Origin: Myxococcaceae bacterium
GTDB taxonomy: Bacteria; Myxococcota; Myxococcia; Myxococcales; Myxococcaceae
Direction: 5' to 3'
DNA length: 45,265 nt
Assembly (NCBI GenBank): GCA_003818285.1
Contig: RPRB01000020.1
Coordinates: forward strand, 1 to 45,265
Shown here: positions 1-45,265 of the stretch, in pieces
Position numbering within the stretch: the first letter of the stretch is position 1
Layout: the number at the start of each line of letters is the position of its first letter
Notes under the pieces: generated by a model
Told to the model about the DNA's origin: nothing
The model's database searches: none
Seen by the model: only the letters and a program-made list of their open reading frames with translations
Program-made: the position numbers and the translations under genes

Positions 1-751
1 AGTACGGCAGCCCGATGAGGAGTGCCCCGCCGACGATGTTGCCCGCGGTGACCAGCGAGAGGTTGCGGGCGAACCCTGCCCAGGAGACCAGCGCCGGATC
101 GTGCGGCAGGAAGAGCCCGATGCCGAGCAGCGTCATGTTTGCCACGCTGTGCTCGAAGCCGGCGCCGATGAAGGCAAAGAGGCACCAGAAGATGAGCACC
201 AGGCGCGCGGTCTCGTCCTTGGTCCGGATCCCCATCCACACCGCAAGGCAGACCAGCGCGTTGCAGAGCACGCCTCGGAAGAACAGCTCGCTGGCCGGCG
301 CGGCCATCTTCGCGGCAACCACGCCGAGCACGAACTCCTTCGCCGGTGCCCTGCTCAGGACGCCCGAGCTCGCGGTCGCGGCGGCGAGGAGGAGCGAGCC
401 GACCAGATTCCCCGCGAAGCTCGCGATCCAGATGCGGGCCAGCGCTCGGGCGGTGACGGTGCGCGACAGCACGCCGACGGTCATCACCAGGTTGTTCCCG
501 GTGAACAGCTCCGAGCCGGCGAAGATGACCAGGGTGAGCGCCACTCCGAACGAGGCACCCATGACGGCGCGGGTCGCACCGGAGCCCGCGGCCTGGAGGG
601 GCGCGCCGATGGCGAAGATGAGCACGATCCCCAGGCCCACGTAGGCGCCGGCCAGCGCCGAGAGGACCAGGTACTGCCACGGGCTCTGCCGGAGGAGTCC
701 GGCCTTGGTCCGGGCGGCCGTGGCCACCGCGGCGATCGTTTCATGCTCCAT
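1..751 (-). CDS. nirC: Formate/nitrite transporter (FNT family, NirC-like), 3' end cut by window
   Basis: Reading leftward from an ATG at 751, 250 codons stay open to the window edge, so the C-terminus is missing. The product is a very hydrophobic multi-span protein. It has the FNT signatures: a GASFGVALTLVIFAGSELFTG-type segment near residue 75, followed by NNLVMTVGVL, and a later FGAGFEHSVANM-like segment (here FIGAGFEHSVANM). FNT proteins are pentameric inner-membrane channels for nitrite or formate. The start overlaps the nirD stop by 11 bp, so it is the third gene of nirB-nirD-nirC, and nitrite import is the natural role. FocA (formate) is less likely given this context. Confidence 0.9.
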   Translation of the reverse strand, partial: MEHETIAAVATAARTKAGLLRQSPWQYLVLSALAGAYVGLGIVLIFAIGAPLQAAGSGATRAVMGASFGVALTLVIFAGSELFTGNNLVMTVGVLSRTVTARALARIWIASFAGNLVGSLLLAAATASSGVLSRAPAKEFVLGVVAAKMAAPASELFFRGVLCNALVCLAVWMGIRTKDETARLVLIFWCLFAFIGAGFEHSVANMTLLGIGLFLPHDPALVSWAGFARNLSLVTAGNIVGGALLIGLPY

Positions 752-1118
752 CTTGGTCTCCGGGGCGCGGTTCGCGGTGCACGAGGATCCGCCCGCGCTC
801 GATGCGGACCTCGTGAGTGGGGACGCGCACCGCCGGGTTGTCCAGGCATTGCCCGGTGCGCAGGTCGAAGGTCTGCTTGAAGATGGGAGAGGCGATCTTG
901 GGGATCCCGTCCTTGTCACCGACGATCCCCCGCGAGAGCACGTTGGCCTTGCTGAAGGGGTCGAGGTTCCCGAGCGCGTAGACGGCGTCGCCGGTGCGGA
1001 CGATGGCCACCTGCCGGCCGGCGATCAGCGCACAGACGCCGGTCCAGGGGACGATGTCCTCGAGGGCGCAGACGTCCTCCCACGGCGCCCCGTCGAGCTC
1101 GAGGGCGATGGCGGTCAT
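741..1118 (-). CDS. nirD: Nitrite reductase small subunit NirD
   Basis: A 125 aa cytoplasmic protein with the NirD version of the Rieske fold. Visible pieces include GVCALIAGRQVAIVRT, the VYALGNLDPFSKANVLSRG segment, the IASPIFKQTFDLRTGQCLD segment and a C-terminal VRIERGRILV strand. The CxH pairs that bind a [2Fe-2S] cluster in true Rieske proteins are absent, as is usual for NirD. Its ATG overlaps the nirB stop (ATGA), implying translational coupling and matched amounts of the two subunits. The 741-1280 reading frame could start further upstream, but that part only shadows nirB, so 1118 is the start. Confidence 0.95.
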   Translation of the reverse strand: MTAIALELDGAPWEDVCALEDIVPWTGVCALIAGRQVAIVRTGDAVYALGNLDPFSKANVLSRGIVGDKDGIPKIASPIFKQTFDLRTGQCLDNPAVRVPTHEVRIERGRILVHREPRPGDQDGA

Positions 1119-3655
1119 TCGGCCTCCTGCGGAACGAGGTGGAGCTGCTTCTCCTCCCAGGTGGCGGGCCGGTGCTGGGCTCGCTGGGGAACCCGGACCA
1201 GGCTGGGGTCGGGTTCCGGGGAGTTCACGAAGGTGCGAAAGCGGGCGAGCTTGACCGGGTCCTCGATGGTCGCCTTCCACTCGCAGCGGTAGCTGTCGAC
1301 GATGCGCGCCATGTCGCTTTCCAGCTCGGCGCAGATCCCGAGCGAGTCATCGATGAGCACCTGGCGCAGGTACTCGATGCCGCCCTCGAGGTTGTTGAAC
1401 CACGCCGCCGTGCGCTGCAGCCGGTCGGCGGTGCGCACGTAGAACATCAGGAACCGGTCGAGGTACCGGATGAGGGTGTCCTCATCCAGGTCGGTGGCGA
1501 AGAGCTGCGCGTGCTGCGGCTTCATTCCCCCGTTGCCGCAGAGGTAGAGGTTGTAGCCCTTCTCGGTGGCGATGACCCCGAAGTCCTTGCCCTGCGCCTC
1601 GGCGCACTCGCGGGCGCAGCCGGAGACGGCGGACTTCAGCTTGTGGGGCGCGCGAAGGCCCTTGTACCGGTTCTCCAGGCGGATGGCGAAGCTGACCGAG
1701 TCCTGCACGCCGAAGCGGCACCAGGTGCTCCCCACGCACGACTTCACGGTGCGCAGCGCCTTGCCGTAGGCGTGGCCGGACTCGAAGCCGGCAGCGACGA
1801 GGTCTCGCCAGATCTGCGGCAGCTGCTCGAGCCGTGCCCCGAAGAGGTCCACCCGCTGCGCGCCGGTGATCTTCGAGTAGAGGCAATGCTTTCGGGCGAT
1901 CCACCCGAGAGCGATGAGCTGGTCGGGCGTGATCTCTCCGCCGGGGACGCGTGGGACGACCGAGTAGCTCCCGTCGCGCTGGATGTTGGCCAGGAAGCGG
2001 TCGTTGGTGTCCTGAAGCCCGAGGTGGCGGTCCTCGAGGACGTGCTCGTTCCAGGTCGAGGAGAGCATCGAGGCCACGGCGGGCTTGCAGATCTCGCAGC
2101 CCGTGCCACGGCCGTGCTTGCCGATCAGCTCGTCGAAGCTGCGGACCCCGTGTACCCGGAGGAGGTGGAACAGCTCCTGTCGCGGGTGGGGAAAGTGCTC
2201 GCAGAGGTCCCTGGAGACCTTCTTCCCTGCGCGCTTCATCTCGCGGGCGAGGAGCTCGCCGAGCAATGGGACGCAGGAGCCGCAGCCGGTGCCGGCGGTC
2301 GTCGCCGCCTTGACCGCTCCGACCGAGGTCAGATCCTGACTCCGGATGGCCTTGCAGATGACGCCCTTGCCGACGTTCTGGCAGGTGCAGATGGTCGCCG
2401 CGTCGGGGAGCGCGTCCACGCCGGGCAGCGCCGCTCCCCCCTCGAGCCGGGGGAGGATCAGCTGCTCGGGCTGTGGAGGAAGGGCGGCCTTGCTCTGGGT
2501 CAACGACAGGAGCTGGCCGTAGCTCGAGGCCTCGCCGACCAGGACGCCGCCGAGGAGCCGCTGGCGGTCCGAGCTCAGGACCAGCTTCTTGTAGACGCCG
2601 GAGACCGCGTCGGAGAAGGCGACGACGCGCGCCCCGGGCAGGGTGCCGTGGGCGTCGCCGAAGCTCGCCACCTCCACGCCCATGAGCTTCAGCTTGGTGC
2701 TCATGTCGAACACGCCCAGCCGGTCGTCGCCACCAGCGAGGGTCGAGACCGCGGTCCGGGCCATCTGGTACCCGGGCCCGACAAGGCCGTAGGTGCGGCC
2801 GCGGTAGCTGGCACACTCCCCGATGGCGAGGATGTCCGGGTCGGAGGTGCGGCAACGCTCGTCGACGACGATGCCGCCGCGCTCGCCTACCTCGAGGCCG
2901 GCGTTCCGGGCCAGCTCGTCACGGGCGCTGATCCCGGCGGAGAAGACCACCATCTCGGCCGCGAGGACGCCGCCGTCGGCGAACCGGATCTCGGTGACCC
3001 GGCCGCCGCGGGAGACGATCCGGGTGGTGTTCTTGCCGGTGTGGACCGAGACGCCCAGCGCCTCGATCTTGGAGCGGAGGATCTGCGCGCCGCCCTCGTC
3101 GATCTGCATCGCCATCAGGCGAGGCGCGAACTCGACCACGTGGGTCTCCAGCCCCATGTGGGTGAGCGCGTTGGCCGCCTCGAGGCCGAGCAGGCCTCCG
3201 CCGATGACCACGCCGGTCTGGATCTGCGCGGCCCAGAGTCGGATCCGCTTGAGGTCGTCGATGGTCCGGTAGACGAAGCAGCCCCAGGCGTCGCGCCCGG
3301 GGATTGGCGGAACGAAGGGAGCCGAGCCGGTCGCCAGGACCAGCACGTCGTACGGGATGCGTCGACCTTCGGCGGAGAGTACGCGCTTGCACTGACGATC
3401 GATGACCGCGGCTCGATCGCCGAGGTGCACCGTGACGCCGGCGTCCTCGTAACGGCGCGGGCCCACGAGGGAGAGCTCGGCTGGCGACTTTCCGCCCAGG
3501 AAGTTGGTGAGGTTGACGCGGTCGTAGGCCAGCCGAGGCTCCTCGCAGAACGTGACCACGTTCCACCGCTCGCTCTCGCCACTCTCGAGGAGGAGCTCGA
3601 GGAAGCGATGCCCGACCATTCCGTTACCCACGACGACGAGCTGCTTCTTCGTCAT
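1115..3655 (-). CDS. nirB: NADH-dependent nitrite reductase large subunit NirB
   Basis: An 846 aa cytoplasmic enzyme that reduces nitrite to ammonium with NADH. The N-terminal FAD/NADH half starts with a Rossmann motif (VVVGNGMVG, residues 6-14) and has a second GGGLLGLEAA motif. About residue 420 begins a BFD-like [2Fe-2S] domain (CTCQNVGKG, then CGSCVP); a second Cys pair is in CEICKPAV. The siroheme/[4Fe-4S] part has SCVGSTWCRFGVQDS and GCARECAEAQG (about residues 637-684) and ends with YLCGNGG. All four cluster cysteines are present and the length is normal. The ATG at 3655 begins MTKKQLVVVG; the 37 upstream residues in frame are not family-like. There is no strong Shine-Dalgarno sequence. 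Confidence 0.97.
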   Translation of the reverse strand: MTKKQLVVVGNGMVGHRFLELLLESGESERWNVVTFCEEPRLAYDRVNLTNFLGGKSPAELSLVGPRRYEDAGVTVHLGDRAAVIDRQCKRVLSAEGRRIPYDVLVLATGSAPFVPPIPGRDAWGCFVYRTIDDLKRIRLWAAQIQTGVVIGGGLLGLEAANALTHMGLETHVVEFAPRLMAMQIDEGGAQILRSKIEALGVSVHTGKNTTRIVSRGGRVTEIRFADGGVLAAEMVVFSAGISARDELARNAGLEVGERGGIVVDERCRTSDPDILAIGECASYRGRTYGLVGPGYQMARTAVSTLAGGDDRLGVFDMSTKLKLMGVEVASFGDAHGTLPGARVVAFSDAVSGVYKKLVLSSDRQRLLGGVLVGEASSYGQLLSLTQSKAALPPQPEQLILPRLEGGAALPGVDALPDAATICTCQNVGKGVICKAIRSQDLTSVGAVKAATTAGTGCGSCVPLLGELLAREMKRAGKKVSRDLCEHFPHPRQELFHLLRVHGVRSFDELIGKHGRGTGCEICKPAVASMLSSTWNEHVLEDRHLGLQDTNDRFLANIQRDGSYSVVPRVPGGEITPDQLIALGWIARKHCLYSKITGAQRVDLFGARLEQLPQIWRDLVAAGFESGHAYGKALRTVKSCVGSTWCRFGVQDSVSFAIRLENRYKGLRAPHKLKSAVSGCARECAEAQGKDFGVIATEKGYNLYLCGNGGMKPQHAQLFATDLDEDTLIRYLDRFLMFYVRTADRLQRTAAWFNNLEGGIEYLRQVLIDDSLGICAELESDMARIVDSYRCEWKATIEDPVKLARFRTFVNSPEPDPSLVRVPQRAQHRPATWEEKQLHLVPQEAE

Positions 3656-3748
3656 GGGCCAACGCACACCAGCAAGTGCGGTGCCACGTCTGACGCGGCG
3701 CGTTTGTCTCGGAAGGCCCGTTCGACAACCGGATCCCGATCTTACGAA

Positions 3749-3777
3749 AATGTATGGACCGCCCAATAGAGCGACAA
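3749..3777 (-). promoter_or_regulatory. Predicted sigma70-type promoter of nirBDC
   Basis: On the minus strand TTGTCG (3772-3777) lies exactly 17 bp from TACATT (3749-3754). Each hexamer matches the consensus at four of six positions. Transcription would start near 3742 and leave a leader of about 87 nt before nirB. The -35 box lies inside the palindrome at 3773-3784, so a protein bound there would block polymerase. Prediction from sequence only. Confidence 0.5.
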
Positions 3778-3784
3778 ATTTGTC
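3773..3784. promoter_or_regulatory. Palindromic operator GACAAATTTGTC on the nirB -35 box
   Basis: A perfect 12 bp palindrome. Extended on the minus strand it reads GTTAGGACAAATTTGTC, matching a second box at 3881-3896 (ATTAGGACAAAATTGTC). AT-rich palindromes of this size in front of nitrite genes are typical of Rrf2/NsrR-type or other nitrogen-oxide-responsive regulators. The family is inferred; no regulator gene lies beside it. Confidence 0.5.
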
Positions 3785-3885
3785 CTAACTGCGAGTGACG
3801 CCGAGAACGGACGAAAGAGGTGCATGGGGCGCGACGGATTCCGCTTCGCGTCCGAGCGGGGAGCCCTTTTCTATGGAAGCGACAA

Positions 3886-3917
3886 TTTTGTCCTAATTCG
3901 ACATGAATAGGACAAAA
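3886..3917. repeat. Inverted repeat TTTTGTCCTA-N12-TAGGACAAAA
   Basis: Perfect 10 bp arms at 3886-3895 and 3908-3917, with centres 22 bp apart (two helical turns). The left arm is part of a longer near-palindrome (3881-3892, GACAATTTTGTC). With the box at 3773 there are three copies of TAGGACAAA in 145 bp between nirB and the rightward gene at 4048. It could serve either gene. Confidence 0.5.
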
Positions 3918-4047
3918 ACGTAGGAGTGCATCCAGGGCCGGTGATGGCCTGAGGGGGGTGCATGGTCGGGCACGCGGTGTGTCTCCGGCGATACGGCACC
4001 GGGAACGAGCGTCGAGCGGCGCTGCGCACAGCACGTAGACTGGCGGC

Positions 4048-4896
4048 GTGCTCTCGCTGCTGTTCGCCACGCTCGGGCTCGTCCTTTCCAGGGCGACGGA
4101 GGACACGAATGCGGGCGACCTTCCGCTGTTCGTCGTCGAGCGGAGCCGGGTCATCTGGCCGCGAAAGTGCCAGCGCAGGGAGACCGGAGCGCCCCCGGAG
4201 ATGCAGTCCCGTATCCGGAAGGAACTCGGGGAGAAGGGACTGTTCGTCGGGGACGGTCGTGTGGACGAGGTCGCGTTCGAGCCGCCGGAGTGCATGCTCG
4301 GCGAGTGTGGGAGAGGACAGTTCGCGGTACCGCTCTCGGTGAGCGAATCCGAGCGATACGGGCTTGTCATCGCGGCGGGTCGGATCGATCGCTCCGCCGT
4401 CCGTCCGCTGAGGCTGGCGAGCATCGAGGGTACCGATCCCGACGGTCTACGCCCCGGGCTCCGGCCTCCCGCGGAAGCTCCTCCTCCCTGCGGTGACCCT
4501 CCCCCAGATGCTGCGGGGTCGCCCGGGGCCGGGCAGCTGGTCACCTGTCTTGGCTACCTCGAGCGAAGCGGAGAGCTCGGAGTTCAGGTCCAGGGACGAG
4601 GACAGCTTCAGGAGAACGGCCTCGGCCGGTACGTCTCCGTTCGCTTCAGGGTGCTCGCGCGGGACGAGGGGAAGCTGGTCCCTGGCCAGTGGCACACGCA
4701 GCCGCGAGGACAGGGAACACGGTTGCCGGTCCCGGTGGCGGTGCTTCCCGGGAAGGCGAGGGACGTCCGGGTGCTGTGGCTCCGGCGAGAGGGGATCTGC
4801 TGTCCCAGCGCGTCGAGCGCATGGGTGACGGAGGTCGGCGCGCAGGCGCGGGAAGGTCTTCGACACGTCGCCGGCTTCGGGCAGCCGTGTGACTGA
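4048..4896 (+). CDS. Secreted protein of unknown function
   Basis: A 282 aa product from a GTG at 4048. Codon third positions are strongly G/C, which supports this frame over the overlapping ones. The first 16 residues (MLSLLFATLGLVLSRA) look like a short signal peptide. A middle stretch near residues 130-150 is Pro/Gly-rich and joins two similarly sized halves, each with a few cysteines (CMLGECG in the first, ICCPS in the second). I do not recognise a family. It lies downstream of the boxes at 3886-3917 and converges on the AraC gene; no partner is evident. Confidence 0.6.
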   Translation: MLSLLFATLGLVLSRATEDTNAGDLPLFVVERSRVIWPRKCQRRETGAPPEMQSRIRKELGEKGLFVGDGRVDEVAFEPPECMLGECGRGQFAVPLSVSESERYGLVIAAGRIDRSAVRPLRLASIEGTDPDGLRPGLRPPAEAPPPCGDPPPDAAGSPGAGQLVTCLGYLERSGELGVQVQGRGQLQENGLGRYVSVRFRVLARDEGKLVPGQWHTQPRGQGTRLPVPVAVLPGKARDVRVLWLRREGICCPSASSAWVTEVGAQAREGLRHVAGFGQPCD

Positions 4897-4989
4897 AGAG
4901 ACCGGCGAGCGATCAACGGAGCCGCCAGCCTCGCACGAAAGCTGCGCTGTGCCGTCGCCGAGGGACGGACGTCGCGCCGTCGAGCGCCT

Positions 4990-5916
4990 TCAATGCTCGA
5001 CGTGCGCGTCGCGCTCGCGCCACCGGGTGGGCGTCATCCCCGAGAGCAGGTGGAAGGCTCGGGTGAAGTGTGACTGGTGGGAGAAGCCGCAGCGGAGCGC
5101 GATCTCCGCCAGGCTCGCGCGACAATCCGAGAGCAGCTCCTTGGCCCGGTCCACGCGCCGGCGCAGCACGTACTGGTGGGGAGACAGCCCGGTGCGTTCC
5201 TTGAAGGTCCGGGCGAAGTGGAAGACGCTCAGGCCGGTCAGAGCAGAGAGCTCCCGCAGGGTGAGCGGCGCGTCCAGGTTTCGATCGATGTACTCGGTGA
5301 TGCGCCGGAGACGGCTGAGCGGAAGGGCTCCACCTGTGGCGAGCATGTTCGAGCTGCCATAGTGGGCGAGGAGGTGGGTGGCGAGAGCGTGTCCGATCGG
5401 CGCCCCGTAGGCACCCTGAGACGCGCGCGGCATCCTGAGCACCTCTCGCAGCCCGTGGATCAGGTGGGCGAGCAGCGGATCCGAGGCCTGGGCCACGGGG
5501 ACGAGCCCGGGAAGGCCCCGGCTCTTCGAGCCCTGGACCTCGCGCAGGAGTGACGGTTCGACGGTGACCACCAGCGCGTGGCCTTCATCCAGCCAGCGGA
5601 CCCGGAAGCGCGTGCCGGCGGGAAAGAGGGAGATCGAGCCGGGCTGGAAGGTGTAGCGGAGGACCGTTGGATCGTCACCCCACCGCAGCTCACGGCGGTA
5701 ACCGGCTCCGATGTTGAGGACGAGCATGTGGTGGATCAGGGTGGCCTCGCGCTCCTCTCCGGGCCCCCGGAGGTATTCCTCGAGCGTGAGATGGGGCCAC
5801 GCGTCGCCGCTCGCGGCGACGGGCTCGGCGCCGAACGGCTCGCTACGGCCCCGCTCGTCCACCCGGACGATGCGCCGTCCGGATGAGACTGACTGCTGGA
5901 CTCCGACGCTGTCCAC
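4990..5916 (-). CDS. AraC-family transcriptional regulator
   Basis: A 308 aa regulator. The N-terminal half is a cupin-like sensor (YTFQPGSISLFPAGTRFRV region). The last 100 residues are two helix-turn-helix motifs: LTLRELSALTGLSVFHFAR, then LAEIALRCGFSHQSHFTRAF, followed by GMTPTRWRE. This is the classic AraC/XylS DNA-binding domain. I chose the GTG at 5916, preceded by AGGGGAAGG; the frame stays open to 6198 but the extra residues are low-complexity and Arg-rich. The ligand is unknown, and no obvious target lies divergent to it. Confidence 0.85.
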   Translation of the reverse strand: MDSVGVQQSVSSGRRIVRVDERGRSEPFGAEPVAASGDAWPHLTLEEYLRGPGEEREATLIHHMLVLNIGAGYRRELRWGDDPTVLRYTFQPGSISLFPAGTRFRVRWLDEGHALVVTVEPSLLREVQGSKSRGLPGLVPVAQASDPLLAHLIHGLREVLRMPRASQGAYGAPIGHALATHLLAHYGSSNMLATGGALPLSRLRRITEYIDRNLDAPLTLRELSALTGLSVFHFARTFKERTGLSPHQYVLRRRVDRAKELLSDCRASLAEIALRCGFSHQSHFTRAFHLLSGMTPTRWRERDAHVEH

Positions 5917-6348
5917 CCTTCCCCTCGCGTCGAATCTCGAAGAAGCGCGGCATGCTGATGGCTTGCTGTGACAGATGTCAACGAAGTGCAGCGAACGGGC
6001 ACGACTCTGTCTCGTGCGAGGCAGTCGAGCTGCTCCGTGACGAGTCCTCTGTCGGACCTCGCGCACCGGCGGAGCCTGGCCCGGGCCACGCTCGACCGGC
6101 TCGTGGTCGAGAGCAGTCCGAGGAAGCGAGCGATCCGGAGCCGGAGCCGACCCCCCGCGCCGCGAGCGGAAAGTCAGCCTCGACGAGCAGTGCCGCACCG
6201 CGGTGGTCGCGATGCAGGGAGAGCTCGGCGGCTCCCGGGTCCTCGACCTCGGCTCCGCTCGCTAGAGGTCGCCGAGGAGCGGCTCGGGCTCTGGCGCCGG
6301 TGGGTCCGGTGGACGAGTCCGCCGGCCCACCGACGCAGATGGCGGTGT
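5917..6348. other. Stretch without a recognisable gene
   Basis: 432 bp between the AraC start and the end of the small-peptide pair. All frames here give Arg/Pro/Ser-rich low-complexity translations with no start site, family match or RNA-like structure that I could identify. Confidence 0.5.
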
Positions 6349-6456
6349 TCAGCCGATCAGCAGGGTGAGATAAGGGACGCCTACCGCGAGCACCAGGAAC
6401 GCGATCTCCAGGACGACCCGCTCGACCCGCCTCCACCCGTCGGTCTCGGTCTCCAT
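6349..6456 (-). CDS. Small membrane peptide, copy B
   Basis: A 35 aa peptide: METETDGWRR at the N-terminus, then one hydrophobic helix (LEIAFLVLAVGVPYLTLL) and a C-terminal IG. It aligns along its length with copy A just upstream: METET-x-GW-[KR], a single helix, and an LTL...LIG ending. The gap to copy A is 4 bp, so the two are surely co-transcribed. Function is unknown. The polar start plus one transmembrane helix suggests an inner-membrane peptide. Confidence 0.65.
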   Translation of the reverse strand: METETDGWRRVERVVLEIAFLVLAVGVPYLTLLIG

Positions 6457-6460
6457 CGGT

Positions 6461-6574
6461 TCAGCCGATCAGCCTAAGGGTGAGGGGGCCCAGCACGCTC
6501 AGCGCGAGCAGCAGGACCACGCTCTCCACGATGCTCTGCAGAACCCACTTCCACCCAGCGGTCTCGGTCTCCAT
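6461..6574 (-). CDS. Small membrane peptide, copy A
   Basis: A 37 aa peptide starting METETAGWKW, with a hydrophobic segment VVLLLALSVLGPLTL and the ending RLIG. A strong Shine-Dalgarno (GGAGGAG) lies 4-5 bases before the ATG at 6574. The same start motif and ending occur in copy B, so this is a duplicated gene rather than chance. It lies 140 bp downstream of the sensor gene of the ECF operon on the same strand and may belong to its regulon. No family recognised. Confidence 0.7.
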   Translation of the reverse strand: METETAGWKWVLQSIVESVVLLLALSVLGPLTLRLIG

Positions 6575-6614
6575 CGCGCTCCTCCTGGAAGGTGCCGGGG
6601 CCGGGCGCACTGCA

Positions 6615-6630
6615 CGGGGGATGCCCCCCG
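6615..6630 (-). terminator. GC-rich hairpin downstream of the ECF operon
   Basis: CGGGGG (6615-6620) and CCCCCG (6625-6630) form a 6 bp stem with a 4 nt loop, about 85 bp after the sensor stop and 41 bp before the small-peptide pair. There is no U-tract, so it may be a weak attenuator between the operon and the peptides rather than a full terminator. Confidence 0.3.
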
Positions 6631-6714
6631 CGACCGCGCGGAATGCCGTGCCTGCCACATCCGCCCAGGTGCGGCGCCGGCGACACGCGCCCCGTCGACG
6701 CGTTGCGCGCGCGG

Positions 6715-7161
6715 CTACGGCCCGGCCCGGCGTAGCGCCTGGAGCTTGCTCCGCTGCGTGTCGGAGAGGGTGTTCCGGATCCGGATCAGCAGCGTCAGGT
6801 GGGCCCGCTTGACCTCCGTCTCCAGCTTCATCACCTCCGCGGCCTGAGCCAGGGCCTTCGCCTCGTCGACCTGCGGCGCGTCGAGCAGCCGGGACAGCTG
6901 CTGGCTCGCGGCCTGGAGCTGCCACTGGAGGCGCGGGAACTGCGCCTGCGCCCTCTCCAGCTCCTTGAGGATCGCCTCCCGCTGCCTGTCCTCCAGCCCG
7001 AGCTCCGCCTGGTGCGCCATGATCAGCTCGGGAGGAAAGAGCTTGCTCCCGATCGGGTCCGCGGCCTGGGCGGGCGGCGTCGGGGGCCCCTCGGCGGCAG
7101 CGGGGGGACCGACGGCGAGTGCGAGCGTGGCCAGGAGGTTCCGGAGAGTGCGGCGAGTCAT
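6715..7161 (-). CDS. Spy/CnrX-like periplasmic sensor protein
   Basis: A 148 aa protein with an N-terminal signal sequence (MTRRTLRNLLATLALAVGPPAAA). It continues as an almost all-helical domain: LGLEDRQREAILKELERAQ, a long Gln/Leu-rich helix, and a final NTLSDTQRSKLQALRR. This matches the Spy/CpxP/CnrX 'heavy-metal sensor' group, periplasmic helical hairpins that sense metals or misfolded proteins. The ATG overlaps the stop of the upstream anti-sigma candidate. With the ECF and membrane protein it makes a three-part signalling set like CnrH-CnrY-CnrX. No Cys/His-rich site is obvious, so a metal ligand cannot be claimed. Confidence 0.75.
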   Translation of the reverse strand: MTRRTLRNLLATLALAVGPPAAAEGPPTPPAQAADPIGSKLFPPELIMAHQAELGLEDRQREAILKELERAQAQFPRLQWQLQAASQQLSRLLDAPQVDEAKALAQAAEVMKLETEVKRAHLTLLIRIRNTLSDTQRSKLQALRRAGP

Positions 7162-7511
7162 GGAGTGCCTCGGGGAGCAGGTCGAGCCGTCCACGGATCC
7201 GCGGCGGGGTCCAGCGAGGGCAGCGACCGCAGGGTGATCAGGTCGGGAGTCTCGAGGAGGAAGTCGGTCGGGCCGACCCAGCGCGTGCCGATGGCGGGCC
7301 ACGAGGTGGGCGGAGGCTCCGGCCGCGTCACCAGCCAGATGCCGGCGGCCGCCGCGGCCAGCCCGGCGGTGAGCGCGGCCCACCGCCAGGTCGATCGACG
7401 TGGGCGGGACCGCCGCCACGTCGCATCGAAGGGCGGGGTGTGCTCGGCATCCCGGCGGTGCGCCTCGGCCATCGCGGCGCGGAGGCGGGCCTCGTCGTCT
7501 CCGGAGCTCAC
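7158..7511 (-). CDS. Membrane anti-sigma factor candidate
   Basis: A 117 aa protein: an N-terminal cytoplasmic part of about 45 residues rich in Arg/Asp/Glu, one transmembrane helix (WRWAALTAGLAAAAAGIWLV), then a Pro-rich periplasmic part. It is placed between the ECF sigma gene and the periplasmic sensor, overlapping both by 4 bp. That layout is typical of short anti-sigma factors such as CnrY. There is no HxxxCxxC zinc anti-sigma motif, so the assignment rests on topology and position. The start is the GTG at 7511. Confidence 0.6.
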   Translation of the reverse strand: MSSGDDEARLRAAMAEAHRRDAEHTPPFDATWRRSRPRRSTWRWAALTAGLAAAAAGIWLVTRPEPPPTSWPAIGTRWVGPTDFLLETPDLITLRSLPSLDPAADPWTARPAPRGTP

Positions 7512-8008
7512 GGCAGGTCCTCCGATCCGAGCAGCTCGAGGAGCCGGAGCTTGCCACGGTGGTAGTGGGTCCGGGCCGTTCCGGTCGACACCTCCATCAC
7601 CTCCGCGGCCTGCTCCACCGTCATCTCATGGAAGAACACCAGATCGAGCACCTCCCGCTGGCGGGCGGGCAGCGTCCCCAGCGCGCGCCGGACCCGAGCT
7701 CCCTTCTCCTCGGCGGTCAGCGGGTCCACCGGCTCGGCCTCCGCTCCGGGGAGCAGCCTCCAGGGCGCCCGCGCCTCCAGCCATCGCCGCCGGCGCGCGC
7801 GAGCGGCCACGTTCCGCACCACCGCAAAGAGCCAGGTCTTGAAGGTGGAGCGGCCGTCGAACCGGGCGCGACCTTCGAGGATCGAAAGGTACACGGACTG
7901 GAGAACCTCCTCGGCCTCGGCGGTGTTCCAGCGCGTGCAGGCCAGGGCCCAGGCGAAGCTCGCCGGATGGAGCGCAGCGATCTGCTGCTCGAGTTCGGCC
8001 GGTGCCAC
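7508..8008 (-). CDS. ECF-type RNA polymerase sigma factor
   Basis: A 166 aa sigma70-family protein with only regions 2 and 4. Region 2 includes AEEVLQSVYLSILEGRARFD and STFKTWLFAVVRNVAARARRRR. Region 4 includes LPARQREVLDLVFFHEMTVEQAAEVMEVSTGTARTHYHRGK, where the HTH is clear. The start is a GTG at 8008; a nearby ATG at 8023 is out of frame. The gene lies 21 bp after the lipoprotein gene and overlaps the anti-sigma candidate (GTGA). It probably transcribes its own operon when the periplasmic sensor releases it. Confidence 0.9.
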   Translation of the reverse strand: MAPAELEQQIAALHPASFAWALACTRWNTAEAEEVLQSVYLSILEGRARFDGRSTFKTWLFAVVRNVAARARRRRWLEARAPWRLLPGAEAEPVDPLTAEEKGARVRRALGTLPARQREVLDLVFFHEMTVEQAAEVMEVSTGTARTHYHRGKLRLLELLGSEDLP

Positions 8009-8029
8009 GCGTCGGGCCCATGGCGCACG

Positions 8030-8971
8030 CTAGCGCAGGGGTTCGCTGAACGCGCACGCGGCCGGATCGCCCTCGGACGCGACGCCGCCGTCCGCCGACA
8101 TCCCCTCGGCGTACACCCGGCCGAAGTCGGCGTCCCAGCATTCGGTGATCCGCGCGCCGTCTCCGGCCTCGCCGCCGCTCAGCTCCACGTCCGCGCGCCC
8201 GGCGCCCGTGGGGTCCCACCGCGAGCCCACCTTGCCTGCCTCGGGCGTTTCGGGTTCTCCGGCGAGGTTGGCCTCGGCGTCGAAGACGAGGGAGCCTGAG
8301 CCGTCAGCCAGCATCGTCGAGACGATCTCCGCGGTCGTGCTCGGCTCCGAGCCGACGTGGACATCTCCCAGAGCGACCCGGACCTGGCGCCCGACCGGGA
8401 CCACGCCCCAGCCGGCGACGAGCTGCCCCTCCGCCGGCGCCGCGACCGGGTCGAGACGGTGCACGAGATCGAGGTCCAGGGCGAAGGTCCCCTCACTCGG
8501 GCCTCCGGGGCCGGCCCCGGTCGACCCGCCCTGGAGGAAGGGCTCGAAGTCCGAGTCCTGGCCGGACCGGGGGCGCAGCTCGAGCACGAACCGATGAGAG
8601 CCGGGAGCGACGCGGGTGACGAGGAGCCGCGCGGCCACGGGTGAGAGTGGCTCGCTGAAGGGGCCCCACACCGCCGAGTCGGCGCTGACCGCAGCCGGAG
8701 GCGTGCGGGAGATGTGGCCCAGCATGTCGAGCGCCCCGCCGACGATGCCGTTCACCTGGGCCGTCATCTGGCGGGTGAGGACGTAGAGGCTGGCGGTCTC
8801 ACCGAGCGCGGGCGCCGAGCTCGCGGAGAGCGCCGCCGGGGCACGGGCCGTGGGCGCGGTGACCTCGAGCGTCTGGCGCGACGGAAGCGCGGTCAGGAAG
8901 GAGTCGTTCGACGCCGGCCCGGCGCCGCATCCCGCGCACACCCCGAGGGTGACGAAGAGACCTCTCCACAT
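8030..8971 (-). CDS. Putative lipoprotein, unknown function
   Basis: A 313 aa product starting MWRGLFVTLGVCAGC, a short lipoprotein-type signal ending at Cys, so outer-membrane or periplasmic anchoring is likely. GGGAGG lies 6 bases before the ATG at 8971; the frame extends to 9229 but the extra part is not credible. The mature part is Ala/Gly/Ser-rich with several predicted beta stretches (RLLVTRVAPGSHRFVLEL; LVAGWGVVPVGRQVRVALG). I recognise no family. It precedes the ECF gene by 21 bp, so it may be the first gene of the same operon. Confidence 0.7.
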   Translation of the reverse strand: MWRGLFVTLGVCAGCGAGPASNDSFLTALPSRQTLEVTAPTARAPAALSASSAPALGETASLYVLTRQMTAQVNGIVGGALDMLGHISRTPPAAVSADSAVWGPFSEPLSPVAARLLVTRVAPGSHRFVLELRPRSGQDSDFEPFLQGGSTGAGPGGPSEGTFALDLDLVHRLDPVAAPAEGQLVAGWGVVPVGRQVRVALGDVHVGSEPSTTAEIVSTMLADGSGSLVFDAEANLAGEPETPEAGKVGSRWDPTGAGRADVELSGGEAGDGARITECWDADFGRVYAEGMSADGGVASEGDPAACAFSEPLR

Positions 8972-9120
8972 GGGAACCTCCCGGGCGGTGAACGTCGTGC
9001 CCGGAGGCTTGGTTGCTCGAGGGGCGCCCGCATATGACGCGCGAGCAGCGGGGGGAACCCTCCCGCGGGGTTGACGAATCCGGAAGGCTCCCAACTTTTC
9101 TGACTCGAGGAGGCGTTCAG

Positions 9121-9291
9121 ATGCCAGGTCGCAAGCACAGCACCGCTCGCAGCGGTGGGAAGGCCACGAAGAATCCGAAGCAGTACCGGGCCCTGCGCCG
9201 CAAGGGGATGCCCAAGGCGCGGGCGGCAAAGATCACCAACGCCGGGAAGAAGGCGAGCCGCAAGGGCGGCCGACGCTCGAAGAGCCGCTGA
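9121..9291 (+). CDS. Small, very basic 56 aa protein
   Basis: Starts MPGRKHSTARSGGK and continues KNPKQYRALRRKGMPKARAA, then a Lys/Arg-rich tail ending SKSR. The KNPKxYxALRxKGMxKxRAAKI stretch resembles a widespread family of small bacterial basic proteins (I believe the DUF7218-like group). AGGAGG lies 7 bases before the ATG, which decides the start over an in-frame one at 9013. The high positive charge suggests nucleic-acid binding, but no function is established. Confidence 0.75.
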   Translation: MPGRKHSTARSGGKATKNPKQYRALRRKGMPKARAAKITNAGKKASRKGGRRSKSR

Positions 9292-9341
9292 GGGTGCTGC
9301 GATGGCGTCGGCGCCGTCTGTTCGGCCTGAGGCGTCCCCCG

Positions 9342-11561
9342 TCAGGCCCAGGAGAGGTCGTGCTTCGAGAGCGGCAGCGAGCGTACCCGCTTGCCGGTCG
9401 CGGCGAAGATCGCGTTGGTCACGGCCGGGATCGCCGGCGGGAGCGCGGGCTCGCCGAGCCCGGTGGGCGAGAAGTCCGTCTTCCGGAAGTGGACCTCGAC
9501 CGGGATGGACTGGTTGATGCGCAGGAGCGGGTACTGGTGGAAGTTGCTCTGCACGGCCCGGCCCTTCTCGAAGGTCATCTCCTGGCCGAGGGCCTCGGAG
9601 ATCCCGTCGAGCACCGCGCCCTGGATCTGGTTCTCGGCGTTGGTCGGATTGATCACGGTGCTGCCGATATCGCCGGCGACCCAGACCTTCTCGATCGTCA
9701 GCTCGCCCTTCTTGCTGACCGTGACCTGGGCGACCTCGGCGAAGTGGCCGCGGTGGCTGAAGTAGAAGGCCACGCCCATTCCGCTTCCGCGGGCGAGCTT
9801 CTTCTTTCCCCACCCTGACTTCTCGGCGACCAGGTCGAGGACGCCCAGCATCCGCGCCGGGTCGAGCGCCGGCGAAGGCGGCGTTCCGGGCTTCGCGGTG
9901 GGCGGTGGACCCGGCGGCGGCGAGGGTGTCACCGAGAGGAGGGCACGGTGGAACTCCAGCGGGTCCTTGGCCGTGGCGTGGGCCACCTCGTCGAGGAAGC
10001 TCTGGAACGCGAAGCACAGCGCATTGCTGCGTGGTGCCCGCAGTGCACCGGTGGGAACGCCGAGCGGCATCACCGAGGCGTCGAGCGCGAGGTCCGACAG
10101 GAACCGCGCCGGGAACTCGGCGGGGCCCATCGCCGCCGAGGGGGCGAAGTCCTTCTCGGTTCCGAAGCTGATGAAGTGGTCGCGGAAGCAGGTCAGCTTC
10201 CCGCTCGCGTCCAGCCCGGCGGTGAAGGAGTGGTAGCCACCGGGGCGAAAGAAGTCGTGCGCGAAGTCGTCCTCTCGCGTCCAGACGAGCTTCACCGGCA
10301 CGCCGGCCTCCCGCGCGATCCACCCGGCCTCGACCATGTAGTCGTTGTTGAGTCGCCGCCCGAAACCTCCGCCGGCACGGATCAGGTGGATGGTGATGTC
10401 GTCCTCCTTGATGCCCATCACCTTCGCGACCATCTCGCGCCCATCCTCGGGCGTCTGGGTGGGAGCCCAGAAGGTGATCTTCCCGTTTGCGAAGTGCGCC
10501 GTGCAGTTCTGGGGCTCGAGCTGCGCGTGGGACAGGAATGGGTACCTGTACTCGGCGGTGACCACCTTCGCCGCCTTCGAGAGCGCGGCCTTCACGTCCC
10601 CGTCCTTGCGGATGGAGCGGTGGGGCGGCTCCTTGAACAGGGCCGCGGCCCGGGTGTCGAACGCGGCGGTGCCCTGCTTCGCGGTCTCGCCCTCGTCCCA
10701 GGTCACCTCCAGAGCGCGCCGCGCGGTCTGTGCCTGCCAGAAGCTGTCGGCGACGATGGCCACGCCGCCGAGGAGCCCCTCGAGGTCACTGCCGCCCTCG
10801 ACGGCGAACGCCTTGTGGACGCCCGGCATCCCTCGGATCCGGTCCAGGTTCGCCGACTTCACCTTTCCCGCGAACACCGGGCACTTGACGAAGGTGGCGA
10901 ACTTCATCCCCGGCACGGTCACGTCGATGCCGAAGATGGGCTTGCCGGTGACGATCGCGTGGTTGTCGACCCCCGGAACCGACGTGCCGATGATGGTGAA
11001 CTGCGAGGGGTCCTTCAGCTTCACCGTCGCGAGATCCGGCGGGGCGACCGTCGCGGCGGTGGCGGCCAGCTTCCCGTAGCCGATCGAGCGCCCGGTCTTC
11101 CCGTGCAGCACCTTGCCCTTCGAGGTGGTGAGCTCGGACTCGGGGACCTTCCAGGTCTTCGCCGCGGCTGCGACGAGCATCGCCCGGCCGGCCGCGCCCA
11201 CCCGCCGCATCGGCAGCCAGTTGTTGTGCGTGGCGGCGCTCCCGCCCGACCACTGGTTCTCGTAGCGCTTGCTGTCGAAGTCGACCTGCTCGACGCGGAC
11301 CTGCTTCCACTCCACGTCGAGCTCGTCGGCGATCAGCATCGGGAGCATGGTCTTCACGCCCTGGCCGATCTCCGGATTCTTGGAGGCGATGGTGACGACG
11401 CCGTCCGGCTGGATGCGGATGAAGGCGTTGAGGACCGGAGCCGGCGCGGGGCGGGCCTTGGTCGCGGCCTCGACGGGCTCCCAGAAGCTGGAGAGGAGGA
11501 CGCCGCCCCCGGCGAGGGCCGAGGCGCGGAGGAACGCGCGTCGCGAGAGCTCGGTGCTCAC
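9342..11561 (-). CDS. Molybdenum hydroxylase large subunit (IorB / xanthine dehydrogenase family)
   Basis: 739 aa. The N-terminus is a Tat signal ([15 protein letters not shown]), so the enzyme is exported folded to the periplasm. The body has molybdopterin-cytosine-dinucleotide binding features of the IorB class, including [12 protein letters not shown] and a C-terminal [13 protein letters not shown] with the catalytic Glu. These enzymes hydroxylate N-heterocycles or oxidise aldehydes with water as oxygen source. The GTG start overlaps the stop of the iron-sulfur subunit. No FAD subunit or cytochrome c gene is adjacent, so the electron acceptor is unknown. The substrate cannot be told from sequence. 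Confidence 0.9.
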
Positions 11562-12049
11562 TTGCCGCTCCCGGTGGCTGCCGAGGCCGTGGCCTTGCCC
11601 AGCTCGGTGGCGCGGTGAATCGCGCGCCGGATCCGGAGGTAGGTCGCGCAGCGGCAGATATTCCCCGCCATCGCGCCGTCGATGTCATCGTCGGTGGGGT
11701 TCGGCGTCTTCGCCAGCAGGGCTGCCGCGGACATGATCTGCCCGGCCTGGCAGTACCCGCACTGGGGGACGTCGAGCTCCTCCCAGGCACGCTGGAGCGG
11801 GTGGCTCCCGTCCCGGGAGAGTCCCTCGATGGTGGTGATGTTCCCGTTGCCCACCGAGGAGACGGGTGTGATGCAGGACCGGCGGGCAACGCCGTCGACG
11901 AGCACGGTGCAGGCGCCACACTGAGCGATGCCGCAGCCGAACTTGGTCCCCTTCAGGTCCAGTCCGTCCCGGAGGGCCCAGAGGAGGGGCATGTCCTCCG
12001 CGGCCTCCACCGTCCGCGTCTGTCCGTTGACCTTGAGCTTGTATTTCAC
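11558..12049 (-). CDS. [2Fe-2S] subunit of the molybdenum hydroxylase (IorA-like)
   Basis: A 163 aa protein with the two-domain pattern of this family. A plant-type ferredoxin loop ([17 protein letters not shown] plus a later Cys in RRSC) comes first, then a helical domain with [10 protein letters not shown] and [11 protein letters not shown]. All eight cluster cysteines are present, so two [2Fe-2S] clusters pass electrons from the Mo site. It has no signal peptide and presumably crosses the membrane with its Tat-tagged partner. It is the upstream gene of the pair. Confidence 0.93.
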
Positions 12050-12324
12050 GGAGAGCCTTCCCTTCAGCCGACCAATGCGGTTCTTCCGCGACTATTCCCG
12101 CGAGGCAAGGCGGTGCAGCGAACGGGCTCGTGAGTCCGCTGGCCGGCCGACACCTGGCAGCCGGGGCGCCGGGCAGTCGGTCTCGTGACATTCGCGTGCG
12201 ACCCGGCGGGTGCCGTCCCCTCGGTGCGATTGCGGATCCTCGCTCGGAGTGCCAGCTGAGCGACTCCACGGGGGAACCGGGAAGCGTCGCCCGCCCTCCG
12301 CCTCCGCCGCCGTAGGGTCCTGGC

Positions 12325-13608
12325 TCAGGATCGCGGGCCTGGGTCGATCTTCCAGCCGCAGGCCCGTGCACGCGCGAGGAGGAGCTCGCGCTCGCGTACG
12401 TTCTGGGCGAGGGAAGCGGCGCGCTCGAACTCGATCCCCGCTTCCTCCCTCCGTCCGAGCTTCTCCAGCAAGTCGGCGCGCACGCTGGGCAGCAGGTGGT
12501 ACTCGCGCAGCGCCGGCTCGCCGCTGAGGATCTCGACCAGCTCGAGCGCCTGGGCAGGCCCGAAGGCCATCGAGACGGCCACGGCCCGATTGAGCTCGAC
12601 CACGGGCGAGCCGGTGATCTCCACCAGCGCGTCGTAGAGGGCGACGATCCGTTTCCAGTCGGTCTCCTCCGCCGTCCGCGCGTGGGCGTGACACGCGGCG
12701 ATCGCGGCCTGGAGCGTGTACGGACCGAGCGGTCTGGCGAGCGCCTCGGCACGGGCCAGCGCGGCGAGCCCACGACGCACGAGGAGCTGGTCCCAGCGAG
12801 ATCGATCCTGGTCGAACAGGCGGATGGCCTCTCCGCTCGGCCCCACGCGGGCGCGCAACCGCGAGGCCTGGACCTCCATCAGCGCGACGAGCCCGTGGAC
12901 CTCGGCCTCGCCGGGGACGAGCTCGGCGAGGATGCGCCCGAGCCGGAGCGCGTCATCACACAGGTCGTGGCGGACGAGGTCGTCGCCCCGGGTGGCGGCG
13001 TAGCCCTCGTTGAAGACCAGGTAGACGACCTCGAGGACCGAGGCCAGCCGCGCGGTGAGGTCCTCGCCGCGGGGGACCTCGAACGGCACCTTCGCCTCGG
13101 CGAGGGTTCGCTTCGCGCGGACGATGCGCTGGGCGATGGTGGGCTCCGGGACCAGGAATGCCCGGGCGATCTCCTCGGTGGTGAGCCCTCCCAGGAGCCG
13201 CAGGGTGAGCGCCACGCGGGCCTCGGTCGAAAGGACCGGGTGGCAGGCGACGAGGATGAGCCGGAGGAGGTCATCACCGACGTCCTCGTCGATCGCCGAC
13301 TCCAGATCCGGGCGGACCGGCAGCTCGCCAGCCGCATCGGAAGCGATCTCGGTGTGGGAGCGCTCCAGCATCTGCTTCCTTCGGAGGTGGTCCAGGGCAC
13401 GGTTCTTCGCCGTCGCCATGAGCCATGCGCCCGGGTTGTCGGGGATGCCTGCTTCGGGCCACCGCTCGAGCGCCGTCATCAGCGCCTCCTGCGCGAGATC
13501 CTCTGCCAGGCCGACGTCGCGGACCATGCGGACCAGCCCACCGAGGAGACGGGCGGACTCGATCCGCCAGACCGCCTCGATCGCCTTGCGCGTGGCCAGC
13601 TCGCTCAT
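12325..13608 (-). CDS. ECF42-type sigma factor with C-terminal TPR-like extension
   Basis: 427 aa, about twice a normal ECF. Region 2 has LAEDLAQEALMTALERWPEAGIPDN and AWLMATAKNRALDHLRRK; region 4 has ALTLRLLGGLTTEEIARAFLVPEPTIAQR. The remaining ~200 residues form the helical extension (DUF6596/TPR-like) typical of ECF42, which replaces an anti-sigma factor in control. The ATG overlaps the DUF1801 stop (ATGA), and the YCII (DGPF) gene precedes it, as in the group's conserved context. Its likely target promoters are at 14522-14548 and 15287-15313. ECF42 members are linked to stress or antibiotic responses. Confidence 0.93.
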   Translation of the reverse strand: MSELATRKAIEAVWRIESARLLGGLVRMVRDVGLAEDLAQEALMTALERWPEAGIPDNPGAWLMATAKNRALDHLRRKQMLERSHTEIASDAAGELPVRPDLESAIDEDVGDDLLRLILVACHPVLSTEARVALTLRLLGGLTTEEIARAFLVPEPTIAQRIVRAKRTLAEAKVPFEVPRGEDLTARLASVLEVVYLVFNEGYAATRGDDLVRHDLCDDALRLGRILAELVPGEAEVHGLVALMEVQASRLRARVGPSGEAIRLFDQDRSRWDQLLVRRGLAALARAEALARPLGPYTLQAAIAACHAHARTAEETDWKRIVALYDALVEITGSPVVELNRAVAVSMAFGPAQALELVEILSGEPALREYHLLPSVRADLLEKLGRREEAGIEFERAASLAQNVRERELLLARARACGWKIDPGPRS

Positions 13609-13988
13609 CGGCGTTCCTTGCCCGGCTTGCCTCGGCGGGCGTTCTCCGCGATCCGCGCCTTCACCACCTTCCTCACCAGCGTGTCCGGGAGCGGTCGGTC
13701 CGGCTGGAAGCGGATGGTGCCCTTGCTGGTGTCGAAGCCGGAGAGCGCGTCGGCGAGCTCGGCCACGATGCTTCCGCTCAGCGTATAGAGCGCGCAGTGG
13801 CGCGAGCTCGCACCGAAGCCCACGAGGTCATGCCCGTCCAGCCGGAAGGTCGGGATCCCGTAGTTGATGGTCTCCTCGGCCGTCGGCGCAATCGACCGGA
13901 TCGTCCGCCGGAGCCGTTCGAGCGCCGCTCGCTGCCCGGTGCTCACGCCAGCGAGATAGTCGTCGACGCTGGTCGCTTTCGCCCGCAT
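13605..13988 (-). CDS. DUF1801-domain protein
   Basis: 127 aa, starting MRAKATSVDDYLAGVSTGQR. It has the DUF1801 core (ETINYGIPTFRLDGHDLVGFG, then CALYTLSGS and KGTIRFQPDRPLPDTLV) and a basic tail. The family has an SRPBCC-unrelated alpha/beta fold of unsettled biochemical role and often accompanies ECF42 and YCII genes. It sits between the YCII gene (7 bp upstream) and the sigma gene (4 bp overlap). A decayed duplicate lies at 14634-14716 and another broken family member at 37773. Confidence 0.85.
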   Translation of the reverse strand: MRAKATSVDDYLAGVSTGQRAALERLRRTIRSIAPTAEETINYGIPTFRLDGHDLVGFGASSRHCALYTLSGSIVAELADALSGFDTSKGTIRFQPDRPLPDTLVRKVVKARIAENARRGKPGKERR

Positions 13989-13995
13989 CCGGGAT

Positions 13996-14451
13996 TCACG
14001 ACTTCCGCGACTTCTGCTGCCGCTCGATCTCGGTACGCAGCGCATCTTCCTGCGCGCGGAGCTCGGGCGTGAACTCCTTCCCGAAGTCGTCGGCCTCGAA
14101 GATCGGCCGGATCTCGAGCTCGGCGGCCTCCTCTCCAGGCATCGGATCGGGGCAGCGGCGGGCCCACTCCAGCGCCTCGTCGATCGACTTCACCTGCCAG
14201 AGCCAGAAGCCCGCGACGAGCTCCTTGGTCTCGGTGAAGGGGCCGTCGATGACGGTCCTCTTGCCGCCCGAAAAGCGCACCCGCTTCCCCTTGCTGCTGG
14301 GGTGGAGCCCTTCGGCGGCCAGCAGGATCCCGGCCTTGACCAGCTCCTCGTTGAACTTGCCCATCTCCGCGAGCATCTTCTGGAGCTTCTCGGTGGGGAG
14401 AGTGCCCGCCTCGGAGCTCTTCGTCGCCTTGACAATCACCAGGACTCGCAT
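13996..14451 (-). CDS. YCII-related (DGPF) protein, copy 1
   Basis: 151 aa, starting MRVLVIVKATKSSEAG. The DGPF signature appears here as VIDGPFTETKELVAGFWLW, followed by IDEALEWARRCPDP. The family is a ferredoxin-like fold tied to ECF sigma factors; its activity is unproven. AGGAGA lies 8 bases before the ATG at 14451, which decides the start. Copy 2 (14773-15216) is a close paralogue made by the tandem duplication here. Copy 1 has QKML before the AEMGKFNEEL segment, where copy 2 is shorter. Confidence 0.9.
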   Translation of the reverse strand: MRVLVIVKATKSSEAGTLPTEKLQKMLAEMGKFNEELVKAGILLAAEGLHPSSKGKRVRFSGGKRTVIDGPFTETKELVAGFWLWQVKSIDEALEWARRCPDPMPGEEAAELEIRPIFEADDFGKEFTPELRAQEDALRTEIERQQKSRKS

Positions 14452-14521
14452 TGCCGTTCTCCTGTCAATTCGAGAGGTCGAGCCGGCCAGGACCGGCCGG
14501 GATCGCCTCTTCAAACCTGGC

Positions 14522-14548
14522 GACGAACCGGACCGGTGAGGATCGACA
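14522..14548 (-). promoter_or_regulatory. Candidate ECF42 promoter, copy 1
   Basis: On the minus strand TGTCGA (14543-14548) is 17 bp from CGTC (14522-14525), about 70 bp before the YCII start. As I recall, the ECF42 recognition motif is TGTCGA in the -35 region and CGA/TC-like in the -10 region. This implies autoregulation of YCII-DUF1801-sigma. Confidence 0.55.
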
Positions 14549-14633
14549 CGGCCCCGACCTTTCACGAAAGCCATGGCGATTCAACCGCTTGGCAGCAGGC
14601 TGGCCTGGAGAAACACGGGGCGGTCGAGCTCGC

Positions 14634-14716
14634 TCATCGGCGTTCCTTGCCCGGCTTGCCGCGGCGGGCGTTCTCCGCGCTCCGCGCCTTCACGAGCTGG
14701 TCGCCTTCGCCCGCAT
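14634..14716 (-). pseudogene. Remnant of a duplicated DUF1801 gene
   Basis: The first seven codons (MRAKATS) are followed almost directly by the last ~19 codons of the intact gene (VKARSAENARRGKPGKERR) in another frame, ending at the same TGA. Right after it, in the ATGA overlap, is a sigma start remnant (MSEL, then DRPV and a stop). About 100 internal codons are gone. No product is expected. Confidence 0.85.
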
Positions 14717-14772
14717 CCCGGGTTCACCTCGACGCCGCCGGCCCGCGGTCGAGCCGGCGACGTGGGTTTCGC

Positions 14773-15216
14773 TCACGACTTTCGCGACTTCTGCTGCCGC
14801 TCGATCTCGGCACGCAGCGCATCTTCCTGCGCGCGGAGCTCGGGCGTGTACTCCTTGCCGAAGTCGTCGGCCTCGAAGAGAGGACGGATCTCGAGCTCCG
14901 ACTCCTCTCCGGGCATCGGATCGGGGCAGCGGCGGGCCCACGCCAGCGCCTCGTCGATCGACTTCACCTGCCAGAGCCAGAAGCCCGCGACGAGCTCCTT
15001 GGTCTCGGTGAAGGGGCCGTCGATGACGGTCTTCTTTCCGCCCGAGAAGCGCACCCGCTTGCCCTTGCTGCTGGGGTGGAGCCCTTCACCGGCCAGCATG
15101 ATCCCGGCCTTGACCAGCTCCTCGTTGAACTTGCCCATGTCGGCGAGGAGCTTCTCGCTGGGGAGAGCGCCCGCCTCGGAGTTCTTCGTCGCCTTGACAA
15201 TCACCATCACGCGCAT
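14773..15216 (-). CDS. YCII-related (DGPF) protein, copy 2
   Basis: 147 aa, very similar to copy 1: MRVMVIVKATKNSEAG, the VIDGPFTETKELVAGFWLW signature, and an EIERQQKSRKS ending. Changes include a four-residue shortening and V/I exchanges, so it appears to be under selection rather than decaying. The Shine-Dalgarno and leader are identical to those of copy 1. It has no intact DUF1801 or sigma gene of its own, but its transcript would read into copy 1. Confidence 0.88.
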   Translation of the reverse strand: MRVMVIVKATKNSEAGALPSEKLLADMGKFNEELVKAGIMLAGEGLHPSSKGKRVRFSGGKKTVIDGPFTETKELVAGFWLWQVKSIDEALAWARRCPDPMPGEESELEIRPLFEADDFGKEYTPELRAQEDALRAEIERQQKSRKS

Positions 15217-15286
15217 TGCCGTTCTCCTGTCAATTCGAGAGGTCGAGCCGGCCAGGACCGGCCGGGATCGCCTCTTCAAACCTGGC

Positions 15287-15313
15287 GACGAACCGGACCG
15301 GCGAGGATCGACA
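15287..15313 (-). promoter_or_regulatory. Candidate ECF42 promoter, copy 2
   Basis: TGTCGA (15308-15313) and CGTC (15287-15290) have the same 17 bp spacing as copy 1, with one A-to-G change in the spacer. The leader up to the YCII start is otherwise conserved. The 329 bp between this gene and the plus-strand operon (15217-15545) hold this copied leader plus about 150 bp in which I see nothing defined. Confidence 0.55.
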
Positions 15314-15545
15314 CGGCCCGGACCTTTCACGAAAGCCATGGCAATTCAACCGCTTGGCAGCAGGCCGGCACGGCGAAGCATGGGGCGGCCGAGCGTGTCT
15401 CCCCCTGGAAGGCCCGGGCGTCTGTTGTGCCCGCGACGGCGCGCGGGGGCGCACGGCGCTCTCCCGGCATTGGACGCGGCCGGCGACTTGCCGCTGACGG
15501 ATGCCCGCTCGACCTTCGGGAAGGCAACTTCTCCGGGGACGACCG

Positions 15546-15886
15546 ATGGACCCTCGACTGCACTACTTCCACTGCGACGACCTCCAGCGGTTTCCGGAGA
15601 TCGGTGAGAACCGCGGCGACCTCGCGAAGAAGTTCTTCGACTGGTACGGGGCGGTCTTCGCCGACGGAGCCCTGAGCGCCCGGGAGAAGTCGCTCATCGC
15701 CCTGGCCGTCGCGCACGCCGTGCAGTGCCCGTACTGCATCGAGGCCTACAGCACGGACGCGCTCCGGCAGGGAGCAGATCTCGACCAGATGACCGAGGCG
15801 GTGCACGTCGCCGCGGCGATCCGCGGCGGATCCTCCCTGATGCATGGGGTCCAGATGAGGAACCACGCGGAGAGACTGGGGATGTG

Positions 15887-15887
<1 letters not shown>
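15546..15887 (+). CDS. CMD/AhpD-fold protein, arsenosugar-associated peroxidase-like
   Basis: 113 aa. The core REKSLIALAVAHAVQCPYCIE contains a CxxC pair (C61, C64) and a nearby His (H57), as in carboxymuconolactone decarboxylase/AhpD proteins. The whole sequence (LAKKFFDWYGAVFADGALS; DQMTEAVHVAAAIRGG) matches the subgroup annotated as arsenosugar biosynthesis-associated peroxidase-like. It is the first gene of a six-gene plus-strand operon; its TGA overlaps the arsS ATG (TGATG). It may keep thiols or the arsenical in the needed redox state. I chose the ATG at 15546 because the upstream residues are not family-like. Confidence 0.88.
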
Positions 15888-16929
<1,042 letters not shown>

Positions 16930-16933
<4 letters not shown>

Positions 16934-17580
16934 CTTCGCCGGACGCGAGCGGGGTGGTCTGCGTCTTCGCCAAGCCGCCCCGGCCCGGCGAGGTGAAGAC
17001 GCGGCTCGCGGCGGAGATCGGAGCCGGCGCGGCCGCGCGGCTGGCGACGGCCTTTCTCGAGGACACGCTCGTCTCTCTCCGGAGGCTTCCGCTCCGGGTG
17101 GTGCTCGCGAGCACCGAGCGGGGCGTCTCCTCGCCTCTGGCGGACGAGTGGTGGACCCAGGGCGACGGCGAGCTCGGTGAGCGGCTGGAGCGGATGCTCC
17201 GCCGGGCGCTCGGCCACGCTCCGTGGGCGGCGGCGATCGGCGCGGACTCGCCCGGGTTCCCTCTCGCGGCGATCGAGGAGGCGGAGTCGATGCTGCGGTC
17301 GGTCGACGTTGCCCTCGGACCTGCGGACGACGGCGGCTTCTACCTGATCGCCACCCGCCGATGCCCGCTGGAGATGTTCGCCGGCGTGACCTGGAGCGAG
17401 CCGGACACCCTGCTCCAGGTCGAGCGGAGGCTCCGGACCCTGGGGCTGTCCACCGCGCGGGTCGCCCGCTGGTTCGACGTGGACACGCTGGAGTCTCTGC
17501 GGCGGCTGCTCGGGCTCGTGGCCAGGGGAGAGGTGACGGCCGCGGCGACGGCGCAGGCCACTGCCGGGTGGGCGCCATGA
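16930..17580 (+). CDS. TIGR04282-type glycosyltransferase (arsenosugar-associated)
   Basis: 216 aa, starting at a GTG that overlaps the arsS stop (GTGA). It is a GT-A-like nucleotidyl/glycosyltransferase fold: VVCVFAKPPRPGEVKTRLA near the N-terminus, then IGADSPGFPLAAIEEA and ALGPADDGGFYLIATRR. This is the DUF2064 pattern of the TIGR04282 group that recurs beside arsS. It would act on the sugar part of the arsenical or its aglycone. The donor and acceptor are unknown. Confidence 0.88.
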
Positions 17581-18641
17581 AGCCGCGGAAGCGAAGCGGG
17601 AAGCTCCCTCTCGACAAGCGCCCGTTCCGGGTGCTGCTCGTCGCTGGCTCGGATCGACGGCAATACAACTGCCCGGGCGTGGACTCGAAGGCGCGAGCGC
17701 TGATGCTCCGCATGGCCGATCGGCTTCCCGACGAGTGGGAGGTGGATGTCGAGGATCTGGGCAACGTCTACGGGCGCCCGCGGATCCAGAGCTGCAACGC
17801 CTGCGTCTCGACCTCCATGGCGCTCTGCGTGTGGCCCTGCAACTGCTACCGCAAGGACGACCGCGCGGAGCCGGACCTCATGTGGAACCTGGACCTGTAT
17901 GCGCGGCTGGACCTCGCGGACGCCTGGGCCTTCATCGCTCCGGTGAACTGGTACGCCCCGACCAGCAATCTGAAGCTGATGTTCGATCGCCTGGTCTGCA
18001 TGAATGGAGGCAATCCGCGCGAGGAGCTGATCGACCACAAGGACCCGGAGAAGGCGATGGCGCTGGAGTCCTCGCCGGAGTGGGAGTCGCTCTCCCTCAA
18101 CCACCTGGAAGGCCGGACGGCAGCCTTCTTCGGTTACGGCGATGGCGGGGCGGACGAGCTGGATTCCTCGGGGCGCCCGAGGAAGCTCCGCCACCCCGAA
18201 TGGTTCGATCCGGAGGAGGAGCCGTTCGATGACGAGCGGCAGGCCTTCGCGCCCCTGGTCTGGCAGTGTCGGTTCAGCGGCGTCGAGGTGCCGGACGCGC
18301 TCTGGCGTCACGAGACGTTCGGGGAGGGGAAGCCATACCGCGAGAACCAAGCGGAGCATCTGATGGCCGAGGCGCGGGTGCTGGAGGCGTTCGACGCCTG
18401 GACGGCGGCCTTCGCGTCCCATGTGAGGGGCAAGGGGAAGGTCCCGCCCGGTCGCTTCCGCGCCTACGGGTATGACCCGCCGCCGTACCGCTGGAACGAG
18501 CTGAAGCTCGCGATCCGGGACGTCCGGATGAGGCTGGGCGTGCCCCGGAAGGGCTCGTCGCCCGCGATCCAGCAGCGGCGAGGTCTGAACCGGGACCGAA
18601 CTCTCCGGCCGAAGAAGAGCGAGAGGAAGCGGCAGGGGTGA
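17577..18641 (+). CDS. Flavodoxin-fold NAD(P)H-dependent reductase with Cys-rich loop
   Basis: 354 aa. The N-terminal half is an FMN-reductase/flavodoxin-like fold (FRVLLVAGSDRRQYNCPGVD; ADAWAFIAPVNWYAPTSNLK). Between them is a cysteine cluster C73xxC76-x7-C84-x3-C88-x-C90, with a further C32; this could bind metal, arsenic or an Fe-S cluster. The C-terminal ~150 residues are a charged extension ending in a Lys/Arg tail. It is about 100 residues longer than ArsH-type reductases. The start overlaps the previous gene (ATGA), so it is translated with the arsenosugar set; reduction of an arsenical is plausible but unproven. Confidence 0.8.
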   Translation: MKPRKRSGKLPLDKRPFRVLLVAGSDRRQYNCPGVDSKARALMLRMADRLPDEWEVDVEDLGNVYGRPRIQSCNACVSTSMALCVWPCNCYRKDDRAEPDLMWNLDLYARLDLADAWAFIAPVNWYAPTSNLKLMFDRLVCMNGGNPREELIDHKDPEKAMALESSPEWESLSLNHLEGRTAAFFGYGDGGADELDSSGRPRKLRHPEWFDPEEEPFDDERQAFAPLVWQCRFSGVEVPDALWRHETFGEGKPYRENQAEHLMAEARVLEAFDAWTAAFASHVRGKGKVPPGRFRAYGYDPPPYRWNELKLAIRDVRMRLGVPRKGSSPAIQQRRGLNRDRTLRPKKSERKRQG

Positions 18642-19315
18642 GGCTCTCGGCGATCATCCCGACCTGGCAGGAGGAGGCACGGATCGGCCGCGCCGTCGCC
18701 GGGGCTCGTGCGATCGCGGACGAGGTGGTGGTCTCCGACGGTGGAAGCACGGATCGCACCGCCGCCATCGCTCGCGCCGAGGGCGCCCTGGTGCTCCAGG
18801 AGGGACGGGGGCGAGGACAGCAGCTGATGGCCGGGGCTGCTCGCGCGTCCGGGGACGTGCTCCTCTTCCTGCACGCGGACACGGTGCTCCCCCCTGAGGC
18901 AAGGGCAGCGGTGGAGCGGGCGCTCCAGGATCCGGGCGTCTCCGGAGGCAACTTCTTCCTCCGGTTCGAGCCGCGAGACGCGCCGGTGGGGAGGCTGTTC
19001 ACCTGGCTCTACGATCTCCGGTGCCGGCTGCTCCGCATCTACTACGGGGATTCGCCGCTCTTCGTCCGGACCGCGGTGTACTGGCGCCTGGGCGGATTCC
19101 CTGCGCAGCCGCTCTTCGAGGACTACGCCTTCATCCGCCGGCTCGAGGGCTCGGGCGGGACGGTGTACGTGCGCGACGTCGAGGCCGTCACCTCCGGGCG
19201 TCGCTACGAGAATCACGTCCTGCGGACGCTGGGAACGTGGGTGATCCTCCAGACGCTGTACTCGCTCGGCGCCTCGCCCGCGCGGCTCGCCCGCTGGTAC
19301 GTCGATGCGCGCTGA
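18638..19315 (+). CDS. TIGR04283-type family 2 glycosyltransferase (arsenosugar-associated)
   Basis: 225 aa, GTG start overlapping the previous stop. A GT2 fold is clear: RLSAIIPTWQEEARIGRAV, then VVVSDGGSTDRT, and the DxD-like LFLHADTVLP. The subgroup is the one seen next to arsS (TIGR04283), marked by GGNFFLRFE and a late FEDYAFIRRL. A short hydrophobic C-terminus (WVILQTLYSLG) may touch the membrane. It likely adds or moves a sugar on the arsenosugar or a lipid precursor. Confidence 0.88.
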   Translation: MRLSAIIPTWQEEARIGRAVAGARAIADEVVVSDGGSTDRTAAIARAEGALVLQEGRGRGQQLMAGAARASGDVLLFLHADTVLPPEARAAVERALQDPGVSGGNFFLRFEPRDAPVGRLFTWLYDLRCRLLRIYYGDSPLFVRTAVYWRLGGFPAQPLFEDYAFIRRLEGSGGTVYVRDVEAVTSGRRYENHVLRTLGTWVILQTLYSLGASPARLARWYVDAR

Positions 19316-20075
19316 TCTGCGGAGGATTGCCCGGAGCCTCCCCTGGGCGCTGCCCATCGGCTTCCTGCTCGCGGAGCGGCGCTGGCCCCTCCGGCCCGTC
19401 GACCGCGATGCGCGGCGGCTCCGGACGAACGCGGTGCTCGGGCTGCTCGGGGCGCTGACCGAGGTCCTGCTCGATGTACCCCTGTCCCGGTGGACGGCGC
19501 GGCGCTCCGAACGGCGGCGCTGGGGACTGTCCCGATTGCCGCGCGGGCCCTGGCGCACCCTCGCCGGCGTCCTCTGGCTCGACTGGACCCTGTACCTCTG
19601 GCACCGGGCGACACACCGGCACCCCGGGCTGTGGCGCCTCCACCTGCCGCACCACCTCGATCCCGCGATGGACGTCACGACGGCCTGGCGGTTTCACGTC
19701 GCCGAGCTGCTGGCCTCGTTGCCGTTCCGGGTCGCGCAGGTGGCGAGCGCGGGAGTGCCCGGGGAGGCGCTCCGGCTGTGGCAACGCTTGCTGGTGCTCT
19801 CCATCTCGTTTCACCACTCCAACCTCCGCCTGCCGGACCCGATGGAGCATGTCCTCAGCCTGGTGGTGATGACTCCGCGTCTCCACGGAATCCACCATTC
19901 GGTGGACCCGGAGCTGCGGAACTCGAACTGGTCCAGCGGCCTGACTCTCTGGGACCGGCTGCACCGGACGTACCGCACGGAGCCGCGGCTCGTCATCCGG
20001 CTGGGTGTGGAGGGAGTGCCTCCAGCCCGGGAGCTGGGAGCGTCGTTGGTCGCTCCGCTGTCGGAGTCGAGCTGA
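19305..20075 (+). CDS. Fatty acid hydroxylase / sterol desaturase family membrane di-iron protein
   Basis: 256 aa integral membrane protein. Its histidine boxes are H100-x3-H104 (WHRATH), H113-x2-HH117 (HLPHH), H170-H171 and H194-x2-HH198 (HGIHH), the ligand set of non-haem di-iron hydroxylases and desaturases. The start lies 11 bp inside the preceding glycosyltransferase gene, so it is the sixth gene of the arsenosugar operon and not a neighbour by chance. Family members hydroxylate or desaturate lipid chains. Here the substrate may be an arsenolipid or its alkyl chain; this is inference from position only. Confidence 0.88.
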   Translation: MRADLRRIARSLPWALPIGFLLAERRWPLRPVDRDARRLRTNAVLGLLGALTEVLLDVPLSRWTARRSERRRWGLSRLPRGPWRTLAGVLWLDWTLYLWHRATHRHPGLWRLHLPHHLDPAMDVTTAWRFHVAELLASLPFRVAQVASAGVPGEALRLWQRLLVLSISFHHSNLRLPDPMEHVLSLVVMTPRLHGIHHSVDPELRNSNWSSGLTLWDRLHRTYRTEPRLVIRLGVEGVPPARELGASLVAPLSESS

Positions 20076-20127
20076 GAAGAGGCGGTTCCGGGAACCGCGG
20101 TCGCGGTGAGGGCGTGTCTCAACCGGG

Positions 20128-20583
20128 TCAGGGCGTCCGTCGCGCCGCGTGGACCCGCCCGCGAGGCTTCGTGCCTTTGAACGCTCCGACCAGCGTGCTG
20201 GCCTTCAGCTGCTGGATTCTCTGGTGAGAGAGGCCGAGGAGTTCACCGGTATCGCGAACACTGAGCTTCATCCGGTCGAGGAGCTCGGAGATCGCGGTAT
20301 CAGTTGCCTTGAAGAAACGGAGCTTTTCGCGCTCGAGACGTCCACGGGAGAGCGCCAGGCTGCGGATCGCACGCCGGACCGGTGAGGGGAGGCGGACGTC
20401 ATCGACGAGGGCAGCACGGCGCGCAGTGAGGTCGGAGCCGAGGGCGAGTCCCAGCGCCTGGCGGATACGTCGGCGAGCCTCGGCGAGCGTCCGACCCTGG
20501 GTGAGGGCGGCGGGTACTTCCTTCACCCGGGCCACCCACCATCCGGTCTCGTCGCGCTCGAAGATGACGGTGAACCGCTTCAT
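20128..20583 (-). CDS. hicB: HicB-family antitoxin
   Basis: 151 aa. The N-terminus (MKRFTVIFERDETGWWVARV, then ALTQGRTLAEARRRIRQAL) is the HicB partial RNase-H-like fold that neutralises HicA. The C-terminal half has a helix-turn-helix (SVRDTGELLGLSHQRIQQLK) for autoregulation. The ATG overlaps the hicA stop (ATGA). It faces away from the arsenosugar operon, whose last stop is 53 bp away, so the two transcripts converge. Confidence 0.88.
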   Translation of the reverse strand: MKRFTVIFERDETGWWVARVKEVPAALTQGRTLAEARRRIRQALGLALGSDLTARRAALVDDVRLPSPVRRAIRSLALSRGRLEREKLRFFKATDTAISELLDRMKLSVRDTGELLGLSHQRIQQLKASTLVGAFKGTKPRGRVHAARRTP

Positions 20584-20768
20584 CGGTGCAGCCAGCCCCT
20601 TCCGAGGCAGGGTTCGAGTTCCCGCTCGATGGCCCGGAGCGTGCCGGGACGGAGGTCTTCCCCGGCGTGCACGGGTACCACTGTCTGACATCTTCCGCAT
20701 CGGACCACCGCGTGAGAGCCCCGCCGACGGAGCTCGATACAGCCCAGACGACCCCCTGTCAACCGCAC
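20580..20768 (-). CDS. hicA: HicA-family mRNA interferase toxin
   Basis: 62 aa from a GTG at 20768. The motif ELRRRGSHAVVR carries the catalytic His of the GSH triplet, and PVHAGEDLRPGTLRAI matches the HicA ending. Position just before hicB with a 4 bp overlap supports the call. The first helix is slightly atypical (VRLTGGRLGC in place of the usual GxxVIKxLxxxGF), and the start is uncertain. HicA cleaves mRNA when freed of HicB. Confidence 0.75.
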   Translation of the reverse strand: MRLTGGRLGCIELRRRGSHAVVRCGRCQTVVPVHAGEDLRPGTLRAIERELEPCLGRGWLHR

Positions 20769-21088
20769 TAGACAGAACGCGATCGGACCCCGATGTCGCC
20801 GGGCAGTTTCCGATGCCGGACGGGTCGCAGGGCCTGCCAGCCTCGTCGGGCTCGGCGGCACCGCCACGACTTCCGCTCGTGGCCGTCCGCCGAGAGCGCT
20901 ACCTGTGCTCCGGACCGTAGGGCCGAGCGTGGCGGAGGCGCGCCGGTGAGTCCATGCCGGCAGCCCCGTCCACATCCCGGACGCGCCAACGCCTGCGCGG
21001 CCGGTGACACCCCGAGCGTCCTGCGGAGCATTCACGACGGCCCGGGCCCACACTGAGTAACCGTCCACGAACACCAAGGAGGTTCGCG
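20769..21088. other. Intergenic stretch without a recognisable gene
   Basis: 320 bp between hicA and the DUF1772 gene, divergently transcribed. It should contain both promoters, but no clear -35/-10 pair or operator stood out. A Shine-Dalgarno AAGGAGG (21076-21082) marks the start of the rightward gene. Confidence 0.5.
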
Positions 21089-21580
21089 ATGTCGTACGCG
21101 GAACTGGCACTGGGAGCGAGCAACGTGCTCCTCGGCAGTGCCGTCGGAGCTGGAATGAACCAGTCGATCCTCGTGATGCCTCGCTGGTTCTCGTCGCCCC
21201 CCGAATCGCTGCCGGAGGCCGCCGAGAGTACGCGCTCGCTGCGGGCCTTCTGGACGCCGCTCACGGCTGGGTCTGCCGTGGCGCTCGGGTCGGCGTGGGC
21301 GCTGAACCGGAATGACCCGCGGCGCCGTCAGCTGCTCTCGGTCGCGGGTGGACTCTTCGCCGTGACCTGGGCGGCGACGGCGGCGTACTTCGTCCCGGAG
21401 CTATTGCGGCTCATTCGCTCGGGCCACCAGCTCGGAGCCGAGGAGGTGGCGCGCCGGGGCAGGAGGTGGCGGAACCTCAACTGGGCGCGTCTGGCCGTCC
21501 TGGCGGGCGTCTCGGTGCTCGGGGCTGCAGCGGCGGAGAGGCGTCCTGCTCCCAGGATCCGTCGTCTCCTGCATCACTGA
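21089..21580 (+). CDS. DUF1772-like four-helix membrane protein
   Basis: 163 aa with four hydrophobic segments: ALGASNVLLGSAVGAGM, LTAGSAVALGSAWAL, VAGGLFAVTWAATAAYFV and LAVLAGVSVLGAAA. The spacing resembles the DUF1772/anthrone-oxygenase-like family. A conserved Asn (NQSILVMPRW) lies at the start of the first loop, where members have a similar motif. AAGGAGG lies 6 bases before the ATG. It has no operon partner. The biochemical role is unknown in bacteria. Confidence 0.75.
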   Translation: MSYAELALGASNVLLGSAVGAGMNQSILVMPRWFSSPPESLPEAAESTRSLRAFWTPLTAGSAVALGSAWALNRNDPRRRQLLSVAGGLFAVTWAATAAYFVPELLRLIRSGHQLGAEEVARRGRRWRNLNWARLAVLAGVSVLGAAAAERRPAPRIRRLLHH

Positions 21581-21608
21581 GCGCCCTCCGAAAGCGGGAG
21601 CGCCCATG

Positions 21609-21643
21609 TCAAGTTCACTTGACTTCGAGGTGTCAAACACCTC
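21609..21643. repeat. Two adjacent short inverted repeats after the DUF1772 gene
   Basis: TCAAGT-TC-ACTTGA (21609-21622) and GAGGTGT-CAA-ACACCTC (21627-21643), both perfect. The second is a 7 bp stem with a 3 nt loop, 47 bp after the stop. There is no U-tract, so this may be a weak terminator or an operator for the gene at 21719. Confidence 0.4.
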
Positions 21644-21655
21644 GTTACGGGGGCT

Positions 21656-21701
21656 GGTCTGGTCCGTTCCGCTCGAACTGGCCTGGTGACCGGACCAGAC
21701 C
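21656..21701 (+). promoter_or_regulatory. Perfect 11 bp inverted repeat in front of the lipoprotein gene
   Basis: GGTCTGGTCCG (21656-21666) pairs with CGGACCAGACC (21691-21701) across a 24 nt loop, ending 17 bp before the ATG at 21719. As RNA it would be a stable leader hairpin close to the ribosome site. As DNA, centres 35 bp apart do not suit a single dimer operator. Confidence 0.4.
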
Positions 21702-21718
21702 CGCGGGCAGATCCACCG

Positions 21719-22297
21719 ATGGCGTTCCTGCGCGCGGCCGCTGCCGGGGTGCTCGTCGTTGTCCCCGCTCTCGGTGGATGCAGATCGGTGGACCCGGCCG
21801 GCCACCGCGCGGAGGCCCCGAAGGTGGCCGGCGCCCGGGACTTCGACTTCGAGGTCGGGTCCTGGCGCGTCCACCACCGGACGCTGAAGAAGCTCCCCGA
21901 CGGCGGACAGGAATGGATCGAGTTCGAGGGAACGAGCAGCAACCATCAGATCATGGATGGTCTGGCGAACATCGAGGACAACGTCTTCCACACCGCGGGT
22001 GGCGTGAGACGGGGCGTGGCGCTTCGCTCGTTCGATCCGAAGACCGGCCAGTGGGCCATCTGGTGGCTCGACGAGCGCTATCCCCTGGGCCCGGGCGAGC
22101 CGCCGGTCATTGGCCGTTTCCAGAACGGCACCGGGACGTTCTATTCCGACGACGTCATCGACGGAGCGAAGATCCGGACCCGGTACATCTGGGGTCACAT
22201 CACGCCGACCTCCGCTCGCTGGGAGCAGGCCACGTCGCGCGATTCGGGGCAGACCTGGGAAACGAACTGGATCATGCAGTTCGAGCGCACGCGGTGA
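21719..22297 (+). CDS. Lipoprotein with DUF1579-like domain
   Basis: 192 aa. The signal ends with a lipobox (VVVPALGGC), so it is a lipid-anchored exported protein. The mature part has FDFEVGSWRVHHRTLKKLPD, then IEDNVFHTAGGVRRGVALRS and TGQWAIWWLDERYPL. This is a beta-rich pattern seen in DUF1579-type proteins of unknown activity. The ATG at 21719 gives a clean signal; a GTG at 21686 would add eleven residues inside the leader hairpin and is less likely. It ends 82 bp before a DUF885 peptidase on the same strand. Confidence 0.75.
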   Translation: MAFLRAAAAGVLVVVPALGGCRSVDPAGHRAEAPKVAGARDFDFEVGSWRVHHRTLKKLPDGGQEWIEFEGTSSNHQIMDGLANIEDNVFHTAGGVRRGVALRSFDPKTGQWAIWWLDERYPLGPGEPPVIGRFQNGTGTFYSDDVIDGAKIRTRYIWGHITPTSARWEQATSRDSGQTWETNWIMQFERTR

Positions 22298-22379
22298 GCT
22301 CCCGGGGCGGCACCGCGGGGCTGACAGTCCGCGGAAGAGCGCCTTTCACGGCGGTTCCGGGCGTGTAGGGTCCGGAATC

Positions 22380-24158
22380 ATGCTCGCATCCGCCGTTCCG
22401 CTCCTGGTGACCGTTCTCGCGGGGGCCTCCCCCGTCCAGGCTCTGAGCGGGCGCTATCTCGAGGGTCTCTTCCACGCCCGTCCCCACCTCGCGACGTACA
22501 TGGGAGTGCACAAGGAGGACGGCCGCCTGATGGACCTGGATCCTCCTGCCATCACGCACCGGATCCGGCAGCTGAACGCGCTAGCCGCGGAGGTCAAGGC
22601 GCTCGATCTCACCAAGGCTTCCACCGACGATCGAGCGGACGCGCGGATTCTCTCGGATGGGATCGCGCTCGAGCTCCTGTACCTGGAGGAGATTCGCGAT
22701 TGGGCGTGGGACGCGCGTCTCGACGACTCGTTCCCCTTCTACGATCCCCGGGAGTACATCGCCTCGCGCCTGGGTGAACTCATTCACGGGACGTTCGCCC
22801 CCGAGGCCCAGCGGGTGAAGTGGGTGGCCGCGCAGCTGCAGGCGCTGCCGCATCACCTCTCGATGAAGCAGTCCTCGCTGGTGACCCCCGAGCCCGTACG
22901 CCTCGCGCAGGCGGTGAAGGACAACGCGGGCCGGATCACCTTCTTCAACACCGAGCTGAAGGCCTTCACCGCGAAGCACCCCGACGCGGAGAAGGCACGC
23001 GTCGCCGCGGTCGCGGCGCTCGAGTCCTACCAGCAGTTCCTCTCCTCCTTCCCCGCGGCGAAGGCCACCCGTGACTGGCGGCTCGGCAAGGAGCTCTACG
23101 ACCGGAAGTTCCCGCTGGGCCTGCAGACGGACATGACGCCGGCGCAGCTGCTGAAAGCGGCCGAGGAGGCCTTCGAGGCCGAGCGGCGGAGCCTCTACGC
23201 CAGCGCCCGGGGCCTCTTCCTGGAGCTCTGGCCGAACGAGCCGGCGCCCGCGGAGAACGCGGCCGGAGCGGTCCAGGCGCAGGTCATCCGGCGCGTGATC
23301 GATGAGCTCAGCAAGAATCACCCGCCGGCGGACCGGTTCGTCCAGGCGCACGCGGAGAAGCTCGCGAGTCTGCGGACGTTCATCACGCAGAAGAAGCTGT
23401 TGAAGTTGCCTCCGGCCGACACCCTTCGAGTCTTGCCCGAGCCCGAGTACAAGCGCGGCGCGGTCGGTGCCGAGTACCTCGCGCCCGGCATGCTGGACAC
23501 GTCCGCCAAGTGGCACGGCACCTTCTACGTGGACCCGGTCGATCCCAGCTGGCCGCCCGAGAAGGTGGAGAGCTACCTGCGGGCGAACAACTGGTACGGC
23601 ATCACCCTGACCTCGGCTCACGAGGCGTACCCGGGGCACCACACGCAAGCCTGGTATGCGCGCCAGCGTCCGAACCCGCTCCGGAGCACGCTCTGGAGCG
23701 GGGCGTTCGCCGAGGGGTGGGCGGTCTACGGGACGCGGCTGTTGATCCGGGAGGGGCTCGGGGGAAAGGAGAACGCCCGGTACGCATTGAACGAGGCGAG
23801 GAACGGGATGATCGTCGCCACGAACGCCATCCTCGACATCAAGCTCCAGCGCGGGGAGATGACCGACGAGGAGGCGCTGCGCTTCATGGAGGAGGAGGGC
23901 TTCCAGGAGAAGGCGCTGGCGGAGCGGAAGCTGCTCCGGGCAAAGCTCGACTCCACCCAGCTGTGCCAGTACTTCCTGGGCTTCAGCGAGGTCGATGCGC
24001 TCGAGCGCGACGTGAAGGCGCGCGGAAAGTTCGACCAGCGGGCGTTCAACCAGGAGCTCATCGGCCACGGGACCGTGCCGGTGAAGATCCTCTGGACCTT
24101 CTTCGGCCTCGACGGTACGGCGAAGTCGCCAACGAAAGGGGCGTCTCCCGGCCACTGA
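22380..24158 (+). CDS. DUF885-family exported zinc metallopeptidase-like protein
   Basis: 592 aa. The N-terminus MLASAVPLLVTVLAGASPVQA is a signal peptide, so the protein is exported. The key motif SAHEAYPGHHTQ contains the HExxxGHH-type zinc site of DUF885, and GAFAEGWAVYGTRLL supplies a further conserved Glu. Length fits the family (about 580-620). DUF885 proteins are thought to be carboxypeptidase-like, but few have been assayed. The ATG at 22380 is favoured because upstream in-frame residues overlap the lipoprotein gene out of frame. Confidence 0.88.
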   Translation: MLASAVPLLVTVLAGASPVQALSGRYLEGLFHARPHLATYMGVHKEDGRLMDLDPPAITHRIRQLNALAAEVKALDLTKASTDDRADARILSDGIALELLYLEEIRDWAWDARLDDSFPFYDPREYIASRLGELIHGTFAPEAQRVKWVAAQLQALPHHLSMKQSSLVTPEPVRLAQAVKDNAGRITFFNTELKAFTAKHPDAEKARVAAVAALESYQQFLSSFPAAKATRDWRLGKELYDRKFPLGLQTDMTPAQLLKAAEEAFEAERRSLYASARGLFLELWPNEPAPAENAAGAVQAQVIRRVIDELSKNHPPADRFVQAHAEKLASLRTFITQKKLLKLPPADTLRVLPEPEYKRGAVGAEYLAPGMLDTSAKWHGTFYVDPVDPSWPPEKVESYLRANNWYGITLTSAHEAYPGHHTQAWYARQRPNPLRSTLWSGAFAEGWAVYGTRLLIREGLGGKENARYALNEARNGMIVATNAILDIKLQRGEMTDEEALRFMEEEGFQEKALAERKLLRAKLDSTQLCQYFLGFSEVDALERDVKARGKFDQRAFNQELIGHGTVPVKILWTFFGLDGTAKSPTKGASPGH

Positions 24159-26689
<2,531 letters not shown>

Positions 26690-26702
26690 TCGTTTGAAGG
26701 TC

Positions 26703-26734
26703 CGTTCACGCTCGGTTCCCGCCGGGCGTGAACG
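26703..26734 (+). terminator. Strong hairpin terminator after katG
   Basis: A 13 bp stem (26703-26715 with 26722-26734, one G-U pair) closed by a 6 nt loop, 14 bp after the katG stop. The arms are CGTTCACGCTCGG and CCGGGCGTGAACG. It is followed by TTCCCC rather than a long U-tract. Confidence 0.65.
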
Positions 26735-26840
26735 TTCCCCGTCAAGGCGTCAGATTCGTGACGGCCTTGCCCTGCGCGAGGTGACCCGGGGACTGTGACA
26801 AGCCTCGGCGCCTGGCTGGCTTCCGCCCTGCCGAACGACC

Positions 26841-27767
26841 TCAGCCGATACCGAGGCCGGTGATCTTCTCGCTGAGCGCCCACAGACGCTCCGCCAGCGC
26901 CGGGTCCATCGCCCACGGCCTCACGCCGTGCGTCTCCTCCGAGTCCGCGGGCACGGGCTCGGCGATGTTGCAGTTCTCGCAGTAGACGCCGCCGAGTCCG
27001 TCGAGCTGCCCGCTGACGGCAGCCCAGACCGTTGTTGCGGCGCCTTGCTCGACCGTCTTCATCATGCTCCGGGCCCGCGCTGAGAAGAATTCAATCTCCT
27101 CCGGAGTCATGAACTTCGCCAGCCCGGTGAGGATGCCGCCGGGATGCACCGAAAAGGCCTTCACGCCGCGGGCGTTGGCCGCGATCGCGAACAGCGCGTT
27201 CGCCGACTTCGACTGACCGTAGCCGATCCAGCGGTCGTACGGCTTCCGCTCGAAGTTCCAGTCGTCGAAGTCCATCGGCGCACGACGGTGCCCAACCGAG
27301 GACAGCGAGATGATCCGGGGTGCCTGCGCCTTTCGGAGGGCGGGCCAGAGCCTCACCGTCAGCTCGAAATGGCCGACGTGGTTCGTCGCGAACTGCGACT
27401 CGATGTTGCGTGCGACGCGGGTCAGCGGAGGCGCCATGATGCCGGCGTTGTTGATGAGGAGGTCGAGCGGCTCGCCGCGCTTCAGGAAGCGTTCCCCGAA
27501 CGCGGCCACCGAGGTGGGCTCGGTGAGCTCCACCGGCTCGATGGTCGCGAGCGTCCCCACGGCGGCTCGTGCCTTCTCGACATCGCGGGCGGGAACGATG
27601 ACCTGGGCTCCCGCCGAGGAGAGGGCGCGGGTGGTCTCCAGGCCGATCCCGGCGGAGCCCCCGGTGACGATGGCCGTTCTCCCGCGCAGGTCGTGGCCGC
27701 GGATGACCTCGCCAGCAGTGGAGGAGGCGTTGAAGTCGGACGGGATGGGAGCCTGGGGAGTCGGCAT
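26841..27767 (-). CDS. Short-chain dehydrogenase/reductase
   Basis: 308 aa. A classical SDR with TGGSAGIG (cofactor loop), the NNAGIM motif, catalytic Ser in IISLSSVG and YxxxK in YGQSKSAN. The substrate pocket suggests a retinol-dehydrogenase/oxidoreductase-like SDR with a longer C-terminus carrying a few Cys (YCENCNIAEP). GGAGAG lies 5-6 bases before the ATG at 27767; in-frame ATGs at 27779 and 27797 lack this. No neighbour explains its substrate. Confidence 0.9.
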   Translation of the reverse strand: MPTPQAPIPSDFNASSTAGEVIRGHDLRGRTAIVTGGSAGIGLETTRALSSAGAQVIVPARDVEKARAAVGTLATIEPVELTEPTSVAAFGERFLKRGEPLDLLINNAGIMAPPLTRVARNIESQFATNHVGHFELTVRLWPALRKAQAPRIISLSSVGHRRAPMDFDDWNFERKPYDRWIGYGQSKSANALFAIAANARGVKAFSVHPGGILTGLAKFMTPEEIEFFSARARSMMKTVEQGAATTVWAAVSGQLDGLGGVYCENCNIAEPVPADSEETHGVRPWAMDPALAERLWALSEKITGLGIG

Positions 27768-27833
27768 GCGGCTCTCCATAGCGCCGCCGGCTTCCAAAGA
27801 GCGAGGTAGTCGCCCTCCCGGATTCGGTGTCGC

Positions 27834-28367
27834 TCAGTTCCTTCCCGCGGGGCAGCCGAGATAGGCGTGTTCCTCGAGGATGCCCTCGCGCGCCTCCCAG
27901 TCCCCGAAGGGGCACCAGCCCTGGTGGTCGGCGGAACGGGGTCCGAGCGCGACGTGGTGGACCTCATGCGGCAGGACGCTCAGCGAGCCCTGGTACAGGT
28001 CGATGACCCGGCTGTCCCAGAAGGTCTCGCCGGCGAAGAAGCTGCCCGGCCGGGCTCCCTCGGTGGGACGGTCGGCCACGACGCGCACGGTCCAGTCCCG
28101 AAGCGCGGCGACGTCCTCCCAGCGCGACTCGTAGGCCCGGAGGTACTCGGTGAGGATGCTCGCCAGCCGGTCGCAGCTCGTCCCCCCGGCGACCACACCC
28201 GGCTCCGCGCCCAGCCGGATTCCCTGGAAGCTGCACCAGTCGGCAATCTCCCGCGGCGGCGCAATGCCGTTGCTCTCGCTCCGGGGTCCACAGGCGAGCG
28301 CGAAGGCGACCGTGGAAACGGCGGTGAGGGTCCTCCAGGGCACGGGGGATGTCGGAGCAGCCTTCAT
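27834..28367 (-). CDS. Lipoprotein with an HExxH motif
   Basis: 177 aa. The N-terminus ends in AFALAC, a lipobox. Residues near 135 read LPHEVHHVALG, the HExxH zinc-binding pattern, with EEHAYLG near the end as a possible third ligand. Four other cysteines (WCSFQ, TSCDR, GWCPF, LGCPAG) could form disulfides. No known family is recognised. A small membrane-anchored metallopeptidase is possible; it could also be a degenerate one. It runs parallel to the SDR but 66 bp upstream. Confidence 0.7.
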   Translation of the reverse strand: MKAAPTSPVPWRTLTAVSTVAFALACGPRSESNGIAPPREIADWCSFQGIRLGAEPGVVAGGTSCDRLASILTEYLRAYESRWEDVAALRDWTVRVVADRPTEGARPGSFFAGETFWDSRVIDLYQGSLSVLPHEVHHVALGPRSADHQGWCPFGDWEAREGILEEHAYLGCPAGRN

Positions 28368-28612
28368 GCCGACGAAGGGTGAGGTCGTCTCCCTCGGATC
28401 CTCCGAGCGGGTCTCACACACGGGACGGGTCGGAGTTACGGTGCCGTGTCCTGCGTGACCCGCTTCGCGAACGGAGCCATGTTGCTGTGGGCTCGCCGAG
28501 GGCCCGACCTCCCGAACGACTCCGGGCCCCGGTGCCGGCTCGTGCCCTGGCCAACGCGGGCCTATTCTCCGGCGGCCGACCCTCCTCGGACGAGGGTCAC
28601 GGAGGGATGTCG

Positions 28613-29143
28613 ATGAGAGCGCTCGCTGTCCTGCTGTTTCTTTCGCAGCCGGCTCTTGCGGCCGAGGCGGCCGCGAAGCCCGTCACCCTGAAGAGCAGTC
28701 TGCTCGAACAGCTCCGCATCACGCACGACCAGCAGGACTGGTTCGTTCCGGTGAAACCGGCGCTCGACGGAGTCACTGCGGCCCAGGCGAGCTGGAAGCC
28801 GCAGGGGGGAGACCATTCCATCGGGCAGCTCGCGAACCACTTGCTGTTCTGGAACTCGCAGTACCTGGCCAAGTTCAAGCGGGTGGCTCCTGCGAAGTTC
28901 GACGGCAACAACGACGAGACGTTCAATGCGTTCGACCAGGCGCGGTGGGATGAGGTCCGGGAGAAGCTCGATCGAGTCCTGAGCGAGCTGGAGAAGCTGG
29001 TCGCTGGCGCGGACGACAAGACGCTCCAATCCTGGGCCCCGACGCTCGGCAGGATCGCGACCCACAACGCCTACCACACGGGGCAGATCATCGTTCTGCG
29101 CAAGATGCAGGGAGCCTGGGATCCAGCGAAGGGCGTCAAGTAA
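28613..29143 (+). CDS. DinB-like protein with signal peptide
   Basis: 176 aa. The first 18 residues (MRALAVLLFLSQPALAAE) are a signal peptide. The rest is a DinB four-helix bundle with a His triad: His in IGQLANHLLFWN and the HNAYH pair in IATHNAYHTGQI. DinB proteins are metal-binding and some are thiol-dependent transferases; exported forms are uncommon but known. GGAGG lies 8 bases before the ATG at 28613, preferred over the ATG at 28607. A hydrolase gene begins 9 bp downstream. Confidence 0.85.
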   Translation: MRALAVLLFLSQPALAAEAAAKPVTLKSSLLEQLRITHDQQDWFVPVKPALDGVTAAQASWKPQGGDHSIGQLANHLLFWNSQYLAKFKRVAPAKFDGNNDETFNAFDQARWDEVREKLDRVLSELEKLVAGADDKTLQSWAPTLGRIATHNAYHTGQIIVLRKMQGAWDPAKGVK

Positions 29144-29152
29144 GCCTCGACA

Positions 29153-29815
29153 ATGGCCACCTACGCCTTCATTCACGGTGCCGGCGACGTCGGCTGGTAC
29201 TGGCACCTGGTCGAGGCGGAGCTCCGCAAGCGCGGGCACGAAGCGATCTCGATGGATCTCCCGGTCGAGGACGATTCCGCCGGCCTGCTGGAATATGCGC
29301 AGGTGGTCGTCACTGCCATCGGCGACCGCCGGAATCCGCTGGTCGTGGCCCAGTCGTTCGGCGGTTACGTCGCACCGATCGTGTGTGACCGGGTCGCGGC
29401 GCGCCTCGTGGTTCTCATCGCAGGCATGGTCCCATCGCCGGGCGAATCAGCGCAGGAGATGCTCACGAATACCGGGTACAGGCCCGAGCAGCAGAGGGAT
29501 CGCAGCGAGATCGAAACCTTTTATCACGACGTTCCGCCGGCCCTGGCGCGGGAGGCGATGGTGCGGGGCCGGCGCCAGTCGGAAACGCCGGGCAAGCAGC
29601 CCTGGCCGCTTGCCGCATGGCCCAAGGTGCCGACGCGATTCCTGCTTTGTCGCAACGATCGGCTGTTCCCGCCGGCGTGGCTCCGCGACGTGGTACGCGA
29701 CCGCCTCGGCATCACGCCCGATGAGATCGACAGTGGCCACACGCCGGCCCTCAGCCGGCCGCTGGAGCTGGCCCAACGACTGGAGGCCTACCGAGCCGCG
29801 CTGTCGGCTCGCTGA
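29153..29815 (+). CDS. Alpha/beta hydrolase
   Basis: 220 aa. It opens YAFIHGAGDVGWYWHLV (oxyanion HG), has a nucleophile elbow VVAQSFGGYV, an acid residue in LLCRNDRLFP and a His in IDSGHTPALSRPLELAQ. It resembles the plant-esterase/MES-type hydrolases (GHDVWAVDL-like cap). It starts 9 bp after the DinB gene and ends 9 bp before the kinase gene, so the three may share a transcript. The substrate is unknown. Confidence 0.85.
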   Translation: MATYAFIHGAGDVGWYWHLVEAELRKRGHEAISMDLPVEDDSAGLLEYAQVVVTAIGDRRNPLVVAQSFGGYVAPIVCDRVAARLVVLIAGMVPSPGESAQEMLTNTGYRPEQQRDRSEIETFYHDVPPALAREAMVRGRRQSETPGKQPWPLAAWPKVPTRFLLCRNDRLFPPAWLRDVVRDRLGITPDEIDSGHTPALSRPLELAQRLEAYRAALSAR

Positions 29816-29824
29816 GCCACCCAC

Positions 29825-30349
29825 GTGTCCCCTCGGATCTCCATCCCCGAGCTGTCGTTCGTGGTCCTGATCGGCCCGTCCGGGTGCGGGAAGTCCACCT
29901 TCGCGCGCCGGCGTTTCAAGCCGACCGAGATCCTCAGCTCGGACGTGTACCGCGGGTTGGTCTCGGACGACGAGAACGAGCAGACGGTGACCGAGGACGC
30001 GTTCGACGCGCTGTACTACGTGGCGCGGAAGCGGCTCGCCCGAGGCCTGCTCACGGTGCTCGACGCGACCAACGTGCAGCCCGAGTCGCGGAAGAAGGCG
30101 GTGGCGGTGGCACGCGAATTCGATCGCCTTCCCATCGCCATTGTCTTCGACCTCCCTGAGCAGGTCTGCAACGAGCGAAACCGATCGCGGACCGACCGGG
30201 ACTGGAACCCCTATCTCGCGAGCACGCAGCGCCAGCAGTTCCTGCGGGGGATGAAGGACCTCCAGAAGGAGGGCTTCAGGGAAGTCTACCGGCTGAGCTC
30301 GGTCGAGGAGGTGGACGCGGCGACGGTGGTCCGCGAGCCCTCGCCCTAG
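29825..30349 (+). CDS. Stand-alone P-loop kinase resembling the Pnkp kinase domain
   Basis: 174 aa, GTG start. The P-loop GPSGCGKSTFARRRF sits at the N-terminus, then ILSSDVYRGLVSDDENEQTV, TVLDATNVQPESRKKAV and a lid with RNRSRTDRDW. This is the pattern of the 5'-OH polynucleotide kinase module of bacterial Pnkp, where it is normally fused to phosphatase and ligase domains. Here it stands alone. It could phosphorylate RNA or DNA ends or another substrate. Its stop is 4 bp from the rpoZ stop (convergent). Confidence 0.8.
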   Translation: MSPRISIPELSFVVLIGPSGCGKSTFARRRFKPTEILSSDVYRGLVSDDENEQTVTEDAFDALYYVARKRLARGLLTVLDATNVQPESRKKAVAVAREFDRLPIAIVFDLPEQVCNERNRSRTDRDWNPYLASTQRQQFLRGMKDLQKEGFREVYRLSSVEEVDAATVVREPSP

Positions 30350-30353
30350 GTTT

Positions 30354-30680
30354 TCAAACGCCGCGCGGCGTGTCCTTGCGCTCCCAGCGGTGGAACGGGT
30401 CCGGTCCCTTGGCCCGGTCGACCTCGGTCGCACTGACCGCGGCCTCGAGCACTCCCCTGGTTGGAGGCGGCTTGGAGAGCGCTGCCCGGACATCTCCTTC
30501 GAAGCGGACCTTCCCGGTCGCCACCTCGCGGAGCGCGACCACCGCCGACTTGTTGCGCTGGGTCTGGACGAGGGGGGTGGCCCCGGAGGCGAGCTGCCGG
30601 GCGCGGCGCGTGGCAAGGATGCAGAGGGCGAAGCGGTTGTCGACGAACTCGACACAGTCCTCGACGGTGATGCGGGCCAT
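30354..30680 (-). CDS. rpoZ: RNA polymerase omega subunit
   Basis: 108 aa. The opening [20 protein letters not shown] and [20 protein letters not shown] are diagnostic of omega, and the [10 protein letters not shown] stretch follows. It is slightly longer than the E. coli protein, with a charged tail. It stabilises the beta-prime subunit. It is convergent with the kinase gene, and no spoT or gmk gene is adjacent, which is common for rpoZ elsewhere. Confidence 0.95.
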
Positions 30681-30962
30681 GGAAACCTCGGAGCGGACGG
30701 ATGGGGCCAGACCGTCCTGCGGGTCCGAAGCGTCCTCGAGGCTTCAGGTGCAGGCGCGTGACGGCGGCGCGTCCCTGACGTATCAGGGTGGCCGAGCAGC
30801 AGCAACCCGGGGACCCCGAGAATCGCGGAAGATTCGCTTTTGGGCCGCCTGCCTGCTAGACGTGATTCATCGCGAGGGCTTCCTTGCGACCTCCCGCGCC
30901 GCGCTGGTGCGTGTGTTCTCGTCCAGCCGGTCCCCCTGCTCGACAGAAGGTAGTTCTCAGAC

Positions 30963-32306
30963 GTGTCCACAGAGCCAGTCTCTGCCTCCGATTTCCATGC
31001 TCTCGGTCTGTCCGCCGCCGCGCTCCGCGCGGTGAGCGCGGCCGGGTTTTCCTCTCCCACGCCCATCCAGAGCCGGGCCATCCCGCCGGCGCTGGCCGGG
31101 TCCGACGTCATCGGGTGCGCCGCCACCGGGACCGGAAAGACCGCGGCGTACCTCCTCCCGGTGCTCGAGCGGCTGGCCGGAAAGACCGGCACCCGGGCGC
31201 TGGTGCTCGCGCCCACGCGCGAGCTCGCAGTGCAGATTGCCCAGGCGGTCGACCTGCTCGGCCGCGAGGCCCGGATGCGCGCCGCGGTGGTGATCGGCGG
31301 TGTGGCGCAGGAAGGTCAGCGCAAGGCCCTGCGTGAACGCCGGGCGATCCTCATCGCAACGCCAGGACGTCTGGTCGATCACCTCGACTCGGGAACCGCG
31401 CGGCTCGACGACATCGAGATGCTGGTCCTCGACGAGGCGGACCGGATGCTGGACATGGGGTTCGCTCCCCAGCTCCGGCGGGTGATGGCGCGCCTTCCGG
31501 CGAAGCGCCAGTCCCTGCTCTTCTCCGCCACGATGGCGGGCGAGGTCGCCGAGTTCGCGCGAAAGCACCTCCGGTCGCCGGTGCGAGTGGAGGTGGCCCG
31601 ATCCGGCACCACTGCTTCGCGGGCGACGCAGCTCGCGTATCGGGTGGGGCAGACCGAGAAGAGCGCGCTGCTCGAGTCGCTCCTCCGCAGCTCCGAGGAC
31701 AGCACGCTGGTCTTCGTCCGGACCCGTCGCCGGGCGGACAAGGTGGCCCGGGCGCTCGAGCGGACGGGGCACGGCGTGGACCGGCTGCACTCGGACCGCT
31801 CGCAGGCCCAGCGGCAGCGGGCGCTGGAGAGCTTTCGCCGCGGGCAGGTGCGCGTGCTGGTGGCGACCGACATCGCGGCGCGCGGCATCGACGTGGCCGA
31901 CATCGGGCACGTCGTGAACTACGACCTGCCGCACGTTCCGGAGGATTACGTCCACCGCATCGGCCGGACCGCGCGCGCGGCGGCGAGCGGAAGGGCGTCG
32001 AGCTTCATCGCACCCGAGGATGCGCCGCTGCTGCAGGCGATCGAACGGTTCACCCGCGCCCGCGTGCCCGAGGGACAGGTCCCACGAGGCGACGCGGCGT
32101 TCCAGGCCAGCGTCGAGGTGAGCGTCGCGCGCCAGCGGGATCCTGGTCCCCGGCAGTCGGGTCATGGCGTGTCGTCGCGTCCTCCGGGCGAGCAGCCAGG
32201 GCGTCATGCGCGGACCCACGGCCACGGGCGCGGCGCGGTCTTCTCGGGAGGATCGTCGCGGAACAGGGCGCAGCGTCGTCCTGCCGCGGCCAGCCGCTGG
32301 CAGTAG
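30963..32306 (+). CDS. rhlE: DEAD-box RNA helicase, RhlE-like
   Basis: 447 aa, GTG start. All helicase motifs are present: Q motif FSSPTPIQ, AATGTGKT, PTRELA, TPGR, LDEADRMLD, SAT, LVFVRTRRRAD, ATDIAARGID and HRIGRTAR. The C-terminal ~70 residues are basic and low-complexity, as in RhlE, and would bind RNA. The role is likely rRNA or mRNA remodelling, for instance in the cold. The 282 bp upstream of it (30681-30962) hold no gene. Confidence 0.93.
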   Translation: MSTEPVSASDFHALGLSAAALRAVSAAGFSSPTPIQSRAIPPALAGSDVIGCAATGTGKTAAYLLPVLERLAGKTGTRALVLAPTRELAVQIAQAVDLLGREARMRAAVVIGGVAQEGQRKALRERRAILIATPGRLVDHLDSGTARLDDIEMLVLDEADRMLDMGFAPQLRRVMARLPAKRQSLLFSATMAGEVAEFARKHLRSPVRVEVARSGTTASRATQLAYRVGQTEKSALLESLLRSSEDSTLVFVRTRRRADKVARALERTGHGVDRLHSDRSQAQRQRALESFRRGQVRVLVATDIAARGIDVADIGHVVNYDLPHVPEDYVHRIGRTARAAASGRASSFIAPEDAPLLQAIERFTRARVPEGQVPRGDAAFQASVEVSVARQRDPGPRQSGHGVSSRPPGEQPGRHARTHGHGRGAVFSGGSSRNRAQRRPAAASRWQ

Positions 32307-32378
32307 CTTGTGTGGAAGGGCGGGACCTGTCAGGTTGTAGTCGGCCGCGCACACCTTGGCGCCGCCTGAACGCTGGCC

Positions 32379-32759
32379 ATGCTGATGCAAACGACCGCTC
32401 CGCTGATCTACCACGGGAGGATCTGCCGGCGTCACCGCTGCGCGGACCGTCTGGTGGAGACGCACGAGTGCCTGGAGTGCGTCGGCCCGGCGCGCCTGCG
32501 ACAGATGGAGGAGCGGTCCGAGCGGGAGGCCCAGGAGCGGCGGGTGCACCGGGTGCTGCACGAGATGAGCGACGGCGGGAAGACCGCGATCCAGCTCGTC
32601 CACACCACCGGGCTCTCCATGACGCAGCTCCGGCCGCTGCTCGAGGAGCTCGTCTCCTCGGGAAAGGTCGCCTTCGGCCAGGAGCGGCTCGGCCATCACG
32701 GTCGGTGGCTCTGGTCGCTGGTTCCTCCCGAGAGACAGCGCAGGGCGTCGTGTCGCTGA
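32379..32759 (+). CDS. Small zinc-finger plus winged-helix protein
   Basis: 126 aa. The N-terminus has ICRRHRCAD...THECLEC, a CxxHxC...CxxC arrangement likely to bind zinc. A charged linker (EERSEREAQERR) follows, then a winged helix-turn-helix (TAIQLVHTTGLSMTQLRPLL) with a wing FGQERLGHHG. It looks like a small regulator. The zinc part resembles phage and plasmid short zinc ribbons. The downstream small Cys protein overlaps it by 10 bp. Targets are unknown. Confidence 0.65.
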   Translation: MLMQTTAPLIYHGRICRRHRCADRLVETHECLECVGPARLRQMEERSEREAQERRVHRVLHEMSDGGKTAIQLVHTTGLSMTQLRPLLEELVSSGKVAFGQERLGHHGRWLWSLVPPERQRRASCR

Positions 32760-33010
32760 ACACGCTGTCCATCGAGATCGGGGGCAGCTCGCGAGCGTGC
32801 CTGCATGTCCGCCAGCATCACCCCGGGGCGCCGGAGCGGATGCTCCCCTGCGCCTGGCCGGACTGCGAGATGGGCGTGGGCGAGGACCGGCTCTCGCTCT
32901 GCAGACGGAACCGGGCGCCTCCTCTGTTGCTCGAGCGGCGCTCGGTGTTCTTCGCCACGGTGGAGCAGGTCTTTATCTGGCACCCCTGCGTGAGCCAGGC
33001 CCAGGGGTAG
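32750..33010 (+). CDS. Small Cys-containing protein of unknown function
   Basis: 86 aa from a GTG at 32750. Codon third positions are G/C-rich and the frame is open. It has LPCAWPDCEMG, a later SLCRR and a final HPCV, perhaps another metal site. The 10 bp overlap with the preceding gene suggests co-translation. No family is recognised, and it could be a chance frame. Confidence 0.45.
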   Translation: MSLNTLSIEIGGSSRACLHVRQHHPGAPERMLPCAWPDCEMGVGEDRLSLCRRNRAPPLLLERRSVFFATVEQVFIWHPCVSQAQG

Positions 33011-33136
33011 CTCCACCCGCGCTTCGCGGCGCGCGAGCGAAGTGCTGCGGTGTCCGGCGGAATCCCGTCACACTTGTCACTCCCATCCCTCGCTGCCCGT
33101 GGGTAGGTATCTCACGAGAGCGAGGAGACAGAGCCC

Positions 33137-33898
33137 ATGACGAAGCACAGGACCGGGACACGGGAAGAGTGGCTTGCAGCACGGCTCGAGCTGCTCCAGG
33201 CGGAGAAGGAGCTCACGCGGCGCAGTGACGAGCTGGCGCAGCGACGGCAGGGGCTGCCGTGGGTCCGGGTCACCAAGGAGTACCGATTCGAGACGGAGGA
33301 GGGGAGCGCCTCGCTGAAGGATCTCTTCCAGGGACGCTCGCAGCTCCTCGTCTACCATTTCATGTTCGGGCCCGAGTACACGGGCGGGTGTCCGTCGTGC
33401 TCGGCGATCGCCGATGGGTTCAACGGCATTTCCGTCCACCTGGCCAACCACGACGTCATGCTGACGGCAGTGTCGCGGGCGCCGCTGGCGAAGCTGCAGG
33501 CGTACAAGCGGCGGCTGGGGTGGACCTTCCCCTGGGCGTCCTCGTTCGGCGGTGACTTCAACGACGACTTCAACGTCCGGGTCACCGAGCAGCAACAGCG
33601 CGAGGGTGGAGCCGAATACAACTACCGGCGGGAGAGCGCATGGCAGCCCGTCGACAGCAAGGGGCCTGTCGCCGAGCTGGCGGCGACGACCGGAACCGAC
33701 GCGGCCACATACACGCGCGAGAGGCCGGGCGTGAGCGCGTTCGTGCTCGAGAACGGCGTCGTCCACCACACCTACTCCGCGTACGCGCGCGGACTCGACG
33801 GTCTCTGGGGCATGTACCAGTGGCTCGACCGCGCGCCGAGGGGGCGGAACGAGCAGGGCGTCTGGTGGCGGCGGCACGATGAGTACGGCGCACGCTGA
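33137..33898 (+). CDS. DUF899 (thioredoxin-like) family protein
   Basis: 253 aa. The core FMFGPEYTGGCPSCSAIADG holds a CxxC, and FVLENGVVHHTYSAYARG and WWRRHDEY end the fold as in DUF899. The family is a thioredoxin-fold group of uncertain role, often called AhpC-like. The ATG at 33137 has GAGGAG upstream. It is monocistronic. Confidence 0.88.
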   Translation: MTKHRTGTREEWLAARLELLQAEKELTRRSDELAQRRQGLPWVRVTKEYRFETEEGSASLKDLFQGRSQLLVYHFMFGPEYTGGCPSCSAIADGFNGISVHLANHDVMLTAVSRAPLAKLQAYKRRLGWTFPWASSFGGDFNDDFNVRVTEQQQREGGAEYNYRRESAWQPVDSKGPVAELAATTGTDAATYTRERPGVSAFVLENGVVHHTYSAYARGLDGLWGMYQWLDRAPRGRNEQGVWWRRHDEYGAR

Positions 33899-34016
33899 CG
33901 GACATTCGAACCCGAGGGAGCAATGGCTCGGCGATCGCGCGGAGCGAACGTGCTCTATTCTCGCCGCTCGAGCGCTTCGGCGAGATCGCGCGCCTCATGA
34001 GGATTAGTACTCGGCC

Positions 34017-34373
34017 TTGGACGAAAAGTACGACTGCACGACCTGTGGTGCCTGCTGCTATGGAAAGCGCGAGTACGTGCAGGTCTTCGCCGATGACGCC
34101 GCGAGGCTGGGCGCGGCACGAACTGCCGAGCTGGTGGCCCCGGCGGTCGGTGAGATCCCGGCGAGCGTCGGCCGAGAGTCCGAGCCGAAGCGCTTCATGA
34201 AGATGACCCACGGTCACTGCATCGCGTTGCGCACCGACGTACCGAACCGATTCCTCTGTGCCGTTTACGAAGATCGACCCGTGCTGTGCCGCGCGTTCAA
34301 GCCCGGCAGTGCCCCATGCCTCGAGGCTCGGGCCCGCATGAAGGTCCTTTCGTCAGCGGCGAGCCGTCGGTAA
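34017..34373 (+). CDS. YkgJ-family cysteine cluster protein
   Basis: 118 aa from a TTG at 34017. CTTCGACCYG gives a CxxCxxCC cluster, and FLCAVYEDRPVLCRAFKPG supplies the second Cys pair of the YkgJ/UPF0153 zinc or iron-sulfur site. Function is unknown. The TTG start is the only one close to the first family residues. Confidence 0.8.
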   Translation: MDEKYDCTTCGACCYGKREYVQVFADDAARLGAARTAELVAPAVGEIPASVGRESEPKRFMKMTHGHCIALRTDVPNRFLCAVYEDRPVLCRAFKPGSAPCLEARARMKVLSSAASRR

Positions 34374-36058
<1,685 letters not shown>

Positions 36059-36151
36059 GGCGCCTCCACGCAGCAATCAGGCGATGGCGTCGCGTAGCCG
36101 AATGCCGCCCGGATTGACAACCCAGACGCTGGTCCGAGGCGCGCGGGCCGC

Positions 36152-36496
36152 TCACCGACCAAGCACGATATCGATCCCCGCCAGCACCAGCTCCAGCTGC
36201 TTGGCCGAGACCCGACCGACCCGCTCGGTGAGAAGCGAACGATCGATCGTGACGATCTGGGAAACGTTGGCGACCGAGTCCTTTGGCAGTCCGGTGCGTC
36301 TCGACGGAAGGAAGACGTTGCCTGGAGCATCTCGCCACCGGAGATTGCTCGTCAGCGGCACGCAGACAACCGTCGCGAGCCGGCTCCGATTCAGCGCATC
36401 CCCTTGCACGACCAGGACTGGACGGCGAAAACCTGGTCCCGAGCCCACGGGACCCGGGAGATCTGCCCAGCAGACGTCGCCCTGGGACGTCACCAT
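36152..36496 (-). CDS. mazF: MazF-type mRNA interferase toxin
   Basis: 114 aa. Motifs are QGDVCWADLPGPVGSGPGFR, RRPVLVVQGDALN and a later SQIVTIDRSLLTERVGRV, the PemK/MazF SH3-like fold. The ATG at 36496 overlaps the antitoxin stop; a GTG at 36493 is possible. It follows mazE in one transcript. Confidence 0.9.
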   Translation of the reverse strand: MVTSQGDVCWADLPGPVGSGPGFRRPVLVVQGDALNRSRLATVVCVPLTSNLRWRDAPGNVFLPSRRTGLPKDSVANVSQIVTIDRSLLTERVGRVSAKQLELVLAGIDIVLGR

Positions 36497-36726
36497 TCCG
36501 TGCGTTCGAGGATCCGCCGGCTGGCCTCGGCCAGCGGTGGCTCCGGCGCGGTCTCGATCTGGTCGGCGATCCGATTCATCGCCTCGGTGATTGCTTCGGA
36601 ATCGTGGCGCGCCACGTACTCCGCCAGGGCCTCGCGATAGAGCTCGCTCCGGGACTTCTTGAGCCGACGGGCGAGCCGCTCCGCTTCCTCGAAGATCTCG
36701 TCAGGGAGGGAGATCGCCGTCTTCAT
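36490..36726 (-). CDS. mazE: Ribbon-helix-helix antitoxin (MazE-like)
   Basis: 78 aa. The start MKTAISLPDEIFEEAERLAR and KKSRSELYREALAEYV give a ribbon-helix-helix DNA-binding fold. The C-terminal part is charged and would bind the toxin. The ATG at 36726 fits the promoter at 36733-36761; a TTG at 36732 is less likely. Confidence 0.88.
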   Translation of the reverse strand: MKTAISLPDEIFEEAERLARRLKKSRSELYREALAEYVARHDSEAITEAMNRIADQIETAPEPPLAEASRRILERTEW

Positions 36727-36732
36727 ACCCAA

Positions 36733-36761
36733 AGTATAACCACCCCTCTCGGACGCGGCAA
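36733..36761 (-). promoter_or_regulatory. Predicted mazEF promoter, leaderless
   Basis: On the minus strand TTGCCG (36756-36761) is 17 bp from TATACT (36733-36738). The start point would be near 36726, the A of the mazE ATG, so the mRNA would have almost no leader. No Shine-Dalgarno is seen, which agrees with leaderless translation. Confidence 0.55.
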
Positions 36762-36789
36762 GCGGACGGACAGCTCAAGGGCGGTTGCC

Positions 36790-37650
36790 TCAAGCGGCGG
36801 CTTGCCCGGTTGGGCTCGAGGACCCGATGCCCCCAGCCATCGAGTCCGGCGCCCTCGAGACAGCGACCATGTCGTAGCCGCCGGCGCGGATCGCGACGTT
36901 CGCGTCCATGTCCGGCGGGTGCTCCTCGCCGCCCAGCGTGGCGACGGCTTCCAGTGCCGCGGCAAGCTGAAGGAGTTCCAGCCGCTCTGGCGCTCGCGGT
37001 CGGCCTCGGCGCAACCTCACGGCGTTCGGAAAGCCGGGAAGCCCGTAGGCAGCCTGCACCGCCTCCACTGCCCAGGTTGGCTCCAGCTCGAAGGTGACAC
37101 AGGTCGAGTCGATCTTTCGCGCCGCCGAGATCCGTCCCCCGCCCAGAGCAGCGGCGAGACGGGCCACGGAACCGGGACGGTCGTAGAGCTCGAGCCCGCA
37201 CTGCTCCTCGTCGGATCCGAGGACCGCCGCCTCCCTGACCCGCTCGCGATGGCCCTCCCGCAGCTCCACCTGGAAGGCGTCCCGGGACGTGAAGTGACCC
37301 CATGGCCCTGCCTCCCAGAAGCGAGCGCACGCTTGCAGGAAGGCGGCGATGATGCCCGGGCCATGCACAGCCTCGGGTGCGCTGACGAAGGCCCAGGCGT
37401 AGACCGCGCGTGGAACGAGGGCCTCGGGCGGAAGGGGAGCGATCTCGATTCCCTCCGCGGCAACGTCCGCGAGCCCAGGTTCGCACCGAAGATTGTCCGG
37501 CCCGAGTCCCTTGGTCAGGTCGGCGACCGCCGCCCGGAGGTCCTGTGCGATCAGCGGCTCGGAGAAGCCACCCTGCTCGTCGACACCGGCGAGAACATAC
37601 GAAGCGCGCCCGAGGAGCCTCAGCGGACCGAGATGGAAGAGATGAAGCAT
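36790..37650 (-). CDS. Protein of unknown function, 286 aa
   Basis: From an ATG at 37650 (MLHLFHLGPLRLLG). The codon bias supports this frame; its upstream part in the same frame only shadows the DUF1801 gene. The middle has hydrophobic patches (YAWAFVSAPEAV, IIAAFLQACARFWEAG), and the C-terminal third is Arg/Glu-rich. No family is recognised. It lies 63 bp before mazE on the same strand and 122 bp after the DUF1801 pseudogene. Confidence 0.6.
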   Translation of the reverse strand: MLHLFHLGPLRLLGRASYVLAGVDEQGGFSEPLIAQDLRAAVADLTKGLGPDNLRCEPGLADVAAEGIEIAPLPPEALVPRAVYAWAFVSAPEAVHGPGIIAAFLQACARFWEAGPWGHFTSRDAFQVELREGHRERVREAAVLGSDEEQCGLELYDRPGSVARLAAALGGGRISAARKIDSTCVTFELEPTWAVEAVQAAYGLPGFPNAVRLRRGRPRAPERLELLQLAAALEAVATLGGEEHPPDMDANVAIRAGGYDMVAVSRAPDSMAGGIGSSSPTGQAAA

Positions 37651-37772
37651 TCCGGAGCGCAGTGCGAGTCTCGTACCAGCACCCACCAGGGTGGGCCACC
37701 GCGTGCCCCGTCCCCGGCTCCGGACTTCCAGGTCGCCAGCGATGGACTCAGCGGCTCGCCACCCTGCCGGTG

Positions 37773-38192
37773 CTACGGGACCCAGCCGGGCAGCTCCGAT
37801 GCCTGCCTGATCCAGCTCGCCACGAGCTCCTCGTCGAGCGGGTCGTCCGCGCGGATATCGAAGTAGCGCGTGTCCTTCTGCTTGGACTCGCCGGGAGGGG
37901 CAGGGCGCAGCGCGGTGCCGCGGAAGAAGGTCACCTTCACGTAGTGGGTGAAGACGTGGAACGACAGGAACCAGCCCTAGCCCTCGACGCCATAGAAGGG
38001 CGAGTTCCACTTCACGGCCTTGCGCACGTTGGGCACGGTGCGCACGACGAGCGCGTCGAGGCGGCGCCCGAGGTCGCGTTTCCAGCCCGGCATGGCCGCG
38101 ATGTACGCCTGCACGGGGGCGTCGCCGTCGGCCTTCGGAATCTGAGGGTTGCCGCCTGCGAGGAGGGCCGGCTTCGTCTTGGGCTTGGCCAT
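37773..38192 (-). pseudogene. DUF1801 gene with an in-frame amber codon
   Basis: Starts MAKPKTKPALLAGG and runs to VKWNSPFYGVEG, where a TAG (37977-37979) interrupts. In the same frame the family sequence goes on at once: GWFLSFHVFTHYVKVTFFRG, to the true stop at 37773-37775. Relatives have Gln at this point (VEGQGWF), so a single C-to-T change explains it. The divergent neighbour is the ArsR gene. Confidence 0.85.
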
Positions 38193-38231
38193 GCTGGGAC
38201 TCTGCGTCCTGCCTGCCGCCCTGCCAAACGC

Positions 38232-38247
38232 TCAACCAGAAGGTTGA
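38232..38247. promoter_or_regulatory. ArsR operator 1 (TCAACC-N4-GGTTGA)
   Basis: Perfect 6 bp arms with a 4 bp spacer, between the divergent DUF1801 pseudogene and arsR-like genes. The right arm overlaps the -35 box of the arsR promoter. Confidence 0.65.
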
Positions 38248-38272
38248 CGATTGCCCTGACCGGGTCTACATT
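38244..38272 (+). promoter_or_regulatory. Predicted promoter of the ArsR-AHSA1 operon
   Basis: TTGACG (38244-38249), 17 bp spacer, TACATT (38267-38272). Transcription would start near 38279-38280, next to the ATG, so the mRNA would be leaderless or nearly so. Both operators overlap the promoter. Confidence 0.6.
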
Positions 38273-38287
38273 CAACCCTATGGTTGA
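38272..38287. promoter_or_regulatory. ArsR operator 2 (TCAACC-N4-GGTTGA), over the start codon
   Basis: The same perfect 6-4-6 palindrome as operator 1, its centre exactly 40 bp away. It covers the probable transcription start and the ATG of the regulator. Two sites on one helical face suit autorepression. Confidence 0.65.
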
Positions 38288-38621
38288 CGGTTCGTCCGGT
38301 ATTGGCACCGTGTTTCACGCGCTCGCGCACGATGCGCGACGGGACATGCTCGGCCGGCTCGCGTCCGGCGAGCTCACGGTGGGCGAACTCGCCGAGCCGC
38401 TGGCGATGTCGCTCGCGGCAGCGTCCAAGCACGTGAAGGTCCTGGAAGGGGCGGGGCTGATACACCGCACCGTCGAAGGTCGCCGTCACGTTTGCCGGCT
38501 GGAGGCTGCCCCGCTCGCATCAGCCGCGGGCTGGCTGCGGTTCTACGAGCGCTTCTGGGGCGAGCGCCTGGACGCCCTCGAGACCCTTCTCCATCCCGGC
38601 CCGAAGAAGAAGAAGAGGTAG
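38280..38621 (+). CDS. ArsR-family winged-helix repressor
   Basis: 113 aa. The winged helix is ELTVGELAEPLAMSLAAASKHVKVLEGAGLI with wing HRTVEGRRHVCRLE. The subgroup controls SRPBCC/AHSA1 genes and lacks the metal cysteines of true arsenic sensors, so it is not an arsenic regulator. It probably represses itself through the twin operators. The ATG at 38280 is inside operator 2. Confidence 0.9.
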   Translation: MVDGSSGIGTVFHALAHDARRDMLGRLASGELTVGELAEPLAMSLAAASKHVKVLEGAGLIHRTVEGRRHVCRLEAAPLASAAGWLRFYERFWGERLDALETLLHPGPKKKKR

Positions 38622-38626
38622 AGCCC

Positions 38627-39121
38627 ATGACCCAGAAGACCAGGTTCCCCGCCGTTCGCTTGCAGCGCACCATCCCCGCTCCAGCTCACGCGGTGTACCG
38701 CGCATGGCTCGAACCCGACCTGGTTCGGCAGTGGATGGCACCGGGAAGTCTGGGGGTGGAGCGCGTCGACATCGACGAACGCGTGGGCGGTCGCTACAGC
38801 GTCTGGCAGACGGCCTCGGGCGCGAGCGCCGGCGGTTTCGAATGCGAGATCCTCGAGCTGGTCCCCGACGAGCGCATCGTCTTTCGGTGGGGCTTCGTGG
38901 GTCCCCGGAGAGCCGAAGGTCCGGTCTTCGATTCCCGATTGACCATCACGCTCCGCGAGGTCGATCGAGGGTCCACGCTGCTCACGCTCGTCCACGAGCG
39001 GCTCGATGAGCTTGCCCGGGCGATGCCGGATGTCGCCGACAAGGTGCAGCTGGGCTGGGAGCTGGTTCTCGAGAAGCTGGGCGCTTTGATCGCGCGGCCC
39101 GGCACGGAGCTGCATCCCTGA
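38627..39121 (+). CDS. AHSA1/SRPBCC-domain protein
   Basis: 164 aa. RTIPAPAHAVYRAWLEPDLV, GGRYSVWQTASG and IVFRWGFVGPRR are the AHSA1 fold features; RGSTLLTLVHERL and GWELVLEKLGALI close the cavity. It begins 5 bp after the ArsR stop, so it is in that operon. Members bind hydrophobic ligands; substrate unknown. Confidence 0.9.
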   Translation: MTQKTRFPAVRLQRTIPAPAHAVYRAWLEPDLVRQWMAPGSLGVERVDIDERVGGRYSVWQTASGASAGGFECEILELVPDERIVFRWGFVGPRRAEGPVFDSRLTITLREVDRGSTLLTLVHERLDELARAMPDVADKVQLGWELVLEKLGALIARPGTELHP

Positions 39122-39155
39122 GTGCCCGAGCGCGACCTCAAACGAAGGAGACCCG

Positions 39156-39356
39156 ATGCGCAAAGTCATCGCCTGCGAGTGGACGAGCCTCGATGGTGTC
39201 GTGCAGGCGCCGGTCTACCGGGACGAGGATCCATCCGGCGGCTTCAGGCACGGCGGGTGGCACGCGCGCTACTTCGATGCAGCTTCGATGAGGTGGGTGG
39301 TCGAGAACGTGACCCAGGCGGGGGGGTTCTTGCTCGGCCGCCGGACGTACGACACG
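39156..39356 (+). pseudogene. Dihydrofolate-reductase-like (RibD C-terminal) protein, N-terminal fragment
   Basis: Begins MRKVIACEWTSLDGVVQAPV and runs to GGFLLGRRTYD, the family N-terminal third. Right after the RRTY it meets an inverted piece (39357-39461). It follows the AHSA1 gene by 34 bp on the same strand, where such genes often sit, so it was probably part of the ArsR operon. Confidence 0.8.
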
Positions 39357-39461
39357 CAGGAGGACCGGATCAATCATCAACCGGAACTCGTCGACAAGGT
39401 CGTGAGCCATGAGTGCGTGGAGCAGCTCGGTGCTCCCGATGGTGAGGAGATCCCCGCCAGG
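39357..39461 (-). pseudogene. Inverted fragment of the dihydrofolate-reductase-like gene
   Basis: On the minus strand 35 codons read PGGDLLTIGSTELLHALM then AHDLVDEFRLMIDPVLL, the late segment of the same family. The orientation is opposite to the N-terminal piece beside it. The gene has been rearranged, with the central ~90 residues lost. Confidence 0.8.
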
Positions 39462-39469
39462 CGCGCCGG

Positions 39470-39750
39470 CCGGCATCAGTCCGCTGGCGTTCTTCGGAGC
39501 GTATTGCCTGCTGATAGGGGTCCTCATCCTCCGCTCAACGTTCCTGCCCGGTTTCCTGGGTCTGCTGATGATGTTTGGTGGGCTCGGGTGGCTGACGTTC
39601 CTGTCGCCGGCGCTCGCGGGCCATCTGAAGCCCTTCAATTTCATTCCGGGGATCATCGGCGAGCTCGTGCTCACCGTGTGGTTGCTCGTGAAGGGCGTGG
39701 ACGTCGAGCGCTGGCGGGCCCAGGCCAGCGGGCCGGGGCCTCACCGGTGA
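39470..39750 (+). pseudogene. C-terminal fragment of a DUF4386 membrane protein
   Basis: It reads ISPLAFFGAYCLLIGVLILR, then FLGLLMMFGGLGWLTFLSPA and FNFIPGIIGELVLTVWLLVK. These are the last transmembrane helices of the DUF4386 family. The N-terminal half is missing. An ATG at 39409 would only add antisense of the inverted fragment. Confidence 0.75.
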
Positions 39751-39789
39751 GTTCTCGATAGCCGCACTCACATCGAATAGCTTGCCCCA

Positions 39790-40466
39790 ATGGCTTCCTC
39801 AGATTCGCAGCATGCGACGCTGCTCCACGGTCTTGCGCTGGTGCATCGAGCCCTCCGACGGTGCCTGGAAACAATCATCCGGGTGTCGGCACAGCCCATT
39901 CCGGAAAGCGACCGCTTGGACTTCACCGAATTCACGGGGCGCTTCACGAAATTTCTCCATACCCATCACGACGGTGAGGAAGAGGTCATCTTTCCGGCGC
40001 TCCGGCAGCGGGTGAGCGGGCGGCCATGCCTGATCAGGTTGCGCACGTCGCAGAGTGGAAAGCGGACCACGAGAAACTGCTCCTTCGTCTTCGGGAGCTT
40101 GAAGCGGGGTGCGCTTCCTTTCGAGCCGGAAAACCTCAGGAGACCCTGGCGAAGGCCGCCGTGGACGTGCGGAGCATCCTTCTTCCCCACCTGGACGCGG
40201 AAGAGGCTGCCCTCAGCGAGCCAGTTCTTCAGAAGATGATGACCGGAGAGCAGGCAGCGGCAGTCTCTGAGGCAGCGTCGAAGCATGGCCAGCGCCACGG
40301 CGGCGCGACGGTGATGATGACCTACCTCCACGGGCTGACGGACGAAGAGCAGAGCCACTTTTCGACTCTGCCTTGGTTCGTGCGTCGGGTACTGATTCGA
40401 CGGATTTGGTCCCGCGGGTTTCGAGGCTGCTTGAAATACGCCCACAACCCCTCGATCGCGTTGTGA
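39790..40466 (+). pseudogene. Hemerythrin-type (HHE) protein, frameshifted
   Basis: The first reading frame gives HGLALVHRALRRCLETII and FLHTHHDGEEEVIFPALRQR, the first half of an HHE iron site. The sequence goes on one frame over (MPDQVAHVAEWKADHEKLLL; DVRSILLPHLDAEEAALSEP), giving the second set of iron ligands. The change lies near 40005-40022. A one-base loss or two-base gain would account for it. The two halves are needed for one four-helix bundle, so the gene is probably broken. Confidence 0.75.
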
Positions 40467-40718
40467 GCAGCGAAGCGGGCATGGGGGCTCACCGGTTGGG
40501 TCAGGCGGCAAACTGGAGAGGCCTCGAGTGACGCCGCCAGAAGCTGCGCCCGTTCGAGTGTGTCATCGACCGTAGGCCTTCAGCGGACTCGCGCCGCCCC
40601 CCGAACACCGGGTCTCAGCGCCGACGGGCGGCGTCGACCTCGACCAGGACGTAGCGTCCGGGAGGGAGCTGCTGGAGCGCCTCCGGCAGATGCTCCCCGT
40701 CCCAGGACCGAGTGATCC

Positions 40719-41930
40719 CTACCGCGCCCTGGTTCGCAGTGACCTCAAGCCTTCGCGAATGTCCTCCGACAGGGCCTGGGGCTGCTCCCAGGCGGCGAAG
40801 TGTCCGCCCTTGTCGCGCTTCCGGTAGTACGTGAGCTTGGGGTACGCCCGCTCGACCCAGCTCCGCGGGGCCTGGTAGAGCTCGTCTGGGAAGGCGCTCA
40901 CCGCGACCGGGATCGCGACGCCCTTCGGAACGAGGAAGGCGAGCTTGTTCTCCCAGTAGAGGCGAGCCGCGGAGATCGAGGTGTTGGTCAGCCAGTAGAG
41001 CGTGATGTTGTCGAGGACGTCGTCCCGGGTCAGGCCCTCGGACCGGCCGTCGAAGACGCGGGCGATGAGCTCGTAGCTCCGATCGTCGTGGTCGATCATG
41101 AAGGCCGCAAGGCCGACCGGTGAGTCGGCGAGTCCGGTCAACGTCTGCGGACGCGTCCCCATCATGATCGCGTAGCCCAGGTGCTTGCCGAACACGTTGA
41201 GCTGCTCCCACGCGTGTCGTTCATCCGCGGGGAGTCCGGCTGGCGGGGGCTCGCCGCCGAAGAGCGCCGCCTTGTAGACCTCCGCCGGGACCGCGCCGGG
41301 GAAGTTGGTGTGAATGCCGAGCAGCTCCGGGGCGGCCTGGGCACCCAGCATGTCCGTGACGATCGCGCCCCAGTCACCCCCTTGCGCCACGAACTGCGTG
41401 TATCCCAGGCGCTTCATGAGCACGGCCCAGGCACGTGCGATGCGCACCGGTTCCCAGCCAGTGCTGCCCGGCTTGCCCGAGAACCCGTGGCCGGGCATCG
41501 ACGGAACCACCAGGTCGAAGGCGTCCGAGGCGCTTGCCCCATGCGCCGTCGGATTGGTCAGCGGATCGATGATCTTCAGCTGCTCGGTGATCGAGCCTGG
41601 CCAGCCGTGGGTGACGATGAGCGGCAAGGCATTCTCGTGCTTCGAACGAACGTGGATGAAATGAATGTCGAGCCCATCGATCTCGGTGACGAAGTGCGGA
41701 AGGGCTTTCAGTTTGGCCTCGCACCGGCGCCAGTCGTACTCGGTGGCCCAGTAGTGCGCGAGCTTCTGGATCGTGGCCTGCTGCACGCCTTGCGAGAGAT
41801 CTGGGACCGTCTCCCGTTCGGGCCAGCGTGTCGCCTTGATCCGCCTGCGCAGCTCGGCGAGTTCCTCTTCCGGAAAAACAGGAACCTCGAACGGACGAAC
41901 GGCGGCCTCGTCACTGCTCACTGGAGTCAT
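40719..41930 (-). CDS. Epoxide hydrolase (EPHX1-like, EHN domain)
   Basis: 403 aa. The N-terminal EHN domain has FPEEELAELRRRIKATRWPE. The alpha/beta hydrolase core has VTHGWPGS, a nucleophile Asp in AQGGDWGAIVTDML, the lid Tyr pair region and a catalytic His in DKGGHFAAWEQPQ. It would open epoxides by a covalent ester intermediate. The ATG at 41930 starts MTPVSSDEAAV. It is monocistronic. In 40467-40718 downstream I see no convincing gene. Confidence 0.92.
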   Translation of the reverse strand: MTPVSSDEAAVRPFEVPVFPEEELAELRRRIKATRWPERETVPDLSQGVQQATIQKLAHYWATEYDWRRCEAKLKALPHFVTEIDGLDIHFIHVRSKHENALPLIVTHGWPGSITEQLKIIDPLTNPTAHGASASDAFDLVVPSMPGHGFSGKPGSTGWEPVRIARAWAVLMKRLGYTQFVAQGGDWGAIVTDMLGAQAAPELLGIHTNFPGAVPAEVYKAALFGGEPPPAGLPADERHAWEQLNVFGKHLGYAIMMGTRPQTLTGLADSPVGLAAFMIDHDDRSYELIARVFDGRSEGLTRDDVLDNITLYWLTNTSISAARLYWENKLAFLVPKGVAIPVAVSAFPDELYQAPRSWVERAYPKLTYYRKRDKGGHFAAWEQPQALSEDIREGLRSLRTRAR

Positions 41931-42026
41931 GGGGCTTGGACCTCCCTCGGAACCGAGAAGACCTGGTGAGTCGGTGCCGGCGTGGCGGTTACGCCCGGTC
42001 TGTTTCAGGCGCAAGACGGCTGGGTG

Positions 42027-42308
42027 TCACGGTTCGGTGTGTGACAGCGCAGTTCGGACGGCCCCAGCGGTGGCCCGGCATTGCGCCGGCTGGGGCTCGG
42101 GTGTTCGCCCGTCCCTCCGCACGGGCTCCAGCCGGCGCTCGGTGGCGGGCGTCTCGGTGAGCAGGGACGGGTCGAACCAGTGCTCGGTCCCGTTCGGGCT
42201 CACGACCCGGGCGCGGATCTCGGGCCGGGTGCTGGTCCACGGCCCATGTACTCGGATCGCCGCGTCTCCGTGCTGATCGAGAGCCATGCCTCGTGGCCAC
42301 CTGATCAC
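42027..42308 (-). CDS. Small protein of unknown function after LysR gene
   Basis: 93 aa from a GTG at 42308 that overlaps the LysR stop (GTGA). The sequence includes AAIRVHGPWTSTRPEIRARV and GTEHWFDPSLLTETP, then a Pro/Arg-rich tail. No family is recognised and no membrane segment is visible. The overlap with the LysR gene is the main support. Confidence 0.4.
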   Translation of the reverse strand: MIRWPRGMALDQHGDAAIRVHGPWTSTRPEIRARVVSPNGTEHWFDPSLLTETPATERRLEPVRRDGRTPEPQPAQCRATAGAVRTALSHTEP

Positions 42309-43213
42309 TTCACTCTCCGCACAGCCAGCTCCCTGGCCGCGTCGACGAAGAGCCGCAGCGGTCCCGAGCGCTGGGCTCGGGTGGGGAAGTAGAGGAAGAA
42401 GCCGGGCACGGTAGGCGCGTAAGCCTCGAGCACCACCTTCAGCCGCCCGGTGCGCAGATGCTCACGCACCTCCGGTTCGAAGGCGTACATGAGCCCGGCG
42501 CCTGATTCAGCCTGGGACACCATCACCTGGCTGTCGTTGGTGACCACGCCGCCGCGCACCGGTACCCGCCACGTCCTGCGGCCCCGTTCCAGCTCCCAGG
42601 CGTAGAGCGTCCCCGTGGACTGCGAGCGGAAGGTGATGCACTCGTGCCGCAAGAGGTCCTCGGGCTTCCTGGGCGTGCCGTGACGCTCGAGGTAGCTGGG
42701 GGCGCCCACCACGACGAAGCGGAAGGCGTCGGTGATGCGCACCTGCACCATGTCGCGCTCTATGGCCTCGGTCAGGCGCACGCCAGCGTCGTAACTCTCC
42801 GCGACGATGTCCACGAAGCGATCCTCGATGACGACCTCGACCTCTACCCGCGGGTGGCGCGCGCGAAAGGTTGGGAGCACCGGGGTGATGACGAAGGGCA
42901 CCGCCATCCGTGGGGCCGACAACCGCACCCGCCCCACCGCCTCGCCGGGTTGGACTGAAACGTTGGAGAGGGCTGCCAACGCTTGGCCCAGCCCAGGGCC
43001 TGCTTCCTCCAGGAGGCGCCTTCCCGCATCCGTCAGCGACACACTGCGGGTCGTGCGGTTCAGCAGCACGACCCGTAGCCGCTCCTCGAGCTGCCGCACT
43101 GCCTGGCTGACCGCCGCCCGGGAGACGCCTGAGTCCCGCGCCGCGCCGCTGAAACTGCGCATGCGCGCCACCGCCAGGAAGACTTGAAGCTGGGCCAGAG
43201 GAGTCGTCTTCAT
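42305..43213 (-). CDS. LysR-family transcriptional regulator
   Basis: 302 aa. The N-terminal HTH is LQVFLAVARMRSFSGAARDS, then SRAAVSQAVRQLEERLRVVL. The effector domain begins near residue 90 (VRLSAPRMAVPFVITPVLP). It faces away from the aldo/keto reductase genes at 43362, a layout that usually means LysR controls the divergent neighbour. Confidence 0.92.
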   Translation of the reverse strand: MKTTPLAQLQVFLAVARMRSFSGAARDSGVSRAAVSQAVRQLEERLRVVLLNRTTRSVSLTDAGRRLLEEAGPGLGQALAALSNVSVQPGEAVGRVRLSAPRMAVPFVITPVLPTFRARHPRVEVEVVIEDRFVDIVAESYDAGVRLTEAIERDMVQVRITDAFRFVVVGAPSYLERHGTPRKPEDLLRHECITFRSQSTGTLYAWELERGRRTWRVPVRGGVVTNDSQVMVSQAESGAGLMYAFEPEVREHLRTGRLKVVLEAYAPTVPGFFLYFPTRAQRSGPLRLFVDAARELAVRRVK

Positions 43214-44513
<1,300 letters not shown>

Positions 44514-44539
44514 GCGAAGCCAGAAGGAGTCACATCGTC

Positions 44540-45265
<726 letters not shown>

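Follow-up and report, generated by a model that had tools for sequence, protein, structure and literature searches.

A tandem pair of apparent small membrane-peptide genes at the tail of an ECF sigma factor operon in a Myxococcaceae bacterium

Organization of the ECF sigma operon and its 3' end

The window analyzed here, a stretch of 45,265 nucleotides, is a whole contig of a Myxococcaceae genome that comprises 5.77 Mb in 502 contigs. On its minus strand, genes for a lipoprotein-like protein, an ECF sigma factor, an anti-sigma-like protein and a Metal_resist/Spy-like protein are followed by two small frames, pepA and pepB, and, after a gap, by an AraC-type gene (Table 1). A similar lipoprotein-like protein opens the corresponding operon in G001, the sister genome (a congener), where the operon is split between two contigs, the start of the Metal_resist gene being present at the ends of both, and in G021. 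The anti-sigma-like gene sits between the sigma and Metal_resist genes and overlaps both; its product matches an NCBIfam anti-sigma model with an E-value of 1.5e-4, below the cut-off of the model. The Metal_resist protein has relatives of 77% identity in both G001 and G021, and a search of its sequence against solved structures found no CnrX, Spy or CpxP. The first histidine of the mature protein (MAHQAEL) corresponds to histidine in G021 and to asparagine in G001; thus, metal binding of the CnrX type is doubtful for this protein.

Table 1. Features of the ECF sigma operon and of the twin frames at its 3' end (positions in the window)
Feature	Position	Strand	Remarks
Promoter-like footprint	9008..9038	-	GTCATATG-N17-ACCAAG; before the lipoprotein gene
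Lipoprotein-like exported protein, 313 aa	8030..8971	-	First gene of the unit; codon score 77 bits
ECF sigma factor, 166 aa	7508..8008	-	Sigma70_r2 and r4_2 above cut-off; TIGR02937 1.3e-23
Anti-sigma-like protein, 117 aa, one membrane segment	7158..7511	-	Weak NCBIfam anti-sigma match
Metal_resist (PF13801)/Spy-CpxP-like exported protein, 148 aa	6715..7161	-	Pfam 45.2 bits (cut-off 29.2)
Shine-Dalgarno sequence of pepA	6579..6586	-	AGGAGGAG, read from the sequence
First unit of the tandem duplication	6459..6576	-	ORF A + 2 nt on each side
pepA, 37 aa	6461..6574	-	METETAGWKWVLQSIVESVVLLLALSVLGPLTLRLIG; codon score 18.2 bits; predicted helix 3-36
Second unit of the tandem duplication	6347..6458	-	ORF B + 2 nt on each side
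pepB, 35 aa	6349..6456	-	METETDGWRRVERVVLEIAFLVLAVGVPYLTLLIG; codon score 18.3 bits; predicted helix 3-34
Strong hairpin after pepB	6290..6339	-	Candidate terminator lacking a T run; -45.9 kcal/mol for 83 nt

At the same place upstream of the lipoprotein genes of the window, G021 and G001, we identified the sequence GTC[AC]TATG-N17-ACCAAG, although in one alignment of the lipoprotein-gene starts the G001 piece holds only part of it. An exact match occurs once each in G000, G001 and G021, always before the corresponding lipoprotein gene. When up to one mismatch was allowed, G000 and G001 each had one occurrence of the pattern and G021 had two; the same pattern read backwards, used as a control, gave 1, 2 and 1 matches in G000, G001 and G021, respectively. 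Elsewhere in the window, only matches with three mismatches were found, none of them before pepA. We propose this footprint as a candidate recognition site for the ECF sigma factor of the operon. A small, very basic protein (MPGRKHSTARSGGKAT...) is encoded at 9120-9291 on the plus strand and is transcribed away from the operon.

Between the Metal_resist gene and pepA there is a gap of 140 nt with a GC-rich hairpin, so read-through into pepA is assumed; the gap folds no better than shuffled sequences. The hairpin that follows pepB has a z-score of -3.9, and none of 200 shuffles folded as well; a scan for T-run terminators did not recover it. With respect to an accessory anti-sigma function, the gene order, the overlaps and the single footprint fit membership of the operon, for which we infer co-transcription and in which the anti-sigma match lies below its cut-off.

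Duplication, coding evidence and proposed translation of pepA and pepB

The DNA of pepA and pepB contains an 82-nt repeat with 77% identity and a spacing of 118, and an additional exact 15-nt repeat with a spacing of 112, so one duplication unit is 6 nt longer than the other. The two units abut, and each comprises the ORF plus 2 flanking nt at both ends. The local DNA alignment between them scores 85, whereas no dinucleotide shuffle out of 5000 scored above 33, and the protein alignment, in which 17 of 37 columns are invariant, has a score reached by none of 2000 shuffles. pepA and pepB are one gene duplicated in tandem, beyond what chance would produce.

Frames as short as these are usually omitted from annotation. 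For their evaluation, 37 long frames from the window and one other contig of the genome served to train a codon model. The scores of both frames exceed those of 84% of 372 stretches of real genes of similar length, those of 99.8% of antisense stretches and, in either shifted frame, those of practically the whole set of 372 (a fraction printed as 1.00). With a second training set, pepB ranked first and pepA fifth in bits per codon among the window's 194 ATG frames of 25-60 aa, several of the other top-ranked short frames being in-frame 3' parts of longer genes, for instance those for the sigma factor and the Metal_resist protein. Competing frames over the same DNA, on the plus strand (5883-6368, 5968-6477 and 6480-6812) and on the minus strand (5978-6436), have negative codon scores; a 154-aa GTG frame that encloses pepA and overlaps the Metal_resist gene in a different frame was set aside unscored.

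The duplication additionally supplies a comparison that absent homologues cannot. The 30 differences between pepA and pepB fall 12, 12 and 6 at codon positions 1, 2 and 3, and dN (0.395) exceeds dS (0.272), so the comparison of the copies gives no indication of purifying selection on most residues. In a neutral simulation of 30 random changes, the codon score of the other copy was kept in approximately 0.0009 of runs, whichever copy was the starting one, and a fraction of 0.00005 of the 20000 runs in either direction kept both the codon score and the hydropathy, under a simple null that takes one copy as the ancestor and for a pair first noticed for the very traits tested. The rarity of such runs suggests that both copies have been kept as hydrophobic coding sequences. 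Based on these codon statistics, pepA and pepB look like real small genes.

The Shine-Dalgarno sequence of pepA ends 4 nt upstream of its ATG. No such sequence precedes pepB (CTGATCGGCTGAACCG-ATG), whose start lies 4 nt after the TGA stop codon of pepA; coupling to pepA is therefore the natural reading, and pepB is probably translated in this manner. AlphaFold, run on single sequences, modelled each peptide as one unbroken helix, with a mean pLDDT of 88.7 for pepA and 91.5 for pepB. Most of what the sequence-only reading had claimed for the locus is borne out: two adjacent small frames with a common METETxGW start and LIG end, tandem paralogy, one hydrophobic helix per peptide (as modelled by AlphaFold) and, judging from the gene order and the family matches, a position downstream of an ECF sigma operon. 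The good ribosome sites that it had assigned to both frames hold for pepA and fail for pepB.

Two further observations concern other parts of the window. Two neighbouring frames at 13996-14916 on the minus strand, which we take to be a tandem pair of YCII/DGPF-like proteins, have near-identical ends (ELEIRPxFEADDFGKExTPELRAQEDALRxEIERQQKSRKS), and beside them, at 12325-13608, lies what is presumably a second sigma-like gene. A 60-aa hydrophobic frame at 39568-39750 on the plus strand scores well by codon usage and lacks a strong Shine-Dalgarno sequence.

Relatives of the peptides and of the operon

A profile of the two sequences found no convincing homologue in 194 other genomes of the phylum. 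Matches with E-values up to 0.5 were obtained in 57 other genomes (best 0.00108), nearly all of them within far longer frames; three lay in frames of 22, 32 and 45 aa, with E-values of 0.29-0.43. With pepA as the query against 60 genomes, its own included, 14 other genomes gave matches at E-values up to 10, none below 0.1. No match was found for the profile among solved structures or for pepA alone among phages and plasmids, and none of 15 stretches in viral contigs that fit a pattern was confirmed as a homologue. Pfam, PHROGs and PADLOC hold no family for either peptide, and NCBIfam gave only two matches, both to pepB, at chance level and well under the cut-off. A small phage or defence protein is thus not indicated by PHROGs, PADLOC, the viral contigs or, for pepA, the phages.

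The closest operons are those of G001 and G021, which share the four-gene arrangement and carry none of the METET peptides after the Metal_resist gene. The sequence-only reading had suggested an undescribed family; since no homologue was found in the 194 genomes, viruses, phages and plasmids, "family" is too strong a word, and conservation of pepA and pepB across species cannot be shown from the sets searched. The pair is apparently restricted to one species.

In G021, the Metal_resist gene is followed by a frame of 998 aa. In G001, a hydrophobic frame of 46 aa with a GGAGG Shine-Dalgarno sequence (L133, G001:C172, 2513-2653, minus strand) occupies the place of pepA, 117 nt from the Metal_resist stop codon, compared with 143 nt for pepA; its codon score is weakly positive (7.7 bits). 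Homology of this frame with pepA was considered and rejected: their starts align in MAFFT, but the local DNA alignment was matched by 698 of 1000 shuffles. The protein score was reached by 17 of 2000 shuffles, a marginal likeness. With an alignment so near the shuffle level, we claim only the shared position. The 46-aa frame itself had no clear relative in 91 other genomes, its best match (0.0087) lying inside a 299-aa frame.

Across 79 loci that encode a relative of the Metal_resist protein (self and duplicate copies dropped; one further locus was too short), a hydrophobic ATG frame of 24-60 aa lies close behind the gene for this relative in two, G001 and L075. Neither is a clear relative of pepA or pepB, as judged by shuffles for G001 and by eye for L075. 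A search for frames with a Shine-Dalgarno-like stretch at distances up to 800 nt added three more remote frames (L028, L049 and L060). Linkage of such peptides to ECF loci in general, which had been put forward for checking, is absent. Peptides like pepA and pepB are not a regular component of such operons, and since 77 of the 79 loci have no such frame close behind the Metal_resist relative, these modules work without one.

A DNA search with positions 5920-6720 in three genomes returned only short matches beyond the window, and the neighbouring AraC gene has relatives of only 37-38% identity in G001 and G021, so no synteny was found downstream. A gene pair at 9342-12049 on the minus strand, which we assume to be isoquinoline-oxidoreductase-like, is located upstream of the ECF operon in the window and downstream, behind the 46-aa frame, in G001, a local rearrangement.

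Possible functions of the duplicated peptides

Small membrane proteins are encoded with ECF sigma factors in other bacteria. In the B. subtilis sigY-yxlCDEFG operon, YxlD and YxlE, encoded behind the ECF sigma gene as pepA and pepB are, have been reported as negative regulators; they are longer, belong to another phylum and, to our knowledge, are not tandem copies of one another. YhdK of B. subtilis is also longer than pepA and pepB, and we know of neither a Metal_resist protein nor tandem copies in sigM-yhdL-yhdK. Neither pepA nor pepB shows similarity to a described family in Pfam or, above chance level, in NCBIfam. The sigM-yhdL-yhdK operon, described as autoregulated, combines an ECF sigma factor, a membrane anti-sigma factor and a further membrane protein, as the operon of the window may do; according to the same source, YhdL needs YhdK for full activity, and a yhdK null mutation raises the sigma-M regulon about 100-fold (PMC6827917).

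The operon, as distinct from the peptides, may also correspond to a CnrYXH-type module, its sigma and Metal_resist proteins scoring above cut-off and its one-helix anti-sigma-like protein below. The Metal_resist family includes CnrX; the gene order of CnrYXH differs from that of the window, and no METET-like peptides are known to us in it. In Cupriavidus metallidurans, CnrYXH consists of an ECF sigma factor, a membrane anti-sigma factor and a periplasmic sensor, and CnrX is thought to act on CnrY, releasing CnrH (PMC4598750).

We tentatively favour, as one possibility, that pepA and pepB are real, translationally coupled genes, derived by tandem duplication of one ORF at the 3' end of the operon, whose products modulate the ECF/anti-sigma/Spy-like module. 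One transcript would run from the conserved footprint upstream of the lipoprotein gene to the hairpin after pepB. Ribosomes would load at the Shine-Dalgarno sequence of pepA, and those finishing at its TGA would restart 4 nt further on, at pepB, so both peptides would be made together. With less support, each may insert as a single helix in the inner membrane, and the two probably pair with each other. Acting beside the one-helix anti-sigma protein and the Spy-like sensor in an accessory role, they would tune the hold on the sigma factor, much as YhdK does next to YhdL in B. subtilis. The data give the genes, the helix and their position; the regulatory role is what we infer.

Nearly as likely, the peptides could be real membrane effectors, targets of the ECF regulon that act directly either on the membrane under stress or on an enzyme within it, as many stress-induced single-helix proteins do. 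Their position at the end of the operon, the codon scores and the neutral simulation agree with this, and a dN above dS suits proteins with few sequence demands beyond the helix. Nevertheless, no membrane-enzyme gene adjoins them on their transcription unit. That pepA and pepB are not genes, their frames lying open in a chance duplication of GC-rich DNA where stops are rare, is consistent with the lack of homologues and with the neutral runs, in which stops arose in only about a third, so the openness of the frames says little alone; the codon scores, the hydropathy, the Shine-Dalgarno sequence and repeat units that match the ORF boundaries make this distinctly improbable. Least probable is a hydrophobic toxic pair of the type I kind, although the E. 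coli Ldr and Ibs toxins are also tandem, of about 35 aa or less and with one hydrophobic helix, and a duplicated pair of 35-37 aa found in one species only would suit it, Ldr-like in size and repetition, since Rfam gave no match and no antisense RNA at the locus, a scan confined to sigma-70-like promoters, a set that does not cover the types of the host, found none for such an RNA, the Shine-Dalgarno sequence of pepA is strong, and defence and phage libraries gave no match.

A more elaborate version of the regulator proposal, which we consider improbable, is that a young, lineage-specific gene arose behind a conserved ECF operon and duplicated as an exact ORF unit to yield a translationally coupled pair of single-helix proteins, a heteromeric membrane regulator of sigma. 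The fast-changing slot behind the Metal_resist gene, which in the sister genome has a different small hydrophobic frame, would then be a trial site of the genus for new small membrane partners.

Small membrane proteins in stress operons are already known, and pepA and pepB add a new, apparently species-restricted instance. The finding is modest, as it concerns one species and a putative role of the pair. pepA and pepB mark a putative envelope-stress operon where new small membrane proteins may arise.
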